The notes under the pieces are model-generated. The model was not told where the DNA came from, did not search any database, and worked only from the letters and a program-made list of their open reading frames with translations. Of a DNA stretch of 64,000 nt, positions 1 through 64,000 are shown piece after piece. The position numbers and the translations under genes were made by a program. Source of the DNA: Gammaproteobacteria bacterium (GTDB lineage Bacteria; Pseudomonadota; Gammaproteobacteria; JAUZRS01). The stretch spans positions 255,210 through 319,209 of the forward strand of contig JAUZSP010000007.1 of the NCBI GenBank assembly GCA_030949385.1, in the 5' to 3' direction. Every line of letters begins with the position of its first letter. Position 1 is the first letter of the stretch.

Positions 1-105
1 AGGTTCGTCCGGTTCAGGCGCTTGATGGACTGCGCGCAGCGACGGCCAGCAAGGGGATGGACATCCGCAGAAGCGATGCAGCAGGCGCGGAGCGCCTGCT
101 GCATC
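1..105 (-). repeat. 150-bp interstitial repeat, copy 1 (cut by window edge)
   Basis: This is the truncated left-most copy of a repeat found four times in the first 5.4 kb. It keeps the distal part of the 120-bp inverted-repeat-bounded core, with the inner terminus at 63-75 carrying one change (AGCG instead of ACCG), and the 31-nt hairpin at 75-105 (arms GATGCAGCAGGCGC and its complement). It lies downstream of the minus-strand restriction gene, beyond the attC-like palindrome at 106-191. It is slightly more diverged than the other three copies. Confidence 0.9.
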
Positions 106-191
106 GCCCGCATCACTTGACCGTAAAAAGGGGCGTTTTTTTTGCATCGCAAAAAAATGACGCTTTTTACGGTCAAGTGATGCGTTTGTTA
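106..191 (-). repeat. attC-like palindrome following the restriction gene
   Basis: Perfect 22-bp arms at 109-130 and 163-184 enclose an A/T-rich loop. On the minus strand the site opens with TAACAA (186-191), whose TAA is also the stop codon of the restriction gene. It ends in GCGGGCG directly against the 150-bp repeat. A TAACAA start and a GCGGGCG end are what integron attC sites such as the Vibrio VCR show up to the crossover G, where TTA would normally follow. The reading as attC is an inference from layout and motif. The palindrome could also act as a terminator. Confidence 0.55.
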
Positions 192-974
192 GGGCTGAAC
201 TAAGTTATAAAGAATGCCTTCGATTTCAGCACGAATCTTTTTTTGATTTTTCTTGAAAAATTCTTCTAAATCAAAACCCACAATATCTTTAAAAAATGAA
301 TACGTGCATTCCTTATTGTTTCCATTCATTATCCCAGAAAGAATTAGTATTTGTGAGCCTGCATAACGACTTCTAATTGTTTCATTAAGTTGATTGCTCA
401 TCACCATAACTACGGGGAGATAATCTTCGTTATAAGCTCTTACGGCATTTCGCAAATCAGCATTTTGCCTTTTTGAATCTGCACTTTTATAACCTTGACG
501 CACCTCGAAAACAGCCCCCTTTATTCCAGCTCGGTTGTTGTTCAAGGTGGACAAGCTTTCTTTGCACCAATTATTAATTATAGAAATTCGTGCCTTGTCT
601 TTTAAATGGTTAGTATCAATCCTAGCATCTAAAGAAAGCTTTGCTTTTTTCTCCTGAGGATTCGTATATTCATAAGACCAGTTAGCCTGATCTTCATTAA
701 TATTTAATGAGCTTTTTATTATTTCTCGAACCAGTCTTTCACATCCAATACCTAGCTGGCGGTAAAAACTAGTCATACCACCTGCGGCTTTATGTGCAGA
801 ATACATATAGTCAGAATCTAGTCCTACCCATGAATAAAGTGGGTCACTACCATACAATGCTCTAAACTCAGAAAGTGAGACCCCATTTTTTTTCTTAGTC
901 CCAAATACTGGTTTGTAGTCCGCGCACTTTTTTATTGGGTCTGTAAATATTTTTATTAAATCAGCATCTGTCAT
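189..974 (-). CDS. Probable type II restriction endonuclease
   Basis: The gene follows a DNA cytosine methyltransferase gene by one base (TAA A ATG), so it is very likely the endonuclease of a restriction-modification pair. The ATG at 974 is chosen because it has an AGGAAAAG ribosome-binding site; an upstream alternative start at 1022 would overlap the methyltransferase by 47 bp. The protein is about 261 residues. It holds a conserved-looking block FEVRQGYKSADSKRQNAD in its middle, in which the acidic and lysine residues could be a PD-(D/E)xK-type centre. I recall a similar block in ApaLI-like enzymes, but this is weak and the recognition site cannot be read here. The gene is AT-rich compared with the chromosome to the right. 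Confidence 0.6.
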   Translation of the reverse strand: MTDADLIKIFTDPIKKCADYKPVFGTKKKNGVSLSEFRALYGSDPLYSWVGLDSDYMYSAHKAAGGMTSFYRQLGIGCERLVREIIKSSLNINEDQANWSYEYTNPQEKKAKLSLDARIDTNHLKDKARISIINNWCKESLSTLNNNRAGIKGAVFEVRQGYKSADSKRQNADLRNAVRAYNEDYLPVVMVMSNQLNETIRSRYAGSQILILSGIMNGNNKECTYSFFKDIVGFDLEEFFKKNQKKIRAEIEGILYNLVQP

Positions 975-975
975 T

Positions 976-2061
976 TTATTCTTTTCCTGGACGAATTTTA
1001 TTGGTGCGTAAAAAACCTTCAATTTGTGTCATTATATGGTGACCTACAATAGGTGGTACTGCATTACCAATTTCCATGAAATTTTTCCCTGCGGCATGTG
1101 GGAACACAAATTCATCGGGAAACGATTGAAGTCTTGCAGTTTCTCTTACGGTAAGTCTTCTATCTAATTCATAATGGAAGTGAACACGCCCTTTGGGGTT
1201 TGCCCTAACAGTATAACCCAGCTCACCACGCTTAGATGTTTGATCTCCTTGCCCAGCACCTGCGGTTGCCTTAGTTGAAACAAAGTATTGGCTTTGATTT
1301 GATACTGTTTCATCTGTGATTTTTTCTAAACTTTGAAGTGCTTCATCAATAGGTACAATTTTAAAAACATGAGTTGGTGTTGGCTGTATAGGAGGAGTCT
1401 TTATAGTTAGATCATTCCTAAATCCAACAAGAAAGATTCGGGTTCTGCTTTGAGGAAGGCCGAAATCAGGGCAATATACTTGCCACACTGAAAAATCATA
1501 ACCACACTCCCTAAAATCTTTTAGAATTTTTTCAACAATTTCGCCATTATGTAGAGATAAAAGGAATGGCACATTTTCACCAATAACCACTTTTGGCTGA
1601 TGATGCTTCATATACCCAACCATTACTTTGTATAGCTTTCCTCTTTTGCCTTCAAGACCTTTTTTTGGTCCACATGAGGAAAAATCTTGGCACGGAAACC
1701 CTCCTGTAAGAATATCAACATAAGGCATCAAAGATGGATCCATTTCTACTAAGTCACAACAAGATATATTTTCCGAAATGTTTAGTTTATATGTTTCACA
1801 TGCTCGCTCATCAATTTCATAGGCTTGCTTTAATTCAAATGGTAATTTTGGATAGTAATTATCCAGAAAGGTAAACCCTCCTTCTGCTCCTAGATCAAAG
1901 CCGCCACACCCTGTAAACATACTAGCAACTGACCATTTTATTCTATAGTTTTTATCATCTTTTCTTCTAGCTAAAACATTAGGGTTTTTTTTAAAGCCGA
2001 ATTCATATTCAGGCATTCTTCTAAGTGCTTTTCTTTTGGGAAGCCCGCTTTTTGGTCTCAA
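976..2061 (-). CDS. DNA (cytosine-5-)-methyltransferase
   Basis: This enzyme transfers a methyl group from S-adenosylmethionine to C5 of cytosine and should protect host DNA from the adjacent nuclease. All landmark motifs are visible in order: MFTGCGGFDLG (motif I, SAM binding), GGFPCQDFS (motif IV, catalytic Cys), GENVPFLL (motif VI), PQSRTRIFLVG (motif VIII), RETARLQSFP (motif IX) and IGNAVPP (motif X). The length of about 361 residues is normal. The TTG start at 2061 has an AAGAG upstream; an ATG at 2016 is an alternative and would remove only a basic leader. The gene is first in a two-gene operon read leftward from the 150-bp repeat at 2135-2284, so its promoter must lie in 2062-2140 or in the repeat. 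Confidence 0.95.
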   Translation of the reverse strand: MRPKSGLPKRKALRRMPEYEFGFKKNPNVLARRKDDKNYRIKWSVASMFTGCGGFDLGAEGGFTFLDNYYPKLPFELKQAYEIDERACETYKLNISENISCCDLVEMDPSLMPYVDILTGGFPCQDFSSCGPKKGLEGKRGKLYKVMVGYMKHHQPKVVIGENVPFLLSLHNGEIVEKILKDFRECGYDFSVWQVYCPDFGLPQSRTRIFLVGFRNDLTIKTPPIQPTPTHVFKIVPIDEALQSLEKITDETVSNQSQYFVSTKATAGAGQGDQTSKRGELGYTVRANPKGRVHFHYELDRRLTVRETARLQSFPDEFVFPHAAGKNFMEIGNAVPPIVGHHIMTQIEGFLRTNKIRPGKE

Positions 2062-2134
2062 TTTCTATTCTCTTAATTCTATTGAATGATAAGTTATATT
2101 TTACTACAGGATGTGGATTTTTACTGAGCTCTAA

Positions 2135-2284
2135 CGGTTCTGCGGATAACCGGCGCTCCGTTGAAAATTTATTTTCATAAGGTTCGTCCGGTTCAGGCGC
2201 TTGATGGACTGCGCGCAGCGACGGCCAGCAAGAGGATGGACATCCGCAGAACCGATGCAGTAGGCGCGGAGCGCCTGCTGCATC
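2135..2284 (-). repeat. 150-bp interstitial repeat, copy 2
   Basis: A complete copy. The 120-bp core (2135-2254) is bounded by perfect 13-bp inverted termini, CGGTTCTGCGGAT and its complement, and is followed by a 31-nt hairpin (2254-2284) with arms GATGCAG(T/C)AGGCGC. An internal palindrome GAAAATAAATTTTC also occurs in each full copy. On the minus strand the unit ends ...AACCG and is followed by TTA, as at copies 3 and 4. A reading frame of about 60 codons through it is conserved only because the copies are nearly identical. Confidence 0.93.
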
Positions 2285-2398
2285 GTTTGAGACAACCTGC
2301 CCGCCGTGCAGCTACCGATAAACTTTATAAACGGCTATTCTCTTGAATCTACAAGAAAAAACGCCGACGAGTTGCGGGTCAGGTTAATTGACTTGTTA
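2285..2398 (-). repeat. attC-like site following the small membrane-protein gene
   Basis: On the minus strand the site begins TAACAAGTCAATTAACCTG, with the TAA at 2398-2396 being the stop codon of the preceding gene, and ends GGTTGTCTCAAACG against the 150-bp repeat. The inner arms AACCTGACCCGC (2374-2385) and AACCTGCCCGC (2294-2304) pair with one unpaired extra base on one side. Such an extrahelical base is a hallmark of folded attC sites. The outer right arm CTCAAACG resembles the R' side of ordinary attC sites, CTCAAGCG followed by TTA. Confidence 0.55.
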
Positions 2399-2637
2399 TC
2401 CTTTTTCTTCATAATTTTCTGACGTTTTTTTCTTAGGGCTTCTTCTGCTCAGATAAATTCCTCCACCAATTGCTAACCCAGCAAGAACTATACTTACTCC
2501 ATAAATCGTGGCGATTTTCTCCTCGGATTCACGGTCTCGGAAACTTTTTTCTGACGCTAAATTTACAGATAGAATAACAAGGAATAACAAGGAATAACAA
2601 GGAATAACAAGGCCAGTATAATCGATTTTATTTTCAT
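2396..2637 (-). CDS. Small membrane/secreted protein, frame interrupted by a 10-bp tandem repeat
   Basis: A strong ribosome-binding site (GGAGG, 7 nt before ATG at 2637) starts a typical signal peptide, MKIKSIILALLFLVI. The sequence then enters four tandem copies of a 10-bp unit (GGAATAACAA on the plus strand, 2571-2610). With four copies the frame closes at a TAA (2565-2563) after 24 codons. The downstream frame (2590-2396) encodes an intact protein with a second hydrophobic stretch (IATIYGVSIVLAGLAIGGGIYL) and a basic, charged tail. Two or five copies would join both halves into one protein of about 70-80 residues. The gene is therefore either a fresh frameshift or a slipped-strand switch now in the off state. 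No function is recognised. Confidence 0.55.
2571..2610. repeat. Four 10-bp tandem repeats inside a signal-peptide coding region
   Basis: The unit [A/G]GAATAACAA occurs four times head to tail, the first copy with A in place of G. Because 10 is not a multiple of three, gain or loss of a unit moves the downstream frame. In-frame copy numbers are 2 and 5; four copies put a stop codon just after the repeat. Confidence 0.95.
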
Positions 2638-2659
2638 AAATTTTCCTCCGAAAGTAATG

Positions 2660-3259
2660 TTATTTAGTTTCAAAAGACCTGCCATACTTCACAGCAGATT
2701 TTCTTACTTTTTCCAGATCAAGAAGAAGATCTTCGAAAAATTTTATTCCATCTTCTCCTTTGTATTTTAATGCAAGATATGATCTGTTTTCTGTGAATGA
2801 TGGATCTGTAGGGTATCGTAACGCCTCGTATAATTTGTTTACTGTGAGGTTATTCATTTTGAGAAAGTCACTTAGTAAAGAAGGAAGTTGTCCAAGATGC
2901 GTATATTTTTTCAGAAAATTACAAATATCTTCTTCTTTTTGGTTGTCTTTAATAAACTCAGCACTAAGTCCTTCTATTGAGTGTTTTGCCTTTAATTAAA
3001 AACTATTGTCAAATTGCATCAAACCCTTTAGGAATAGCTCCAGTCCATGATAGAAATTAAATAAAACAGGGATGATTACTTGGTGGTCACTCCATGCTGT
3101 TTTTTTCTCATATTCTTCAATGGTTGCTTCATCATCTGATACAACTATCCATTCATTTTTTGACAAAATTATCTCTTGCAATGAATTTTGGACAAGTGAA
3201 AAGAATTGTAGAGATATTGTTAAAAATGATATTGCTGTGACGTATTCTTCTTTTTTCAT
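2660..3259 (-). pseudogene. HEPN-like protein interrupted by an in-frame stop
   Basis: From ATG 3259 (MKKEEYVTAISFLTIS...) the frame runs 87 codons to a TAA at 2998-2996 and continues in the same frame, without any shift, for 111 more codons to 2660. The residues around the stop (FNFYHGLELFLKGLMQF, stop, then KHSIEGL) match the layout of HEPN-like helical proteins, where such a helix is followed by a His-containing segment. This suggests one protein of about 198 residues split by a single ochre codon. HEPN proteins are often ribonucleases or toxin partners, but no R-x4-6-H catalytic motif is clear here. It shares its module with the small membrane protein downstream. A separate start at 2857 could make a 65-residue fragment. 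Confidence 0.55.
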
Positions 3260-3287
3260 ATTTTCTCGACCTCTTTGCAGAGGATAA

Positions 3288-3437
3288 CGGTTCTGCGGAT
3301 AACCGGCGCGCCGTTGAAAATTTATTTTCATAAGGCTCGTCCGGTTCAGGCGCTTGATGGACTGCGCGCAGCGTCGGCCAGCAAGGGGATGGACATCCGC
3401 AGAACCGATGCAGTAGGCGCGGAGCGCCTGCTGCATC
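3288..3437 (-). repeat. 150-bp interstitial repeat, copy 3
   Basis: A complete copy with 13-bp inverted termini at 3288-3300 and 3395-3407 and the hairpin at 3407-3437. It differs from copies 2 and 4 at only a few bases, for example GGCGCGCC for GGCGCTCC. On the minus strand it is followed by TTATCC and then the HEPN-like gene. Confidence 0.93.
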
Positions 3438-3544
3438 GCCTTGCTAACTTGCAGCTAACTCAGCCCAGTTTTTGTGTAATAATGAGCGATAGCGAATACA
3501 CAAAAGCTGGGCTGAGTTAGCTGTCAATGTTGAGCAATTTGTTA
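3438..3544 (-). repeat. attC-like palindrome following the GTPase pair
   Basis: On the minus strand the site opens TAACAAATTGC (TAACAA at 3544-3539), eight bases after the stop of the second GTPase gene, and closes GTTAGCAAGGCG against the 150-bp repeat. The two arms, TTGCTcAACaTTGaCAGC and its partner, pair over almost 30 bases with exactly three unpaired bases, all on one arm. This asymmetric bulging is how IntI recognises the bottom strand of attC. It is the best attC candidate of the four. Confidence 0.6.
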
Positions 3545-3551
3545 TGTTTTT

Positions 3552-4238
3552 TTAATTCATCATTAAATTTCTTTTTTTACTTGGCATATTATCAATTAAT
3601 AAATCAAGTAAAAGATCAATATTATAGCCATGCTCAGCTGAATAATAGATTGGTTTTATAATATTAACTCCTGTTGCTTCTTTCACTCTATTTTGAATAG
3701 AATCTACTTGAGCCTCTAAAAAATCTTTCAATTTTTTCATGGGTTTATTATTATCATAATCCCAATGCCTACCTTTCATTGCCATATCAGCTTGATTTAC
3801 AGCAACAAGTACTCTTTTTTTCTGAAAATTAGGAATAATTACTTCATTCAATAATTTATAGCTTGTTCCCATATCCCGATTAGAGCCTTCAATTATAATT
3901 AATACCATATCTATAAAGCCATGTTGCTTATCATCTACGGAGTAATCTTTATAAAGTAATTTAATTATATTTTTAGAGTGTTCACGGTCTTTTTCTATGC
4001 CATCCCCCAATCCTGGAGTATCCCATAAGCGGAAAGAACCATTTAAACAATAACTTGTTAAAGCCATCGTTTCAGGCTCAACACCTTTGCCAACTTTTGC
4101 AACTTCTTTTTGAAAAATACTATTTAAAGTTGTGGATTTTCCAGCCCCTGTAACACCAGTAACCATTACATCTAATGGATTAATCCCTATAATATTTAAT
4201 TTAGTATCTAAATCAGATTTTCTGTAATTTCTAAACAT
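3552..4238 (-). CDS. P-loop GTPase, second of a tandem pair
   Basis: The protein is a small GTP-binding protein of the Era/YfjP-like type. The P-loop GVTGAGKST lies near residue 30, followed by a switch region, the DTPGLGDG motif (G3) and NQADMA as the G4 specificity motif. It is about 228 residues and has no membrane anchor. ATG 4238 is preferred, four bases past the stop of the upstream gene, so the two are translationally coupled; a TTG at 4250 would overlap. It is clearly homologous to its partner (shared VAKVGKGVEPETM and RVKEATGVNI...PIYYSAE), so the pair arose by duplication. Function is unknown; accessory GTPases of this kind occur in prophages and defence islands. Confidence 0.8.
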   Translation of the reverse strand: MFRNYRKSDLDTKLNIIGINPLDVMVTGVTGAGKSTTLNSIFQKEVAKVGKGVEPETMALTSYCLNGSFRLWDTPGLGDGIEKDREHSKNIIKLLYKDYSVDDKQHGFIDMVLIIIEGSNRDMGTSYKLLNEVIIPNFQKKRVLVAVNQADMAMKGRHWDYDNNKPMKKLKDFLEAQVDSIQNRVKEATGVNIIKPIYYSAEHGYNIDLLLDLLIDNMPSKKRNLMMN

Positions 4239-4239
4239 C

Positions 4240-5223
4240 CTACCACCCAAATAAACTTTTCATACCACCCCATACTGCACCAGCTACAGACCCGACTGCT
4301 CGACCAATTGTTTCTCCAGCACTACCAAAAACACTACCAATTGTTCCACCTATATCAGCACCTTTAGTTGCATTTTCTTTGATACTCTCTAGAAAACTTT
4401 GTTTAATTTCTTTATTATAATCCTTAATTTCATCGCTATCTTCCCACATCTCTTTATCATCTGAAGTTGTATTCACATAAGCTAGCCGTTTTTCTGATGG
4501 CGTGTTTTTTACGATAAAATAGAGTAATTTAGATAAATTATAAGGTCGTTGAGCTTCTCCTTCCTCTTTAAATCCTGCTGAATAATAAATAGGCTCTATA
4601 TTTACATCTGTTGCTTCTTGCACTCTATTTTTTACAGATTTAACTTTTTCTTCTAAAAATTCGACTAATTTAGGCTCTGGTTTATTTTTTTCAAAATCCC
4701 AGTACCTACCTTTCATCGCTACATCAGCTTGGTTAATAGCAATTAAAACCCTGTCTTTCGCATTTTTACCAAGGTTAGGAATAATTACAGAATTAATTAA
4801 CTCGTAAGATGTACCTAAATCTCGACTCCCCCCATCAAGAATAATTAACACCAAATCAATTAATGGATCATTATTTTCATCCAGCTCATTAAGTTTTGAA
4901 ATAATCCCCTTTGAATGTTTTATATCTTTTTCTTTACCATCACCTAAACCAGGACTATCCCATAAAATTAAATTATCTAGCTCATGTTTTTTAATTTCCA
5001 TTGTTTCTGGGTCTACACCAATTCCAACTTTAGCAACATTCATATTAAACATTGCATTTATTGTTGAACTTTTACCACAGCCAGTAGCCCCAGTTATCAT
5101 GAGGTTCACTTTTTTATTCTTTAAATTTAAGATGTTTTCAAAAAGTTTTTTCTTTGTGGCTTCATCTAAATTTGATGAATTGACATCATTTTCCATGTCT
5201 TTAAAAATATTGCTTTCTTTCAA
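4240..5223 (-). CDS. P-loop GTPase with glycine-rich amphipathic tail
   Basis: First gene of the GTPase pair, about 327 residues. The GTP-binding motifs are visible: GATGCGKSS (P-loop, about residue 45), WDSPGLGDG (G3) and NQADVA (G4). The C-terminal 45 residues form a Gly/Ala/Val-rich segment (GADIGGTIGSVFGSAGETIG and on to a final LFGW) that looks able to insert into or lie on a membrane; the partner protein lacks it. The TTG start at 5223 is chosen because AAGGAG lies six bases before it. The pair would fit one soluble and one membrane-seeking GTPase acting together, which is inference. It begins about 40 bp from repeat copy 4. Confidence 0.8.
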   Translation of the reverse strand: MKESNIFKDMENDVNSSNLDEATKKKLFENILNLKNKKVNLMITGATGCGKSSTINAMFNMNVAKVGIGVDPETMEIKKHELDNLILWDSPGLGDGKEKDIKHSKGIISKLNELDENNDPLIDLVLIILDGGSRDLGTSYELINSVIIPNLGKNAKDRVLIAINQADVAMKGRYWDFEKNKPEPKLVEFLEEKVKSVKNRVQEATDVNIEPIYYSAGFKEEGEAQRPYNLSKLLYFIVKNTPSEKRLAYVNTTSDDKEMWEDSDEIKDYNKEIKQSFLESIKENATKGADIGGTIGSVFGSAGETIGRAVGSVAGAVWGGMKSLFGW

Positions 5224-5262
5224 TTTAGTCTCCTTAACCTTTTATTAATCTACGAAACATAA

Positions 5263-5412
5263 CGGTTCTGCGGATAACCGGCGCTCCGTTGAAAATTTAT
5301 TTTCATAAGGCTCGTCCGGTTCAGGCGCTTGATGGACTGCGCGCAGCGTCGGCCAGCAAGGGGATGGACATCCGCAGAACCGATGCAGTAGGCGCGGAGC
5401 GCCTGCTGCATC
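5263..5412 (-). repeat. 150-bp interstitial repeat, copy 4 (right end of array)
   Basis: A complete copy with inverted termini at 5263-5275 and 5370-5382 and the hairpin at 5382-5412. It lies upstream of the first GTPase gene, where an integron attI site would be expected, but no integrase gene follows to the right. Confidence 0.93.
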
Positions 5413-5595
5413 TCTGTAATAAACGGCCACTGGCCGTTTATTTAGTTAACACGGCCAATTCTTAAAAACTGACTATCGCGTTAAAAACCAAATACTTACA
5501 CGCCAACCCGAACAATATTGGCAAAAAAAAGTACGGCCATTGACGCTGTTATCAATCAAGCCTCAGAATAACAGAAAATAAATCTCTAAACAACT
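5413..5595. other. Array/chromosome boundary with a palindrome
   Basis: A perfect 12-bp hairpin (AATAAACGGCCA, one-base loop, 5418-5442) is followed by TTAGTTAAC. This occupies the position of the attC-like palindromes at the other repeat copies, but there is no TTGTTA and the match is weaker. The remaining 145 bp up to the next gene hold nothing I recognise. Confidence 0.5.
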
Positions 5596-6537
5596 CTACT
5601 CAAACGCCGCCTGCTCATACTCCAAAGCCGCCAAAGAGATCTGTTTACCGAACTCCTCCTCAAACCCAGGCCAGTTGGCAAACGCTTGAAATTGAGGCAG
5701 TAACAAGGGTTTAATCTCAAAAGCACTCAAGCCCTCCTCCACCTGCTCGCCCACTTGCGTGTAAAGGTTGCTCAAATAATCACAAAAGGTCAGGGTCGAA
5801 GCCGCATCACCGCTGGGGCCATGCCCGGGCACAAACAGAGTTGCACCGCTGTTTTTGGCCGTTTCACACGCCGCAATGTTGCCCCTAAAACTGGCATCGT
5901 CCATCCGACCAATGCGCTGGTTTAAAATATTATCCCCCGTCACCAACAAACCGTCTTGCACCACCTTAATCATCGCATCGGTCTTGGTGTGCGCGTGCTC
6001 ACTCAAGTAAACCTCAAAAGTCAGATTATCTACTTCAATTTTTTGAGCGTTTTTCAACACCTGCGTAGGAATCACCGCCTCGGTGCCTTTGGTTGCCCCT
6101 TCGGTCATGCTCAGCATCGCCTTCAACCACGACTCCGCCTCACCCTCGTGCGCCATTTTGATCATCTCAGGGTGGGCATAAAATTTCGCTTTAGGATAAG
6201 CCTGTTTAAACGCCTGATTACCCAACCAGTGATCGCCATGAACGTGACTGTTAAACACATGCGTCACCGGCTTATCGGTCAACTTACGAATCTGACGCAA
6301 CACCATCTCTCCCGCTTGGCGACTCGAACCCGGATCCATCACCACCACACTCTTATCCGTCACCGTAAATGAGGGGTTGTTCATAAAACCTTGATTCTCT
6401 ACCGAGGGCAAGCCAATGGGGCCATGAATCACCCACGTGTGCGCGCCTACTTTATCCGCTGGATAATTCCGCACCTCTGCCGCCATCACTTGACCGGCCA
6501 GCAACACCCCCAAACCCACACTCAACATCGTCTTCAT
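5596..6537 (-). CDS. Exported metallo-beta-lactamase-fold hydrolase
   Basis: The mature protein follows a signal peptide (MKTMLSVGLGVLLAGQVMA) and has the metal-binding HVHGDHWLGN motif near residue 105, a SEHAHTKTDAM segment, VTGDN and a late VPGHG, so both zinc sites appear complete. The fold is shared by periplasmic hydrolases of several functions, and nothing here fixes the substrate. It resembles the MBL-fold proteins found near quinoprotein dehydrogenases, but no such gene is adjacent. ATG 6537 is chosen over one six codons upstream because GGGGG precedes it and it opens directly on the signal peptide. It is the first ordinary-composition gene right of the repeat array. Confidence 0.85.
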   Translation of the reverse strand: MKTMLSVGLGVLLAGQVMAAEVRNYPADKVGAHTWVIHGPIGLPSVENQGFMNNPSFTVTDKSVVVMDPGSSRQAGEMVLRQIRKLTDKPVTHVFNSHVHGDHWLGNQAFKQAYPKAKFYAHPEMIKMAHEGEAESWLKAMLSMTEGATKGTEAVIPTQVLKNAQKIEVDNLTFEVYLSEHAHTKTDAMIKVVQDGLLVTGDNILNQRIGRMDDASFRGNIAACETAKNSGATLFVPGHGPSGDAASTLTFCDYLSNLYTQVGEQVEEGLSAFEIKPLLLPQFQAFANWPGFEEEFGKQISLAALEYEQAAFE

Positions 6538-6556
6538 AACACCCCCATTTGACAAC

Positions 6557-6586
6557 GAAAAAACGAGCCATTATGGCCCGTTTTTC
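6557..6586 (-). terminator. Intrinsic terminator of the papain-like hydrolase gene
   Basis: Minus-strand hairpin with arms AAAAACGGGCC and GGCTCGTTTTTT (one bulge) and a T run, between the gene ending at 6624 and the start of the next at 6537. Confidence 0.7.
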
Positions 6587-6623
6587 AATCCTGTGCTATT
6601 GGCACAAACACCTATAAAAAACC

Positions 6624-7289
6624 CTATTCGGCGTTCCAATCCGAGGGCGAAGCCCGATTAAAACGAGAGATCACCTTGCTCTCCCCTTTGAGCTGATAAT
6701 AGGTATCTTGATAAATATTCCAGCGACAAAGATCAATCGGTGTCACCTCAGAGGCGTTAATGCTGCCCGTCGCACCCGCCACTTCCAAGCCTGCCGCCAC
6801 CAGCTCCGAGCAGAAAAATTTGCTGAAATCCTCACGGTTATACCCCGGCCCTTTAATATCAAAGGGCAAATTATCCAAAGCATCAATCGCCGAACCAATC
6901 GCTTGCGGCATGTCGTAGGGTTTTTTCTCTTTGGCTTGTTTAAACAAGAAATCAAAAAAAGCCTTCTGCTTAAACCGCTGTTGACGCAGCTCAGCGGAGA
7001 GCGGCAACCACCAAATTTCCCCCTCGTACTCATCCAAACGATCACTCAGTCTAGACACACTCACTCCGCTAAACCCTCGAATGGTGGCCGACTCAATGAT
7101 CTGATTAAAAAACCGACCGCTGTCGTCTTCTGGAATTTTTGTTTGCAGAATCGTCCCCACATGGGAGACGCTGGAAAACGTCGCCATTTTAATAATTTCA
7201 GAAAAATGACCTTTACCACCAAAGGCAATCACATCACCCGGTTGCATTAATTTTCTGGCATCCGTATACAACATCTGTTCTACAGGCAT
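6624..7289 (-). CDS. YiiX/YebB-like permuted NlpC/P60 papain-fold hydrolase
   Basis: About 221 residues, no signal peptide. The order of motifs is that of the permuted NlpC/P60 superfamily: MQPGDVIAFGG near residue 15, then a His in SVSHVGTIL (about residue 42), and the probable nucleophile Cys in KFFCSELVAAGLE (about residue 160). Members cleave amide or thioester bonds in peptidoglycan, lipids or lipoproteins; the substrate here is not known. It is transcribed alone, with an intrinsic terminator after it and about 70 bp of spacer before it. Confidence 0.8.
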   Translation of the reverse strand: MPVEQMLYTDARKLMQPGDVIAFGGKGHFSEIIKMATFSSVSHVGTILQTKIPEDDSGRFFNQIIESATIRGFSGVSVSRLSDRLDEYEGEIWWLPLSAELRQQRFKQKAFFDFLFKQAKEKKPYDMPQAIGSAIDALDNLPFDIKGPGYNREDFSKFFCSELVAAGLEVAGATGSINASEVTPIDLCRWNIYQDTYYQLKGESKVISRFNRASPSDWNAE

Positions 7290-7359
7290 CGTCTTCTGTC
7301 CTTTTATAGTTTAATCCAACATCACTTACGATCTCATTATAGCTCACTCAAACAACAAA

Positions 7360-10300
7360 TCACGTAAACTCAGCGACAGCAAAAATTGGCTGAAAAACCC
7401 TCTCCGCCAAGCCTTGAAACTCGGTATTGATCGGGTTGAATTTTTTAAACACCAACAGATGATACACATCGCTGGCCTCCGAAGGCGCTTGCCACTCATC
7501 AACCCACTTATTCCGACTCACCTGCAAAACCTCATCAGCAGACTTTGACTTTTTGCCATTTTTCTCTTTCTCCTGCTCTGCCAACATCGTCTCCATATAA
7601 TGAAAGGCAAGATTTGGAAACAGGTTTAAAGGCATCCTTAAACCACCGGCAAACAGCTCCAACAAAGTCTCCAGCTGCACCTTCGCATCGGACAAAGCAG
7701 GAAAGATCACCTCACGATCCTCACACACAATATGCGAGACACGACACTGACCTGACCCCGCCACCAAATTCAAAATCAAATGTTGAATCCAACTCTCCAG
7801 CAACCGCTTGCCACTGAGCTTGCCAACAAAATAACGCTGCAACCCCCCTTCGGTTACACCCGACAACCACCCCGTTAAACCCACGCCGTTAACCTCTAAA
7901 TTGACCTCCAGAGGCTCCAGTTCTGCTAACCGCCACTCTTTAAGATTCTGATAAAAAGACTCGACGCGCTCAAAACTGTGCTCAAAGGCCAGCTCACCGC
8001 TCAAACCGTGAGGCAAATTGCTGGCCGCCATTTGCAATGCCTGCACCTGCGCCTCATCTGCACCCGCTTGCCGTTGGCTCAACATCCGCTCACGCAGTTG
8101 GTATTGCTGCAAAGGATCAAGGTCAAACGGTTCTCGATCATCCCCTTCAGCCAGTGACAGCTCCAACTGAATGCCCAGACGATGCCGACAGAGAAAACGC
8201 ACCGGATGACGGAAAAAACTCACCAACTGCGGCCAAGCCAACTGCGACCACTCATCGCCCAACTCCGCCAACGGCGCAGCAAAAAAGGCCATTTCTGACT
8301 CTGCTGCCTGTTGCAGATCCAGCAGCATCTCAGCGGCGTAGCTGAAAAGTTTTTCTTGCTGAGAAAAATAACGCGGGCTAAAAGGTTGCAGCGGGTGTTT
8401 TGTCACCAAATGCGACACCACATTAATCCCCTCTCCAACAACAAAACCGTGCTGCACATAATCCAGCAACTCATTGATCAGCACCGACGGCGGACGCGGT
8501 GTGTTTTGCCGAATGTCTTGGCCAACGTAACTGAGGTAAAACACATCCCGCGCCGAGATCAAGCTCTCTAAAAAAAGATAACGGTCATCGTCACGCCGTG
8601 AACGATCCCCACGGCGAAACTCTTTACTCATCAAGTCAAAACTGAGCGGCGTATTTCGACGTGGGTAATCGTCGTCGTTCATCCCCAGTAGGCAGATCAC
8701 CCGCGCCGGAATGCTGCGCATCGGCACCATTGAACAAAACGTCACCTGACCACTGATAAAGCCCGCCGCACGCTGATTGCGCTCCAGCTCCGACAGCAAA
8801 AAGCGCCGCACCACCGCCAAGGATACCGCCTGTTCAAACTGCACATCAGCGGCGCTGCTCGACAGCTGCGCCAAGGCCTCCGAAAGCGCGTGGGCGTTCT
8901 GCTCGTTGTCGTCATCAATCACAAAAAAGTCTTCCAGCAACTGACGCAGACGCAGCTGCCACTCATCCACCACCAACACCTCAGCCAACTCGCTCTTCAA
9001 CGCCACCAGTTGACGCATCAGTTTGGCCAGCGACCCCAACAGTTGCGCCGCTTCACCCTCAATTTCATCGTAAGGCAACAGACCGGCAAACAGATGCTGC
9101 TCACCGCCAGGCAGAGCGTAACCCAACACCATCCGCTCCAGCCCCGCCAACCAACTGTGCTGCTCCACCTCTGGCAGACCCCATCGCTCCTCGATCTGCA
9201 CCATCAATGCCCCAACGCACCTGCGTCTCTTCCAGCCACTGCTGAATCTGCGGCAACTGATCGACACTGAAGCCAAAACGTTTTTGCAGCGCCTCGCTCT
9301 CCAACAGACTCAATAACAAACTCACCTCATAACGGGAGTTAACCAGATCCAACAGCAAGAAAAAATCATCCAGCAGCCGGTTTTCATCGGCGTAACTGCG
9401 ATCCGCCAAGCTAAACGGAATGCGACGTTCATAGGGTGCGCTGGCAAATACCGCCTCGATTAAAGGGCCGTACTGCGCCATCAACGGCCCCATCACCATC
9501 ACATCTCGGGGCTGCAAGGTGGGATCGTGCTCAAACAAGCGCAACAGTTGATCGTGCAGCACCTCCACCTCGCGCAGCGGCGAGTGGCAGCTGTGAATTT
9601 GCAGAGACAGATCCTCTTCGTCTATCACCTCTGCACCCTCTTCCAGAGGGCGATCTTGCAGTTCTAATATGTCTTGTTGCAGATGCCGCAGCAGGGTTGC
9701 CGGAACATCCTCCTCAAGCGGAGATTGATAACCCTCAAGTTGCATGGGATCAAAAGCCAACAGCTGATCAAAGGTGTCGCGCCCCTGCTTGCCCCACGAG
9801 GCCAGCAAGGTATTGCCGCGCTCAAGATAGAGCCGTTCACCGTCGCTGCGATTCAGCAAACGAGTCTCTGTTTTACGGTCGATGATGTCGCCCCAAAACT
9901 GCTCACAAGGATCGAGCAAAAACAGATGCACCTCCATCTTTTCGGAAAGCGCCTCAAACACCTGTAGATAAACCGGCGGCACCGCCGAAATGGAGAACAA
10001 AAACAATCGTTTGCCCAAACCGGCACGCTGAATCAGCTCTTCATTCAAATGCTCAAAAAAGTGCTGTTGCAGCTGCACCCGATGAGGGTTCTGTTCCAAC
10101 TCCACCAGCGCGCGCCACAACTCTGCTTGCCAAAAACTCTCTTCACCGGCCTCCCACGCCATAATCCAGTCAGGGCGATAAACCAAATATTGATCGTAAA
10201 GATCAGCAATCCGCCAGGCCAATTGATAGAGCAGCAGATCATCGGCGTCCTGCAAATACTCTCGCAACGCCTCAAAACCAGGCTGTTGAATCTTCTCCGG

Positions 10301-10594
10301 CAGAAGCTGCATCAAACGCCAACTCATGTGCGCCGTATCCCAAGCTCGATTTTCCAATGATGCACTCTGGCTGGCCTGAAACAGTTTCCAAATCAAACTG
10401 GCGGGCAGCGGAAACTTGACGTTGGCACTGATCCCCAACCGCTCAGCTATCCACATGGAGAGCCAACGAGACATGCCGTTGCTCTGCACAATCACCGTTT
10501 CCGCCTGAAGAGATCTCTCTTTTGACTCACTCAACTGAGCACTTAATAGGTTTGCCAACTGCTCTAAACGATTACTGCGGTAAATTTTGATCAT
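7360..10594 (-). pseudogene. recC: Exodeoxyribonuclease V gamma subunit RecC, frameshifted
   Basis: Two overlapping frames together make a full RecC of about 1,075 residues. The N-terminal frame (10594-9101) holds YRSNRLEQLANLL and the helicase-like region through QQWLEETQVRWGID. The C-terminal frame (9276-7360) resumes with ERWGLPEVEQHSWLAGLERM and contains the RecC hallmark MPMRSIPARVICLLGMNDDDYP and RRGDRSRRDDDRYLFLE. Against the E. coli protein the switch falls near 9200-9215, right after WGID. One inserted or deleted base explains it. RecC with RecB and RecD makes the Chi-regulated helicase-nuclease; recB and recD, normally adjacent, are not in this window. It could be real decay, a sequence error or, less likely, programmed slippage; no classic slippery heptamer is evident. 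Confidence 0.85.
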
Positions 10595-10624
10595 AAAGTA
10601 ACCACTTTTGCGTGGTGAAAAGAA

Positions 10625-10660
10625 AAATTTCAGACATTTATCACAAAAACTGACAAAACA
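10625..10660. promoter_or_regulatory. 36-bp upstream element, copy 1 of 2
   Basis: A 24-bp identical block (key part CAGACATTTATCACAAAA), three variable bases, then GACAAAACA is shared with 12369-12404. Each copy lies 84-99 bp before the start of one of the two NHL-repeat genes. Copy 1 also lies 30 bp before recC on the other strand. It is either a common regulator site or a relic of the gene duplication carried with its promoter. Confidence 0.65.
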
Positions 10661-10743
10661 TAACAACAGGTGCAAAAGTTCACGCTCAAGGAACCGTTAT
10701 TGCTCAGTGTGTGGAAAGAACGCCAACTAAGAGCCTTAACAAC

Positions 10744-12240
10744 ATGAAAAAAAACCGTCGCATTACCCCCCTAACCCTGCTTTTCTGTTTCAGTCTCAGC
10801 TTGAGTCTGTTGTTGCTGGGCACAGCTCAAGCGAATAACAACCCATTTCAAAAAGTCATTCTAGATCACGAAGGCAATGCCTATGTGACGGATATTAACC
10901 GCTCTCGCATTGTAAAAATAGACGCCATCAACCAAAGTCAGCAGATCATCGCCGGTAACAACGTGGCGGGCTTTGAGGGCGATGGCGGACCGGCCACCGA
11001 AGCCAGCCTCTATGTGCCTGCCAGCCTTGTCTTTGATCTCTACGGCAATCTTTACATCGCCGATGCAGGCAACTCACGGATTCGCAAAGTGGATGCCGCC
11101 ACGGGCATCATCAGCACCGTTGCCGGTAACGGCCAATTTGGTTTCAATGGCGATCATCAATACGCCCTCGATGCCCAGCTCAACATGCCCTACGACCTGC
11201 TCATTGACAACCAAAACAACCTCTACATTGCCGACAGCAACAACCACCGCATTCGCAAGTTCAATCTCGATAGCGGTGTCATCACCACCGTGGCAGGCAA
11301 CGGCAACGCCGGTTTCAGCGGTGACGGTGGTTTAGCCACAGAAGCCAGCCTCAACTGGCCCGACGGCATTGCACTGGATGGAATGGGCAACCTCTACATC
11401 TCCGATGCCCTCAATCATCGGATTCGCAAAGTGGATGCAGCCACCGGCCTGATTCAGAGCCTCGATCAAGATCAAGCAGAACGGGTCAGCACTGAAACAG
11501 AAAGCACCTTTCAACTGCATTCAAAACAAAAATCTCCCCCACACACATCATCCTTTAAACACTCAACTGACAATGAAATTCAGCTTGTCCACTCTGCCTA
11601 CAGTCAAACAACAGAAGCCACACAGACCTTCTACGCCTCTAACAGCCTGAACAGTCGCAGCCGAAAATTGGGGGTCACGGGCGACGATTTACCACCCAGC
11701 GGTGAGGTACAGATCAATAACGGCAGTGAAATCACCAACAGCCGTGCGGTGATTTTAAACCTACCTTGCCGTGATGATACCAGTGGTTGTGCCGAGGTAC
11801 GCTTCAGCCATGACGAGCAACATTGGGGCGATTGGCAAACACACGATGACAATCTACTTTGGCGTTTGGCAGATAAAGAAGGCCAACAGACCCTCTACGC
11901 CCAATTTAAAGATCGTGCGGGCAATCTCTCTTCCAGCTCGCAGGCCAGCATCACGCTGGACCGTATGCCACCGCCAAACCCTTTTTTAGTCCAACCGGCC
12001 AATGGCTGGCTGAGTGGCAAGGGAAAAACCCGCATCGAGGGCTTTGCTGAACCTCACAGCACCATCGAGGTCTCTCTGGACAACCGCCCTTTGGCGCTGG
12101 TGAGCAGCGCCGTGGATGGCCATTGGTCTCTCGATACGGAACTGGATGATGCAGAACAGCACCACGTCACGGTGGTGGTCATTGATGTGGCAGGCAACCT
12201 CAACTCCGGCGCACTGCAATTGGCTGCAATGCAACCTTAA
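10744..12240 (+). CDS. Secreted NHL-repeat protein with Ig-like domains, paralogue 1
   Basis: A signal peptide with a long hydrophobic core (ITPLTLLFCFSLSLSLLLLG, then AQA) precedes four NHL repeats, each with a phrase like GNLYIADAGNSRIRKVDA, which should form one beta-propeller (residues about 35-245). After a Ser/Thr-rich linker come two Ig-like modules, the last with GKTRIEGFAEPHSTIEVSL and VVVIDVAGN. Such exported propellers bind proteins, sugars or surfaces; no enzyme motif is visible. ATG 10744 is chosen because it opens the signal peptide; an upstream frame from 10711 would mask it. The gene after it is a close paralogue, and both carry the same upstream element. Confidence 0.85.
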   Translation: MKKNRRITPLTLLFCFSLSLSLLLLGTAQANNNPFQKVILDHEGNAYVTDINRSRIVKIDAINQSQQIIAGNNVAGFEGDGGPATEASLYVPASLVFDLYGNLYIADAGNSRIRKVDAATGIISTVAGNGQFGFNGDHQYALDAQLNMPYDLLIDNQNNLYIADSNNHRIRKFNLDSGVITTVAGNGNAGFSGDGGLATEASLNWPDGIALDGMGNLYISDALNHRIRKVDAATGLIQSLDQDQAERVSTETESTFQLHSKQKSPPHTSSFKHSTDNEIQLVHSAYSQTTEATQTFYASNSLNSRSRKLGVTGDDLPPSGEVQINNGSEITNSRAVILNLPCRDDTSGCAEVRFSHDEQHWGDWQTHDDNLLWRLADKEGQQTLYAQFKDRAGNLSSSSQASITLDRMPPPNPFLVQPANGWLSGKGKTRIEGFAEPHSTIEVSLDNRPLALVSSAVDGHWSLDTELDDAEQHHVTVVVIDVAGNLNSGALQLAAMQP

Positions 12241-12368
12241 CCCCCCATACCTTTATCACCTTTTCTGTAGCGAATTTAACAGGACTCTCCAGAACCTCAT
12301 TTGCTACAGCACACATTGGCACAATAAAGTGTAATCACAACACCGCTAAAATTGTGCAGAAAAAAGAT

Positions 12369-12404
12369 AAATTTCAGACATTTATCACAAAATAAGACAA
12401 AACA
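12369..12404. promoter_or_regulatory. 36-bp upstream element, copy 2 of 2
   Basis: Same element as at 10625-10660: the 24-bp block is identical, the next three bases differ, and GACAAAACA follows. Here it sits 99 bp before the second NHL-repeat gene. The rest of 12241-12502 shows no other landmark. Confidence 0.65.
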
Positions 12405-12502
12405 AATCGACTTAATCTGGGTCAACCTTGAAGATGCGACGTATTCGTTACCGTGCATGGAAGGCACACCAAACAACATCAAAAACACAAAGAATTCAGA
12501 TC

Positions 12503-13954
12503 ATGCCAAAAATAAATTTCCTAAAAAGTCTTCTCCTGCTTATCGGCCTTAGCCTCACCTTCTCACTGCACGCCGTAGAGTACACCCCCTTTCAAAAAGT
12601 GATTCTTGACTATGAAGGCAACGCTTACATCACCGACATCACCCGCTCACAGATTGTAAAAATCAGCGCGCTCGACGGCACCGCCGAAGTGATCGCAGGT
12701 AAGGGTCAAGTGGGGTTTTCCGGCGACGGTGGTCTGGCCACTGATGCGTGCCTCTATGTTCCCGCTAGCCTTGCCTTTGATCTCCACGGCAACCTTTACA
12801 TCGCCGATGCAGGCAACTCGCGGATTCGAAAAGTGGACGCGGCCACGGGCATCATCAGCACCGTCGCCGGTAACGGCCAATTTGGTTTCAATGGCGATCA
12901 TCAATACGCCCTCGACACTCAACTCAACATGCCCTATGACCTGCTGATCGACGGCCAAAATCTTTACATCGCCGACAGCAACAACCATCGCATTCGCAAA
13001 TTCAATCTCGACAGCGGCATCATCACCACCGTAGCGGGCAACGGCAACGCCGGTTTCAGCGGTGACGGCGGTCTGGCCACAGAAGCCAGCCTCAACTGGC
13101 CCGACGGCATCTCACTGGATGCCATGGGCAATCTCTACATCTCCGATGCCCTCAATCATCGCATTCGTAAAGTCAACGCCGCCACCGGTCTGATCGAGAG
13201 CTTGAATGAGGAGCAAAGCGAGCAAGCCCGTCGTGAGAGCCATTCACAAACCCAATCTGCCGAATCAGATACGGCCGACACCTCCACCTCCTCCCTCTCA
13301 AAGAATGGAACTTATTCTGCTTATTTGACACTTTCTCCCGACTTCAAAGGCGGTAAACAGACGTTTTACGCCTCAAACAGCCTCAACAGCCGCAGCCTAA
13401 AATTAGGTGCAAGCGGAGATCGTGCGCCGCCCTCTGGCACAGTACGCATCAATCACGGCAGCGAGATAACCAATGATCGCTCCGTGCTGTTAACGCTTAC
13501 GTGCCACGACGACCGCAGCGGCTGCGCCGAAGTACGCATCAGCTCTGACGAGCAACAGTGGAGCGACTGGCTACCCCATCATGGCAGCCTACTGTGGCAG
13601 CTGGAAGATCAAGAAGGTGAACAGTCCCTTTATGTGCAGTTTAAAGATCACGCGGGCAAAAGCGGTGCCAGCGCACAGACGCGCATTACGCTGGATCGCA
13701 TCCCTCCCGCCCCCACTGTGTTGCTTCAGTCCGCAGACAGCGGGTTGATCGGCAAAGGGAAAAGCCGCATCAAAGGCGTTGCCGAGCCACACAGCAGCAT
13801 CGAAATTTTACTCGACAACCGCCCTCTGGCCTTGATCAGCAGCTCCGCAGACGGTCGCTGGTCTCTCAACACAGAGCTGAGTAATGAACAGTGGCATCAA
13901 CTTACCGTGGTGGTGATTGATCAAGCAGGCAATCGCAGTACCTCAGAAGGTTGA
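12503..13954 (+). CDS. Secreted NHL-repeat protein with Ig-like domains, paralogue 2
   Basis: A tandem duplicate of the preceding gene with the same plan: signal peptide (FLKSLLLLIGLSLTFSLHA), four NHL repeats in one propeller, linker, and two Ig-like modules. Repeats 2 to 4 are almost identical to those of paralogue 1, while the N-terminal repeat, linker and Ig parts have diverged, so the propeller is under constraint or has been homogenised. Start at ATG 12503 opens the signal peptide; a frame open from 12428 would add 25 residues. The protein ends slightly earlier than its paralogue. crcB begins 65 bp downstream. Confidence 0.85.
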   Translation: MPKINFLKSLLLLIGLSLTFSLHAVEYTPFQKVILDYEGNAYITDITRSQIVKISALDGTAEVIAGKGQVGFSGDGGLATDACLYVPASLAFDLHGNLYIADAGNSRIRKVDAATGIISTVAGNGQFGFNGDHQYALDTQLNMPYDLLIDGQNLYIADSNNHRIRKFNLDSGIITTVAGNGNAGFSGDGGLATEASLNWPDGISLDAMGNLYISDALNHRIRKVNAATGLIESLNEEQSEQARRESHSQTQSAESDTADTSTSSLSKNGTYSAYLTLSPDFKGGKQTFYASNSLNSRSLKLGASGDRAPPSGTVRINHGSEITNDRSVLLTLTCHDDRSGCAEVRISSDEQQWSDWLPHHGSLLWQLEDQEGEQSLYVQFKDHAGKSGASAQTRITLDRIPPAPTVLLQSADSGLIGKGKSRIKGVAEPHSSIEILLDNRPLALISSSADGRWSLNTELSNEQWHQLTVVVIDQAGNRSTSEG

Positions 13955-14019
13955 CGCTACCACGTCGATGCGGATACTCTCCACCGTCCCCCTCAAAATA
14001 TTCTGGTCTTTGGATCCCA

Positions 14020-14391
14020 ATGAAACAACTGTTATTAATCGCCGTTGGCGGCGCTTTAGGCGCTGTTTCACGTTACGGTGTTTCCAACGGAGTCTACCAT
14101 CTGATGGGGCGCGGCTTTCCTTACGGCACCTTGGTCGTCAACCTAATTGGCTCTTTTTTTATCGGCCTGCTTTCGGTCTGGTTTATCGAACGATTCAGCC
14201 TCTCCCCCGAATGGCGCGCCACGGTGATCATCGGCTTTCTCGGTGCCTTCACCACCTTCGCCACCTTCTCTTTTGAAACCCTAAACCTGCTGGAACAGAG
14301 CGCCTATCTGAAAGCGGGCTTGAACATGCTGCTCAGTGTCAGCACCTGCTTATTTGCCGTCTGGCTGGGCGTACTCACAGCGCGCCTCTAA
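14020..14391 (+). CDS. crcB: Fluoride ion exporter CrcB/Fluc
   Basis: A 123-residue protein with four membrane spans. The Fluc signatures are present: GGALGAVSRYG near the N-terminus, GTLVVNLIGSF in span 2, and GFLGAFTTFATFSFE in span 3, which carries the phenylalanines and the polar track of the pore. It acts in the inner membrane as an antiparallel dimer to expel fluoride. Start ATG 14020 agrees with family length; a frame open from 13951 is unlikely. I looked for a fluoride riboswitch in 13955-14019 and found none. Confidence 0.95.
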   Translation: MKQLLLIAVGGALGAVSRYGVSNGVYHLMGRGFPYGTLVVNLIGSFFIGLLSVWFIERFSLSPEWRATVIIGFLGAFTTFATFSFETLNLLEQSAYLKAGLNMLLSVSTCLFAVWLGVLTARL

Positions 14392-14427
14392 GCGCCTGTT
14401 GGCAAGCCCCCCTATTCTGTACCATAA

Positions 14428-17785
<3,358 letters not shown>

Positions 17786-17799
<14 letters not shown>

Positions 17800-19117
17800 G
17801 TTTGGTCTCCACCGTAATACCAATCTCTTTCAAAAAGGGGGTGGGTAAAATACCACCGGCATTCACAATCACCGCATCATTGGGCAATTTGATCACCTCA
17901 CCCTGCTGATCAATCTGAATATCTTCTTTACCAATTTGTTTCACTGTTGAGTTCATCAACACCCTCAAACTGCCATTTTCTGCGGCGGCGGCCACCTTAA
18001 GACGGTTTTTCTCCTTGGCGCGACTGAAACCGCCACTTCGATAAGAGATCGTCACATCGGTACCCTCTTCCTCAGAGATGCTCACCGCCGCTTCCAGCGC
18101 ACTGTCACCGCCGCCCACAATCACCACACTTTGACCTTTGTACTGCTCGGGATCCATGAGGCGATAAACCACCTTCGGCTGCTCTTCGCCCTCCACCCCC
18201 AGCTTGCGCGGTGTGCCCCTTCGACCGATGGCCAACAGTACGGTTTTGGTTTGATACGTGCCTTTGGAGGTTTTCACCTCATAGCCTTTATCCGTTTTGC
18301 TGATGCCATCGACCTTTTCGTGGTAACTGATCTGCATCCCTTGCTCTTTTTCAACCTTCTGCCAGAACGCCAACAGCGCCTCTTTACTGGTTTCGGTAAA
18401 TTTTACCGACCCCACAATGGGCAACTTCACCGGAGCGGTCATGACCAACTTGCCACGAGGGAATTGAAACACCGTGCCACCCAACGAATCTTGATCGATG
18501 GTTTTGTGCCGCAAGCCTTTTTCCATTGCACCCAGAGTGGCAGAAAAACCTGCCGGTCCTGCGCCAACAATAACCACATCATAAACATCAGGGTCTTTGT
18601 TTTTCTTACCCACACCGGAAAAACCAGCAATCGACTCCATCGCTTGGCGTCCCTGCTCCACCGCATTTCGGATCAGCCCCATGCCACCCAGCTCACCGGC
18701 AATAAAAATGCCTTTCATATTGGTCTGGAAGTCGGAAGCCACCAACGGGATATCCAGTCCGCGCTTTTCAGTACCAAACACCAACTCAATCGCATCCATC
18801 GGACAGGAACGTTTACAGGCACCGTGGCCAATGCAATCCGTCGGAGAAACCAGATGCGCCTTACCTGAAATCAACCCTAAAACATGATGCAGCGGTTGTT
18901 CTGGACAGGCGTCCACACAGGAGCCGCAACCAATGCAAATATTCGGATTGATCAGCGGATGCAGCGAAGCCGGTTCCGTCATGCCCGCTTCTCTGGCCTC
19001 ATCCCTGACCCGTACCGTTTTACGTTTTTTAAAATGACGCATCCCTAAGTACACCACCCAAATAAACAGCAAGGGCAGCGAATAAACCAACATAGCCAAC
19101 GAGTTAGTGCTTTCCAT
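17786..19117 (-). CDS. Membrane-anchored 4Fe-4S/FAD pyridine-nucleotide oxidoreductase
   Basis: About 443 residues. One N-terminal membrane span (LVYSLPLLFIWVVYLGM) is followed by a two-cluster ferredoxin domain: NICIGCGSCVDACPE, and DCIGHGACKRSCPMDAIEL with an unusual CIGHGAC spacing. Then comes a thioredoxin-reductase-like flavoprotein with VVIVGAGPAGFSA for FAD and VVIVGGGDSALEAA for NAD(P). There is no CxxC redox disulfide in the NAD domain, so it resembles ferredoxin-NADP reductase or YpdA-like proteins. It could pass electrons between NAD(P)H and a membrane partner. ATG 19117 is chosen; a frame open to 19255 has no ribosome-binding site. It faces the cytochrome genes across a 260-bp divergent promoter region. 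Confidence 0.85.
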
Positions 19118-19376
19118 AATGTCTTGACTCCCAAGTGCGATTGCTAAAAATGGCCTAAATATATACCATCCAGCGGCCTTACAGAGAAAAAGTTTCCCCA
19201 TGATGTGATCTGTGTCATAGTCTCGACGGTGTCCCTTTCCTATTATAGTCAACACGTTGATATGTGATTAAAAACCTCAATATTAACAAAAACTTAAGCT
19301 TAATTTATAACGTGTTCAAGCCTATCCTACGGATCAGAATAAGCTTGCGCACCTTAACCATGATGTGTGATTTGAT
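19118..19376. promoter_or_regulatory. Divergent promoter region of the redox cluster with a CRP/FNR-like site
   Basis: This AT-rich spacer separates the oxidoreductase gene from the cytochrome genes. TGTGATCTGTGTCATA at 19204-19219 fits the CRP consensus TGTGA-N6-TCACA at nine of ten positions. It lies about 87 bp before the oxidoreductase start and 160 bp before the cytochrome b-like start. No clear -35/-10 pair was assigned. Confidence 0.4.
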
Positions 19377-20252
19377 ATGAGCAGCAACCCAACACAAACA
19401 AAACGCCTCGCCAGCGCACCCGCCCTTTCAACCACCGCCCGTGTTTTTGGTTTGATCATTATCACGTTATTGGCATGGGGCTGGATGAACAAGGACGAAA
19501 ATTACCTCACTGCGGAAGAAGGTCTCGGTTACACATTGGGCATCGTTGGTGGCTCATTGATGCTACTGTTGCTGCTCTACCCAGTACGCAAAAAGCTCAA
19601 AGCCTGGCGCAATTGGGCACCGATTCGCTACTGGTTTCAAATCCATATGATGTTCGGTATCTTGGGCCCTGTAGCCATTATATTTCACAGCGGGTTTGGT
19701 TTTGGCTCCATGAACAGCAACATCGCCATGATCTGTATGTTAGTCGTCTCTGGCAGTGGCCTGTTTGGGCGTTACTTTTACACCAAAATTCACTACGGCC
19801 TGTACGGCGAACTGGCTGGCTTGAAAGAGCTAAAACAACAGACGGAAAGCAGTCGCCTTGGTTTTGAACCCATTTTTGCCGTCGCCCCTCACCTAGAAGA
19901 ACATTTACACAATTTTGAGCGCGACATTTTGGCACCCTCAAAGAATTTTCTTCACGGCACCTATCGGCTGCTCTCTCTTGGCACGCGCATTCGCCACCAG
20001 CACAAAAAAATTCGAAAAGAGATCAAATTAGCGCTACATACAGCCAATGCAGACAAAAGTCGACGTGAACGCAAGCGCATCAATGCTCAGGCTCAGCTTC
20101 ATCTGGACGACTATTTTGTTACACTGCGCAAAGCTGCGGAATTTAAATTTTACGAAAAAATGTTCGCTCTCTGGCATCTGATGCATTTGCCGCTGTTTTT
20201 TATGCTGGTCATCACCGGTATTTTCCATGTCATTGCCGTGCATTACTATTGA
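19377..20252 (+). CDS. Membrane b-type cytochrome-like protein
   Basis: 291 residues with membrane spans near 23-37, 52-70, 90-106, 114-134 and 270-289, and a long charged cytoplasmic or periplasmic segment (about 140-260) between spans 4 and 5. Histidines sit inside or at the ends of spans at H90 and H104 (QIHMMFG, IIFHSGFG) and at H267, H270, H284 and H289, enough for two b haems. I do not recognise a named family. As the first gene of a run with two multihaem cytochromes, it is a good candidate for the inner-membrane step that exchanges electrons with periplasmic haems. Confidence 0.65.
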   Translation: MSSNPTQTKRLASAPALSTTARVFGLIIITLLAWGWMNKDENYLTAEEGLGYTLGIVGGSLMLLLLLYPVRKKLKAWRNWAPIRYWFQIHMMFGILGPVAIIFHSGFGFGSMNSNIAMICMLVVSGSGLFGRYFYTKIHYGLYGELAGLKELKQQTESSRLGFEPIFAVAPHLEEHLHNFERDILAPSKNFLHGTYRLLSLGTRIRHQHKKIRKEIKLALHTANADKSRRERKRINAQAQLHLDDYFVTLRKAAEFKFYEKMFALWHLMHLPLFFMLVITGIFHVIAVHYY

Positions 20253-20289
20253 GCCAACAGATAAATAACCAAGGTTAAAAGGTGACGTT

Positions 20290-21873
20290 ATGCGGACAAA
20301 GGGTTTTGTCTACCAAATTGTGCTACTCGGCCTGCTGTTATGGGCACCTCAAAGTTCAGCGATTAACTTTGAAACCTTGGTTATGCCTGGGCCATTAACA
20401 AAAAATCACGCCAAATTTGAAGAGAAGTGTGAAAACTGCCACGCCTCCTTTAAAAAAGAGAGCCAAAATAAATTCTGCCTAGACTGTCACGATCATAAAA
20501 ACATCAAAGACGACATTCAGGCCAAAAAAGGCTTTCACGGTCGAATCAAAAACGCCAGCACCAAAGAGTGCAAAACCTGTCACAGCGACCACAAAGGGCG
20601 TGATGAAGACATCATGCGTCTTGACCCGCTCAATTTTAACCATCGCATGACCGATTTTCGCCTCAACGGCGCGCATCTGAAAGCCTCTTGTAATGCGTGC
20701 CATACCTCCGGAAAACCCCATCGAGAAGCACCGCACAACTGCATCGACTGCCACAAAGCCGATGATCGTCATCAGGGCAAATTGGGTGACAAATGCGCCG
20801 ACTGCCACAGCGAACAATCGTGGCGTCAACAAGAGGTCTTTGATCACAGCAAAACCGATTTCCCCCTCAAAGGCCATCATAAAAAGGTCAAATGCAACCT
20901 CTGTCACGCCGACGAGCACTACAAAGACACCCCCAAAACCTGTGTCAGCTGTCATAAAATAAATGACACCCATCAAGGCCGCTACGGCAAAAAATGCCAA
21001 AGCTGTCACACCGAACGGGACTGGAAAAAGGTCAAATTCAAACACGACCGTGACACCAAATACCGTCTCACCGGCGCGCACAAAAAAGTCCAATGTGATA
21101 CGTGCCACACCGGCCCCAAACTTTACACCAAGAAAAAACGCAAACAAACCTGCAACTCGTGCCACAAGCTCGATGACGTACACAAAGGACGTAACGGGGT
21201 AAAATGCCAAGATTGCCACACCACCAAGAGCTGGTCAGGCACCGATTTCAATCATGACAAAGACACCAAGTTTCCGCTGATTGGCAAACACACCGATTTG
21301 TCTTGCGAGGGTTGCCACAAAGGCGGTGTCTTTGAAGAACAGCTAAAAGCGGAATGTTATGCCTGTCATAAAACCCAAGACGTGCATCGCGGCCAACAGG
21401 GCAAACTGTGCCAAGAGTGCCATAATGAAAAAGGTTGGGGTAACGAGCTCTTTTTTGATCACGACATCACCCAATTTCCGCTCATTGGTCAACACGCCGT
21501 CACCCCTTGCGAAGAGTGCCACCTCTCTAATGAATACCAAGATGCCTCCAGCAAGTGCAACGACTGCCATGAGCAAGACGATGAAAAACACAAAGGCCGC
21601 CTCGGCGACAACTGTGCTCAGTGCCACAACCCCAATGATTGGAAAGCGTGGATTTTTGATCACAACAAAAACACCGATTACAAACTGGAAGGCATACATG
21701 ACAAATTGGATTGCCACCTCTGTCATCGACGCACCCCCATCGGCGGGAAAATCCGTCTGGCTCACGACTGCTACAGCTGCCACCAAAGCGATGACATTCA
21801 CCGTGGCAATTTTGGCCGTCACTGCGACCGCTGCCATACCGGTGACAGCTTCAGTGATATTGAGCTGCAATAA
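20290..21873 (+). CDS. 21-haem periplasmic c-type cytochrome
   Basis: A signal peptide (IVLLGLLLWAPQSSA) is followed by 21 CxxCH haem-binding motifs in about 500 residues, counted directly. They come in a repeating pattern of two haems per unit of about 45-50 residues, with phrases like FPLKGHHKKVKCNLCHA and DTHQGRYGKKCQSCH. The extra histidines (FDH, GxH) can give bis-His ligation. The order suggests a long haem wire. The ribosome-binding site is AGGTGA before ATG 20290, 37 bp after the b-type protein gene. Similar repeated cytochromes are known from sulfur- and metal-cycling bacteria, but I cannot name a characterised orthologue. Confidence 0.9.
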   Translation: MRTKGFVYQIVLLGLLLWAPQSSAINFETLVMPGPLTKNHAKFEEKCENCHASFKKESQNKFCLDCHDHKNIKDDIQAKKGFHGRIKNASTKECKTCHSDHKGRDEDIMRLDPLNFNHRMTDFRLNGAHLKASCNACHTSGKPHREAPHNCIDCHKADDRHQGKLGDKCADCHSEQSWRQQEVFDHSKTDFPLKGHHKKVKCNLCHADEHYKDTPKTCVSCHKINDTHQGRYGKKCQSCHTERDWKKVKFKHDRDTKYRLTGAHKKVQCDTCHTGPKLYTKKKRKQTCNSCHKLDDVHKGRNGVKCQDCHTTKSWSGTDFNHDKDTKFPLIGKHTDLSCEGCHKGGVFEEQLKAECYACHKTQDVHRGQQGKLCQECHNEKGWGNELFFDHDITQFPLIGQHAVTPCEECHLSNEYQDASSKCNDCHEQDDEKHKGRLGDNCAQCHNPNDWKAWIFDHNKNTDYKLEGIHDKLDCHLCHRRTPIGGKIRLAHDCYSCHQSDDIHRGNFGRHCDRCHTGDSFSDIELQ

Positions 21874-21929
21874 ACACCGAACCCAATGACCAAAAACTGG
21901 GCAATGCCGCCCAACAAGGAGTAACGACC

Positions 21930-23345
21930 ATGTGGAATTCTCAAAATAGGCCACGCCACGGCGGCAGCGCCATCAGCACGTTATTAATGCTGCTTTTGTG
22001 TCTGGCTTTTTTGCCCAGCACCGGCTCAGCCAAAGAAAAATTTGATCATTGGACCACCGGTTTTCCCCTCAATGGCGGCCATGTCAATGTCGAATGCGCC
22101 ACTTGTCATGTGCGCGGTGTCTTTAAAGGCACCCCGACTCAATGTGCCCAGTGCCACAACGGCCGCATTGCATCTGGCATATCAGCCAATCACGTGCCCA
22201 CCAATGCGGCCTGTGATGATTGCCACACCACCACCAGCATGTCCGAGGTACGATTTGACCACAACACCGTCGGCGGTGGCCAAGCCTGCACCAACTGCCA
22301 CAACGGCTTGATGGCAGAAGGTAAAAACGCACGCCATATCAACACCAGCGACAGCTGTGAATCCTGTCATCGCAGCATGAGCTGGCGCAGTCTGCGTAAC
22401 GTCGATCACAACGAAGTAAGAGGCTCCTGCTCCACTTGCCACAACGGCGTTACCGCGGAAGGCAAAAGCGCCCGTCACATCACCACCAACACGGAATGCG
22501 ACAGTTGCCACACGGTTAAAAGCTGGAACGTATCCAACTTCAACCACGAAGGTGTGCTACCTGGAACCTGCTCCAGCTGTCACAACGGCAGCCAAGCCAC
22601 CGGAAAAAGCAGCCGCCACGTTCAAACCAGCGCTGAGTGCGACGTCTGCCACAACACCAGTAACTGGTCAGCTCGGGTAGATCACAACAACGTCAGCACC
22701 AACTGTTTTGCTTGCCACAACGGGGTCAGTGCCACCGGTAAAAACCCGACTCACATTCAGACCAGCAACGTCTGTGAAGCGTGCCACAGCGCCACCCGCT
22801 GGGTACCTACGGTGCGCACCGATCACAACGAAATCAGCGGCTCTTGCTCAAGTTGTCACAACGGCGTGACCTCCACCGGCAAACACCCACAGCATTTGGC
22901 CACCACCGCCGACTGCAACGTCTGTCATCGCACCAACGCTTGGTTACCCGCCAGCTTCGATCACAGTACCGTGACAGGCGGCTGTTCTGGCTGCCATAAC
23001 AACGTCACAGCCACCGGCAAAAGCGGCAACCACTTCATCACCAGTCAAGAGTGCAATGTCTGCCATACCAGCACCCGTTGGACACCCACCCTGCAATTCC
23101 GTCACAGCAGCCCCGCCTACCCTGGTGATCACGCTGCTCGACTTGATTGTCAGAGCTGCCATCGCACCAATAGCCAACAAATTCCTTGGCTGGCCCCAGC
23201 GTATCAGCCTGATTGCGCCGGTTGTCACGCCAAAGACTATGTTCCAGGCGAGCACAGAAATGCCAGTGTCAGCGCCCTACGAGATTGTGCTGGTGCCTGC
23301 CATAAATCCAGAGAACACAGTGTTCGAGACAGGAGCTTTGATTAA
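21930..23345 (+). CDS. 18-haem c-type cytochrome
   Basis: A signal peptide (ISTLLMLLLCLAFLPSTGSA) leads a protein with 17 CxxCH motifs plus one CxxxCH (CAGACH) near the C-terminus. The repeat unit is about 22-45 residues, alternating CxxCHNGxxATGKxxxH and a VDHN or FNH element before the next haem, so the His partners are built into the repeat. AAGGAG precedes ATG 21930. The stop overlaps the start of the beta-barrel gene (TAATG), which means coupled translation and probably a physical complex. It may sit on or in the outer-membrane barrel, as MtrA-type cytochromes do with MtrB, but it shows no homology I can see to those. Confidence 0.88.
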   Translation: MWNSQNRPRHGGSAISTLLMLLLCLAFLPSTGSAKEKFDHWTTGFPLNGGHVNVECATCHVRGVFKGTPTQCAQCHNGRIASGISANHVPTNAACDDCHTTTSMSEVRFDHNTVGGGQACTNCHNGLMAEGKNARHINTSDSCESCHRSMSWRSLRNVDHNEVRGSCSTCHNGVTAEGKSARHITTNTECDSCHTVKSWNVSNFNHEGVLPGTCSSCHNGSQATGKSSRHVQTSAECDVCHNTSNWSARVDHNNVSTNCFACHNGVSATGKNPTHIQTSNVCEACHSATRWVPTVRTDHNEISGSCSSCHNGVTSTGKHPQHLATTADCNVCHRTNAWLPASFDHSTVTGGCSGCHNNVTATGKSGNHFITSQECNVCHTSTRWTPTLQFRHSSPAYPGDHAARLDCQSCHRTNSQQIPWLAPAYQPDCAGCHAKDYVPGEHRNASVSALRDCAGACHKSREHSVRDRSFD

Positions 23346-25420
23346 TGAGTCAGCATCCACTCAATCGGGTGCGCTCTGCGCGCCTGCTTGGCTCAGCTCT
23401 ACTGATGCTGAGCCTTCTTTCTGGCTTCTCCATATCCAGTGTAGAAGCGGCATCTGCTTATGCAATCAACCTACAATCATCACAAACACAGATTAAAAAA
23501 CCATCTCAGGTCAAAGACTACGAGCGTTATCAACTGTATACCGTGCGTTTCAAAAGCAAAAAAGACGGTAAAATTTGGAACCGTCTGCGGTTGGGGTTTT
23601 TCCCCAGCTTGGCTGCTGCCCGACGAGCACTCAATGGCATTAAATCTCAATACCCCTCAGCCTGGGTTGCGAAAGCCTCGAAAAAAGAACAACAACTGGC
23701 CAATAAACAAAACAACCGCAAGGTTGCTAAACAACGCCCCAGTAAAAACCCCAGCCTCAACAAAAACACGCGCAACTCAAAAGCAAAACTCTCGGTAGCA
23801 GAGAGTCAACGCATTATGAAAGCAGCTCGCCAAGCGATGACCGGCAAAAAATACCGGCGAGCCATATCACTGCTCACTCATCTACACCAAAACGGTCACA
23901 GCAGTCAACAGAAAGACAGCCAAGAACTGCTTGGTCTTGCCTATGAACGCAAAGGTCAGCTGGCACACGCCAAAGCGGAGTATGAAAATTACTTGCGCCA
24001 ATACCCTAAAGGCAAAGAGACCCAACGAGTACAACAACGCCTGTCTGGTCTATTAACCGCACAGGTGCAACCTCGGGAAAAACTGCGTGGCTCCGCCAAA
24101 CAGCGCCAAGATCGCAAACCAAAATGGCGTTATTTCACCAATCTGTCGCAGTACTACTCTACTGCGAATCGAAATACCACCAGCAACGGCAGCTCCACTT
24201 CCGAGCAGACCCAGTCGGACCTCAACACCTACATCAGTTTTAGTGCCGACCGACGTGGCGGACGCTTCGAAGTCAGTACCGACATGAACCTCGACAGCCG
24301 TTACGAATTCCCGACCGACTCTTTAGACACTGCACGAGATCGCACTCGCCTACGCTCTCTTTATGCCGAAGTGGTGGATAAGGACACTCAACTGTCCGGC
24401 AGAATCGGTCGCCAACGGCTGAATAAATACGGCGTTTTAGGCCGTTTTGATGGCCTGCTCAGCGGTTATTCCATCACCCAAAAAATTCGTACCAACGCCG
24501 TTATCGGCTTTCCAGTCAACACCAGTGACTACGCGCAAATCAATACCGACAACCCTTTTTACGGTGCCAGCGTCGAGTATGGCCCCTATCAGGAAAACTG
24601 GGATTTCACCGGTTATTTTATCGAACAGAGGTTTGATGCGCTGGTTGATCGACGTGCCATCGGGGGTGAAGCACGTTATTTAGATAAAAACCGCTCTCTC
24701 TTCACCCTGTTGGACTACGACATCTTCCACAATGAACTCAACACCGTGTTAATTTTAGGTAATTGGACACTGGAAAATAAAGGCCGAGCGTATCTCTCCT
24801 ACAGTCAACTGAAAAGCCCCACTTTATTAACCCAAAACGCCATCGGTAGCAGCGATCTTGCGGGCAATCAGCTTCTCACTTTGGCTGAACTGCAACAAAA
24901 CTTCAGCGATGATCAAATTTATCAGCTCGCCAAAGATAAAACCGAAGAGAGCAGAAACCTCACCTTAGGCTGGGCACGTCCGATCAACAAAAAATATCAA
25001 TACGATACCAGCCTCAACGTGGCCTCTTTGACCGGCAGCAGTGGCCAAGACATCTCCTACAACCTACAGTTGATTGCCAACAATCTACTGAAAAAAGGTG
25101 ACTCCGGTATTGTCGGTTTGCGGGTGCAAAACAGCGACAGCAGTAACGTCATTTACCTCTCAGGGAACATGCGTTACCCCTATAACAAATGGCGTTTTAA
25201 CCCTAGGTTGGTGGTGCAAAAACGCGATAATAAAAGCCTCAACAGCGACAGTGTTGTGCTCACCCCTTCGGTACGGGTGGATTATCGTTTCAAACGCGAC
25301 ATCAGTTTTGAAAGTGAGCTTAGAATGGACATCACCTCAGATACCGATAACGCTGGCGGCACAACGGATACTAATGAGTTCTACATCAATCTTGGTTATC
25401 GTTGGGACTTCGCCAACTGA
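23345..25420 (+). CDS. SPOR-TPR-outer-membrane beta-barrel protein
   Basis: About 691 residues. A signal peptide is followed by a SPOR-like domain (AYAINLQSS ... FFPSLAAARRALNGI), a basic linker, tetratricopeptide-type helices (about residues 155-235, with LLGLAYERKGQLAHAKAEYENYL), and a C-terminal half of alternating amphipathic strands. The barrel half ends NEFYINLGYRWDFAN, with an aromatic near-terminal residue as in many barrels. SPOR domains bind denuded peptidoglycan, so the protein may link barrel, cell wall and cytochrome. The start overlaps the stop of the 18-haem gene. It is the likely outer-membrane sheath or partner of the cytochromes. The domain combination is unusual. Confidence 0.75.
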   Translation: MSQHPLNRVRSARLLGSALLMLSLLSGFSISSVEAASAYAINLQSSQTQIKKPSQVKDYERYQLYTVRFKSKKDGKIWNRLRLGFFPSLAAARRALNGIKSQYPSAWVAKASKKEQQLANKQNNRKVAKQRPSKNPSLNKNTRNSKAKLSVAESQRIMKAARQAMTGKKYRRAISLLTHLHQNGHSSQQKDSQELLGLAYERKGQLAHAKAEYENYLRQYPKGKETQRVQQRLSGLLTAQVQPREKLRGSAKQRQDRKPKWRYFTNLSQYYSTANRNTTSNGSSTSEQTQSDLNTYISFSADRRGGRFEVSTDMNLDSRYEFPTDSLDTARDRTRLRSLYAEVVDKDTQLSGRIGRQRLNKYGVLGRFDGLLSGYSITQKIRTNAVIGFPVNTSDYAQINTDNPFYGASVEYGPYQENWDFTGYFIEQRFDALVDRRAIGGEARYLDKNRSLFTLLDYDIFHNELNTVLILGNWTLENKGRAYLSYSQLKSPTLLTQNAIGSSDLAGNQLLTLAELQQNFSDDQIYQLAKDKTEESRNLTLGWARPINKKYQYDTSLNVASLTGSSGQDISYNLQLIANNLLKKGDSGIVGLRVQNSDSSNVIYLSGNMRYPYNKWRFNPRLVVQKRDNKSLNSDSVVLTPSVRVDYRFKRDISFESELRMDITSDTDNAGGTTDTNEFYINLGYRWDFAN

Positions 25421-25442
25421 TCCTTCACAATTAACCACCCAT

Positions 25443-25472
25443 AAAAAAACCCGCAAATTGCGGGTTTTTTTA
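25443..25472. terminator. Bidirectional terminator between the barrel gene and lpxA
   Basis: AAAAAAACCCGC, short loop, GCGGGTTTTTTT. A/T runs on both sides let it serve the two convergent transcripts. Confidence 0.9.
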
Positions 25473-25508
25473 TGGGTACTATTAAAGTAGATTTACAACA
25501 GAAAAACC

Positions 25509-26279
25509 TTAACGAACAATACCACGCTCACTGCCTTCAATAAAGGCCAGCAGATCTTTAACCTGTTGATGTTCTTCGGCTAATAACTTTACTTTCAACA
25601 ACGCCTCATCACGCGCGCCTCGATTTTTCACCAACAGCTTGAATGTTTGGTGCAGCGCTTGAATTAACTCATCGGAAAACCCACGGCGCTTCAAACCGCG
25701 CTTATTGATCCCATAAGCCGAAGCGTGATTACCGGCCACCATCACAAAAGGCGGCACATCCCGATTAATGATCGTGCCCAAACCTGAAAACGCATGAGTA
25801 CCGATGTGACTGAACTGATGCACACAGGTAAAACCGCCTAAAATGGCATAATCATCCACTTTTACATGACCTGCAATGGAAGCGGCATTGGAAAAAATAG
25901 TATGATTTGCCACTTGGCAATCATGGGCAACATGAGCGTAAGCCATAAACAAATTATGGTCACCAATACGAGTGTATCCTCCCCCCTTCGCCGTACCTCG
26001 GTGCAAAGTGACGAACTCACGAATCACATTGTGATCACCGATCTCTAAAAAGCTCTCTTCACCGGCATACTTCAAATCCTGTGCAACTTCACCCACAGAG
26101 GAAAATTGGAAAATTCGATTGTTTTTACCGATCCGAGTCGAATCACCAATCACCACATGCGATGCAATCTCACAGCCAGAACCGATCTCCACAGCCGCAC
26201 CAATAATGCTATACGGGCCAACACTCACATCTTCTGCAAGTGTCGCACTGGGATCAATAATGGCCGTTGGGTGAATCAA
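25509..26279 (-). CDS. lpxA: UDP-N-acetylglucosamine acyltransferase LpxA
   Basis: First enzyme of lipid A synthesis: transfers an R-3-hydroxyacyl chain from ACP to UDP-GlcNAc. The 256-residue protein starts [21 protein letters not shown], the hexapeptide repeats of a left-handed beta-helix, and holds the family's [10 protein letters not shown] with the catalytic His and a typical GLKRRGFS in the C-terminal helical part. The TTG start at 26279 overlaps the TGA stop of fabZ. The operon ends here at a terminator; lpxB, which follows lpxA in many relatives, is absent. Confidence 0.97.
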
Positions 26280-26725
26280 GAGTCAATTTCTCGCTCTGCA
26301 CCCATTAATTCTGCGCTGCACGCCAATTCATCGCCCACCCACGCTTCGGTGGCAAACTTCCACATACCCCGTTTTTGTTTCAACAATTTGACTTTAATCG
26401 TCAACTGATCACCGGGTTCTACTTGACGCTTAAAACGCGCTTTATCAATGGAAACAAACAAATACAAACTTTTATCGGTGGGTTTTTTTTCTTGGGTTTT
26501 AAACACCAAAATACCCGTCGCCTGCGCCATCGCTTCCAACATCAACACCCCAGGAAACACCGGGCGATTGGGAAAGTGACCGGTAAAAAACGGCTCGTTA
26601 AACGTGACGTTTTTAATCGCGGTCAGATGACTGCCCAACTCAATATCAAGCACACGGTCAATCAATAAAAAAGGGTAGCGGTGCGGCAAATACTCCAGCA
26701 CCTCATGAATACTCATCTCATTCAA
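26276..26725 (-). CDS. fabZ: 3-hydroxyacyl-ACP dehydratase FabZ
   Basis: Removes water from 3-hydroxyacyl-ACP in fatty acid elongation and competes with LpxA/LpxD for substrate. The 149-residue protein has [13 protein letters not shown] with the catalytic His (about residue 15), [27 protein letters not shown] with the acidic partner, and the hot-dog fold length. The TTG at 26725 is kept because GAGGA lies eight bases upstream; an in-frame ATG at 26716 is possible. Confidence 0.97.
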
Positions 26726-26750
26726 AATACAATCCTCGAAATAATTTAAT

Positions 26751-27764
26751 TTATTTTTTTTCTAAAGCCGCCAAACGGCGTGCCATCAAATCCAGTTGTG
26801 AAAAACGCACCCGGTTGCGTTTCCAGAGCCGATTGGGCTGCAAAGGCGTACCCGACGAATAGGTTCCCGCCTCGCCAATAGAGCTTGTCACCAATGATTT
26901 GGCGGTAATATTGACGTAATCGGCAATTTCCAAATGACCTAAAATACCCGCCGCCCCTCCCACTGTGCAGTGACGACCAATTTTAGCACTGCCCGCGATG
27001 CCAACACAGCCTGCAATGGCACTAAACGCCCCAATATGAACATTGTGTGCCACCTGAATCAGGTTATCTAAAATAACCCCCTCTTCAATCACCGTGTCCT
27101 CAAGCGCGCCACGATCAATGGTGGTGTTGGCACCAATTTCAACATCATCGCCAATCTGAACCGCACCGATCTGTGGAATCGCCAACCAACGCCCCTCTTC
27201 ATTGGCGTAACCAAACCCCTCAGCACCAATCACCGTCCCCGACTGCACTTTCACTCGTTTGCCCAAGTAACAATCGTGATGAATCGTTACATGTGGGTTC
27301 AAATAGACCCGATCAGCCAAATGAACTCGCTCACCAAGATAGCTTCCTGCACCAACAAAACAGCCTGCTTCTACAACCACACCCGCCTCAATCACCACCT
27401 GAGCGGCAATGGAAGCCGTCGGATCTATCTGCGCTTTCGAATCTATCGTTGCAGACGCATGAATTCCAGCGGCTGGAATCGGCACAGAATGCAGCAACCG
27501 CGCAATTTTGGCGTAACTCAAATAAGGATTGTCTGAGAGCAGCACTGCCATCGGTGCAGACTCCGCCCACTCGGGTTTGAGAATAACGGCACTGGCTGCA
27601 CTTTTGAGCAACAACGGCTGAAACTTCTTCTGCGATAAAAAGCTCAAGGCTCCCGCCGAAGCACTCACCAGTGGCTCCATTCGATCCACTTCGATGGCAG
27701 CTTCTCCAACCAGCTGCAACTGAAAACGATCAGCAAGATCAAGCAGAGAAAATCGCACACACAT
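26751..27764 (-). CDS. lpxD: UDP-3-O-(3-hydroxyacyl)glucosamine N-acyltransferase LpxD
   Basis: Third step of lipid A synthesis. The 337-residue protein has an N-terminal uridine-binding domain and a run of hexapeptide repeats (for example [20 protein letters not shown]), with HHDCYLG and [11 protein letters not shown] carrying the catalytic and substrate-binding histidines, and a C-terminal helix. It lies between skp and fabZ as usual. Confidence 0.97.
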
Positions 27765-27787
27765 CCTATAATCTACGTTGTTATTTT

Positions 27788-28315
27788 TTATTCTGGCACG
27801 GAGTGCAATAAAAGCTGGCTTTTCAACACATTTAGCAGTTTTTGCGTCAGATCGGTGCGTTTACTGGCAAACAGCACCCCGTCACTGAGAATAAGATCAT
27901 ACTGCTCATCTTTTGCTAATTGCGCTATCGCCTCCATCACAGAACGCCGCACTTTTTTAAACTCATTGTTTTTTTGAATATTAAGATCTTCGCGAAAATC
28001 CTGCTCATTGCGATCTTTTTTGCGTTTTAAACGGCGGATCTCTTTCTCCAACAAACGCCGTTTTGGGATTGACATCACCAAACCCTCTTTTTCCAGCAGA
28101 TAACGTTTTTCATCCAAACTCTTCTGCTGTTTTTGCAGCAGCAGTTGACGTGGAGCAAACTCTTTTTCCAACCTTAAAGCCGCTTCGACCGCCGTCGGCG
28201 CTTTATCAATCAGATAAGGAATATCAACAAAACCAAGTTTTAATGTCGATTCAGCCTGCAAAACCAAACTGCTAAACAGCAGAACAAGGGTCACTGCAAC
28301 TCTATTTTTTCCCAT
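27788..28315 (-). CDS. skp: Periplasmic chaperone Skp/OmpH
   Basis: A 175-residue exported protein: signal peptide (VAVTLVLLFSSLVLQA), a small beta part beginning LKLGFVDIPYLID, then long coiled-coil arms rich in Lys, Glu and Arg (residues about 55-130). Skp trimers hold unfolded outer-membrane proteins on the way to BamA, whose gene is immediately upstream. Confidence 0.92.
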   Translation of the reverse strand: MGKNRVAVTLVLLFSSLVLQAESTLKLGFVDIPYLIDKAPTAVEAALRLEKEFAPRQLLLQKQQKSLDEKRYLLEKEGLVMSIPKRRLLEKEIRRLKRKKDRNEQDFREDLNIQKNNEFKKVRRSVMEAIAQLAKDEQYDLILSDGVLFASKRTDLTQKLLNVLKSQLLLHSVPE

Positions 28316-28342
28316 ACGCCCTCCTACTCGCTCTCAATTGGC

Positions 28343-30643
28343 TCAAAATAGGGTACCAATGGTGAATTGTACCTTATCTTCCGTATCACCTGAGCGAATA
28401 TTGATCGGCTCTCCGTAACTGATACTCAAAGGACCGATGGGCGACAACCATAAAAAAGCCACCCCAATAGAACTGCGTAATTCCGTCAGTTGAAAATCTT
28501 CAGCTTTCGTAAACACATTGCCATTATCAATAAAAAAGCTGATCCGAGTTGAGCCCGGCTCTTCAACAAACGGCGGAGGGAAAATAAGTTCCAGAGTTGA
28601 GACCGTCTTAAAATCACCACCCGCCGGTTCGCCACGGGAATCTTTCGGCCCTAAGCTATAAGCCTCATACCCCCGCACCGAACGAATGCCGCCAGCGTAA
28701 TATTTTTCAAAAAAGGGCAGGTCGATGCGTGAACCATAACCCTCTCCGTATTTTATTTCACTGCGTAACGACAACACATAACGATCCGTCACCGGATAAT
28801 AATATTCAAAATCATAACCCAGCTTGTAAAACTCCAGATCACTGCTCGGCAAAGACCAGTCCAACGAGAGACGGTGCAACCAACCCTGCTCGGCAAACAC
28901 AGTACGGTTACGACGATCGTAACTTAAACTGGCGTCGATATTAGAGCCGTCAAACCGCTGCTTACCGCTGCTACCAACAAAGGCTTTAATTTCATCAGAG
29001 CTGTTTTCAGTACTGAAAATATCACTGCGTTCTAAACCACCACCCAATTTCACCGTCGTGAACTCATTCACGGGAATGCCGTAACGCAGACTCAAACGAT
29101 AACTGTCACGTCGATAATCTGCCGTTGTGCTCAACTGAGTCGCATCGGTTTTACGACTCAACAAGGAAAACGTGCGACTTACCCCATCCTCCGTATGATA
29201 GGGGTCGGTAAAAGAGAGGCTGTATTGTTCATTAGAAATGCTGTTATCAACCGCAATTTTAAGCCGCTGCCCCGTCCCCAATAAATTCTCTTGCGACAAA
29301 CTGGCGTTAAAAAGCAAACCTTGAGTACTGGAGTAACCAGCACCAATGCTGAAAGAGCCTGAAGAGCGCTCCGTCACACTAACGTACAAATCCACTTGGT
29401 CCTCACGCCCAACCACCTTTGGGGTTTCCAAAGAGACCTGTTCAATGTAACTCAGACGTTGCAAACGAATCCGCGAGCGTTTCACTTTGCTGGGCGACAA
29501 CCAGCCTCCCTCCAACTGACGCATCTCACGACGCAAAACCGTATCGTGGGTTTTTGCATTGCCCGAGAAAATAATCCGCCGCACATACACCCGTTTACCA
29601 GGATCGATGACGATGTTCAAATCCACTTGGCGCGCCTCGTCATCAATCGTTGGCACCACGTCAATATTGGCAAAAGCGTAACCATCATCGCCCAAACGCT
29701 CAGAGATTTTGCTGGTGGCATTGGTTACTTGGCGACGTGAAAAAATATCGTCTTTTTCAATCAAGAGTAACTTTTCTAAGCTCTCTTTGGGCAACACAAA
29801 ACGCCCTGCCAAAACCACTTCACGCACACGATACTGCTCGCCCTCATCAATATTAATCGTGACGTAAATGCCCTGTTTATTCGGTGTAATGGAGATCTGC
29901 GAAGAGAGCACCTTAAAATTAATGTAACCCCGATCTTGATAATAGGAGCGTAAAATCTCCAAATCACCCGCCAGTTTGGTACGCGAATATTGATCTGCGC
30001 TACTAAAAAAACTGAACGCACTGGATTCCGATGATTCGATTTGATCCAGCAACACCGCATCGCTAAAACGCCGGTTGCCAATGATGTTGATCTGTTTAAT
30101 CTTGGACTCTTCACCTTCCTGAATCATCACCTGAATATCCACTCGGTTACGTTCCAGAGGCACCACCGTGGTTTTGATGTTCATGCCGTAATTGCCTTGG
30201 CTGAAATAGAGACGACGAATCTCCTGCTGCACTCGCTCCAACACAGAACGGTTAAAAACCCGCCCCTTCGCAATACCCAAAGAATTCAGTGAAGCGGTTA
30301 ACTGCTCGTCCTCCAGCTTTTCATTGCCCTCAATTTTGATCTCAGAAATAGCCGGTCGCTCCACCACCGTCACCACCAAAGTTGAATCGTCACGCGCCAA
30401 ACTGACATCATTGAACATGCCAGTGGCAAAAAGCGCTCGAATCAACTTACCTGAATCACGTTCCTCATAACGTTCACCGACTCGCATCGGCAAATAGTTC
30501 AGCACCGTGCCAACAGAGACCCGCTCACCGCCTTTTACTTCAATGGCTTCAACCACAAAGGTATTATCAACAGCCCAAAGTACATTTGGGTTTAAAAAAA
30601 CACAAATAAGCACAAAAAAACGCAATACAAAACGATAAAACAT
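28343..30643 (-). CDS. bamA: Outer-membrane protein assembly factor BamA
   Basis: Core of the BAM complex that inserts beta-barrel proteins. A signal peptide and five POTRA domains (residues about 24-420) precede the Omp85 barrel. Typical stretches are VEAIEVKGGERVSVGTVL, the lid-loop motif RSVRGYEAYSLGP near residue 640, and a final strand ending VQFTIGTLF. The length of 766 residues is normal. It is flanked by rseP and skp. Confidence 0.98.
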   Translation of the reverse strand: MFYRFVLRFFVLICVFLNPNVLWAVDNTFVVEAIEVKGGERVSVGTVLNYLPMRVGERYEERDSGKLIRALFATGMFNDVSLARDDSTLVVTVVERPAISEIKIEGNEKLEDEQLTASLNSLGIAKGRVFNRSVLERVQQEIRRLYFSQGNYGMNIKTTVVPLERNRVDIQVMIQEGEESKIKQINIIGNRRFSDAVLLDQIESSESSAFSFFSSADQYSRTKLAGDLEILRSYYQDRGYINFKVLSSQISITPNKQGIYVTINIDEGEQYRVREVVLAGRFVLPKESLEKLLLIEKDDIFSRRQVTNATSKISERLGDDGYAFANIDVVPTIDDEARQVDLNIVIDPGKRVYVRRIIFSGNAKTHDTVLRREMRQLEGGWLSPSKVKRSRIRLQRLSYIEQVSLETPKVVGREDQVDLYVSVTERSSGSFSIGAGYSSTQGLLFNASLSQENLLGTGQRLKIAVDNSISNEQYSLSFTDPYHTEDGVSRTFSLLSRKTDATQLSTTADYRRDSYRLSLRYGIPVNEFTTVKLGGGLERSDIFSTENSSDEIKAFVGSSGKQRFDGSNIDASLSYDRRNRTVFAEQGWLHRLSLDWSLPSSDLEFYKLGYDFEYYYPVTDRYVLSLRSEIKYGEGYGSRIDLPFFEKYYAGGIRSVRGYEAYSLGPKDSRGEPAGGDFKTVSTLELIFPPPFVEEPGSTRISFFIDNGNVFTKAEDFQLTELRSSIGVAFLWLSPIGPLSISYGEPINIRSGDTEDKVQFTIGTLF

Positions 30644-30652
30644 GAATTACCC

Positions 30653-32017
30653 TCAGCCCAGCAAACGCGCGAGATCGTTATAAAAAGCCAAGCCCATCAG
30701 GCAGATCAACAAAAACATCCCTATCTGCTGACCTATCATCTGTGTTTGCTCTGAAAGTGGCCGCCGTTTCACTACTTCAATAAAAAAGAAGAGCAGATGG
30801 CCACCGTCCAACACAGGAATTGGCAACAAATTTAATACACCCAAACTGATACTGATCAGCGCCAAGAAACTCAAATAATGATCCAAACCAACGCTGGCCG
30901 ACTGACCGGCATACTGGGCAATGGTCAGCGGCCCACTGATGTTTTTCAGTGAGGCATCACCCACCAGCAGCTTACCCAGCATCTGCAACGTGATCACCGA
31001 CATCTGCCAGGTTTTTTCCGCTGCCTGTTGCAGCGCCTCTAACGGTGAATATGAAATTTCCGTCATCAAACGCTGCTGACGCAGAGGCAAGGCACGGGTC
31101 TCAGCCGCCCCAATATAACCGATGTGCTGCGTTTTAAGCTGTTTCAGAGCGGGGGTTAGAAATAAAACAATCACATCGCCATTACGCTTCACCCGCAGTT
31201 CCATACGTTGCTCAGGGCGAGCACGGACGTAATTCACCCACGCTTGCCAGCTCTCAATATTGACACCGTCTGCACTCAGAATCAGATCATCCACCTGCAA
31301 ACCGGCTTTTTCAGCCGCCCCACCTGACAACACTTGCCCGATTTGAGGCGGCACCTGCGGCCACCACGGTGACAGTCCCAATTGGCGCAGCGGGTCACCT
31401 TCTGCTTTTAAAAACGAACGACCTTGCAGATCCAACAAAAGCAATTCACTGCCACCAACCGCCCGTTCCACACGCAACGGCAACGGCTGATCGGTATCAA
31501 GCAACCCCTCCATTAACAACAAGCGCGCTTGATCCCAACTGGCCACCGACTGACCGTTAACAGAAATCAGCTGATCTTCGTTATGCAAACCCGCCTCAAA
31601 CGCCGGTGTGCCTTTGGGTGGTTCTGCCACAATGGGCAACAATGAACTGATACCGATAACAAACATCAACCAATAAGCGGCGATGGCCAAAATAAAATTA
31701 GCCAAAGGACCGGCCATCACAATCGCAATGCGGGCATAAACGCTCTTGCGATTAAAAGCACGATCCAGCTCTTCGGCTGCCACCTCGCCTTCGCGCTCAT
31801 CCAGCATCTTGACGTAACCACCCAAAGGAATGGCCGCCACCACAAATTCCGTACCGTCTTTGCCCTGCCATGAAAACAACGGTTTGCCAAAACCGATGGA
31901 GAAACGCAGCACCTTAACGCCCATTTTACGCGCCACCCAAAAATGGCCGTACTCATGGATGGTGATCAAAATACCTAAAGCAACAAAAAAAGCCAACAAA
32001 CTGATGATAAAACTCAC
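30653..32017 (-). CDS. rseP: Site-2 metalloprotease RseP
   Basis: Inner-membrane zinc protease that cuts RseA and leftover signal peptides. The 454-residue protein has IHEYGHFWVARK (HExxH zinc motif, about residue 21), two PDZ domains (about 125-300), and the second zinc-binding and membrane segment NLLPIPVLDGGHLLF. It ends 10 bp before bamA, as part of the envelope block. Confidence 0.97.
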   Translation of the reverse strand: MSFIISLLAFFVALGILITIHEYGHFWVARKMGVKVLRFSIGFGKPLFSWQGKDGTEFVVAAIPLGGYVKMLDEREGEVAAEELDRAFNRKSVYARIAIVMAGPLANFILAIAAYWLMFVIGISSLLPIVAEPPKGTPAFEAGLHNEDQLISVNGQSVASWDQARLLLMEGLLDTDQPLPLRVERAVGGSELLLLDLQGRSFLKAEGDPLRQLGLSPWWPQVPPQIGQVLSGGAAEKAGLQVDDLILSADGVNIESWQAWVNYVRARPEQRMELRVKRNGDVIVLFLTPALKQLKTQHIGYIGAAETRALPLRQQRLMTEISYSPLEALQQAAEKTWQMSVITLQMLGKLLVGDASLKNISGPLTIAQYAGQSASVGLDHYLSFLALISISLGVLNLLPIPVLDGGHLLFFFIEVVKRRPLSEQTQMIGQQIGMFLLICLMGLAFYNDLARLLG

Positions 32018-32019
32018 GA

Positions 32020-33225
32020 TTAGGACACCTTCCGCAAACGATCGGCTTGTTCAACGGCCACATCACGCGCCAATTGATCTTGCTGCAAAATCAGCGACAA
32101 ATCCGTCGCCTCTTGTACCGCGACCTCAGCTAAAGTCGCCTCAATTACCTGATGAATCTGCATAAATCCAAGCCGTCCATCCAAAAAACGCTCCACCGCA
32201 ATTTCATTGGCGGCATTCAATAAAGTGCTAGCGGTACCGCCTTGACGCAAAGCCTCAAAGGCCAAACGCAAACAAGGAAAACGGTCTAAATTAGGTTGTT
32301 CAAAATTAAGCTGCCCCACCGCCAACAGATCCAGTGGCGCAACCCCAGATTCAATGCGCTCCGGCCACGCCAAAGCATGAGCAATGGGGGTACGCATATC
32401 AGGATTGCCCAACTGCGCCAACACCGAACCGTCACGGTAAGAGACCATAGAATGAATCACGCTTTCAGGGTGCAGCACCACCTCGATTTTATCGGCAGCG
32501 GCGGCAAACAGCCAATGGGCTTCGATCACCTCCAGACCTTTGTTCATCATAGTGGCGGAATCCACGGAAATTTTACGCCCCATGATCCAATTGGGGTGCG
32601 CACAGGCTTGATCGGGGGTCACCGCACTCAACTGCTCTACCGGCGTGGTTCGAAACGGACCACCTGAGGCAGTCAACAGCACTTTTTCTACTCCGACCCG
32701 CTGCAACCCCCCCGCGTACTCAAGTGGCATGCACTGAAACACCGCGTTGTGTTCACTGTCGATGGGCAGCAATTCTGCACCGCAGCGCTGCACTTCATCC
32801 ATCAACAGTTGGCCGGTCATCACCAAGGCCTCTTTGTTGGCCAACAAAACACGCTTACCTGCCCGCACCGCCGCCAAGGTGGGCAACAGACCCGCCGCAC
32901 CGACAATTGCCGCCATCACCATTTTGGCTTCCGGCAGAGCCGCAACCCGCTCCAAACCGGCCAAACCGGCCAGCACTTCCGTCGGTAGCCCCGCCTGCTG
33001 ACAACGCTGCGACAACTGCTCTGCCGCGTTTTCATTGACCATCACTGCGTACGCAGGCCGCACCTGCTGACACTGCTGAAAGAGACGATCAACGTTGCGG
33101 TTGGCGGTCAGGGCGGTGACAAAATAGCGCTCTGGATGGCGTTTTAATACATCCAAAGTACTGACACCAATGGAACCAGTGGCACCTAAAATCGTCACCC
33201 CTTGAGAGTCGGTTCTGTTGCTCAT
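32020..33225 (-). CDS. dxr: 1-deoxy-D-xylulose-5-phosphate reductoisomerase
   Basis: Makes methylerythritol phosphate for isoprenoid synthesis. NADPH binding is seen in [18 protein letters not shown], the metal and substrate region in [14 protein letters not shown], and [25 protein letters not shown] is the family signature. ATG 33225 is chosen, 20 bp after the cdsA stop; a TTG at 33255 would overlap cdsA. Length about 401 residues is normal. Confidence 0.97.
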
Positions 33226-33245
33226 ATAAACGGTCAATCTTCCTG

Positions 33246-34058
33246 TTAAAACCAAGCCAAACCGGCAACAAAAATAGGCGCGGCAGCCAAGAGACTGTCT
33301 ATGCGATCCAACACCCCACCGTGGCCTGGCAAAATTCGGCCACTGTCTTTAGCCCCCGCTTCGCGTTTCAACAGGCTTTCCAACAAATCTCCCACCACCG
33401 ACAACGAAGCCACAAACAAGGTTAATAAGATAAAACCCAGCTGATTAGCAGGCCAATCCAGCCAGTAAAGACCGGCCACTGCGTAAAAAGTTGCGGCCAG
33501 CAAGCCACCCGCCACACCCTGCCACGTTTTGCCAGGGCTCAAAATGGGAGCCAATTTGTCTCTGCCCCAGCGTTTACCGGCAAAATAAGCGCCTGTATCC
33601 ACCACCCACAACAAACAGACAATGTACAGCAGCAGTTTTGGCCCCCATTGAGACGCACCATGTACCGTAACCAGCGCCAGATAAGAAGGCACTAAAGCAA
33701 ACAAACCCAGAAAAAGCCATTTCAAGCCCACTTTGCCCCGCTCACGCTCGCTAACAAAACGGACCCGAAACAACACCCAGCACACCAGCCCCCACCCCAA
33801 CAAGACCAGTGGGTAGAGTGGCGAAGACAAATTCGCCCACTGTAACCACCAGATCAACAGGGTTACCACCACTACGCCCAACATCCAAATGGCTCGCTGA
33901 GGCGCAGTGCGTAAGGAGGACAAACAGCCCCATTCCCACGCACCCATCAGATAAAACAGCCCCAACAAAGCCGCCAAACCAGAGGTGGACAAAGCAAGCA
34001 TCGCCCAAATGGAGAGCGAGCCTAAAATAGCTCCGGTCAATAAACGTTGTTTCAACAT
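33246..34058 (-). CDS. cdsA: Phosphatidate cytidylyltransferase CdsA
   Basis: Makes CDP-diacylglycerol for phospholipids. The start at ATG 34058 ([15 protein letters not shown]) fits the family; a longer frame to 34271 runs over uppS and is rejected. The 270-residue protein has many membrane spans and the C-terminal signature [20 protein letters not shown], followed by DRIDS. It starts eight bases after uppS. Confidence 0.96.
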
Positions 34059-34065
34059 ACCGTGG

Positions 34066-34788
34066 TTATCCCACCTGTTCCCCTGTGCGCCCAAAGCGGC
34101 GCTGACGCTGGCGATAAAAGGCCAACGCTTCATCCAATGTGTTTTCATCAAAATCCGGCCACAGAGCATCGGTAAAATAGAGCTCCGTGTAAGCCAACTG
34201 CCACAACAAATAATTACTGATGCGACGTTCACCACCGGTACGAATAAACAGATCCGGCTCAGGCAGATCACTCAGATCCACATAAGTCCCAAACAACACC
34301 TCATCCACCTGCGCGGCGTTTACTTTACCCGCCTCCACATCACGACAGAGGCGTTTCGCTGCGTGGGCAATGTCCCAACGACCGCCGTAATTCACCGCGA
34401 TATTAAGATACATGCCGTTGTTGTTTTCGGTGCGTTTTTCCGCTGCCTCCATCTCTTCCCGCAAGGTGTCGTTGAAGGGACTTTTATCACCAATAAAACG
34501 CACTCGAACTTTATTGCGATGCAACCGTTTCACCTCGCCACGCAAGGTGATCAAAAACAATTTCATCAGCAAACCGACTTCTTCTTCCGGTCTACGCCAA
34601 TTTTCACTGCTAAAGGCAAACAGGGTCAATGCCTCAATTTTATTTTTCGAACACGCCTCAACCGCCCGCCGCGTTGCTTTGACCCCTTCACGGTGCCCCA
34701 AAGTACGCGGCATAAAGCGTTTTTTTGCCCAGCGGCCATTGCCGTCCATAATGACCGCGATGTGACGCGGCAACACCTTGTCAGTCAT
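34066..34788 (-). CDS. uppS: Undecaprenyl diphosphate synthase
   Basis: Builds the C55 lipid carrier for cell-wall synthesis. The 240-residue protein has HIAVIMDGNGRWAKKR with the catalytic Asp, GHREGVKATRRAVE, and the late RTGGERRISNYLLWQLAYTE. It lies between frr and cdsA in the usual order. Confidence 0.98.
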   Translation of the reverse strand: MTDKVLPRHIAVIMDGNGRWAKKRFMPRTLGHREGVKATRRAVEACSKNKIEALTLFAFSSENWRRPEEEVGLLMKLFLITLRGEVKRLHRNKVRVRFIGDKSPFNDTLREEMEAAEKRTENNNGMYLNIAVNYGGRWDIAHAAKRLCRDVEAGKVNAAQVDEVLFGTYVDLSDLPEPDLFIRTGGERRISNYLLWQLAYTELYFTDALWPDFDENTLDEALAFYRQRQRRFGRTGEQVG

Positions 34789-34830
34789 TTTGTTTCCCTC
34801 TCTCTCACAGCCTATTTTTATTAGCGGCGC

Positions 34831-35388
34831 TTAAACTTCCATCAACTCTTTTTCTTTATTGCCCAACAGCAGCTCAATTTCAGCGATAAAACCATCCGTG
34901 AGTTTTTGCACTTTCTCCTCTGCTCGACGTTCGTCGTCTTCGGAGATCTCTTTCTCTTTGCACAGGCTTTTAAAATCGCTGTTAGCGTCACGACGAATGT
35001 TGCGAATCGCCACCCGACCGCCTTCTGCTTCGTTACGCACCACTTTCACCAGATCACAACGGCGCTCTTCCGTCAGTGGCGGCAGTGGAATGCGGATCAC
35101 TTGACCCACAGAGTTGGGGTTCAGCCCCAAACTAGAGTTCATGATCGCTTTCTCAATCACCGCCACCATCGGTTTTTCCCACGGTGTGACGCTCAAAGTA
35201 CGCGCGTCTTCCACAGAAATATTCGCCACCTGACTCAAAGGCACATCGGAACCGTAATAATCCACCTGAATCACATCCAGCAGACTGGTCTGTGCCCGAC
35301 CCGTGCGAATGCGGCTGAACTCCTGTTTCAGCGCTTCAACACTTTTGCTCATGCGTCGTTTTGCATCGTCTTGAATTTCATCAATCAT
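34831..35388 (-). CDS. frr: Ribosome recycling factor
   Basis: Splits post-termination ribosomes with EF-G. The 185-residue protein starts [20 protein letters not shown] and has [15 protein letters not shown] and the C-terminal helix ending [17 protein letters not shown] 35388 lies five bases after the pyrH stop; a longer frame into pyrH is rejected. Confidence 0.98.
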
Positions 35389-35393
35389 CTTAA

Positions 35394-36116
35394 CTAACCT
35401 TGTTCTACCACGGTGCCAATGTCTTCGCCCATCATCAGACGCCACAAGTCACCTTCGTTATTCAAATTAAATACCCGTAACGGCATATTATGCTCACGGC
35501 AAAGCACCGTTGCGGTGGTGTCCATCACGCCCAAATTATCACTCAACACCTGATCGTAACTGATGCGTTCGTACCGCTTAGCAGCGGGATTTTTCATCGG
35601 ATCAGAGTCATACACACCGTTCACTTTAGTCGCTTTGAGCATCACATCCGCTTTGATCTCAATGGCACGCAGACTGGCGGCGGAATCGGTGGTGAAAAAC
35701 GGATTTCCGGTACCGGCAGCCAAAATGGTCACCGCGCCTTTTTGCAGATATTCCAGCGCCAAACGCGGCGAGTAATCTTCGCACGCTTGGGCAATGGACA
35801 ACGCCGACAACACCCGAGCATCCAGACCTTGCTGAATCAGCGCGTCTTTCATTGCCAAGGAGTTCATCACCGTGGCCAACATGCCAATGTGATCACCGGT
35901 AACCCGATCCATGCCGCCTTGCGCCAAACCGGCACCGCGAAAAATATTACCGCCACCGATGACCACCGCCACCTGCACCCCTTGCGCTTGCAACTGCTTA
36001 ATTTCAGTTGCAACACGGGCAATAAATTGCGGATCAATGCCGTACTCAAACCCGCCCATCAAGGCTTCGCCGCTCAGTTTTAACAAAATGCGTTTGTAAA
36101 TTGGAGTCTCTGACAT
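35394..36116 (-). CDS. pyrH: Uridylate kinase
   Basis: Phosphorylates UMP to UDP. The 240-residue amino-acid-kinase-fold protein has [25 protein letters not shown] and [17 protein letters not shown]. It lies downstream of tsf past a terminator, so it may have its own promoter in 36117-36180. Confidence 0.98.
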
Positions 36117-36184
36117 CGTGTACCACCCCAGCGTTATTTGATCAAAAAAAAGCCATCATACCTGACAAAAGTCTCTTGCATAAA

Positions 36185-36212
36185 AAAGCCGGGACTCAAT
36201 CCCGGCTTTTCG
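36185..36212 (-). terminator. Intrinsic terminator after tsf
   Basis: Minus-strand hairpin AAAAGCCGGGA-TTGAG-TCCCGGCTTTTTT between tsf and pyrH, with a strong T run. It would end or weaken the rpsB-tsf transcript. Confidence 0.9.
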
Positions 36213-36224
36213 GCTCAAAGGCGA

Positions 36225-37103
36225 TTAACTGCCCTGAACTTGTGCCTTCACCTCATCAGCGAAGTTTTCCACTTTTTTCTCGATGCCTTCACCCACTTCC
36301 AAACACTGGAAGTAGGCCACTTCAGCACCTGCGCCTTTGAGCAACTTGGCCACACTTTGATCGGGATCTTTAACAAACGATTGGCCCAACAGAGTGATTT
36401 CAGCCAAGTATTTTCTCATCCGACCGACAATCATTTTTTCAATGATGTTATCGGGTTTGCCGCTCTCTTTGGCTTGCGCCACAAAGATGGATTTTTCTTT
36501 CTCTAAAATGTCCGCAGGCACCTGCTCTTCAGAGATGCAAACTGGACGGCTGGCAGCAATGTGCATCGCCACATCACGACCCAGAGCCGCATCACCGCCA
36601 ACGATGTCCACCAGTACAGCGATGCGCACACCGTGCAAGTAGTTGCACAACGTACCTTGTGCTGCACGGATTTCAAAACGACGCACCTGAATGTTCTCGC
36701 CAATTTTAGCGATCAGCTCTTGACGTGCCACCTCAACGGTGCGGCCATCATCCAGAGTCATCTCATTCAGAGTGGCCACATCCGCAGGGCTGTTGGCTAA
36801 AATCAGTTTTGCTACAGAAGAGACAAAGTTATTAAAATCATCACCTTTAGAGACAAAATCAGTTTCGCTGTTCACTTCCAACATCACGGCGGTTTTGCCA
36901 TCACCAGCAACCTCAACCACCACCGCACCTTCCGCTGCGATACGACCGGCTTTTTTATCGGCTTTTGCTAAGCCTGTTTTACGCATGTGGTCGATTGCCG
37001 CTTCCATATCGCCGTCCATTTCAGACAACGCTTTTTTACATTCCATCATGCCTGAGCCAGTACGCTGACGCAGCTCTTTTACCATTGAAGCCGTAATTGC
37101 CAT
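36225..37103 (-). CDS. tsf: Elongation factor Ts
   Basis: Guanine-nucleotide exchange factor for EF-Tu. The 292-residue protein starts [20 protein letters not shown], has the UBA-like N-terminal domain, [13 protein letters not shown] and the two core dimerisation domains. It follows rpsB after a 70-bp gap, the standard order. Confidence 0.98.
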
Positions 37104-37173
37104 TTGGGGTCTCTCTTTAAATCAGTCAATTTAGCAGCGCCCATCTTGGCAGGCACTGCTAAAACATATCTCA

Positions 37174-37959
37174 TTACGCTTCTGCGGATGCGCCGCTGTC
37201 GCCTTCGGCTGCTGCATCGGCATCAGCACCCGCTGCCACTTCAACAAAATCGTCGTTTTCATTCACAACCGGCGTGTTGATGTTTTTGCCGTCTTGGATC
37301 GCAGCCGCCACACCTTGGGTGTAGAACTGAATCGCGCGCAGAGCGTCATCGTTACCAGGAATGATGTAATCGACGTTTTTAGGCGAATGGTTGCTGTCCA
37401 CCACCGCAATCACGGGAATACCCAATTTGGTCGCTTCCGCAACAGCGATGTTTTCCGTACCCACATCAACAACAAAAACGGCATCGGGCAGACGATCCAT
37501 ATCCTTGATGCCGCCCAAGCTGCGTTCCAACTTGTCCATTTCACGCTGACGTTGCAGCGCTTCTTTTTTATTCAGACGCTCGATGGTGCCATCGGCAAAC
37601 ATCGCTTCCAACACTTTCAAACGTTTCACCGACTGTTTGATGGTTTTGAAGTTGGTCATCATGCCACCCAACCAGCGACGGTTGACGTAAGGCATACCAC
37701 ACGCTTTGGCGGATTCGCTGATCGCATCCCGCGCCGCACGCTTGGTTCCGACAAACAGCACTTTGCCGTTTTTAGAAGCCAACTTGCCAAGGAAATTAAG
37801 CGCGTCTTCCATCATCGGAACGCTGCTTTCCAAGTTAAAGATATGGATGTTGTTACGCGCACCAAAAATATACGGTGCCATCTGGGGGTTCCAGTAACGG
37901 GTTTGGTGACCGAAATGAACACCTGCTTTTAACATGTCACGCATTGAAACTTTAGCCAT
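37174..37959 (-). CDS. rpsB: 30S ribosomal protein S2
   Basis: A 261-residue S2 with [40 protein letters not shown] and [15 protein letters not shown]. The tail is extended and acidic, rich in Ala, Asp and Glu. It diverges from map; the 210-bp region between them should hold both promoters. Confidence 0.98.
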
Positions 37960-38169
37960 GAGATTTCCTCTGTCTGGGTTTGGCCTCCGTCTGCCCGCTT
38001 AACCAACCCCGTAGGGCACCCAGTCAAGCGTCTCTAGCAGACGTGTGAATTGCATCAACAACCCTATGTCGTGATGCGCGGCGATTTATACCACAATCCT
38101 TCCTCAGCTGCAAAACAGAGATAAAAATCGGGTACAATGGCCGCCAATTCAGATCAGGAATCCAATCCC

Positions 38170-38937
38170 ATGCAGGTCACGATAAAAACAGCCGAAGAGA
38201 TCGAAAAAATGCGCACCGCAGGACGACTGGCCGCCGATGTGCTAACCATGATCGAACCTCATATTCAAGCGGGGACCACCACCGACGAACTGGACAAACT
38301 CTGCCACGACTACATCGTCAATGTGCAAAAAGCGATTCCCGCCCCGCTCAACTACCATGGCTTTCCAAAATCCATCTGCACCTCGGTCAACCATCAGGTC
38401 TGCCACGGTATTCCCAGCGATAAAAAGCTCAAAAAAGGCGACATCATCAACGTAGACATCACCGTGATCAAAAACGGCTACCACGGTGACACCAGCCGCA
38501 TGTTTCACGTCGGTCAAACCAGTGCCCAAGCGCAGCGCCTCTGCAATGTCGCTTACGACTGCATGAAAATCGGCATCGAAATGGTCAAACCGGGCGTTCG
38601 TCTGGGCGACATTGGTCACGCCATTCAACGCCACGCCGAAACCAGCTACTGCTCCGTGGTACGAGAATATTGCGGCCACGGCATCGGCCAAAATTTTCAT
38701 GAAGACCCACAAGTGCTGCACTACGGTCGTCCTGGCACCGGTCTGGAGCTGCGTCAAGGCATGACCTTCACCATCGAACCGATGATCAATCTGGGCAAAC
38801 GCCAGGTCAAACAACTGGGTGACAACTGGACCGTGATCACCAAAGACCGCAGCCTCTCAGCACAGTGGGAACACACCCTACTGGTGACCGAAAGCGGTTT
38901 TGAGATTTTCACCCTGCGCGAAGGGGATCTGCTCTAA
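38170..38937 (+). CDS. map: Methionine aminopeptidase, type I
   Basis: Removes the initiator Met from new proteins. The 255-residue protein has the five metal ligands in place: NVDITVIKNGYHGDTSRMF (two Asp), GHGIGQNFHEDP (His), TIEPMI (Glu) and the final Glu in AQWEHTLLVTE. ATG 38170 has AGGA upstream. It ends one base before glnD. Confidence 0.98.
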   Translation: MQVTIKTAEEIEKMRTAGRLAADVLTMIEPHIQAGTTTDELDKLCHDYIVNVQKAIPAPLNYHGFPKSICTSVNHQVCHGIPSDKKLKKGDIINVDITVIKNGYHGDTSRMFHVGQTSAQAQRLCNVAYDCMKIGIEMVKPGVRLGDIGHAIQRHAETSYCSVVREYCGHGIGQNFHEDPQVLHYGRPGTGLELRQGMTFTIEPMINLGKRQVKQLGDNWTVITKDRSLSAQWEHTLLVTESGFEIFTLREGDLL

Positions 38938-38938
38938 C

Positions 38939-42714
<3,776 letters not shown>

Positions 42715-42741
42715 GGACTTTTATCAGCGACAAAAATTAAG

Positions 42742-42927
42742 ATGCTCACTCGGTTCAAACGAATGCCGCCCAAGCTGAAGAGAAGGCTCTTTTTTAGCGT
42801 GGTCATGTTCAGTAGCACAACCACCCTATTGATTTTTATCGCAGCCATACTCGACATTCTTTACGGCGGCTCAGACGGGCGACTCACGCACATTTACCAG
42901 ATAATATCTCATATCATACTGAAATAA
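42742..42927 (+). CDS. Small single-span membrane protein, unknown
   Basis: 61 residues: a basic N-terminus (FKRMPPKLKRR), one span (FFSVVMFSSTTTLLIFIAAIL) and a short tail. No family recognised and no strong ribosome-binding site. It follows dapE by 27 bp on the same strand. Confidence 0.45.
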   Translation: MLTRFKRMPPKLKRRLFFSVVMFSSTTTLLIFIAAILDILYGGSDGRLTHIYQIISHIILK

Positions 42928-42952
42928 TCTTCAGCAACAACGGCACAACATT

Positions 42953-43150
42953 ATGACCTTAGACATACTAAACAAGCTCTGTTTTACCCTTATCATCCTC
43001 TGTATTTTAGCTGGAATCGGCTTGGCACTGGCGATGATCTGGGGCGTGGTACACGACAGCAATTTTGCTTGGAAATCATGGCTAACCATCGGCGTTTTTT
43101 TTGTCGCTTCGGTGATCACCATGAACGTTACGAAAGTGTTTGCAAAATAA
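42953..43150 (+). CDS. Small two-span membrane protein, unknown
   Basis: 65 residues with two spans (LCFTLIILCILAGIGLALA and WLTIGVFFVASVITM) and a short loop. No family recognised. It ends six bases before the next gene, so both are probably in one transcript. Confidence 0.5.
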   Translation: MTLDILNKLCFTLIILCILAGIGLALAMIWGVVHDSNFAWKSWLTIGVFFVASVITMNVTKVFAK

Positions 43151-43156
43151 TACAAA

Positions 43157-44206
43157 ATGCAAAAATCATTGACACAATGGGGTCTGACCCACATCGAGCG
43201 TTACCTCAAAGGTCACTTCTCCCTCTTTCAAAACACCGCCTATCACAAGCTCGCCAACCACGCTGCGTTCTACTCCTTTGCCACGGGTTTTATCATCACC
43301 TTGCTCCTTGCCTCAGCCGAGGTCTATTTTGTCACCCGCTCCCAGATCGAGCTTAATCTTGAAACCGTGCTGTTGCTGGTTCTGCTCAATGTTGGCCTGA
43401 TTGCCATCGAGTTTTGGTTGCTGTTTCACATCGGCTTTCAAGCCTGCGCGCGCTACATCCAAGAGCTGGAAAAACAGCACTCCCTTAGTCCCGAACTCAA
43501 ACACGCACTGGTAGAAGCTATTTTAGAGTTGGAAGAGAACAAAGCCGCTCCGTTTAACCTTGATCTACAACGCCACACCCCCAAACACCACTGGCTCAGC
43601 TTGCTGCTCTACAAATTCAAAGTGATGCTCAGCAACGCCCTCGCCAAATTGATCATCAACCGCCTTCTCAGTCGCAGCGCCGCGCGCGGTTATGCACCAT
43701 TGATCTCCACCGTCATCACCGGATTTTGGGACGCTTGGGTGCAACTCAACTGCCTGAAAGAGGTGCGGCTGCGCCTTTCAGCTCACCTTTACAGCCGACA
43801 ATTGCTCAACACCGTACAACAAAACAACTGCCCACAACCCACTCGACAGGTGTTGATTCGCATCATCGCGGTGCGTCTCGAACTCATGGGACGCTACAGT
43901 CTGGCCTTGAGCCACCTACTACAAGACCTAGAAGCAGAACAACTGGGTTCCGTCAGTGAATGCGAACGGCTCTTTGATGCCGCACGAATGGCGCAAGCGT
44001 ATCAACAGCTGCCTACCTCAGAACAGCACAAGCTGGCCAACATCGCCTGCACCTTGCTGGCCTTCAAGCGTCAACGCCCGAGCAAAAAAGAGCGGCATTG
44101 GCTCACCCTATTCACGCTGGACAAACAGCAGCTCAAACAGTGCCGCCAACAACTGGACTGCCCTGTACGTCAATCACACTTAATTACCTTACCGGTAAAA
44201 GCGTAA
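43157..44206 (+). CDS. Membrane protein with two spans and a helical cytoplasmic part, unknown
   Basis: 349 residues. Two spans near residues 40-60 (FATGFIITLLLASAEVYFV) and 68-90 (LLLVLLNVGLIAIEFWLLF) are followed by a mostly helical, basic region containing LSRSAARGYAPLISTVITGF (around residues 175-195). I do not recognise the family. It converges with the thrombospondin-type gene; the two coding regions overlap by 18 bp, so neither has a terminator of its own there. Confidence 0.6.
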   Translation: MQKSLTQWGLTHIERYLKGHFSLFQNTAYHKLANHAAFYSFATGFIITLLLASAEVYFVTRSQIELNLETVLLLVLLNVGLIAIEFWLLFHIGFQACARYIQELEKQHSLSPELKHALVEAILELEENKAAPFNLDLQRHTPKHHWLSLLLYKFKVMLSNALAKLIINRLLSRSAARGYAPLISTVITGFWDAWVQLNCLKEVRLRLSAHLYSRQLLNTVQQNNCPQPTRQVLIRIIAVRLELMGRYSLALSHLLQDLEAEQLGSVSECERLFDAARMAQAYQQLPTSEQHKLANIACTLLAFKRQRPSKKERHWLTLFTLDKQQLKQCRQQLDCPVRQSHLITLPVKA

Positions 44207-46900
44207 CCGACGCCCTCTCACCAACAACAATAAAAACAACACCAGCAAAGGCAAAGGCCCTTGACTGCCCGCCCCAAATTGATCTGTGCCCAAACGGCTG
44301 ACATTCAAACAGGCAACACTGCTTCTATCCGGCGCACAAGGGTCTAGATTGGCCGAATCCAATTGATCATTCAAACCGTCTTGATCGCTGTCTAGCAAAG
44401 CAGACTCCAAAGCACTGATGCGCAGATCACCGTCCACATTGCTTGGTGATGAAACCAGACCCACCTCGATAAAATCACTCACCCCATCGCCATCGCTGTC
44501 CTTGTTCGTCGGGTCGGTGCCCAATTGCAGCTCAATGCCGTCACTAAGGCCATCGCCGTCACTGTCACAGGCGGCAACCAAATTAGAGGGCAAACAGGCA
44601 TTACTCTTACTGCTGTCCAACGCATCCACAACCCCATCGCCATCGCTGTCCTGTTGGTTCGACTCCAAAGCGTCGATCACGCCATTGCCGTTGCTGTCCT
44701 GTGGACTGGCCACATTGCCCACCTCCAGCAGATCGGCAAGACCATCGCCATCGCTGTCACTCAGGTTAGGATTCAAACCCCACTGAAGCTCAAAGCCATC
44801 ACTGAGGCCGTCGTTGTCGCTGTCACAAGCAGCAACCATATTAGACGGCAAACAGGCATTGGCGTTATTGGTATCCAAAACATCCACAACGCCATCACCG
44901 TCGGCATCCAAAAGACTCGACTCAAGCGCATCCAGCACACCATCGCCGTCACCGTCTAAAGGGATTAAAGCAGCACCCACCTCAATCAGATCCAAAATGC
45001 CGTCACCGTCGCTGTCGTTCAAAGTAGGGTTCAAACCCCACTGAAGTTCGAAGCCATCACTGAGGCCATCGCCGTCGCTGTCACAAGCAGCAACTACATT
45101 AGAGGGCAAACAGGCATTAAGATTACTGGGATCATACTGATCCACCACCCCATCTCCATCGGCATCAAAAATATTGGATTCCAACGCATCAACAAGGCCG
45201 TCACCGTCGCTGTCCACGCTGTTGGATTCCAAGGCATCAATAAGACCATCACCGTCGCTGTCAATCGGCATGGAAGAGTTAGCCCCCACTTCCAGCCCAT
45301 CGTGCAAACCATCGCCATCACTGTCGGCGCGGTTCGGGTCGGTTCCCAATAGACGCTCTTGGCCGTTGTTCAAACCATCCCCATCGGCATCACAAAGAGC
45401 CACACTGGCGTCCGGATTACAGGCGTCGTTGTTGGCCGGATCAAGCTGATCAGACACCCCGTCCTGATCCGCATCGTTACGTTTTGACTCCAAGGCATCA
45501 ATCACCCCATCGCCATCGCTGTCCAGCGGGGCAGCGACGTTGCCACCCACCTCAACGGCGTCATTCAGACCATCGCCATCGCTGTCGGCGTTGTTTGGGT
45601 CGGTACCCAAAGCGACCTCATCGCCGTTACGCAGACCATCGCCATCGTCGTCGTTAAGAGCCAAACAGGCCAAACTGGATAAATTTGGAACACAGGGGTC
45701 GGCATTGTCACTGTCCTGCTGATTGCTCAGGGTATCGCCATCGTCATCCACACGGTCAGACTCCAGGGCATCAATCGCCCCATCACCGTCCGTATCAATG
45801 GCCGGAGTGGCCGGATAATTCAACCCCACTTCAATGCCATCATTGACCCCATCGCCATCGCTGTCTGGGTTATACAGATCGGTTCCCAACAACAGCTCTT
45901 CGCTGTCCAGCAGACCGTCCGCATCAATGTCATTGGGGCGAAACTGCAACGCCTGCACCGACTGCTGCAAAGGCACCCCGACAGGAACTGCTGCCGTTCC
46001 AGAGGTATAAAAGAGCTGCGCATACAAAGTGTAATCTCCCACCAACGCCGCATCGTAAACAAAGCTGATGCTATCAATGGCACGCGTAAATTGTGCATTG
46101 GCCACCGAGGTAAAGGGAATGCTCAGCGTTACCGGTGAATTGCCGTTCGGATCAATGATCGAATAGTCCAATTTATAATTGCCCGCCTGCACAACATTCA
46201 GGCTGCTTTGCAGCTGCAGATCAACGGTGGTCGCCGTGACATTAGCGCTCAAGGCATCAACGGCCGAAATCTGCCCTTGAACAGCCTCACCGCCATCAAT
46301 TAGCAGATGGGCGACCGTCACCATCACCGCGCCATTACTGCCAGACACTTGTGAGGGACGAATCACCACCGAGTTATTGCCGCTCACAACTCGATTCAGC
46401 GGCAGAGCAAAAACCGTGGTGCTGTAATCGTTATTAAACCCCGTCAGATAGCTGCCCTGCTCAATCAACGGATAAGCCGCCAGCGCGATGCCGTTACCCA
46501 CCGAGAGGCCGTTAAACTCCACCACGTTCAGCTCCGGTGGAATCAAGGCAGGCAAAATCAAACCCTCTTCATCCACATCAAACGCGGTGACGGTCAAGTA
46601 GACCGACTGCTGTGGCAGCGCCCCTGTCATATTAATGTTGAACTCAACCGGCCCCGCCTGTTGAGTCAAAGGTTGGTTGATCAGCGTCCCCGCCTTGTAA
46701 ACGGCAATGCCGCCCGAACCGAGCGGCAAGCTGGTAAACAGCAGATCACCGTCAGGGGTGGGTATTCCCCCTTGGCCTAAATTGTCTACATGAGTAATGT
46801 AAGTACTGCCCGCTTGAGCTACCGATTGCAACAGCAACCCCAACAACACGCCCTTTAACAACCCAAATCTGCTGATTCCCTTATTCATTCTTGCCTTCAC
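44189..46900 (-). CDS. Secreted calcium-binding thrombospondin type 3 repeat protein with C-terminal sorting-like tail
   Basis: 903 residues. A signal peptide (FGLLKGVLLGLLLQSVAQA) leads an N-terminal beta-rich part (to about 310), which has no motif I know. About 20 acidic repeats of the form DSDGDGLxD then run to about residue 870; these bind calcium. The repeats are organised in larger blocks of 80-100 residues that recur almost verbatim (NACLPSN-VAACDSDGDGLSDG). The C-terminus (GAGSQGPLPLLVLFLLLLVRGRRLRFYR, shortened here in meaning to a Gly/Ser step, a hydrophobic span and an Arg cluster) looks like a GlyGly-CTERM type sorting signal. A surface or matrix role is inferred. The start may be at 46888. 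Confidence 0.85.
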   Translation of the reverse strand: MKARMNKGISRFGLLKGVLLGLLLQSVAQAGSTYITHVDNLGQGGIPTPDGDLLFTSLPLGSGGIAVYKAGTLINQPLTQQAGPVEFNINMTGALPQQSVYLTVTAFDVDEEGLILPALIPPELNVVEFNGLSVGNGIALAAYPLIEQGSYLTGFNNDYSTTVFALPLNRVVSGNNSVVIRPSQVSGSNGAVMVTVAHLLIDGGEAVQGQISAVDALSANVTATTVDLQLQSSLNVVQAGNYKLDYSIIDPNGNSPVTLSIPFTSVANAQFTRAIDSISFVYDAALVGDYTLYAQLFYTSGTAAVPVGVPLQQSVQALQFRPNDIDADGLLDSEELLLGTDLYNPDSDGDGVNDGIEVGLNYPATPAIDTDGDGAIDALESDRVDDDGDTLSNQQDSDNADPCVPNLSSLACLALNDDDGDGLRNGDEVALGTDPNNADSDGDGLNDAVEVGGNVAAPLDSDGDGVIDALESKRNDADQDGVSDQLDPANNDACNPDASVALCDADGDGLNNGQERLLGTDPNRADSDGDGLHDGLEVGANSSMPIDSDGDGLIDALESNSVDSDGDGLVDALESNIFDADGDGVVDQYDPSNLNACLPSNVVAACDSDGDGLSDGFELQWGLNPTLNDSDGDGILDLIEVGAALIPLDGDGDGVLDALESSLLDADGDGVVDVLDTNNANACLPSNMVAACDSDNDGLSDGFELQWGLNPNLSDSDGDGLADLLEVGNVASPQDSNGNGVIDALESNQQDSDGDGVVDALDSSKSNACLPSNLVAACDSDGDGLSDGIELQLGTDPTNKDSDGDGVSDFIEVGLVSSPSNVDGDLRISALESALLDSDQDGLNDQLDSANLDPCAPDRSSVACLNVSRLGTDQFGAGSQGPLPLLVLFLLLLVRGRRLRFYR

Positions 46901-47291
46901 AATCGTCGTCCTTTACACACGCCACCAAAATGAGATACAAACACACATTGATAGGAATTAAAATATTCAAATAGCGTAAAGGCATCCGGCTAATATTTTT
47001 CTGATTAAAACTCGATTTAGAGCAAAAAAGTCAGTCAATAGAGCCAAAATGAGACCAATTTCACAAGAAAATTAGAAAACACTAATTATTAACAAAGTCT
47101 TATTTAACAAAGATAAGAAGAGATAAAACAGTAAAAAAATGCCATATAGTACAAATAAAGGCACAAAGGTCGGTGTAACGCTCACATAAACCCCATCAGA
47201 GCAGATGCAGCTACTCAGCACCGCCCAGAGCCATTACACTCCCTCCCATTCGAACATTCCCTCAACCCGCAAATGGACAGAGCCTCGCACC
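46901..47291. other. AT-rich divergent intergenic region
   Basis: About 390 bp between the surface-protein gene and mutS, including the 87 bp before the preferred mutS start. It is far more AT-rich than its surroundings and should hold both promoters. A TATAGT at 47145 is a weak -10 candidate. I see no repeat, operator or RNA gene. Confidence 0.4.
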
Positions 47292-49874
47292 GTGAAAACC
47301 AGCACCAAAACCCCCAACCTCACCCCCATGATGCAGCAGTACTTCCGCATCAAAGCCGAACACCCCGACAGCCTGCTCTTTTATCGCATGGGCGATTTTT
47401 ACGAACTCTTTTTTGACGACGCAAAAAAAGCCGCTCAACTGCTCGACATCACCCTCACCAGCCGAGGCAGCGCCCACGGTGAACCGATCCCCATGGCCGG
47501 AGTGCCGCACCACGCCGCTGAAAACTACCAAGCCAAACTGATTCGTATGGGTGAATCCATCGCCGTCTGCGAGCAAATTGGCGATCCCGCCAGCAGCAAA
47601 GGCCCCGTTGAACGCCAAGTGGTGCGCATCCTCACCCCAGGCACCGTCACCGACGAAGCCTTGCTGCCCGACCAGCGCGAAAACCTGCTCATCGCCGTCC
47701 ACCAGCACAACGGAGCCTACGGCCTCGCCGCACTGGAACTCAGCTCTGGGCGTTTCAGCGTGCAGGAGCTGCCAGACGACGAAGCCCTCTTCAGCGAACT
47801 CGAACGACTGCATGCCGCCGAAACCCTGCTCAGCGAAAACCTATCTCCCGATCAGCCGCTATTGAAACTAAGTGGCATCCGTACCCGCCCTGTGTGGCAT
47901 TTTGATCACGACAGCGCCACCCGCCTGCTGAGCAAACAGTTCGGCAGCCGCGATCTGGCCGGTTTTGGCTGCGAGCAACTGCCCTTGGCCATCAGCGCGG
48001 CAGGCTGCCTGTTGCAATACCTCAAGGAGACCCAACGCAGCGCCCTACCACACCTGCAAGGCTTGCGCGTCGAACAACGCAGCGAGAGCCTGATTCTCGA
48101 TGCCGCCAGCCGCCGCAATCTGGAACTGGAAACCACCCTCAGCGGCAGCCGCCAAGGCACTTTGGCCAGCACGCTTGACCAAACCAGCACCCGCATGGGC
48201 AGCCGTCTGCTGCGCCGCTGGCTGCACCGCCCACTGCGCGACCAAAACACCCTCAGCGCCCGCCACGACAGCATCGAGGCGCTGCTCAACCATTGGCAGC
48301 GCAGCGATCTACAGACTCAACTGCGCGGCATCGGCGATGTGGAGCGCATTTTGGCGCGCATCGCGCTCAAATCAGCCCGCCCCCGCGACCTCACCACTCT
48401 GCGCAGCACCTTAGAGCGGCTGCCAGAACTGCACACTCTGTTAAACGATCTGCCCACGGCACGACTGGCCGAATTAAGAACGGAGATCGGCCTTCACCCC
48501 GAGGTGCTGCAACGACTGCACAGCGCCATTATCGAAGAACCGCCGGTACTGATTCGGGACGGCGGCGTGATTGCCAAGGGCTACGATGAAGAATTTGATC
48601 GCCTGCGTGACCTGAGCCAGAACGCCGACCAATTCCTGCTTGATCTGGAGCAGCGCGAACAGCAACGCAGCGGGATCAAAGGGCTGAAGGTGAGTTACAA
48701 CCGCGTGCATGGCTACTACCTTGAGATCAGCCGTCTGCACTCCAACGAGGTGCCGGACGATTACATTCGCCGCCAGACGCTTAAATCCGTGGAACGGTTT
48801 ATCACCCCCGAACTGAAAACCTTTGAAGACCAAGTGTTAAGCGCCCGTGAACGAGCCTTGGCACGGGAAAAAGCCCTCTACGAGCAGCTGCTGGAACAGC
48901 TGAAAACCGACATCAAGGCGCTGCAAATCATGGCCGCCGCGCTGGCGGAGCTGGATCTGCTCAACACCTTGGCCGAGCGCGCCGAAAGCCTCAACTTAGT
49001 GCGTCCTCACTTCAGTGACAAAAGCGGCCTCGACATTCGCGGCGGTCGCCATCTGGTGGTGGAACAGATGCTCGACAGCCCCTTTGTGGCCAACGACGTG
49101 CTGTTCAATCGACAACGCAAAATGCTGATCATCACCGGCCCAAATATGGGCGGAAAATCCACCTACATGCGCCAGACGGCGCTGATTGTGATCCTCGCCT
49201 ACATGGGCAGTTTTGTGCCTGCCGAAAGCGCCACTCTTGGCCCTATTGACCGCATCTTTACCCGCATCGGTGCCACTGACGATCTCGCCAGTGGCCGCTC
49301 TACCTTTATGGTGGAGATGACCGAAGCGGCCAACATTCTGCACAACGCCAGCGACCAAAGTCTGGTGCTGATGGATGAGATTGGCCGTGGCACCAGCACC
49401 TTTGATGGCCTCTCACTGGCCTGGGCTTGCGCCGAACAGTTGGCGAATAAACTGCGCGCCTTCACCCTCTTCGCCACCCACTATTTTGAGTTGACCACCC
49501 TAGTCGATCAGCACCCGAGCATCCACAACGTGCATCTGGATGCCATCGAGCACGGCGACAGCATCGTTTTTATGCACCAAGTGAAAGCCGGAGCCGCCAG
49601 CCAGAGTTACGGTCTGCAAGTGGCGCAATTGGCCGGTGTACCTGCGGTGGTGATTCGCAACGCCAAACGCAAGTTGCAGCAACTGGAGAATCAAACCGCC
49701 AACCGCCAACAGCAAGAGCGCGACGACGGCCAGTTGGCGCTCTTCAATCCGCCTGCGGGCAGCGACACCTTGAGCCAATTGCAACAGATCGACCCCGATG
49801 CCCTCACCCCACGACAAGCCTTGGACGCGCTGTATAAATTAAAAAAATTGCTGGACACCGAATTTGAAACGTAG
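47292..49874 (+). CDS. mutS: DNA mismatch repair protein MutS
   Basis: Recognises mispairs and starts repair. Mismatch-binding [28 protein letters not shown] lies at the N-terminus (the family FYE motif), with the Walker [16 protein letters not shown] near residue 620, and the dimer/ATPase region [18 protein letters not shown] and ATHYFELT. Starting at GTG 47292 gives about 860 residues, near E. coli MutS (853) and with the usual short leader before PMMQQ; an ATG at 47205 would add 29 residues without homology. Confidence 0.96.
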
Positions 49875-49940
49875 GGTGCAATAACCGTAGGGCATTGCAC
49901 CTATTTGTCTTGATGGCGTAATGCCCTGCGGTTATTACGC
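49871..49940. repeat. Double palindrome (REP/BIME-like) after mutS
   Basis: Two hairpins, GGTGCAAT...ATTGCACC and GCGTAAT...ATTACGC, lie side by side and are also complementary to each other over 17 bases with one mismatch (49880-49896 and 49920-49936). GTAGGGTGCAATAACC elements of this kind are common in gammaproteobacterial genomes. Related shorter elements occur at 57779 and 62041. It may stop mutS transcription. Confidence 0.7.
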
Positions 49941-50143
49941 CTTACATTCATCGCCACACATCGAGCAAAAACAGGCTTATGGTTGTCTCTCGACGATAAA
50001 CAAAGCTGTTATTTCAAAATTATGTGAAAAGCATCACAATAGGAACGACAAGGGGCGGCAAATAGAAGACCGCCTTCACCCTTCCATAAGGCCAGCAGCT
50101 TTACTATAAACCCCATCGTCTTTTCTATTTTAAGGGAATTTTC

Positions 50144-51004
50144 ATGTCTCAATTTGCCTCCATTGGCCTAATCACCAAACCCGATGCCAGCCAAGTGGTT
50201 GATACCCTGTGCACCGTCCATCAACATCTGCTTGAACAGGGCATTCAGGTCTATCTGGAGGAGCGCAATGCGGAACTGGTAAAGAACGCCCAAAGCCTCA
50301 GCCGCGAGCAGATGGGCCAGCGGTGCGATTTGGCCATTGTCATTGGCGGTGACGGCACCCTGCTGGGAGCGGCGCGCTCGTTGGCGGAATACGATATTCC
50401 CATCGTCGGCATCAATCTGGGCAATTTAGGCTTTTTGGTCGATGTGCCTGCCAGCGATCACCTCAGCCATCTGGATCAGATTCTGGCCGGAGCCTATATC
50501 GAAGAGTCGCGTTTTCTGCTGCAAGCCTGTGTCAAACGCGGGGAGGAGACCTTTTGCCAAGGGCTGGCCATGAACGACGTGGTGATACACATCAAAAACG
50601 TGGTGCGCATGGTGGAGTTTAAAACCTACATCAACGGCCAGTTTGTCAATCGCCAACGCGCCGATGGTCTGATCGTCTCCACCCCCTCCGGCTCCACCGC
50701 CTACGCCCTCTCCGGTGGCGGGCCAATTCTGCACCCCTCGCTGGAGTGCATCACCCTATTGCCCATCTGCCCCCACACCCTGAGCAGCCGCCCCATTGTG
50801 GTGGCCGCCGACAGTCTGGTGGAGATCTGCATCAGCGAAATGCGCTTTGAATCCACCCATGTGGTTTACGATGGCCAAGAGGGCTGCGACCTGCAACCGG
50901 ACGACCGCATCGTGATTCAAAAATCACCGCACCCCGTGCGCCTGCTGCACCCGAAAGATTATGACTACTATCACATTCTGCGTGAAAAGCTCAATTGGGG
51001 CTAA
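50144..51004 (+). CDS. nadK: NAD kinase
   Basis: Makes NADP from NAD and ATP. The 286-residue protein has VIGGDGTLLGAARSL (GGDG motif), GINLGNLGFLVDVPA, and TPSGSTAYALSGGGPILHP. ATG 50144 has AAGGGAATTTTC before it. Its last 38 bases recur at 51537-51574 beyond the hicBA insertion. recN normally follows nadK in many gammaproteobacteria and does so here after hicBA. Confidence 0.97.
   Translation: MSQFASIGLITKPDASQVVDTLCTVHQHLLEQGIQVYLEERNAELVKNAQSLSREQMGQRCDLAIVIGGDGTLLGAARSLAEYDIPIVGINLGNLGFLVDVPASDHLSHLDQILAGAYIEESRFLLQACVKRGEETFCQGLAMNDVVIHIKNVVRMVEFKTYINGQFVNRQRADGLIVSTPSGSTAYALSGGGPILHPSLECITLLPICPHTLSSRPIVVAADSLVEICISEMRFESTHVVYDGQEGCDLQPDDRIVIQKSPHPVRLLHPKDYDYYHILREKLNWG
50967..51004 (+). 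repeat. 38-bp direct repeat, left copy (3' end of nadK)
   Basis: The last 38 bases of nadK, including its TAA, recur at 51537-51574 with one mismatch (33 identical bases in a row). The two copies bracket hicBA. Confidence 0.95.
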
Positions 51005-51040
51005 GGAAGACCTACTGTTTAGGCTGATACACTAAAAGCG

Positions 51041-51310
51041 ATGAAAAAATCACACACCAACCACACAAATGAGAAAATGATGGAACAGATTGCTAATTTA
51101 CACATAGAAAAACTGCCTGAAGGCCTTTATCTCGCCACCTGTGATGATATTCCCGGCTTGATCGCTCAGGGTCGCACCATTACAGAGACCGTAGAGATTG
51201 CCCGCGATGTCGCGAAGAAATTACTGGAAGCGCAAGCTGAAAGAGATCAACAAGCCAAGTTGACATCAATCGAGGATTCGTTTGATTACCCCTTGATTTT
51301 GAGCCTCTGA
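51041..51310 (+). CDS. hicB: HicB-family antitoxin
   Basis: 89 residues. IEKLPEGLYLATCDDIPGLIAQGRTITETVEIARDVAK is a typical HicB partial RNase H fold that blocks HicA. The first 12 codons may not be translated; ATGs at 51077 and 51080 are alternatives. No DNA-binding helix is seen after the core, so autoregulation is unclear. The TGA stop overlaps the hicA ATG. Confidence 0.85.
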   Translation: MKKSHTNHTNEKMMEQIANLHIEKLPEGLYLATCDDIPGLIAQGRTITETVEIARDVAKKLLEAQAERDQQAKLTSIEDSFDYPLILSL

Positions 51311-51534
51311 TGGGAAGACTCGCGGGTTTCAAGTACCGGCAGATCATTAAAAAGCTAAAAAAACTCGGGTTTGAATTTGATCGCCAAGCAGCCGGTTCCC
51401 ATGAGATCTGGTTTAACCCAACAACCAATAAATACACAACCATTCCCAATCACCCTGGAGATATGCCGGAAGGAACACTCCGAGCCATTCTCAAGCAGGC
51501 GGGAATTTCTACAGACCCATTTTTGAATGCTTAG
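51310..51534 (+). CDS. hicA: HicA-family mRNA interferase toxin
   Basis: 74 residues with a dsRBD-like fold. GSHEIWFNP holds the catalytic His of the family, followed by TTIPNHPGDMPEGTLRAILKQAGIS. It should cut mRNA when free of HicB. The antitoxin-first order is the reverse of the E. coli hicAB order. The ATG overlaps the hicB stop (TGATG). Confidence 0.9.
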   Translation: MGRLAGFKYRQIIKKLKKLGFEFDRQAAGSHEIWFNPTTNKYTTIPNHPGDMPEGTLRAILKQAGISTDPFLNA

Positions 51535-51536
51535 AA

Positions 51537-51574
51537 ACTACCACATTCTGCGTGAAAAGCTCAATTGGGGCTAA
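51537..51574 (+). repeat. 38-bp direct repeat, right copy
   Basis: A second copy of the nadK 3' end, directly after hicA and before the recN promoter region. Removing 51005-51574 would restore a simple nadK-recN junction. Confidence 0.95.
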
Positions 51575-51581
51575 ATACCCG

Positions 51582-51587
51582 TATAAT
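51582..51587 (+). promoter_or_regulatory. Probable -10 box of recN
   Basis: A perfect TATAAT lies seven bases before the recN ATG, so the transcript would be nearly leaderless. No LexA box (CTGT-N8-ACAG) is visible, though recN is SOS-controlled in relatives. The -35 would fall in the duplicated nadK sequence. Confidence 0.4.
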
Positions 51588-51593
51588 CCCCCC

Positions 51594-53261
51594 ATGCTGA
51601 CCCACATCCAGATTAAAAATTTCGCCATTATCGACCAATCGGAGCTGGAACTCAGCTCCGGCATGACCGCCCTCACAGGGGAGACCGGCGCAGGAAAATC
51701 CATTTTGCTCGACGCGCTCGGCATGGTACTCGGAGATCGCGCCGACAGCGGCTCCGTGCGTCACGGCGCAGCCCGCGCCGAAATCAGCGCCAGCTTTGAT
51801 CTGCACTCCCTTGAGCGAGTACAGAACTGGCTCTGTGAACAAGAATTGGACGATGAACACGAGTGCATTTTGCGCCGTGTCATCGGCAAAGACGGTCGCT
51901 CCAAAGCCTTTATCAACGCTCGCCCTGTCCCTCTGCAAACCTTGCGTAAACTGGGCGAACAGCTCATCGACCTGCACGGCCAACACGAACATCAATCGCT
52001 AACCAAAAAAGAGGTGCAGCGCCAACTGCTGGATGACTACGCCAACAACGACACCCTGCTCAAACGAGTCGCCAACGAATACCAGCAGTGGAAACAGCTC
52101 AATGACCAACTGCAACGTTTGCATGACAAAAACGGCTCCCGCAACGAAGCTGAACTGCTGCGCTACCAAGTGGAAGAGCTAGAAGCACTGGAACTGACCG
52201 CCGAAAATCTGCAACAACTGGATGAAGAACATCGCCGCCTGAGTCACGCCGAGCAACTGATCAACAGTTGCCAAAGTCTGCTTGATCAACTCTACGAGAC
52301 GGAACCTTCAATCCACACCCAGCTCAGCCACGGCATCAGCGAACTGGACGGTCTAAGCAAGCTGGACAGCGACCTGCAACCCACCATCGAACTGCTCAAC
52401 AACGCCCTGATTCAGAACGACGAAGCGGCCACCGCCCTGCGCGATTACCTCAGCGGCATCGAACTAGACCCCAATCGCCTCGCGTGGATCGAAGAGCGCC
52501 TCACCACGGTGCAAGATCTGGCACGCAAACACCACATCAACGCCGAACAACTCCCCCAACGCCTAACGGATCTGCAACAGCGCCTTGGCGAATGGGACGA
52601 TCTAGAACACAATCTGGCCGCGCTGCAACAACAACTGGCGGAACTGGAAATCCAATACCGCCACCACGCTCAACAACTGCACGAAGCGCGTTGTAAAGCG
52701 GCCAAACGGCTCGGCACAGCGGTCAGTGCCAGTTTGGCTGAGCTGGGAATGCCCGGCGGTCGTTTTGAAGTGGAGGTAATCGAACTGGAAAACCGTCACT
52801 TTAGCAGCCACGGTTTTGATGATGTCAGCTACAAGGTGAGCGCCAACCCAGGCCAGCCCACCAAGCCCCTGCAAAAGGTCGCCTCCGGTGGTGAGCTGTC
52901 ACGCATCAGCCTCGCCATTCAGATGATCAGCTCACAAAAAGCCAGCATCCCAACCCTAATTTTTGACGAAGTGGACAGCGGCATTGGCGGCGGTGTGGCC
53001 GAAACCGTCGGCGGTCAACTGCGCGCACTGGGCGAACGAGGGCAAGTGCTCTGCGTCACCCATTTGCCACAAGTGGCCGCTCAAGCGCACCACCACCTTA
53101 AAGTAAGCAAAGTGCTGGGCAACAAGTCCACCCTTGCCACCGTCGAAGAATTAACCGCTGAACAACGAGTGGAAGAGATCGCACGTATGTTGGGTGGCAG
53201 CGAGATCACCGCGCAAAGTTTGGCGCACGCCACCGAGATGATTAACCTAACCCAAACTTGA
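51594..53261 (+). CDS. recN: DNA repair protein RecN
   Basis: An SMC-like protein for double-strand break repair. GETGAGKSILLDAL (Walker A) lies near residue 30, with a long coiled coil in the middle (about 150-370), and VASGGELSRISLAIQ (signature) and LIFDEVDSGIGG (Walker B) near the end. ATG 51594 gives about 555 residues, as in E. coli (553). Confidence 0.97.
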   Translation: MLTHIQIKNFAIIDQSELELSSGMTALTGETGAGKSILLDALGMVLGDRADSGSVRHGAARAEISASFDLHSLERVQNWLCEQELDDEHECILRRVIGKDGRSKAFINARPVPLQTLRKLGEQLIDLHGQHEHQSLTKKEVQRQLLDDYANNDTLLKRVANEYQQWKQLNDQLQRLHDKNGSRNEAELLRYQVEELEALELTAENLQQLDEEHRRLSHAEQLINSCQSLLDQLYETEPSIHTQLSHGISELDGLSKLDSDLQPTIELLNNALIQNDEAATALRDYLSGIELDPNRLAWIEERLTTVQDLARKHHINAEQLPQRLTDLQQRLGEWDDLEHNLAALQQQLAELEIQYRHHAQQLHEARCKAAKRLGTAVSASLAELGMPGGRFEVEVIELENRHFSSHGFDDVSYKVSANPGQPTKPLQKVASGGELSRISLAIQMISSQKASIPTLIFDEVDSGIGGGVAETVGGQLRALGERGQVLCVTHLPQVAAQAHHHLKVSKVLGNKSTLATVEELTAEQRVEEIARMLGGSEITAQSLAHATEMINLTQT

Positions 53262-53319
53262 TCATCTCAAGCTCAATCTGAGCTTGACGTACTTATAGAC
53301 AAGGTCATACTTATTTTTT

Positions 53320-53556
53320 ATGAAAACCGCCATATCCATACCCGACCCTATATTTCAAGCCGCTGAAGGGCTGGCTCACCGTTTGGGTGTTTCCAGAAGT
53401 GAGTTGTACGCCAAAGCCATTGCTGAATACATGCAAAATCATAAAACACAAAAAATCACAGAAAAATTGAATGAAATATATACCCACGAAAATGAAAAGC
53501 TGGACACAGAGCTAAGCACCATGCAGCTTCGATCCATTCCCAAGGAGGGGTGGTAA
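53320..53556 (+). CDS. Antitoxin of a MazF-type pair (RHH-like)
   Basis: 78 residues: AISIPDPIFQAAEGLAHRLGVSRSELYAKAIAEYM is a ribbon-helix-helix DNA-binding arrangement, and the charged tail would wrap the toxin. The AAGGAGGGG ribosome-binding site for the toxin lies in its last codons. It stands 58 bp after recN. Confidence 0.8.
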   Translation: MKTAISIPDPIFQAAEGLAHRLGVSRSELYAKAIAEYMQNHKTQKITEKLNEIYTHENEKLDTELSTMQLRSIPKEGW

Positions 53557-53895
53557 GTGAAACGAGGCGAAGTTTGGTGGGCGACTTTGGATGAACCTCG
53601 CGGCTCAGAACCCGGTTATCGCCGCCCTGTGGTTGTGGTCTCCTCCAATGAGTTTAATCAAAGCAAAATCAGTACAGCCATTGTTGCAGTAGTCACATCT
53701 AATCTTCGTTTGGCCGAGGCACCTGGTAATTTTTCCATCTCAAAAAAAGAATCCGGCCTCAGCAAAGAATCCGTTGTAAACCTATCTCAATTGCTGACAC
53801 TGGATAAATCATTTTTATCAAAAAAATCGGATGCGTTATCGGCAAAAAAACGGCTGGCTATGAACGAAGGTTTAAGGTTGGTATTGTCGCTGTAA
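53557..53895 (+). CDS. MazF/PemK-family endoribonuclease toxin
   Basis: 112 residues: MKRGEVWWATLDEPRGSEPG and RRPVVVVSSNEFNQ are the typical MazF start, with the conserved Arg and a late LSQLLTLDKSFL. It should cut mRNA. The GTG start follows the antitoxin stop directly. It lies upstream of cobN without an obvious link. Confidence 0.9.
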   Translation: MKRGEVWWATLDEPRGSEPGYRRPVVVVSSNEFNQSKISTAIVAVVTSNLRLAEAPGNFSISKKESGLSKESVVNLSQLLTLDKSFLSKKSDALSAKKRLAMNEGLRLVLSL

Positions 53896-53950
53896 GAAAA
53901 AATAAGCCACTCGCTCACCCCCCCCATCTAAATCGAAAAAAGAGTTCCCC

Positions 53951-56900
53951 ATGCACCTACTGGCAGCCCAACCTGGCGGTTTTGTCGATGAAGAAGGCAT
54001 CATCGACCTCGCTCAAACCCCCGCCAAGATTGTTATTTTAAGCGCCGCCGACAGCAGCTTGGCACTCTTAGCGCACGCGCAAGAAGCGCAGCCAGAGCTG
54101 CCTTCCCTGCGGCTGGCCAACTGGATGCAACTGCTCAAACCAGCGGCCTTTGACCTCTATCAAGAGCGCGTTTTAGACCAGACTCAACTGGTGATCGTCT
54201 CCCTGCTCGGCGGCCAATCTTACTGGTCTTACGGCATCGAACAACTGCACCTCTGGGCGCAGCAACGCGGCCATCAGCTCATCGTCGTGCCTGGCGATGA
54301 CAGCCCCGACCCCGCCTTGCAGCAGCTCAGCACCTGCGATGAAGCCACCTACCTGCGCGTCTGGCGCTACCTGCGCGAAAGCGGATCGGAGAACGCCCAA
54401 CAGCTGCTCTACTTTCTCGCCAGCACCTTTTTTGCTCAACACCACCGCTGGCGCGAACCTCAAGTTCTGCCCGCCGCGCTGATCCACAAACCCCAACAGA
54501 CCATCGGCAGCGCACGGCTCGCAGATTGGCAACGAAGCTGGCACCCCAATCGCCCCGTGGTGCTGCTGCTCTTCTACCGCAGCCACCTCTTGAGTGGCAA
54601 TCGAGCACTGTTTGATCAACTCATCGAACAGCTGCAACAAGAGGGCATCAACCCCCTGCCGTTGGCGATTCGCTCCCTCAAAGAGCCGCAATCACTGGCG
54701 CTGATCAACGATCTTCTGGAGCGCAGCAACGCCCAACTGATTCTGAACAGCCTCAGTTTTGCCAGCAACCGCGCTGCCGCACCGGAACTCAGCTCCACCC
54801 CTTTACTCTACGACAGCCCTTTTGTGCGCGACCTGCCTGTGTTGCAACTGATCCTCGCCTCCAGCAGCGCCGCAGATTGGCAGAGCCAGCAGCAAGGGTT
54901 ACGCAGCCGAGATCTGGCCATGCAGGTGGTACTGCCGGAGATGGACGGGCGCGTCATTGGCCGTGCCATCGCCTTCAAAAGCGAAAACCGCTACTCCGAA
55001 GCGGCGCAAATTTCCCTGATTCAACATCAACTTCATCCCGAGCGAGCGCGTTGGCTGGCGCAGTGGAGCCGCGCCTACCTTGCCCTGCGACAGAAAAAAA
55101 ACAGCGAAAAACGCATCGCGCTGATCCTCGCCAACTACCCCACCCAAGAAGGGCGCATCGGCAACGGGGTCGGTCTTGACACCCCCGCCTCGACGCTGAA
55201 AATTTTGACCGCGCTGCAACAGGCCGATTTTCCCGTAGAAAACATTCCAGTCAACGGCAACGCACTCATCGAAGAGCTGCTGAGCGCCATCAGCAACGAC
55301 CCCGCCACCCTCGCTCAACGTCCCTGTTATCAGAGCCTCTCACTGGTCGACTACCGCCACCACTTCGCCCAGTTGCCAGCGGAAAACCAACAGGCGGTGC
55401 TGGCGCGCTGGGGTGAGCCGGAAAAAGACCCAAAGTGCCGCAACGGTCGCCTGATGCTGGCGGGCATTCGTCTCGGCGAGACCTTTGTCGGCATTCAACC
55501 GGCACGAGGCTTTAACATTGACCTGCTGGCCAACTACCACGATCCCGATCTGGTGCCGCCCCACGCCTATCTCGCCTTCTATTTTTGGCTGCGTCACGTC
55601 TACCACGTCGATGCGGTGATCCATGTGGGCAAACACGGCAACCTGGAATGGTTGCCTGGCAAAGGCAACGCCCTCTCTGAGCAGTGCTGGCCCGACATCG
55701 CTCTTGGGCCGATGCCGCATTTTTACCCCTTTATCGTTAACGATCCTGGCGAAGGCGCACAGGCCAAACGACGCGCCCAAGCGGTCATCATCGACCATCT
55801 GATGCCACCAATGGCACGAGCGGAGAGTTACGGCGAACTGAACGCACTGGAAAATTTAGTCGATGAATATTACCAAGCCCTCGGTATGGATCAGGCGCGG
55901 GAAAACTGGCTGCGTGAGCAGATCCTTCAACAGGTCAAACAGACTCATCTGCTGGAAGAGCTGACACTGCCCTGTAAAAACAACAGCACCGAGCAGATTT
56001 TTAATCAGTTGGATGCCTATCTCTGCGAGATCAAAGAGGCGCAGATCCGCGACGGCCTGCACATTTTGGGCGCGCTGCCAGAAACCGATTCACTGGCGGA
56101 GACCTTGGTGGCGTTGCTGCGCCTGCCACGGGGTAACGAGATCAACGAGTGCGGTCTGCTGCACAATCTGGCGCACGATCTGGGTCTACCGAGCGACTTC
56201 GACCCTCTTCAAGCCAGTGCAGAACCATGGCACACCGCCAAACCCACCCTGCTGCAACAGCAGAGCAGCGCCCTCTGGCGCACCGCCGCCGACACCCGTG
56301 AACGGCTGGAGCTTCTGGCGCTGAGTTGGGTCAAACGTCACCTGCTGAAAAATCACAACGCGACAGACCTAAGGCAGTTGAGCAAAACCCATCCGCGCAC
56401 CGCGCAGCAACTCGGCTACGCCAAAACGGTGATTTTGGCGGCGCTGAAAACGGGGGTGAAGGATGAGATTCAAGCGCTGATCAACGGCCTGCAAGGTCAA
56501 GCCGTCCCTCCAGGGCCGAGCGGTGCGCCCACCCGTGGCCGCCTCGATGTGCTGCCCACGGGGCGTAATTTTTTCTCCCTCGACAACCGTTCCGTTCCTT
56601 CCCAAGCCGCGTGGGCTTTGGGGCAGCTCAGCGCCCAACGTTTGATTGAACGTCACCTGCAAGAGCACGGCGACTACCCTAAACAGGTCGGACTCTCCGT
56701 CTGGGGTACCGCCACCATGCGCACCGGTGGCGACGACATTGCCCAAGCCTTTGCCCTGATGGGCATCGAACCGATCTGGGCCGTTGCCTCACAACGGGTG
56801 ATCGACTTTCGCATCATTCCTGCCATGCAGTTAGGCCGCCCGAGGGTGGATGTGACCCTGCGGGTGTCGGGCTTTTTCCGCGATGCCTTTGCCAATGTGA

Positions 56901-57763
56901 TGAAGCTGTTTGATGCCGCCGTCTTGGCGCTGGCCAAGCTGGAAGAGCCCGGAGAGAGCAACACCATTCGCCAGACCATTTTAGCCGATGCCGCTGAGCT
57001 GCAAGCGGCAGGACAGGAGCCAGAACAGGCGTGGCGCGAGGCCAGTTACCGTGTTTATGGCAGCAAACCGGGGGCCTACGGAGCGGGCCTGCAAGGGCTG
57101 ATCGACGGGCGCTGCTGGCAAGAGCAGAGCGATCTGGCCGAGGCCTACCTCAACTGGGGCGGTTACGCCTACGGCAATCAGGCCGGTGATGGCGTGGCGG
57201 CCAAAAACGCCTTTCAACAGCGCCTCTCGCAACTGCAAGTGGTGCTGCACAACCAAGACAACCGCGAACACGACCTGCTCGACTCCGACGATTATTACCA
57301 GTTTCAAGGCGGCATGACAGCGGCGGTGAACACCTTCAGCGGCAAAACACCGCAGGTCTACCACAGCGACCACAGCAACCCAAGCCAGCCCAAAATCCGC
57401 ACCCTGCAAGAGGAGCTGAACCGCGTCATTCGCTCGCGGGTGCTGAACCCGAAGTGGATCAAGGCGATGCGCCGCCACGGTTACAAAGGCGCTTTTGAGA
57501 TGGCCGCCACGGTGGATTACCTCTTTGCCTACGATGCCACCACCGACTTGATCGCCGACTATCAATATGAAAAAGTCAGTGAGGCGTTGGTCTTTGATGC
57601 TGAAAATCAGCGGTTTTTACACGACAATAATCCCAAGGCATTGGAGGAGATGGCGGAACGGTTATTGGAAGCGACTCAACGGGGTTTGTGGCAAGAGTCT
57701 GGGGACTATGCGGGGAGATTGCAGGATTTGTTGTTGGCATTGGATGAGGGTTTGGAGGGGTAA
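53951..57763 (+). CDS. cobN: Cobaltochelatase subunit CobN
   Basis: The large subunit that inserts cobalt (or magnesium, in the ChlH/BchH branch) into a corrin or porphyrin ring. The 1,270-residue protein has VIHVGKHGNLEWLPGKG near residue 560, followed by VNDPGEGAQAKRRAQAVIIDH, and a typical LNPKWIKAMRRHGYKGAFE near the end. Corrin genes cbiD and cbiA nearby make cobalt the likely metal. The ATPase subunits (CobST or ChlID) are not in the window. Confidence 0.95.
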   Translation: MHLLAAQPGGFVDEEGIIDLAQTPAKIVILSAADSSLALLAHAQEAQPELPSLRLANWMQLLKPAAFDLYQERVLDQTQLVIVSLLGGQSYWSYGIEQLHLWAQQRGHQLIVVPGDDSPDPALQQLSTCDEATYLRVWRYLRESGSENAQQLLYFLASTFFAQHHRWREPQVLPAALIHKPQQTIGSARLADWQRSWHPNRPVVLLLFYRSHLLSGNRALFDQLIEQLQQEGINPLPLAIRSLKEPQSLALINDLLERSNAQLILNSLSFASNRAAAPELSSTPLLYDSPFVRDLPVLQLILASSSAADWQSQQQGLRSRDLAMQVVLPEMDGRVIGRAIAFKSENRYSEAAQISLIQHQLHPERARWLAQWSRAYLALRQKKNSEKRIALILANYPTQEGRIGNGVGLDTPASTLKILTALQQADFPVENIPVNGNALIEELLSAISNDPATLAQRPCYQSLSLVDYRHHFAQLPAENQQAVLARWGEPEKDPKCRNGRLMLAGIRLGETFVGIQPARGFNIDLLANYHDPDLVPPHAYLAFYFWLRHVYHVDAVIHVGKHGNLEWLPGKGNALSEQCWPDIALGPMPHFYPFIVNDPGEGAQAKRRAQAVIIDHLMPPMARAESYGELNALENLVDEYYQALGMDQARENWLREQILQQVKQTHLLEELTLPCKNNSTEQIFNQLDAYLCEIKEAQIRDGLHILGALPETDSLAETLVALLRLPRGNEINECGLLHNLAHDLGLPSDFDPLQASAEPWHTAKPTLLQQQSSALWRTAADTRERLELLALSWVKRHLLKNHNATDLRQLSKTHPRTAQQLGYAKTVILAALKTGVKDEIQALINGLQGQAVPPGPSGAPTRGRLDVLPTGRNFFSLDNRSVPSQAAWALGQLSAQRLIERHLQEHGDYPKQVGLSVWGTATMRTGGDDIAQAFALMGIEPIWAVASQRVIDFRIIPAMQLGRPRVDVTLRVSGFFRDAFANVMKLFDAAVLALAKLEEPGESNTIRQTILADAAELQAAGQEPEQAWREASYRVYGSKPGAYGAGLQGLIDGRCWQEQSDLAEAYLNWGGYAYGNQAGDGVAAKNAFQQRLSQLQVVLHNQDNREHDLLDSDDYYQFQGGMTAAVNTFSGKTPQVYHSDHSNPSQPKIRTLQEELNRVIRSRVLNPKWIKAMRRHGYKGAFEMAATVDYLFAYDATTDLIADYQYEKVSEALVFDAENQRFLHDNNPKALEEMAERLLEATQRGLWQESGDYAGRLQDLLLALDEGLEG

Positions 57764-57778
57764 AGACTCGCATAAATT

Positions 57779-57808
57779 CTGTAGGGGCGCATTCCATATG
57801 CGCCCTTC
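57779..57808. repeat. Short palindrome of the GTAGGG type
   Basis: TGTAGGGGCGCAT, then ATGCGCCC, forms a hairpin 16 bp after cobN, related in sequence to the element after mutS. It may act as terminator. Confidence 0.45.
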
Positions 57809-57889
57809 TTTAATTCATCGGATAAAAAAAAACCTTATCGCTGCACAATTAATGATTTATAATCGCACACAAAACATCGGAAACCCCAC

Positions 57890-58261
57890 ATGAGTCTCAA
57901 CACCAACCACCTAATCATGCCAATACTTAACCTACCAGCACAAGAGATTACTTTACTAAAAGAGATCCTAGAAACCCACACCCCTAACGCTGAAGTGTGG
58001 GCGTACGGCAGCCGCGTCAACGGCCAATCCCATGACGGCAGTGATCTTGATCTCGTGCTGCGCAACCCCACAGACCTCACCGAACCAGAAGAAAACCTGT
58101 TTGAACTCAAAGAGGCGCTTATTGAGAGCAACCTGCCTATTTTGGTGGATGTATTGGATTGGGCGCTGTTACCAGACGCCTTTTACCCTGAAATTGAAGC
58201 CCAATATGTACCGGTGCAAAAAGCAAAGCTGAAAAATGCACCTCACCTTTGCGGAGAATAG
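57890..58261 (+). CDS. MNT-type nucleotidyltransferase
   Basis: 123 residues with the minimal nucleotidyltransferase centre VWAYGSRVNGQSHDGSDLDLVL (GS and DxD with a later Asp in VDVLDW). Such proteins act as antitoxins of HEPN toxins by AMPylation, or modify RNA. The expected HEPN partner is not next to it; a Fic gene follows instead after about 35 bp. Start could also be at 57917. Confidence 0.85.
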   Translation: MSLNTNHLIMPILNLPAQEITLLKEILETHTPNAEVWAYGSRVNGQSHDGSDLDLVLRNPTDLTEPEENLFELKEALIESNLPILVDVLDWALLPDAFYPEIEAQYVPVQKAKLKNAPHLCGE

Positions 58262-58297
58262 CCCCCATAATCTCCGCATATTTTGCGGATATTAACA

Positions 58298-59410
58298 ATG
58301 TATTTATGGCAAAATTCCGAATGGCCTCATTTCAGTTGGGATGAAGCCAAACTATCCAAGCTGCTCGCCCAAGTATCGAGAGAACAGGGGCGACTGTTGG
58401 GAAAAATGGAAATGTTGGGCTTTGACCTACGCAACGAAACCCATCTGCGCACCCTCACCGAGGAGGTGGTCAAATCCAGCGAGATCGAAGGCGAAAAGTT
58501 GGAAACAGAGCAGGTCAGATCCTCCATCGCTCGTCGCCTCGGCATGGACATTGGTGGCCTCATTGCCTCTGATCGCCATGTCGAAGGCGTGGTTGAGATG
58601 ACCCTAGATGCCACCCGTAACGCAGCAGCTCCCCTCACTCAAGAACGTCTGTTTGCTTGGCACGCTGCGCTGTTTCCAACCGGACACAGCGGCATGAGCC
58701 AAATCCAAGTGGGGCGTTGGCGTGATGATCATAACGGCCCAATGCAGGTCGTTTCAGGTCCCATTGGCAGAGAGAAAATACATTACCAAGCTCCCCCAGC
58801 AGAACGCCTGAACGATGAAATGAATCGGTTTTTGGCCTGGTTCGAACAACCCAGCGAGCAAGACCCCCTGCTCCATGCGGGGCTGGCACATCTCTGGTTT
58901 GTCACCATCCACCCCTTTGAAGATGGCAATGGCCGTATCGCCCGCGCCATTGCCGATATGGCATTAACCCGTTCGGAGCAGAGCAAGCAACGTTTCTACA
59001 GCATGTCAGCGCAGATTCGCCGCCAACATCAGGCCTATTACGACACACTGGAGTGGACACAAAAGGGAGATATGCAGATCACCCAATGGCAAGAATGGTT
59101 TCTCAACAGTCTGCTCTGTGCCATCAAAGAGGCAGAACAGAGCTTAAGCCACACGCTGCGCAAAGCTCATTTTTGGGAACGCTTTGCCAAAGAGCCTCTC
59201 AATCAACGACAGATCAAAATTTTGAATAAATTGTTAGAGGGTTTTGAGGGCAAACTCACCACTTCAAAATGGGCAAAGATTGCTAAATGCTCGCAGGATA
59301 CTGCTTATCGTGACATTCTTGATTTGATAAAGCGCAAGGCGTTGCAGAAAGAAATTGGTGGTGGGCGTAACACGAGTTATGGGTTGAGTTTGGTACAAGA
59401 AAAGCAATAA
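58298..59410 (+). CDS. Fic-domain AMP transferase with DUF4172 and HTH
   Basis: About 370 residues. The N-terminal part MYLWQNSEWPHFSWD fits DUF4172. SSEIEGEKL is the self-inhibitory helix ([S/T]xxxE[G/N]). The Fic centre HPFEDGNGRIARAIADMAL has the catalytic His. A winged-helix-like end (LTTSKWAKIAKCSQDTAYRDI) may bind DNA. It transfers AMP to protein targets unless held off. The start at 58298 is chosen since MYLWQ is the family start. It is adjacent to the MNT gene. Confidence 0.93.
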   Translation: MYLWQNSEWPHFSWDEAKLSKLLAQVSREQGRLLGKMEMLGFDLRNETHLRTLTEEVVKSSEIEGEKLETEQVRSSIARRLGMDIGGLIASDRHVEGVVEMTLDATRNAAAPLTQERLFAWHAALFPTGHSGMSQIQVGRWRDDHNGPMQVVSGPIGREKIHYQAPPAERLNDEMNRFLAWFEQPSEQDPLLHAGLAHLWFVTIHPFEDGNGRIARAIADMALTRSEQSKQRFYSMSAQIRRQHQAYYDTLEWTQKGDMQITQWQEWFLNSLLCAIKEAEQSLSHTLRKAHFWERFAKEPLNQRQIKILNKLLEGFEGKLTTSKWAKIAKCSQDTAYRDILDLIKRKALQKEIGGGRNTSYGLSLVQEKQ

Positions 59411-59590
59411 CGGTTCGAGCAAGCCAAAAACTGGGGTATAAAACACCCGCTAAATTAATGGCGGAACACAGAGCTGCAATTGCAGCTTAAGCGGTTATGC
59501 ACTTCGGGGTTGAATCTGCCTAAAGAAAATATGTAATCTATTGAAAGACAGTCCAACCACACGCAAATAAAAAAACTCTCGCAAGAAAAC

Positions 59591-60679
59591 TTATTTTTCA
59601 AAACACCCAACAAACCCACCCAAACGATCCACAGCCCAAATCTCCAACGCCGTCTCAACCAACAACTGCCGCTTCGCCACCCCGTGCGCCTCTTGGCAAA
59701 CCTTCAACCCCAGATCAATCCCCGTCGCCTGACACCAGCGCAACACCTCCGCACTGGTATTGGCACTGCGAATTTTTTCCACCAACTCACCCTCAGCCCC
59801 CAACTCCTGCGCCCACTTGGCCAACTGAACAAAATCAATCTGCGAACGTGTGCTGTGCAGATCCAGATGACCACACGCCAATTTAGTTAATTTACCAAAA
59901 CCGCCACAAATGCTGATTTTCTGAACCGGATTTTTTTTCAGGTGTTTCAGCAGCGCACCGACAAAATCGCCCATTTCGATCAACGCCATCTCTGGCAGTT
60001 GATAACGGTCACGAATAAACGCCTCACTGCTGCTGCCGGTGCTGGCCGCCAGGTGGCTTTGGCCGTTGCTGCGCGCCACATCAATGCCTTGGCGAATCGA
60101 GGCGATATAGGCACTGCACGAATAAGGACGCACGATGCCCGTGGTGCCTAAAATAGAGAGACCGCCTAAAATCCCCAGCCGTGGGTTCATGGTTTTCAGC
60201 GCCAGCGCCTGACCGTTCTCCACCCCCACAGTGACCTGAAAGCCACCGTCGTAGTGGTGCTGCTGCGCCAGCCGTTGCAGATGCTCCGTCATCATTTTAC
60301 GCGGTACGGGATTGATGGCAGGCTCACCCACCGCCAGCAACAGGCCACTGCGGGTCACCGTACCCACTCCCTCACCGGCAGCAAAATGAATCCCCTCAGG
60401 CAACAGACTCAAACGCACAAAAACCCGTGCGCCGTGGGTCACATCGGGGTCATCACCGGCATCTTTGATCGTCGCTGCATGAACAACATCGCCCTCGGCG
60501 TAGAGTTGATCCAATTCCAGCGAGACCTCTTGCCCCCGTGGCAGGCTGACAAACACCCGCTGAGGTGTCTGTTTGGCCAGCAGCAATTCCGCCGCCGCCA
60601 CACAGCAGGCGGTGGCGCAGCAACCGGTGGTCAGACCACTGCGCAGTTTGGGCGGCGTTTCCGCCGACTCAGGCCACAT
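59591..60679 (-). CDS. cbiD: Cobalt-precorrin-5B C1-methyltransferase CbiD
   Basis: A corrin-ring methylase of the early-cobalt route. The 362-residue protein has [15 protein letters not shown] at its start, [12 protein letters not shown], and [23 protein letters not shown]. It lies just after cbiA/cobB. The region 59411-59590 between Fic and this gene, convergent, holds nothing I recognise. Confidence 0.95.
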
Positions 60680-60695
60680 GCCGCACCCCGCTCAT

Positions 60696-62018
60696 TTATG
60701 AGACCGCCTGCAACGCCATCTCACCGCGAAACAGCGCCGCAATGGCCGCTGGATTGGAAGAAAAAAAGAGGTGCAAATAAGTAGCGGTCAGACCTTTTTC
60801 ACGGTAAATCGCCTCACCAGGTGCGGGATGACGCTGACGACGACCGTGAGCAATGGGCTTCAAGTTGACTTCGCAACGAGAGCGATGATGAGCGTGAGCG
60901 CGCAGCTCGCCTTCGGGCAGCAGTGCCGTCTGCATCCCTTGACAGCCTCGTTTACCGCGCATCGCCCCTTCGCCCTCCAACAACGCCAACAGCTCAAATC
61001 GCTTGCCCTCCAGATCCGTCAGACCGGCCAAGGTGTAAAGAAACCCACCGCACTCAGCCAAGATCGGCCTGCCTTGCTGGAAAAAATCGCCAATGCTGGC
61101 CAACATAGAAACGTTCGCCGCCAAACCTTCCGTATGCAGCTCGGGATACCCCCCAGGCAGCCAGAGCGCCTCCGCTTCAGGCAACCGCTTATCTTTCAGT
61201 GGCGAGAAAAAACGCAGCTCCGCCCCCATCGCTTCCAGCAGGCGCAGATTAGAATCGTAAAGAAAACTAAAGGCCGCATCACGGGCAATGGCGATGCGCA
61301 CCCCTGCCAAACTGCGCTGCACCGTGGGCAGCGTTGCAGTCGTAAAACAGACCGCCTCGGGCAACCGGCTCAAAGCCGTTTTGGCCAGCACATCGGCACC
61401 GGCCTCAAAACGCCGCTCCAAGGTCTCTCTGACTTCATGGGCTTGCACCAAACCCAGATGCCGTTCCGGCAGCGCCAACGCCGCCTCACGAGGAACGGTC
61501 GCCAACAGCGGCAGGCTCTGTGGCAGCGCATCGCGGATCAGATCGGCGTGACGCTCACTGCCACAGTGGTTGGCGATCAGCCCCGCCACTGTGTAATCAT
61601 CACGAAAGTTGGCCAGCCCCGTGGCCAGCGCGGCAGCGGTCTGCGCCATACCCTTCACATCCATCACGATGGCGATGGGAATGCCAAAAGTGGCGGCCAA
61701 ATCGGCGCTGGAAGGTTCACCATCAAACATCCCCATCGCCCCTTCGATCAAAATCAGATCCGCCACCTGCGCCGCTGCATAAAGCTTGGCACGACAGTAG
61801 GCCTCACCCGCCATCCAGAGATCCAATGGCTCCACCGGCTCCCCAGAGGCTTGCGCCAAAATCTGCGGATCGAGGTAATCAGGGCCGGTTTTAAACACCC
61901 GCACCACCCGCCCTTGGCGCTGATGAAAGCGCGCCAGCGCAGCGGTGATGGTGGTTTTGCCTTGGCCTGATGCAGGCGCGGCTAAAAAGAGTGCAGGGCA
62001 GAACAGCGTGTTACTCAT
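60696..62018 (-). CDS. cbiA: Cobyrinate/hydrogenobyrinate a,c-diamide synthase
   Basis: Adds amide groups to side chains a and c with glutamine and ATP. The protein has a P-loop (APASGQGKTTITAAL), EGAMGMFDGEPSSADLA, and a glutaminase part with WLPGGYPELH and ILAECGGFLYTLAG, which carries the Cys nucleophile. ATG 62018 gives about 440 residues; an upstream frame to 62108 is non-homologous. Because cobN is present, the name cobB is equally fitting. Confidence 0.95.
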   Translation of the reverse strand: MSNTLFCPALFLAAPASGQGKTTITAALARFHQRQGRVVRVFKTGPDYLDPQILAQASGEPVEPLDLWMAGEAYCRAKLYAAAQVADLILIEGAMGMFDGEPSSADLAATFGIPIAIVMDVKGMAQTAAALATGLANFRDDYTVAGLIANHCGSERHADLIRDALPQSLPLLATVPREAALALPERHLGLVQAHEVRETLERRFEAGADVLAKTALSRLPEAVCFTTATLPTVQRSLAGVRIAIARDAAFSFLYDSNLRLLEAMGAELRFFSPLKDKRLPEAEALWLPGGYPELHTEGLAANVSMLASIGDFFQQGRPILAECGGFLYTLAGLTDLEGKRFELLALLEGEGAMRGKRGCQGMQTALLPEGELRAHAHHRSRCEVNLKPIAHGRRQRHPAPGEAIYREKGLTATYLHLFFSSNPAAIAALFRGEMALQAVS

Positions 62019-62040
62019 GACAACAATCATCTCCAAACAA

Positions 62041-62090
62041 TGTAGGGGGCAATAACCTTGTTGGCCATCACCCAATAATGCAGCGCTCTT
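62041..62090. repeat. Degenerate GTAGGG-type element
   Basis: GTAGGGGGCAATAACC and a partial reverse part, similar to the first half of the element after mutS but without a clean hairpin. Confidence 0.35.
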
Positions 62091-62270
62091 GCTGTCCGTT
62101 AAACCCACTTTTTCTGATTCTATTGATGGGCAAGATCAGCTAAAATTTTGCTGGCAAAAAAAAGGGGGAGGCTGGTATTTTCACACTGCTTAGCTCAAAT
62201 ACTGGTTTTAATAAAATTAGTCTATAGAATAACGCTTCTTGAAGATACTGACAGCGAAGTAAAAAAAACC

Positions 62271-62867
62271 GTGAACCACAAACCTTACTCCGAAGCCTGC
62301 GATCAAAACGCCCAACCCATTTTTGACCTTCTCAGCCAAAAAACACCGCCCAACAGCACTCTGCTGGAGATCGGCAGCGGCAGCGGCCAACACGCGGTCT
62401 ATTTTGGCAAAGCCTTGCCCAGCGTCACTTGGCAAACCAGCGACCGCCAACAGAATCACAGTGGCATCACCCTCTGGCTGGAAGAGTACGCCCTAGACAA
62501 TGTCCTGCCACCCTTGGCACTGGATGTCTTAAACGACCCGTGGCCAAAACAGCAATACGATACCGTTTACAGCGCCAACACCGCCCACATCATGCCCACC
62601 GCTGCGGTAGAAGCGATGTTTCAAGGCGTAGGTCAGGTGCTGCAAGAGAAGGGGCTGTTTCTGCTCTACGGGCCTTTTATGGACAACGGACAACAAACCA
62701 GCGTCAGCAATGAACGTTTTGAACTCTGGTTAAAAGCACAAAACCCACAACAGGGGGTAAGAGACAGCGTTTGGCTAAAAGAGTTGGCGGAAAGCGCCGG
62801 TTTAACATGGCTTGATGATGTTCAATTGCCAGCGAATAATCGCATTTTGATTTGGCAGAAACGCTAA
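62271..62867 (+). CDS. DUF938-family SAM-dependent methyltransferase
   Basis: 198 residues from GTG 62271. KPYSEACDQNAQPIFDLL and LLEIGSGSGQHAVYFG (SAM-binding motif I) are the family's start, followed by YSANTAHIM and LYGPFMDNG. The substrate is not known. The GTG is chosen because homologues begin KPYSEA; an earlier ATG at 62148 adds 41 residues with no match. Confidence 0.88.
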   Translation: MNHKPYSEACDQNAQPIFDLLSQKTPPNSTLLEIGSGSGQHAVYFGKALPSVTWQTSDRQQNHSGITLWLEEYALDNVLPPLALDVLNDPWPKQQYDTVYSANTAHIMPTAAVEAMFQGVGQVLQEKGLFLLYGPFMDNGQQTSVSNERFELWLKAQNPQQGVRDSVWLKELAESAGLTWLDDVQLPANNRILIWQKR

Positions 62868-62908
62868 CAGAATCGCTGCACCAAGCGATTAACGGTGCAG
62901 CAGACCCC

Positions 62909-63022
62909 TTATGCGGCAAAAAACAGCATCAGAGTTGAAAGTGAAAACGCGGCAGCGGTTAACAACAGTTGGTAACGCACCTTTCTTTTCTCATCAAACG
63001 TCGATATTTCAGAACTGTTCAT
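62909..63022 (-). CDS. Single-span small protein (37 aa), unknown
   Basis: ATG 63022 with GGAG about ten bases upstream opens MNSSEISTFDEKRKVRYQLLL, followed by one span and a stop at 62909. It is too short for usual gene finders. A perfect CRP-type palindrome lies about 142 bp upstream. No family recognised. It forms a pair in style with the 38-residue protein at 63271-63387. Confidence 0.5.
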   Translation of the reverse strand: MNSSEISTFDEKRKVRYQLLLTAAAFSLSTLMLFFAA

Positions 63023-63163
63023 TGTTGTTGCTCTCCATTGAAGGGATATTCCCTTCCTAATTCCCTAATAAAATAGACTTCAACCCTTTTGCAAGGAATT
63101 GAACTACTTTTATACCAGACTCAAAGGAATTTTAGTAGCATTACAATCCAAAAAATTACCAAA

Positions 63164-63179
63164 TGTGATCCAGATCACA
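63164..63179. promoter_or_regulatory. Perfect CRP-type operator
   Basis: TGTGATCCAGATCACA is a full palindrome matching TGTGA-N6-TCACA at all ten positions. It lies between the two small genes, upstream of the 37-residue one. The repeated TTTGATCAG that follows (63182-63203) may be part of the promoter. Confidence 0.65.
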
Positions 63180-63270
63180 TCATTTGATCAGAATTTGATC
63201 AGAAAAACACGATGGCGTTACGGTTTGATTAACGCCAATTGTGGCTGCAACAGAGCGGCACCCAGCTGAT

Positions 63271-63387
63271 TTAAGGGTGCGTCGTCCCTGCGTAGGTAAA
63301 GATGCCGTTAATCGCCGTCAGCAGCAGAATCACCACTGCAATCAAACGCCCAATGCCAATCGCACTTTTTGATACTGTTTTGTTCAT
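63271..63387 (-). CDS. Single-span small protein (38 aa), unknown
   Basis: ATG 63387 follows GAGGAAATAAGCGA, a good ribosome-binding site. The product is MNKTVSKSAIGIGRLIAVVI and on, one hydrophobic span and a short tail ending THP. No family recognised. Strong signals and clean codons make it a likely gene. Confidence 0.55.
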   Translation of the reverse strand: MNKTVSKSAIGIGRLIAVVILLLTAINGIFTYAGTTHP

Positions 63388-63555
63388 TCGCTTATTTCCT
63401 CATAAGAATATTTTCAAGTTTCAAGAACTGCCGGAACATCCTTATGTGTCAAAAGCCAGCAATGAATAAGAATATACTAATATACTTATTCATAAAACCC
63501 CAAAGTGCAATTTTGAGCACCCAATCCAATAAATGCCCTTATTAAACGCCTAAAA

Positions 63556-63598
63556 CCCAAAAAACCCCCGCATCAACACAATAATACGAGGGTTTTCA
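63556..63598 (-). terminator. Intrinsic terminator after the homoserine dehydrogenase gene
   Basis: Minus-strand hairpin AAAACCCTCG ... CGGGGGTTTT with a T-rich tail, 26 bp after the gene's stop. The stretch 63388-63555 holds no other feature except the small gene's promoter region. Confidence 0.75.
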
Positions 63599-63623
63599 GA
63601 AAAGCCGCTAAACTAAAAAACGC

Positions 63624-64000
63624 TTAACTCAACGTCTCCATACGAATGCGGCTCACCGGAGCGCCGATGCTATCAAGGGCTTCCAGATCGACAATGGCGG
63701 CGTTCATCTGCGCCTCTTGCACTCGATGGGTCAACAAAATAATCGGCACCACACGGCCCTCTGTGGCCTCTTTTTGCAACAAAGCCTCAATGCTGATGCC
63801 CTGCTCGCTCAAAATACGACTGACATCGGCCATCACCCCAGGCTGATCTGTCGCACTCAAACGTAAATAATAGGCGGTCTTCACCTGATCCATCGCCAAC
63901 ACCGGCAGATCCGACAGCGCATCGGGCTGGAAAGCCAGATGCGGCACCCGATTTTCAGGATCCACCGTCAGAGCGCGCACCACATCCACCACATCGGCCA
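63624..64000 (-). CDS. hom: Homoserine dehydrogenase, C-terminal part (cut by window edge)
   Basis: Only the last 125 codons are in view; the frame is open to the edge. YYLRLSATDQPGVMADVSRIL is the regulatory ACT domain of homoserine dehydrogenases, and VVPIILLTHRVQEAQMNAAI with the last residues fits their C-terminus. The catalytic domain lies outside the window. The enzyme makes homoserine for Thr and Met. Confidence 0.88.
   Translation of the reverse strand, partial: ADVVDVVRALTVDPENRVPHLAFQPDALSDLPVLAMDQVKTAYYLRLSATDQPGVMADVSRILSEQGISIEALLQKEATEGRVVPIILLTHRVQEAQMNAAIVDLEALDSIGAPVSRIRMETLS

What the first reader, a model, noticed from the sequence alone, without database searches (positions are those of the whole stretch)
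3552..5223. Coupled GTPase pair, one soluble and one with a membrane-seeking tail, as a cassette
Two homologous GTPases overlap or nearly overlap and only the first has a Gly/Ala-rich amphipathic C-terminus. The module sits beside a restriction-modification module in an accessory array. A two-GTPase unit with asymmetric membrane targeting could be an undescribed defence or stress module.
Basis: inference. Interest (0 to 1): 0.58.

Follow-up and report, generated by a model that had tools for sequence, protein, structure and literature searches.

The report
Mobile GTPase pair linked to defence
Two adjacent, related GTPase genes, only the first ending in a glycine-rich probable membrane tail, travel together between bacteria and often sit among antiviral genes, including type III CRISPR systems, so they may be an undescribed antiviral module.

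Summary
On the minus strand A (4240-5223, 327 aa) and B (3552-4238, 228 aa) are GTPases, 54% identical, one base apart; A alone has a C-terminal Gly/Ala tail. The pair fills one 1975-bp integron-type cassette (3288-5262) beside a restriction-modification cassette, and is 31% GC where the rest of the window is 52%.

The pair recurs: I found 11 A+B loci, A first in 10, four of them on plasmids. None of 9 full-length B proteins (8 distinct) has the tail. In Vibrionaceae lone A outnumbers pairs (13 versus 6 loci); the lone copies share DUF2787/YfjJ-type mobile-island neighbours, not housekeeping operons.

Seven of ten distinct pair loci lie among defence genes; four lie inside or beside type III CRISPR-Cas loci. 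Pair-bearing Vibrionaceae are enriched for the CARF protein Cas_NE0113 (4 of 6 versus 37 of 323, p=0.003); lone-A genomes are not (1 of 11). The window's genome has a type III-B locus on another contig.

Best reading: a mobile, defence-linked module in which A reaches the membrane through its tail and B is its soluble partner. Function is inferred. Beyond generic GTPase-domain models, only a PHROG family of unknown function matches A end to end.

The parts
4240..5223 (-). GTPase A (327 aa, TTG start behind AAGGAG), G domain plus C-terminal Gly/Ala-rich tail
   Evidence: end-to-end match to phrog_16468 (8.4e-88)
4243..4377 (-). glycine-zipper-like tail of A (residues 283-327), ending FGW
   Evidence: recurs in A relatives, absent from 9 of 9 full-length B rows (8 distinct)
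3552..4238 (-). GTPase B (228 aa from ATG; 232 aa from TTG at 4250), G domain only
3288..5262 (-). integron-type gene cassette carrying the pair (boundary at the G of each R' box)
   Evidence: 1975-nt repeat spacing
5257..5263 (-). R' box GTTATGT at the 5' end of the pair cassette
3541..3547 (-). R'' box ACATAAC, exact complement of the pair cassette's own R'
3282..3547 (-). attC-like recombination site of the pair cassette (266 nt, R'' to R'), strong single-strand fold
   Evidence: fold of 3281-3552, z -11.4
3284..3437 (-). conserved 154-nt 3' part of attC, copy 3
5259..5412 (-). conserved 154-nt 3' part of attC, copy 4 (array edge)
2131..2284 (-). conserved 154-nt 3' part of attC, copy 2
1..119 (-). 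conserved part of attC, copy 1, cut by the window edge
2135..3287 (-). neighbouring cassette with small ORFs of unknown function, one frame interrupted by an in-frame stop
189..1022 (-). type II restriction enzyme of the next cassette
   Evidence: PADLOC REase_II 4.5e-75
976..2061 (-). C5-cytosine methyltransferase of the same cassette
   Evidence: PF00145 4.7e-64; PADLOC MTase_II 3e-75

Best explanation
A and B are an old duplicated pair of TRAFAC-type GTPases, mostly inherited together, that moves as one unit on an integron cassette, plasmids and islands and serves defence against mobile elements. Proposed mechanism: A and B are made together and pair through their G domains in a GTP-dependent way, as Toc34, IRG and GIMAP G domains do. 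B, which has no tail, holds or triggers A. On an infection signal A puts its glycine-zipper tail into the inner membrane and oligomerises, halting growth or compromising the membrane before phage release. In some hosts the signal probably comes from, or acts beside, type III CRISPR/CARF nucleotide signalling. Shown: the pair, its recurrence, the tail asymmetry, cassette carriage, defence and type III context. Inferred: heterodimer, membrane insertion, trigger, anti-phage outcome.
For: Eleven A+B loci (G752 and G753 are near-copies), A then B in ten. B rows group apart from A rows in the tree, except that the A of G853 is unresolved; a single origin of B is not rejected (AU p 0.559). Tail in A, in none of 9 full-length B rows. 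Defence genes at 7 of 10 distinct pair loci: window (RM), Aliivibrio L031 (hsdM, hsdS, McrBC, CARF, locus assignment partly by reading), V. alginolyticus L036 (inside a type I RM operon), and type III CRISPR at L034, L076, L081, L093. With the same queries type III genes were found at 0 of 14 lone-A loci, 0 of 7 distant-tandem loci, 0 of 14 control regions and 0 of 20 other Cas_NE0113 loci. Cas_NE0113 co-occurrence: Vibrionaceae 4/6 vs 37/323, p 0.0026; phylum sample 3/3 vs 20/395, p 1.7e-4, or 2/2, p 0.0029 without the window's genome; lone A 1/11 vs 40/318, p 1.0. Of the other six attC-flanked cassettes in this genome, four carry PADLOC-type genes. Fold neighbours: Toc34, IRG, GIMAP7, LeoA, a bacterial dynamin pair.
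Against: No functional data. Acinetobacter, Comamonas and G752/G753 pairs show no defence gene within four genes on either side. Lone A copies in mobile islands show that A can exist without B. In the window's genome the type III locus is on another contig. Cas_NE0113 is not CRISPR-specific: none of 20 other loci had type III genes. Model confidence is moderate (pLDDT 66.8 and 66.3) and the tail is below 50. A/B distance correlation over 8 pairs is weak (r 0.54, 1085 of 20000 permutations as high). The p values treat genomes as independent, but G835, G853 and G880 share a homologous type III operon and G752/G753 are near-copies.
Confidence: 0.45

Rival explanations
1. The GTPase serves the mobile element itself (replication, maintenance or competition of CP4-57-like islands), and pairs merely hitch-hike in accessory regions where defence genes also gather.
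For: Nine lone-A loci: 72 neighbours include 15 DUF2787, 9 YagK_YfjJ_C, 6 RadC, 2 phage integrases and 1 AlpA; the two commonest neighbour clusters occur at all 14 lone-A loci. The G752/G753 pair also sits in such an island. End-to-end match to a PHROG family.
Against: Pairs, unlike lone A, associate with type III CRISPR and Cas_NE0113; the window pair is in an integron-type cassette array whose cassettes show no such island genes.
Confidence: 0.25
2. Toxin-antitoxin-like unit: A is a membrane-acting toxin and B, lacking the tail, neutralises it by heterodimerisation; loss of B or phage interference frees A.
For: Two small adjacent genes one base apart, one with a membrane-type tail, on a compact cassette.
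Against: 13 lone-A loci in Vibrionaceae persist without an adjacent B; B keeps G1 and G3 motifs in 8 of 10 rows.
Confidence: 0.15
3. Host physiology: a membrane-stress or biogenesis GTPase pair with no role in conflict.
For: Distant tandem homologues occur in 15 Vibrionaceae genomes, 13 with near-consecutive handles that probably form one genus.
Against: That clade is far from A and B, and the G3/G4 patterns were found in 0 of its 14 rows. The A/B family itself is patchy: 1 of 369 genomes of the window's class, its own; low GC and mobile contexts.
Confidence: 0.1
4. Counter-defence carried by mobile elements against CRISPR or restriction.
For: Lone A sits in mobile islands and plasmids.
Against: Pairs lie within or beside the defence loci themselves.
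Confidence: 0.05

Closest known systems
phrog_16468 (PHROGs v4, unknown function)
   Same: A matches it end to end, residues 1-326 on 1-327 of 328, 8.4e-88; B matches its G-domain part, 9e-41
   Different: No function is given and the listing says nothing of a B partner; the phage records and the viral-contig scan gave no homologue
Immunity-related GTPases (IRG, Pfam IIGP)
   Same: G-domain similarity (3.8e-7; PDB 1tq4, 1.4e-4) and fold neighbour
   Different: Sequence match covers only residues 6-95 of A; here two genes, one with a glycine-zipper tail
Toc34/Toc159, GIMAP and AIG1 GTPases
   Same: AIG1 match (6.6e-7 for B), Toc34 among the best Foldseek neighbours of both, GIMAP7 of A; membrane-anchored G domains that dimerise (recalled, and PDB titles)
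   Different: Eukaryotic; identity about 14-21% in those listings; A scores just under the Pfam AIG1 cut-off
Eleos LeoA/LeoBC (system name recalled) and paired bacterial dynamins (5owv)
   Same: Bacterial GTPases, some paired, that act at membranes; weak G-domain matches to PADLOC LeoBC and LeoA; LeoA 4aur and the dynamin pair 5owv among fold neighbours of A
   Different: Much longer proteins; here only 69-87 residues around the P-loop match in the best stretch
DO-GTPases (Kaur et al. 2020, PMC7159879)
   Same: Paralogous TRAFAC GTPases, two copies in 38% of systems, in conflict systems (section 27 read)
   Different: They have a conserved Walker B Glu, often zinc ribbons, and a GAP1 partner; here the G3 is DSPG/DTPG/DSAG; no DO-GTPase model among the listed Pfam hits
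Integron cassettes as defence 'biobanks' (passages of PMC12409362)
   Same: attC-flanked cassettes rich in defence genes
   Different: No integrase over the curated cut-off in this genome; two-gene cassette; long attC

Membership tests
TRAFAC-type P-loop GTPase | G1 GxxxxGKS/T, G3 DxxG, G4 NQxD/NKxD | tested here: met
   Both proteins; PF01926 above its cut-off for both
AIG1/GIMAP | Pfam PF04548 above gathering score | tested here: inconclusive
   B 29.3 bits vs 27 (met), A 26.8 vs 27 (just not met)
IRG (IIGP) | Match over PF05049 including the helical domain | tested here: not met
   Best stretch: A on positions 4-98 of 375, B on 29-98
Eleos (LeoA/LeoBC) | Full-length LeoA and LeoBC homologues | tested here: not met
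   Best stretches of 68-88 positions of 559-601
DO-GTPase system | Conserved Glu in Walker B | tested here: not met
   The DxPG/DxAG pattern, with Asp, was found in all 24 A rows other than the split G938 copy and in 8 of 10 B rows (not in G752/G753); definition from PMC7159879 section 27
DO-GTPase system | GAP1 partner downstream | not tested
   No GAP1 profile was searched by name; none among the 25 of 61 Pfam families listed for pair neighbours
Integron cassette (CALIN) | R''/R' complementarity at cassette ends | tested here: met
   5 of 6 perfect, 1 of 6 with one mismatch
Integron cassette (CALIN) | Integron integrase in the genome | tested here: not met
   No match over the TIGR02249 cut-off, genome 98% complete; a CALIN lacks one nearby by definition
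Integron cassette (CALIN) | Recombination by an integron integrase | not testable with these tools
   needs an excision assay
Type III CRISPR ancillary effector | Encoded in type III loci more than by chance | tested here: met
   4 of 10 distinct pair loci against 0 of 55 comparison loci; small and partly related numbers
Type III CRISPR ancillary effector | Own cyclic-nucleotide-binding (CARF/SAVED) domain | tested here: not met
   No CARF/SAVED family among the listed hits to A or B
Type III CRISPR ancillary effector | Activation by a Cas10 product | not testable with these tools
   needs biochemistry

The most novel reading that the evidence does not exclude
The pair is a bacterial IRG/Toc-like two-GTPase membrane effector that type III CRISPR and CARF signalling can recruit: without a CARF domain of its own, it is switched by a neighbouring CARF protein or by GTP state, and its glycine-zipper tail disrupts the membrane. 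It would be a GTPase class of type III effector, also carried alone on an integron cassette and able to serve a type III system elsewhere in the genome.
Probability: 0.18. Interest if true: 0.85.

Novelty: new variant of a known kind. Interest (0 to 1): 0.6.

Why it matters
A paralogous GTPase pair with a conserved one-sided tail, found in type III CRISPR loci, restriction islands and an integron-type array, is a small, testable candidate defence module. If it works with type III signalling it would add GTPases to the effector list; a published survey of type III effectors (PMC11229360; main text searched for terms, passages seen) has no occurrence of 'GTPase' in its main text and reports 133 loci with no known effector or credible candidate. 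It would also bear on how old the link is between IRG/GIMAP-like GTPases and immunity.

Tried and rejected
Rejected: overlap of the two genes as a frame-sharing feature (the TTG start explains it). Rejected: a simple amphipathic helix as the defining tail feature (moments similar in A and B). Rejected: phage origin (phage records and the viral-contig scan gave none, and 44 at E up to 10 only weak unrelated hits). Rejected: membership of Eleos, IRG or DO-GTPase (see membership test). Rejected: Cas_NE0113 as a proxy for CRISPR in general (20 of 20 other Vibrionaceae loci examined had no type III gene).

Led nowhere: E. coli genomes; P. toruni-like type III genes on other plasmids gave only distant ones and viral contigs none; the genome-contig scan confirmed one relative, Aliivibrio. 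The A-B heterodimer could not be modelled (single-chain tool, both jobs used). Papers 10.1080/15476286.2018.1483685, 10.1073/pnas.1803440115 and 10.1093/nar/gkaa635, which might list GTPases near type III loci, are not held. PADLOC-DB here dates from 2023, so newer defence models were not tested. Novelty is limited to the searches named.

Rows dropped before counts: the control scan used 72 of 112 genes (9 of 14 regions); the lone-A scan used 9 of 14 loci, near-duplicates left out; the pair-neighbour scan used 9 loci, leaving out the window (its neighbours are) and G753. The 20 other Cas_NE0113 loci were taken from the 37 pair-free genomes in the listing, mostly from its top, not at random.

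Full report
WHAT IS THERE. The window is G000:C7:255210-319209 of a 2.87-Mb, 10-contig genome, 98% complete. That its class is Gammaproteobacteria is my inference: Vibrionaceae genomes appear in its 'same class' set with identical match coordinates. On the minus strand lie A (4240-5223, 327 aa, TTG start behind AAGGAG) and B (3552-4238, 228 aa from its ATG, one base after the stop of A). They are 54% identical and both keep G1, G3 (DSPG/DTPG) and an NQAD-type G4. B ends just after the G domain. A continues for about 80 residues, ending in GADIGGTIGSVFGSAGETIGRAVGSVAGAVWGGMKSLFGW.

THE TAIL. In the last 45 residues A has 40% Gly/Ala and 10 small-xxx-small pairs (z 2.2 over shuffles); B has 9% and none. 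The pattern and a terminal aromatic recur in most close A relatives in that call; exceptions are a short tail in V. alginolyticus and a valine-rich amphipathic one in G853. None of the 9 full-length B rows (8 distinct, as G752 and G753 are near-copies) has it; the G880 B is frame-broken and not counted. Weak glycine-zipper Pfam matches (E 0.02 and 0.03, below cut-off) agree, but the predicted model has pLDDT under 50 there, so membrane insertion is inference.

THE CASSETTE. Copies of a 154-nt repeat flank the pair and its neighbours. Genome-wide 14 matches, some partial, form small clusters on C7, C1 (two), C3 and C8. For six complete cassettes, the seven bases after each repeat (R', G^TTRRRY type) were compared with the sequence before the next repeat: the exact complement was found in five and with one mismatch in the sixth, 89-117 nt before the conserved part. 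A given 7-mer would appear in such a 330-nt stretch about 2% of the time (my estimate). This identifies integron-type cassettes; the pair cassette is 3288-5262. No match passes the integron-integrase cut-off, so this is a cluster of attC-like sites without integrase. The site, 266 nt from R'' to R', looks long (against attC sizes I recall) and folds strongly (z -11.4). The pair is 31% GC against 52% for window 5600-64000. Of the other six attC-flanked cassettes (the six minus the pair, plus one on C3 with a partial attC), four carry PADLOC-type genes: two restriction-modification sets, one DUF262/HEC-06/Orf5-like gene, one PDC-S26-like gene. A further methyltransferase follows the last C7 repeat.

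RECURRENCE. Close A homologues: 7 of the 24 matching plasmid records, three of them Proteus; Aliivibrio fischeri; 1 of 369 genomes of the class at E<=1e-20, the window's own; 3 of 398 in the phylum sample at E<=1e-15; and 17 of 329 Vibrionaceae (hits over 370 bits, plus the split copy of G938), or 32 of 329 with a distant tandem clade of 15 genomes. I found 11 A+B loci: window; Aliivibrio L031 (G369); plasmids of Acinetobacter L032, Comamonas L033, P. toruni L034 (G835) and V. alginolyticus L036; G505 L076 (frame-broken); G880 L081 (B frame-broken); G752 L090 and G753 L091; G853 L093 (order B-A). G469 carries A cut by a contig end. In Vibrionaceae 6 of 19 close-A loci are pairs and 13 are lone. 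No homologue was found in phage records or viral contigs, although A matches phrog_16468 end to end.

HISTORY. In a 52-row tree B proteins group apart from A proteins, with modest support at the base and the A of G853 unresolved. On 21 rows one B (V. alginolyticus, a very long branch) strays, but a single B clade is not rejected (AU p 0.559). Two host groupings (window with Aliivibrio; Acinetobacter, Comamonas and Photobacterium) appear in the A half, and the second also in the B half; win_B and Aliivibrio B are nearest neighbours there but not on a starred branch. A and B distances correlate at r 0.88 for five pairs (2 of 120 permutations as high) but only 0.54 for all eight (1085 of 20000). 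Reading: one old duplication, mostly co-inherited, with B lost in the lone-A lineage.

NEIGHBOURHOODS. Ten distinct pair loci (G752/G753 as one): seven have defence genes nearby. Window: type II RM. L031: hsdM, hsdS, McrBC, then A, B and a CARF Cas_NE0113 protein (placement by reading). L036: A and B inside a type I RM operon, with AbiEii. L034: within a type III CRISPR-Cas locus with cas6, RAMPs, csx16, cas1, cas2, csm6. L076: beside Cmr1, Cmr2/Cas10, Cmr3, Cmr4. L081: Csx16, cas1, cas2, Cas_NE0113, RAMPs. L093: TIGR03986 and other RAMPs, Cas_NE0113. L032, L033 and L090 show none within four genes each side. In 65 neighbours of nine pair loci PADLOC matches 263 families, led by CARF5/Csx1 in 4 members, the rest of those listed being type I RM and type IIG models that overlap one another. 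In 72 control genes it matches 12 families (mad3, RtcR, mad8, mad2, AriA, PDC-S48, ZorB, an ATPase-Toprim). In 72 neighbours of lone A it matches 27, led by WYL regulators in 3 members, with one type I specificity subunit and a HicA-like protein. Lone A neighbours are chiefly DUF2787 (15), YagK_YfjJ_C (9) and RadC (6), with one Mrr_cat; the two commonest neighbour clusters occur at all 14 lone-A loci. Type III genes, sought with 15 query proteins, were found at L034, L076, L081 and L093 and at none of 14 lone-A loci, 7 distant-tandem loci, 14 control regions or 20 other Cas_NE0113 loci (L034 fully only in the wider stretch).

CO-OCCURRENCE. Cas_NE0113 is present in 41 of 329 Vibrionaceae: 4 of 6 pair genomes, all within about 5 kb of the pair, against 37 of 323 others (p 0.0026); 1 of 11 lone-A genomes, on another contig (p 1.0). 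In the phylum sample it is in 23 of 398, including all three A-positive genomes (p 1.7e-4; p 0.0029 without the window's genome). These p values treat genomes as independent. The plasmid records of Acinetobacter, Comamonas, Proteus and V. alginolyticus have none; their hosts were not searched. The window's genome has Cas_NE0113 and Cas10 (976 aa) on C3 with Cmr1, Cmr3, Cmr4 homologues, genes I read as Cas6 and Cmr6, and a CRISPR array of eight repeats. Cas_NE0113 itself is broader than CRISPR: by reading, some of the 20 other loci carry type I RM, ZorB-like or vWA genes.

WHAT IT RESEMBLES. Sequence: MMR_HSR1, AIG1, IIGP; only P-loop regions of LeoBC/LeoA; IRG and Toc34 in the PDB for A. Models of moderate confidence place both near Toc34 and IRG, and A also near GIMAP7, LeoA and a bacterial dynamin pair. 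These GTPases work as G-domain dimers, several at membranes (recalled, and PDB titles). Kaur et al. (PMC7159879, section 27 read) described another double-GTPase family in conflict systems, so paired GTPases in defence are not new in kind; this family differs in the Walker B residue.

MECHANISM AND VERDICT. Literature: the listings and passages of PMC11229360, PMC11014256, PMC12409362, PMC11090510, PMC7159879 and PMC9024848 showed no description of this pair; three likely papers were not held.

Noticed in passing
G000:C3 about 518.6-530 kb (L151:6579-18026): The window's genome carries a type III-B CRISPR locus with Cas_NE0113 and an eight-repeat array with short, uneven spacing (54-75 nt start to start), unlinked to the pair.
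   Followed up: partly
window 3282-3547, 2129-2401, 1-194: attC-like sites look unusually long (266 and 273 nt for the two complete ones): a cassette-specific stretch, with a long inverted repeat in two cases, precedes a near-identical 154-nt element.
   Followed up: partly
window 2660-3436: Neighbouring cassette: the frame of the 146-aa ORF meets an in-frame stop near 2996 and, by eye, continues open to 2660; no family match above cut-off.
   Followed up: no
L034:15195-18918 (P. toruni plasmid): A second GTPase cluster (GTPase, small ORF, dynamin family, GTPase) sits in the same type III CRISPR region as the A-B pair.
   Followed up: no
L095-L101: Distant tandem pairs of homologues in 15 Vibrionaceae genomes; G3 and G4 patterns were found in 0 of 14 rows, as if partly pseudo-GTPases.
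   Followed up: partly
L157-L176: All 20 pair-free Cas_NE0113 loci examined in Vibrionaceae lack type III genes within the 17-kb stretch; by reading, some lie beside type I RM and ZorB-like or vWA genes.
   Followed up: partly
window 10711-12240 and 12428-13954: Two adjacent, very similar NHL-repeat-like proteins, by eye a tandem duplication.
   Followed up: no
window 2572-2611: Short 10-bp tandem repeat (GAATAACAAG) at the start of the small ORF 2396-2590.
   Followed up: no
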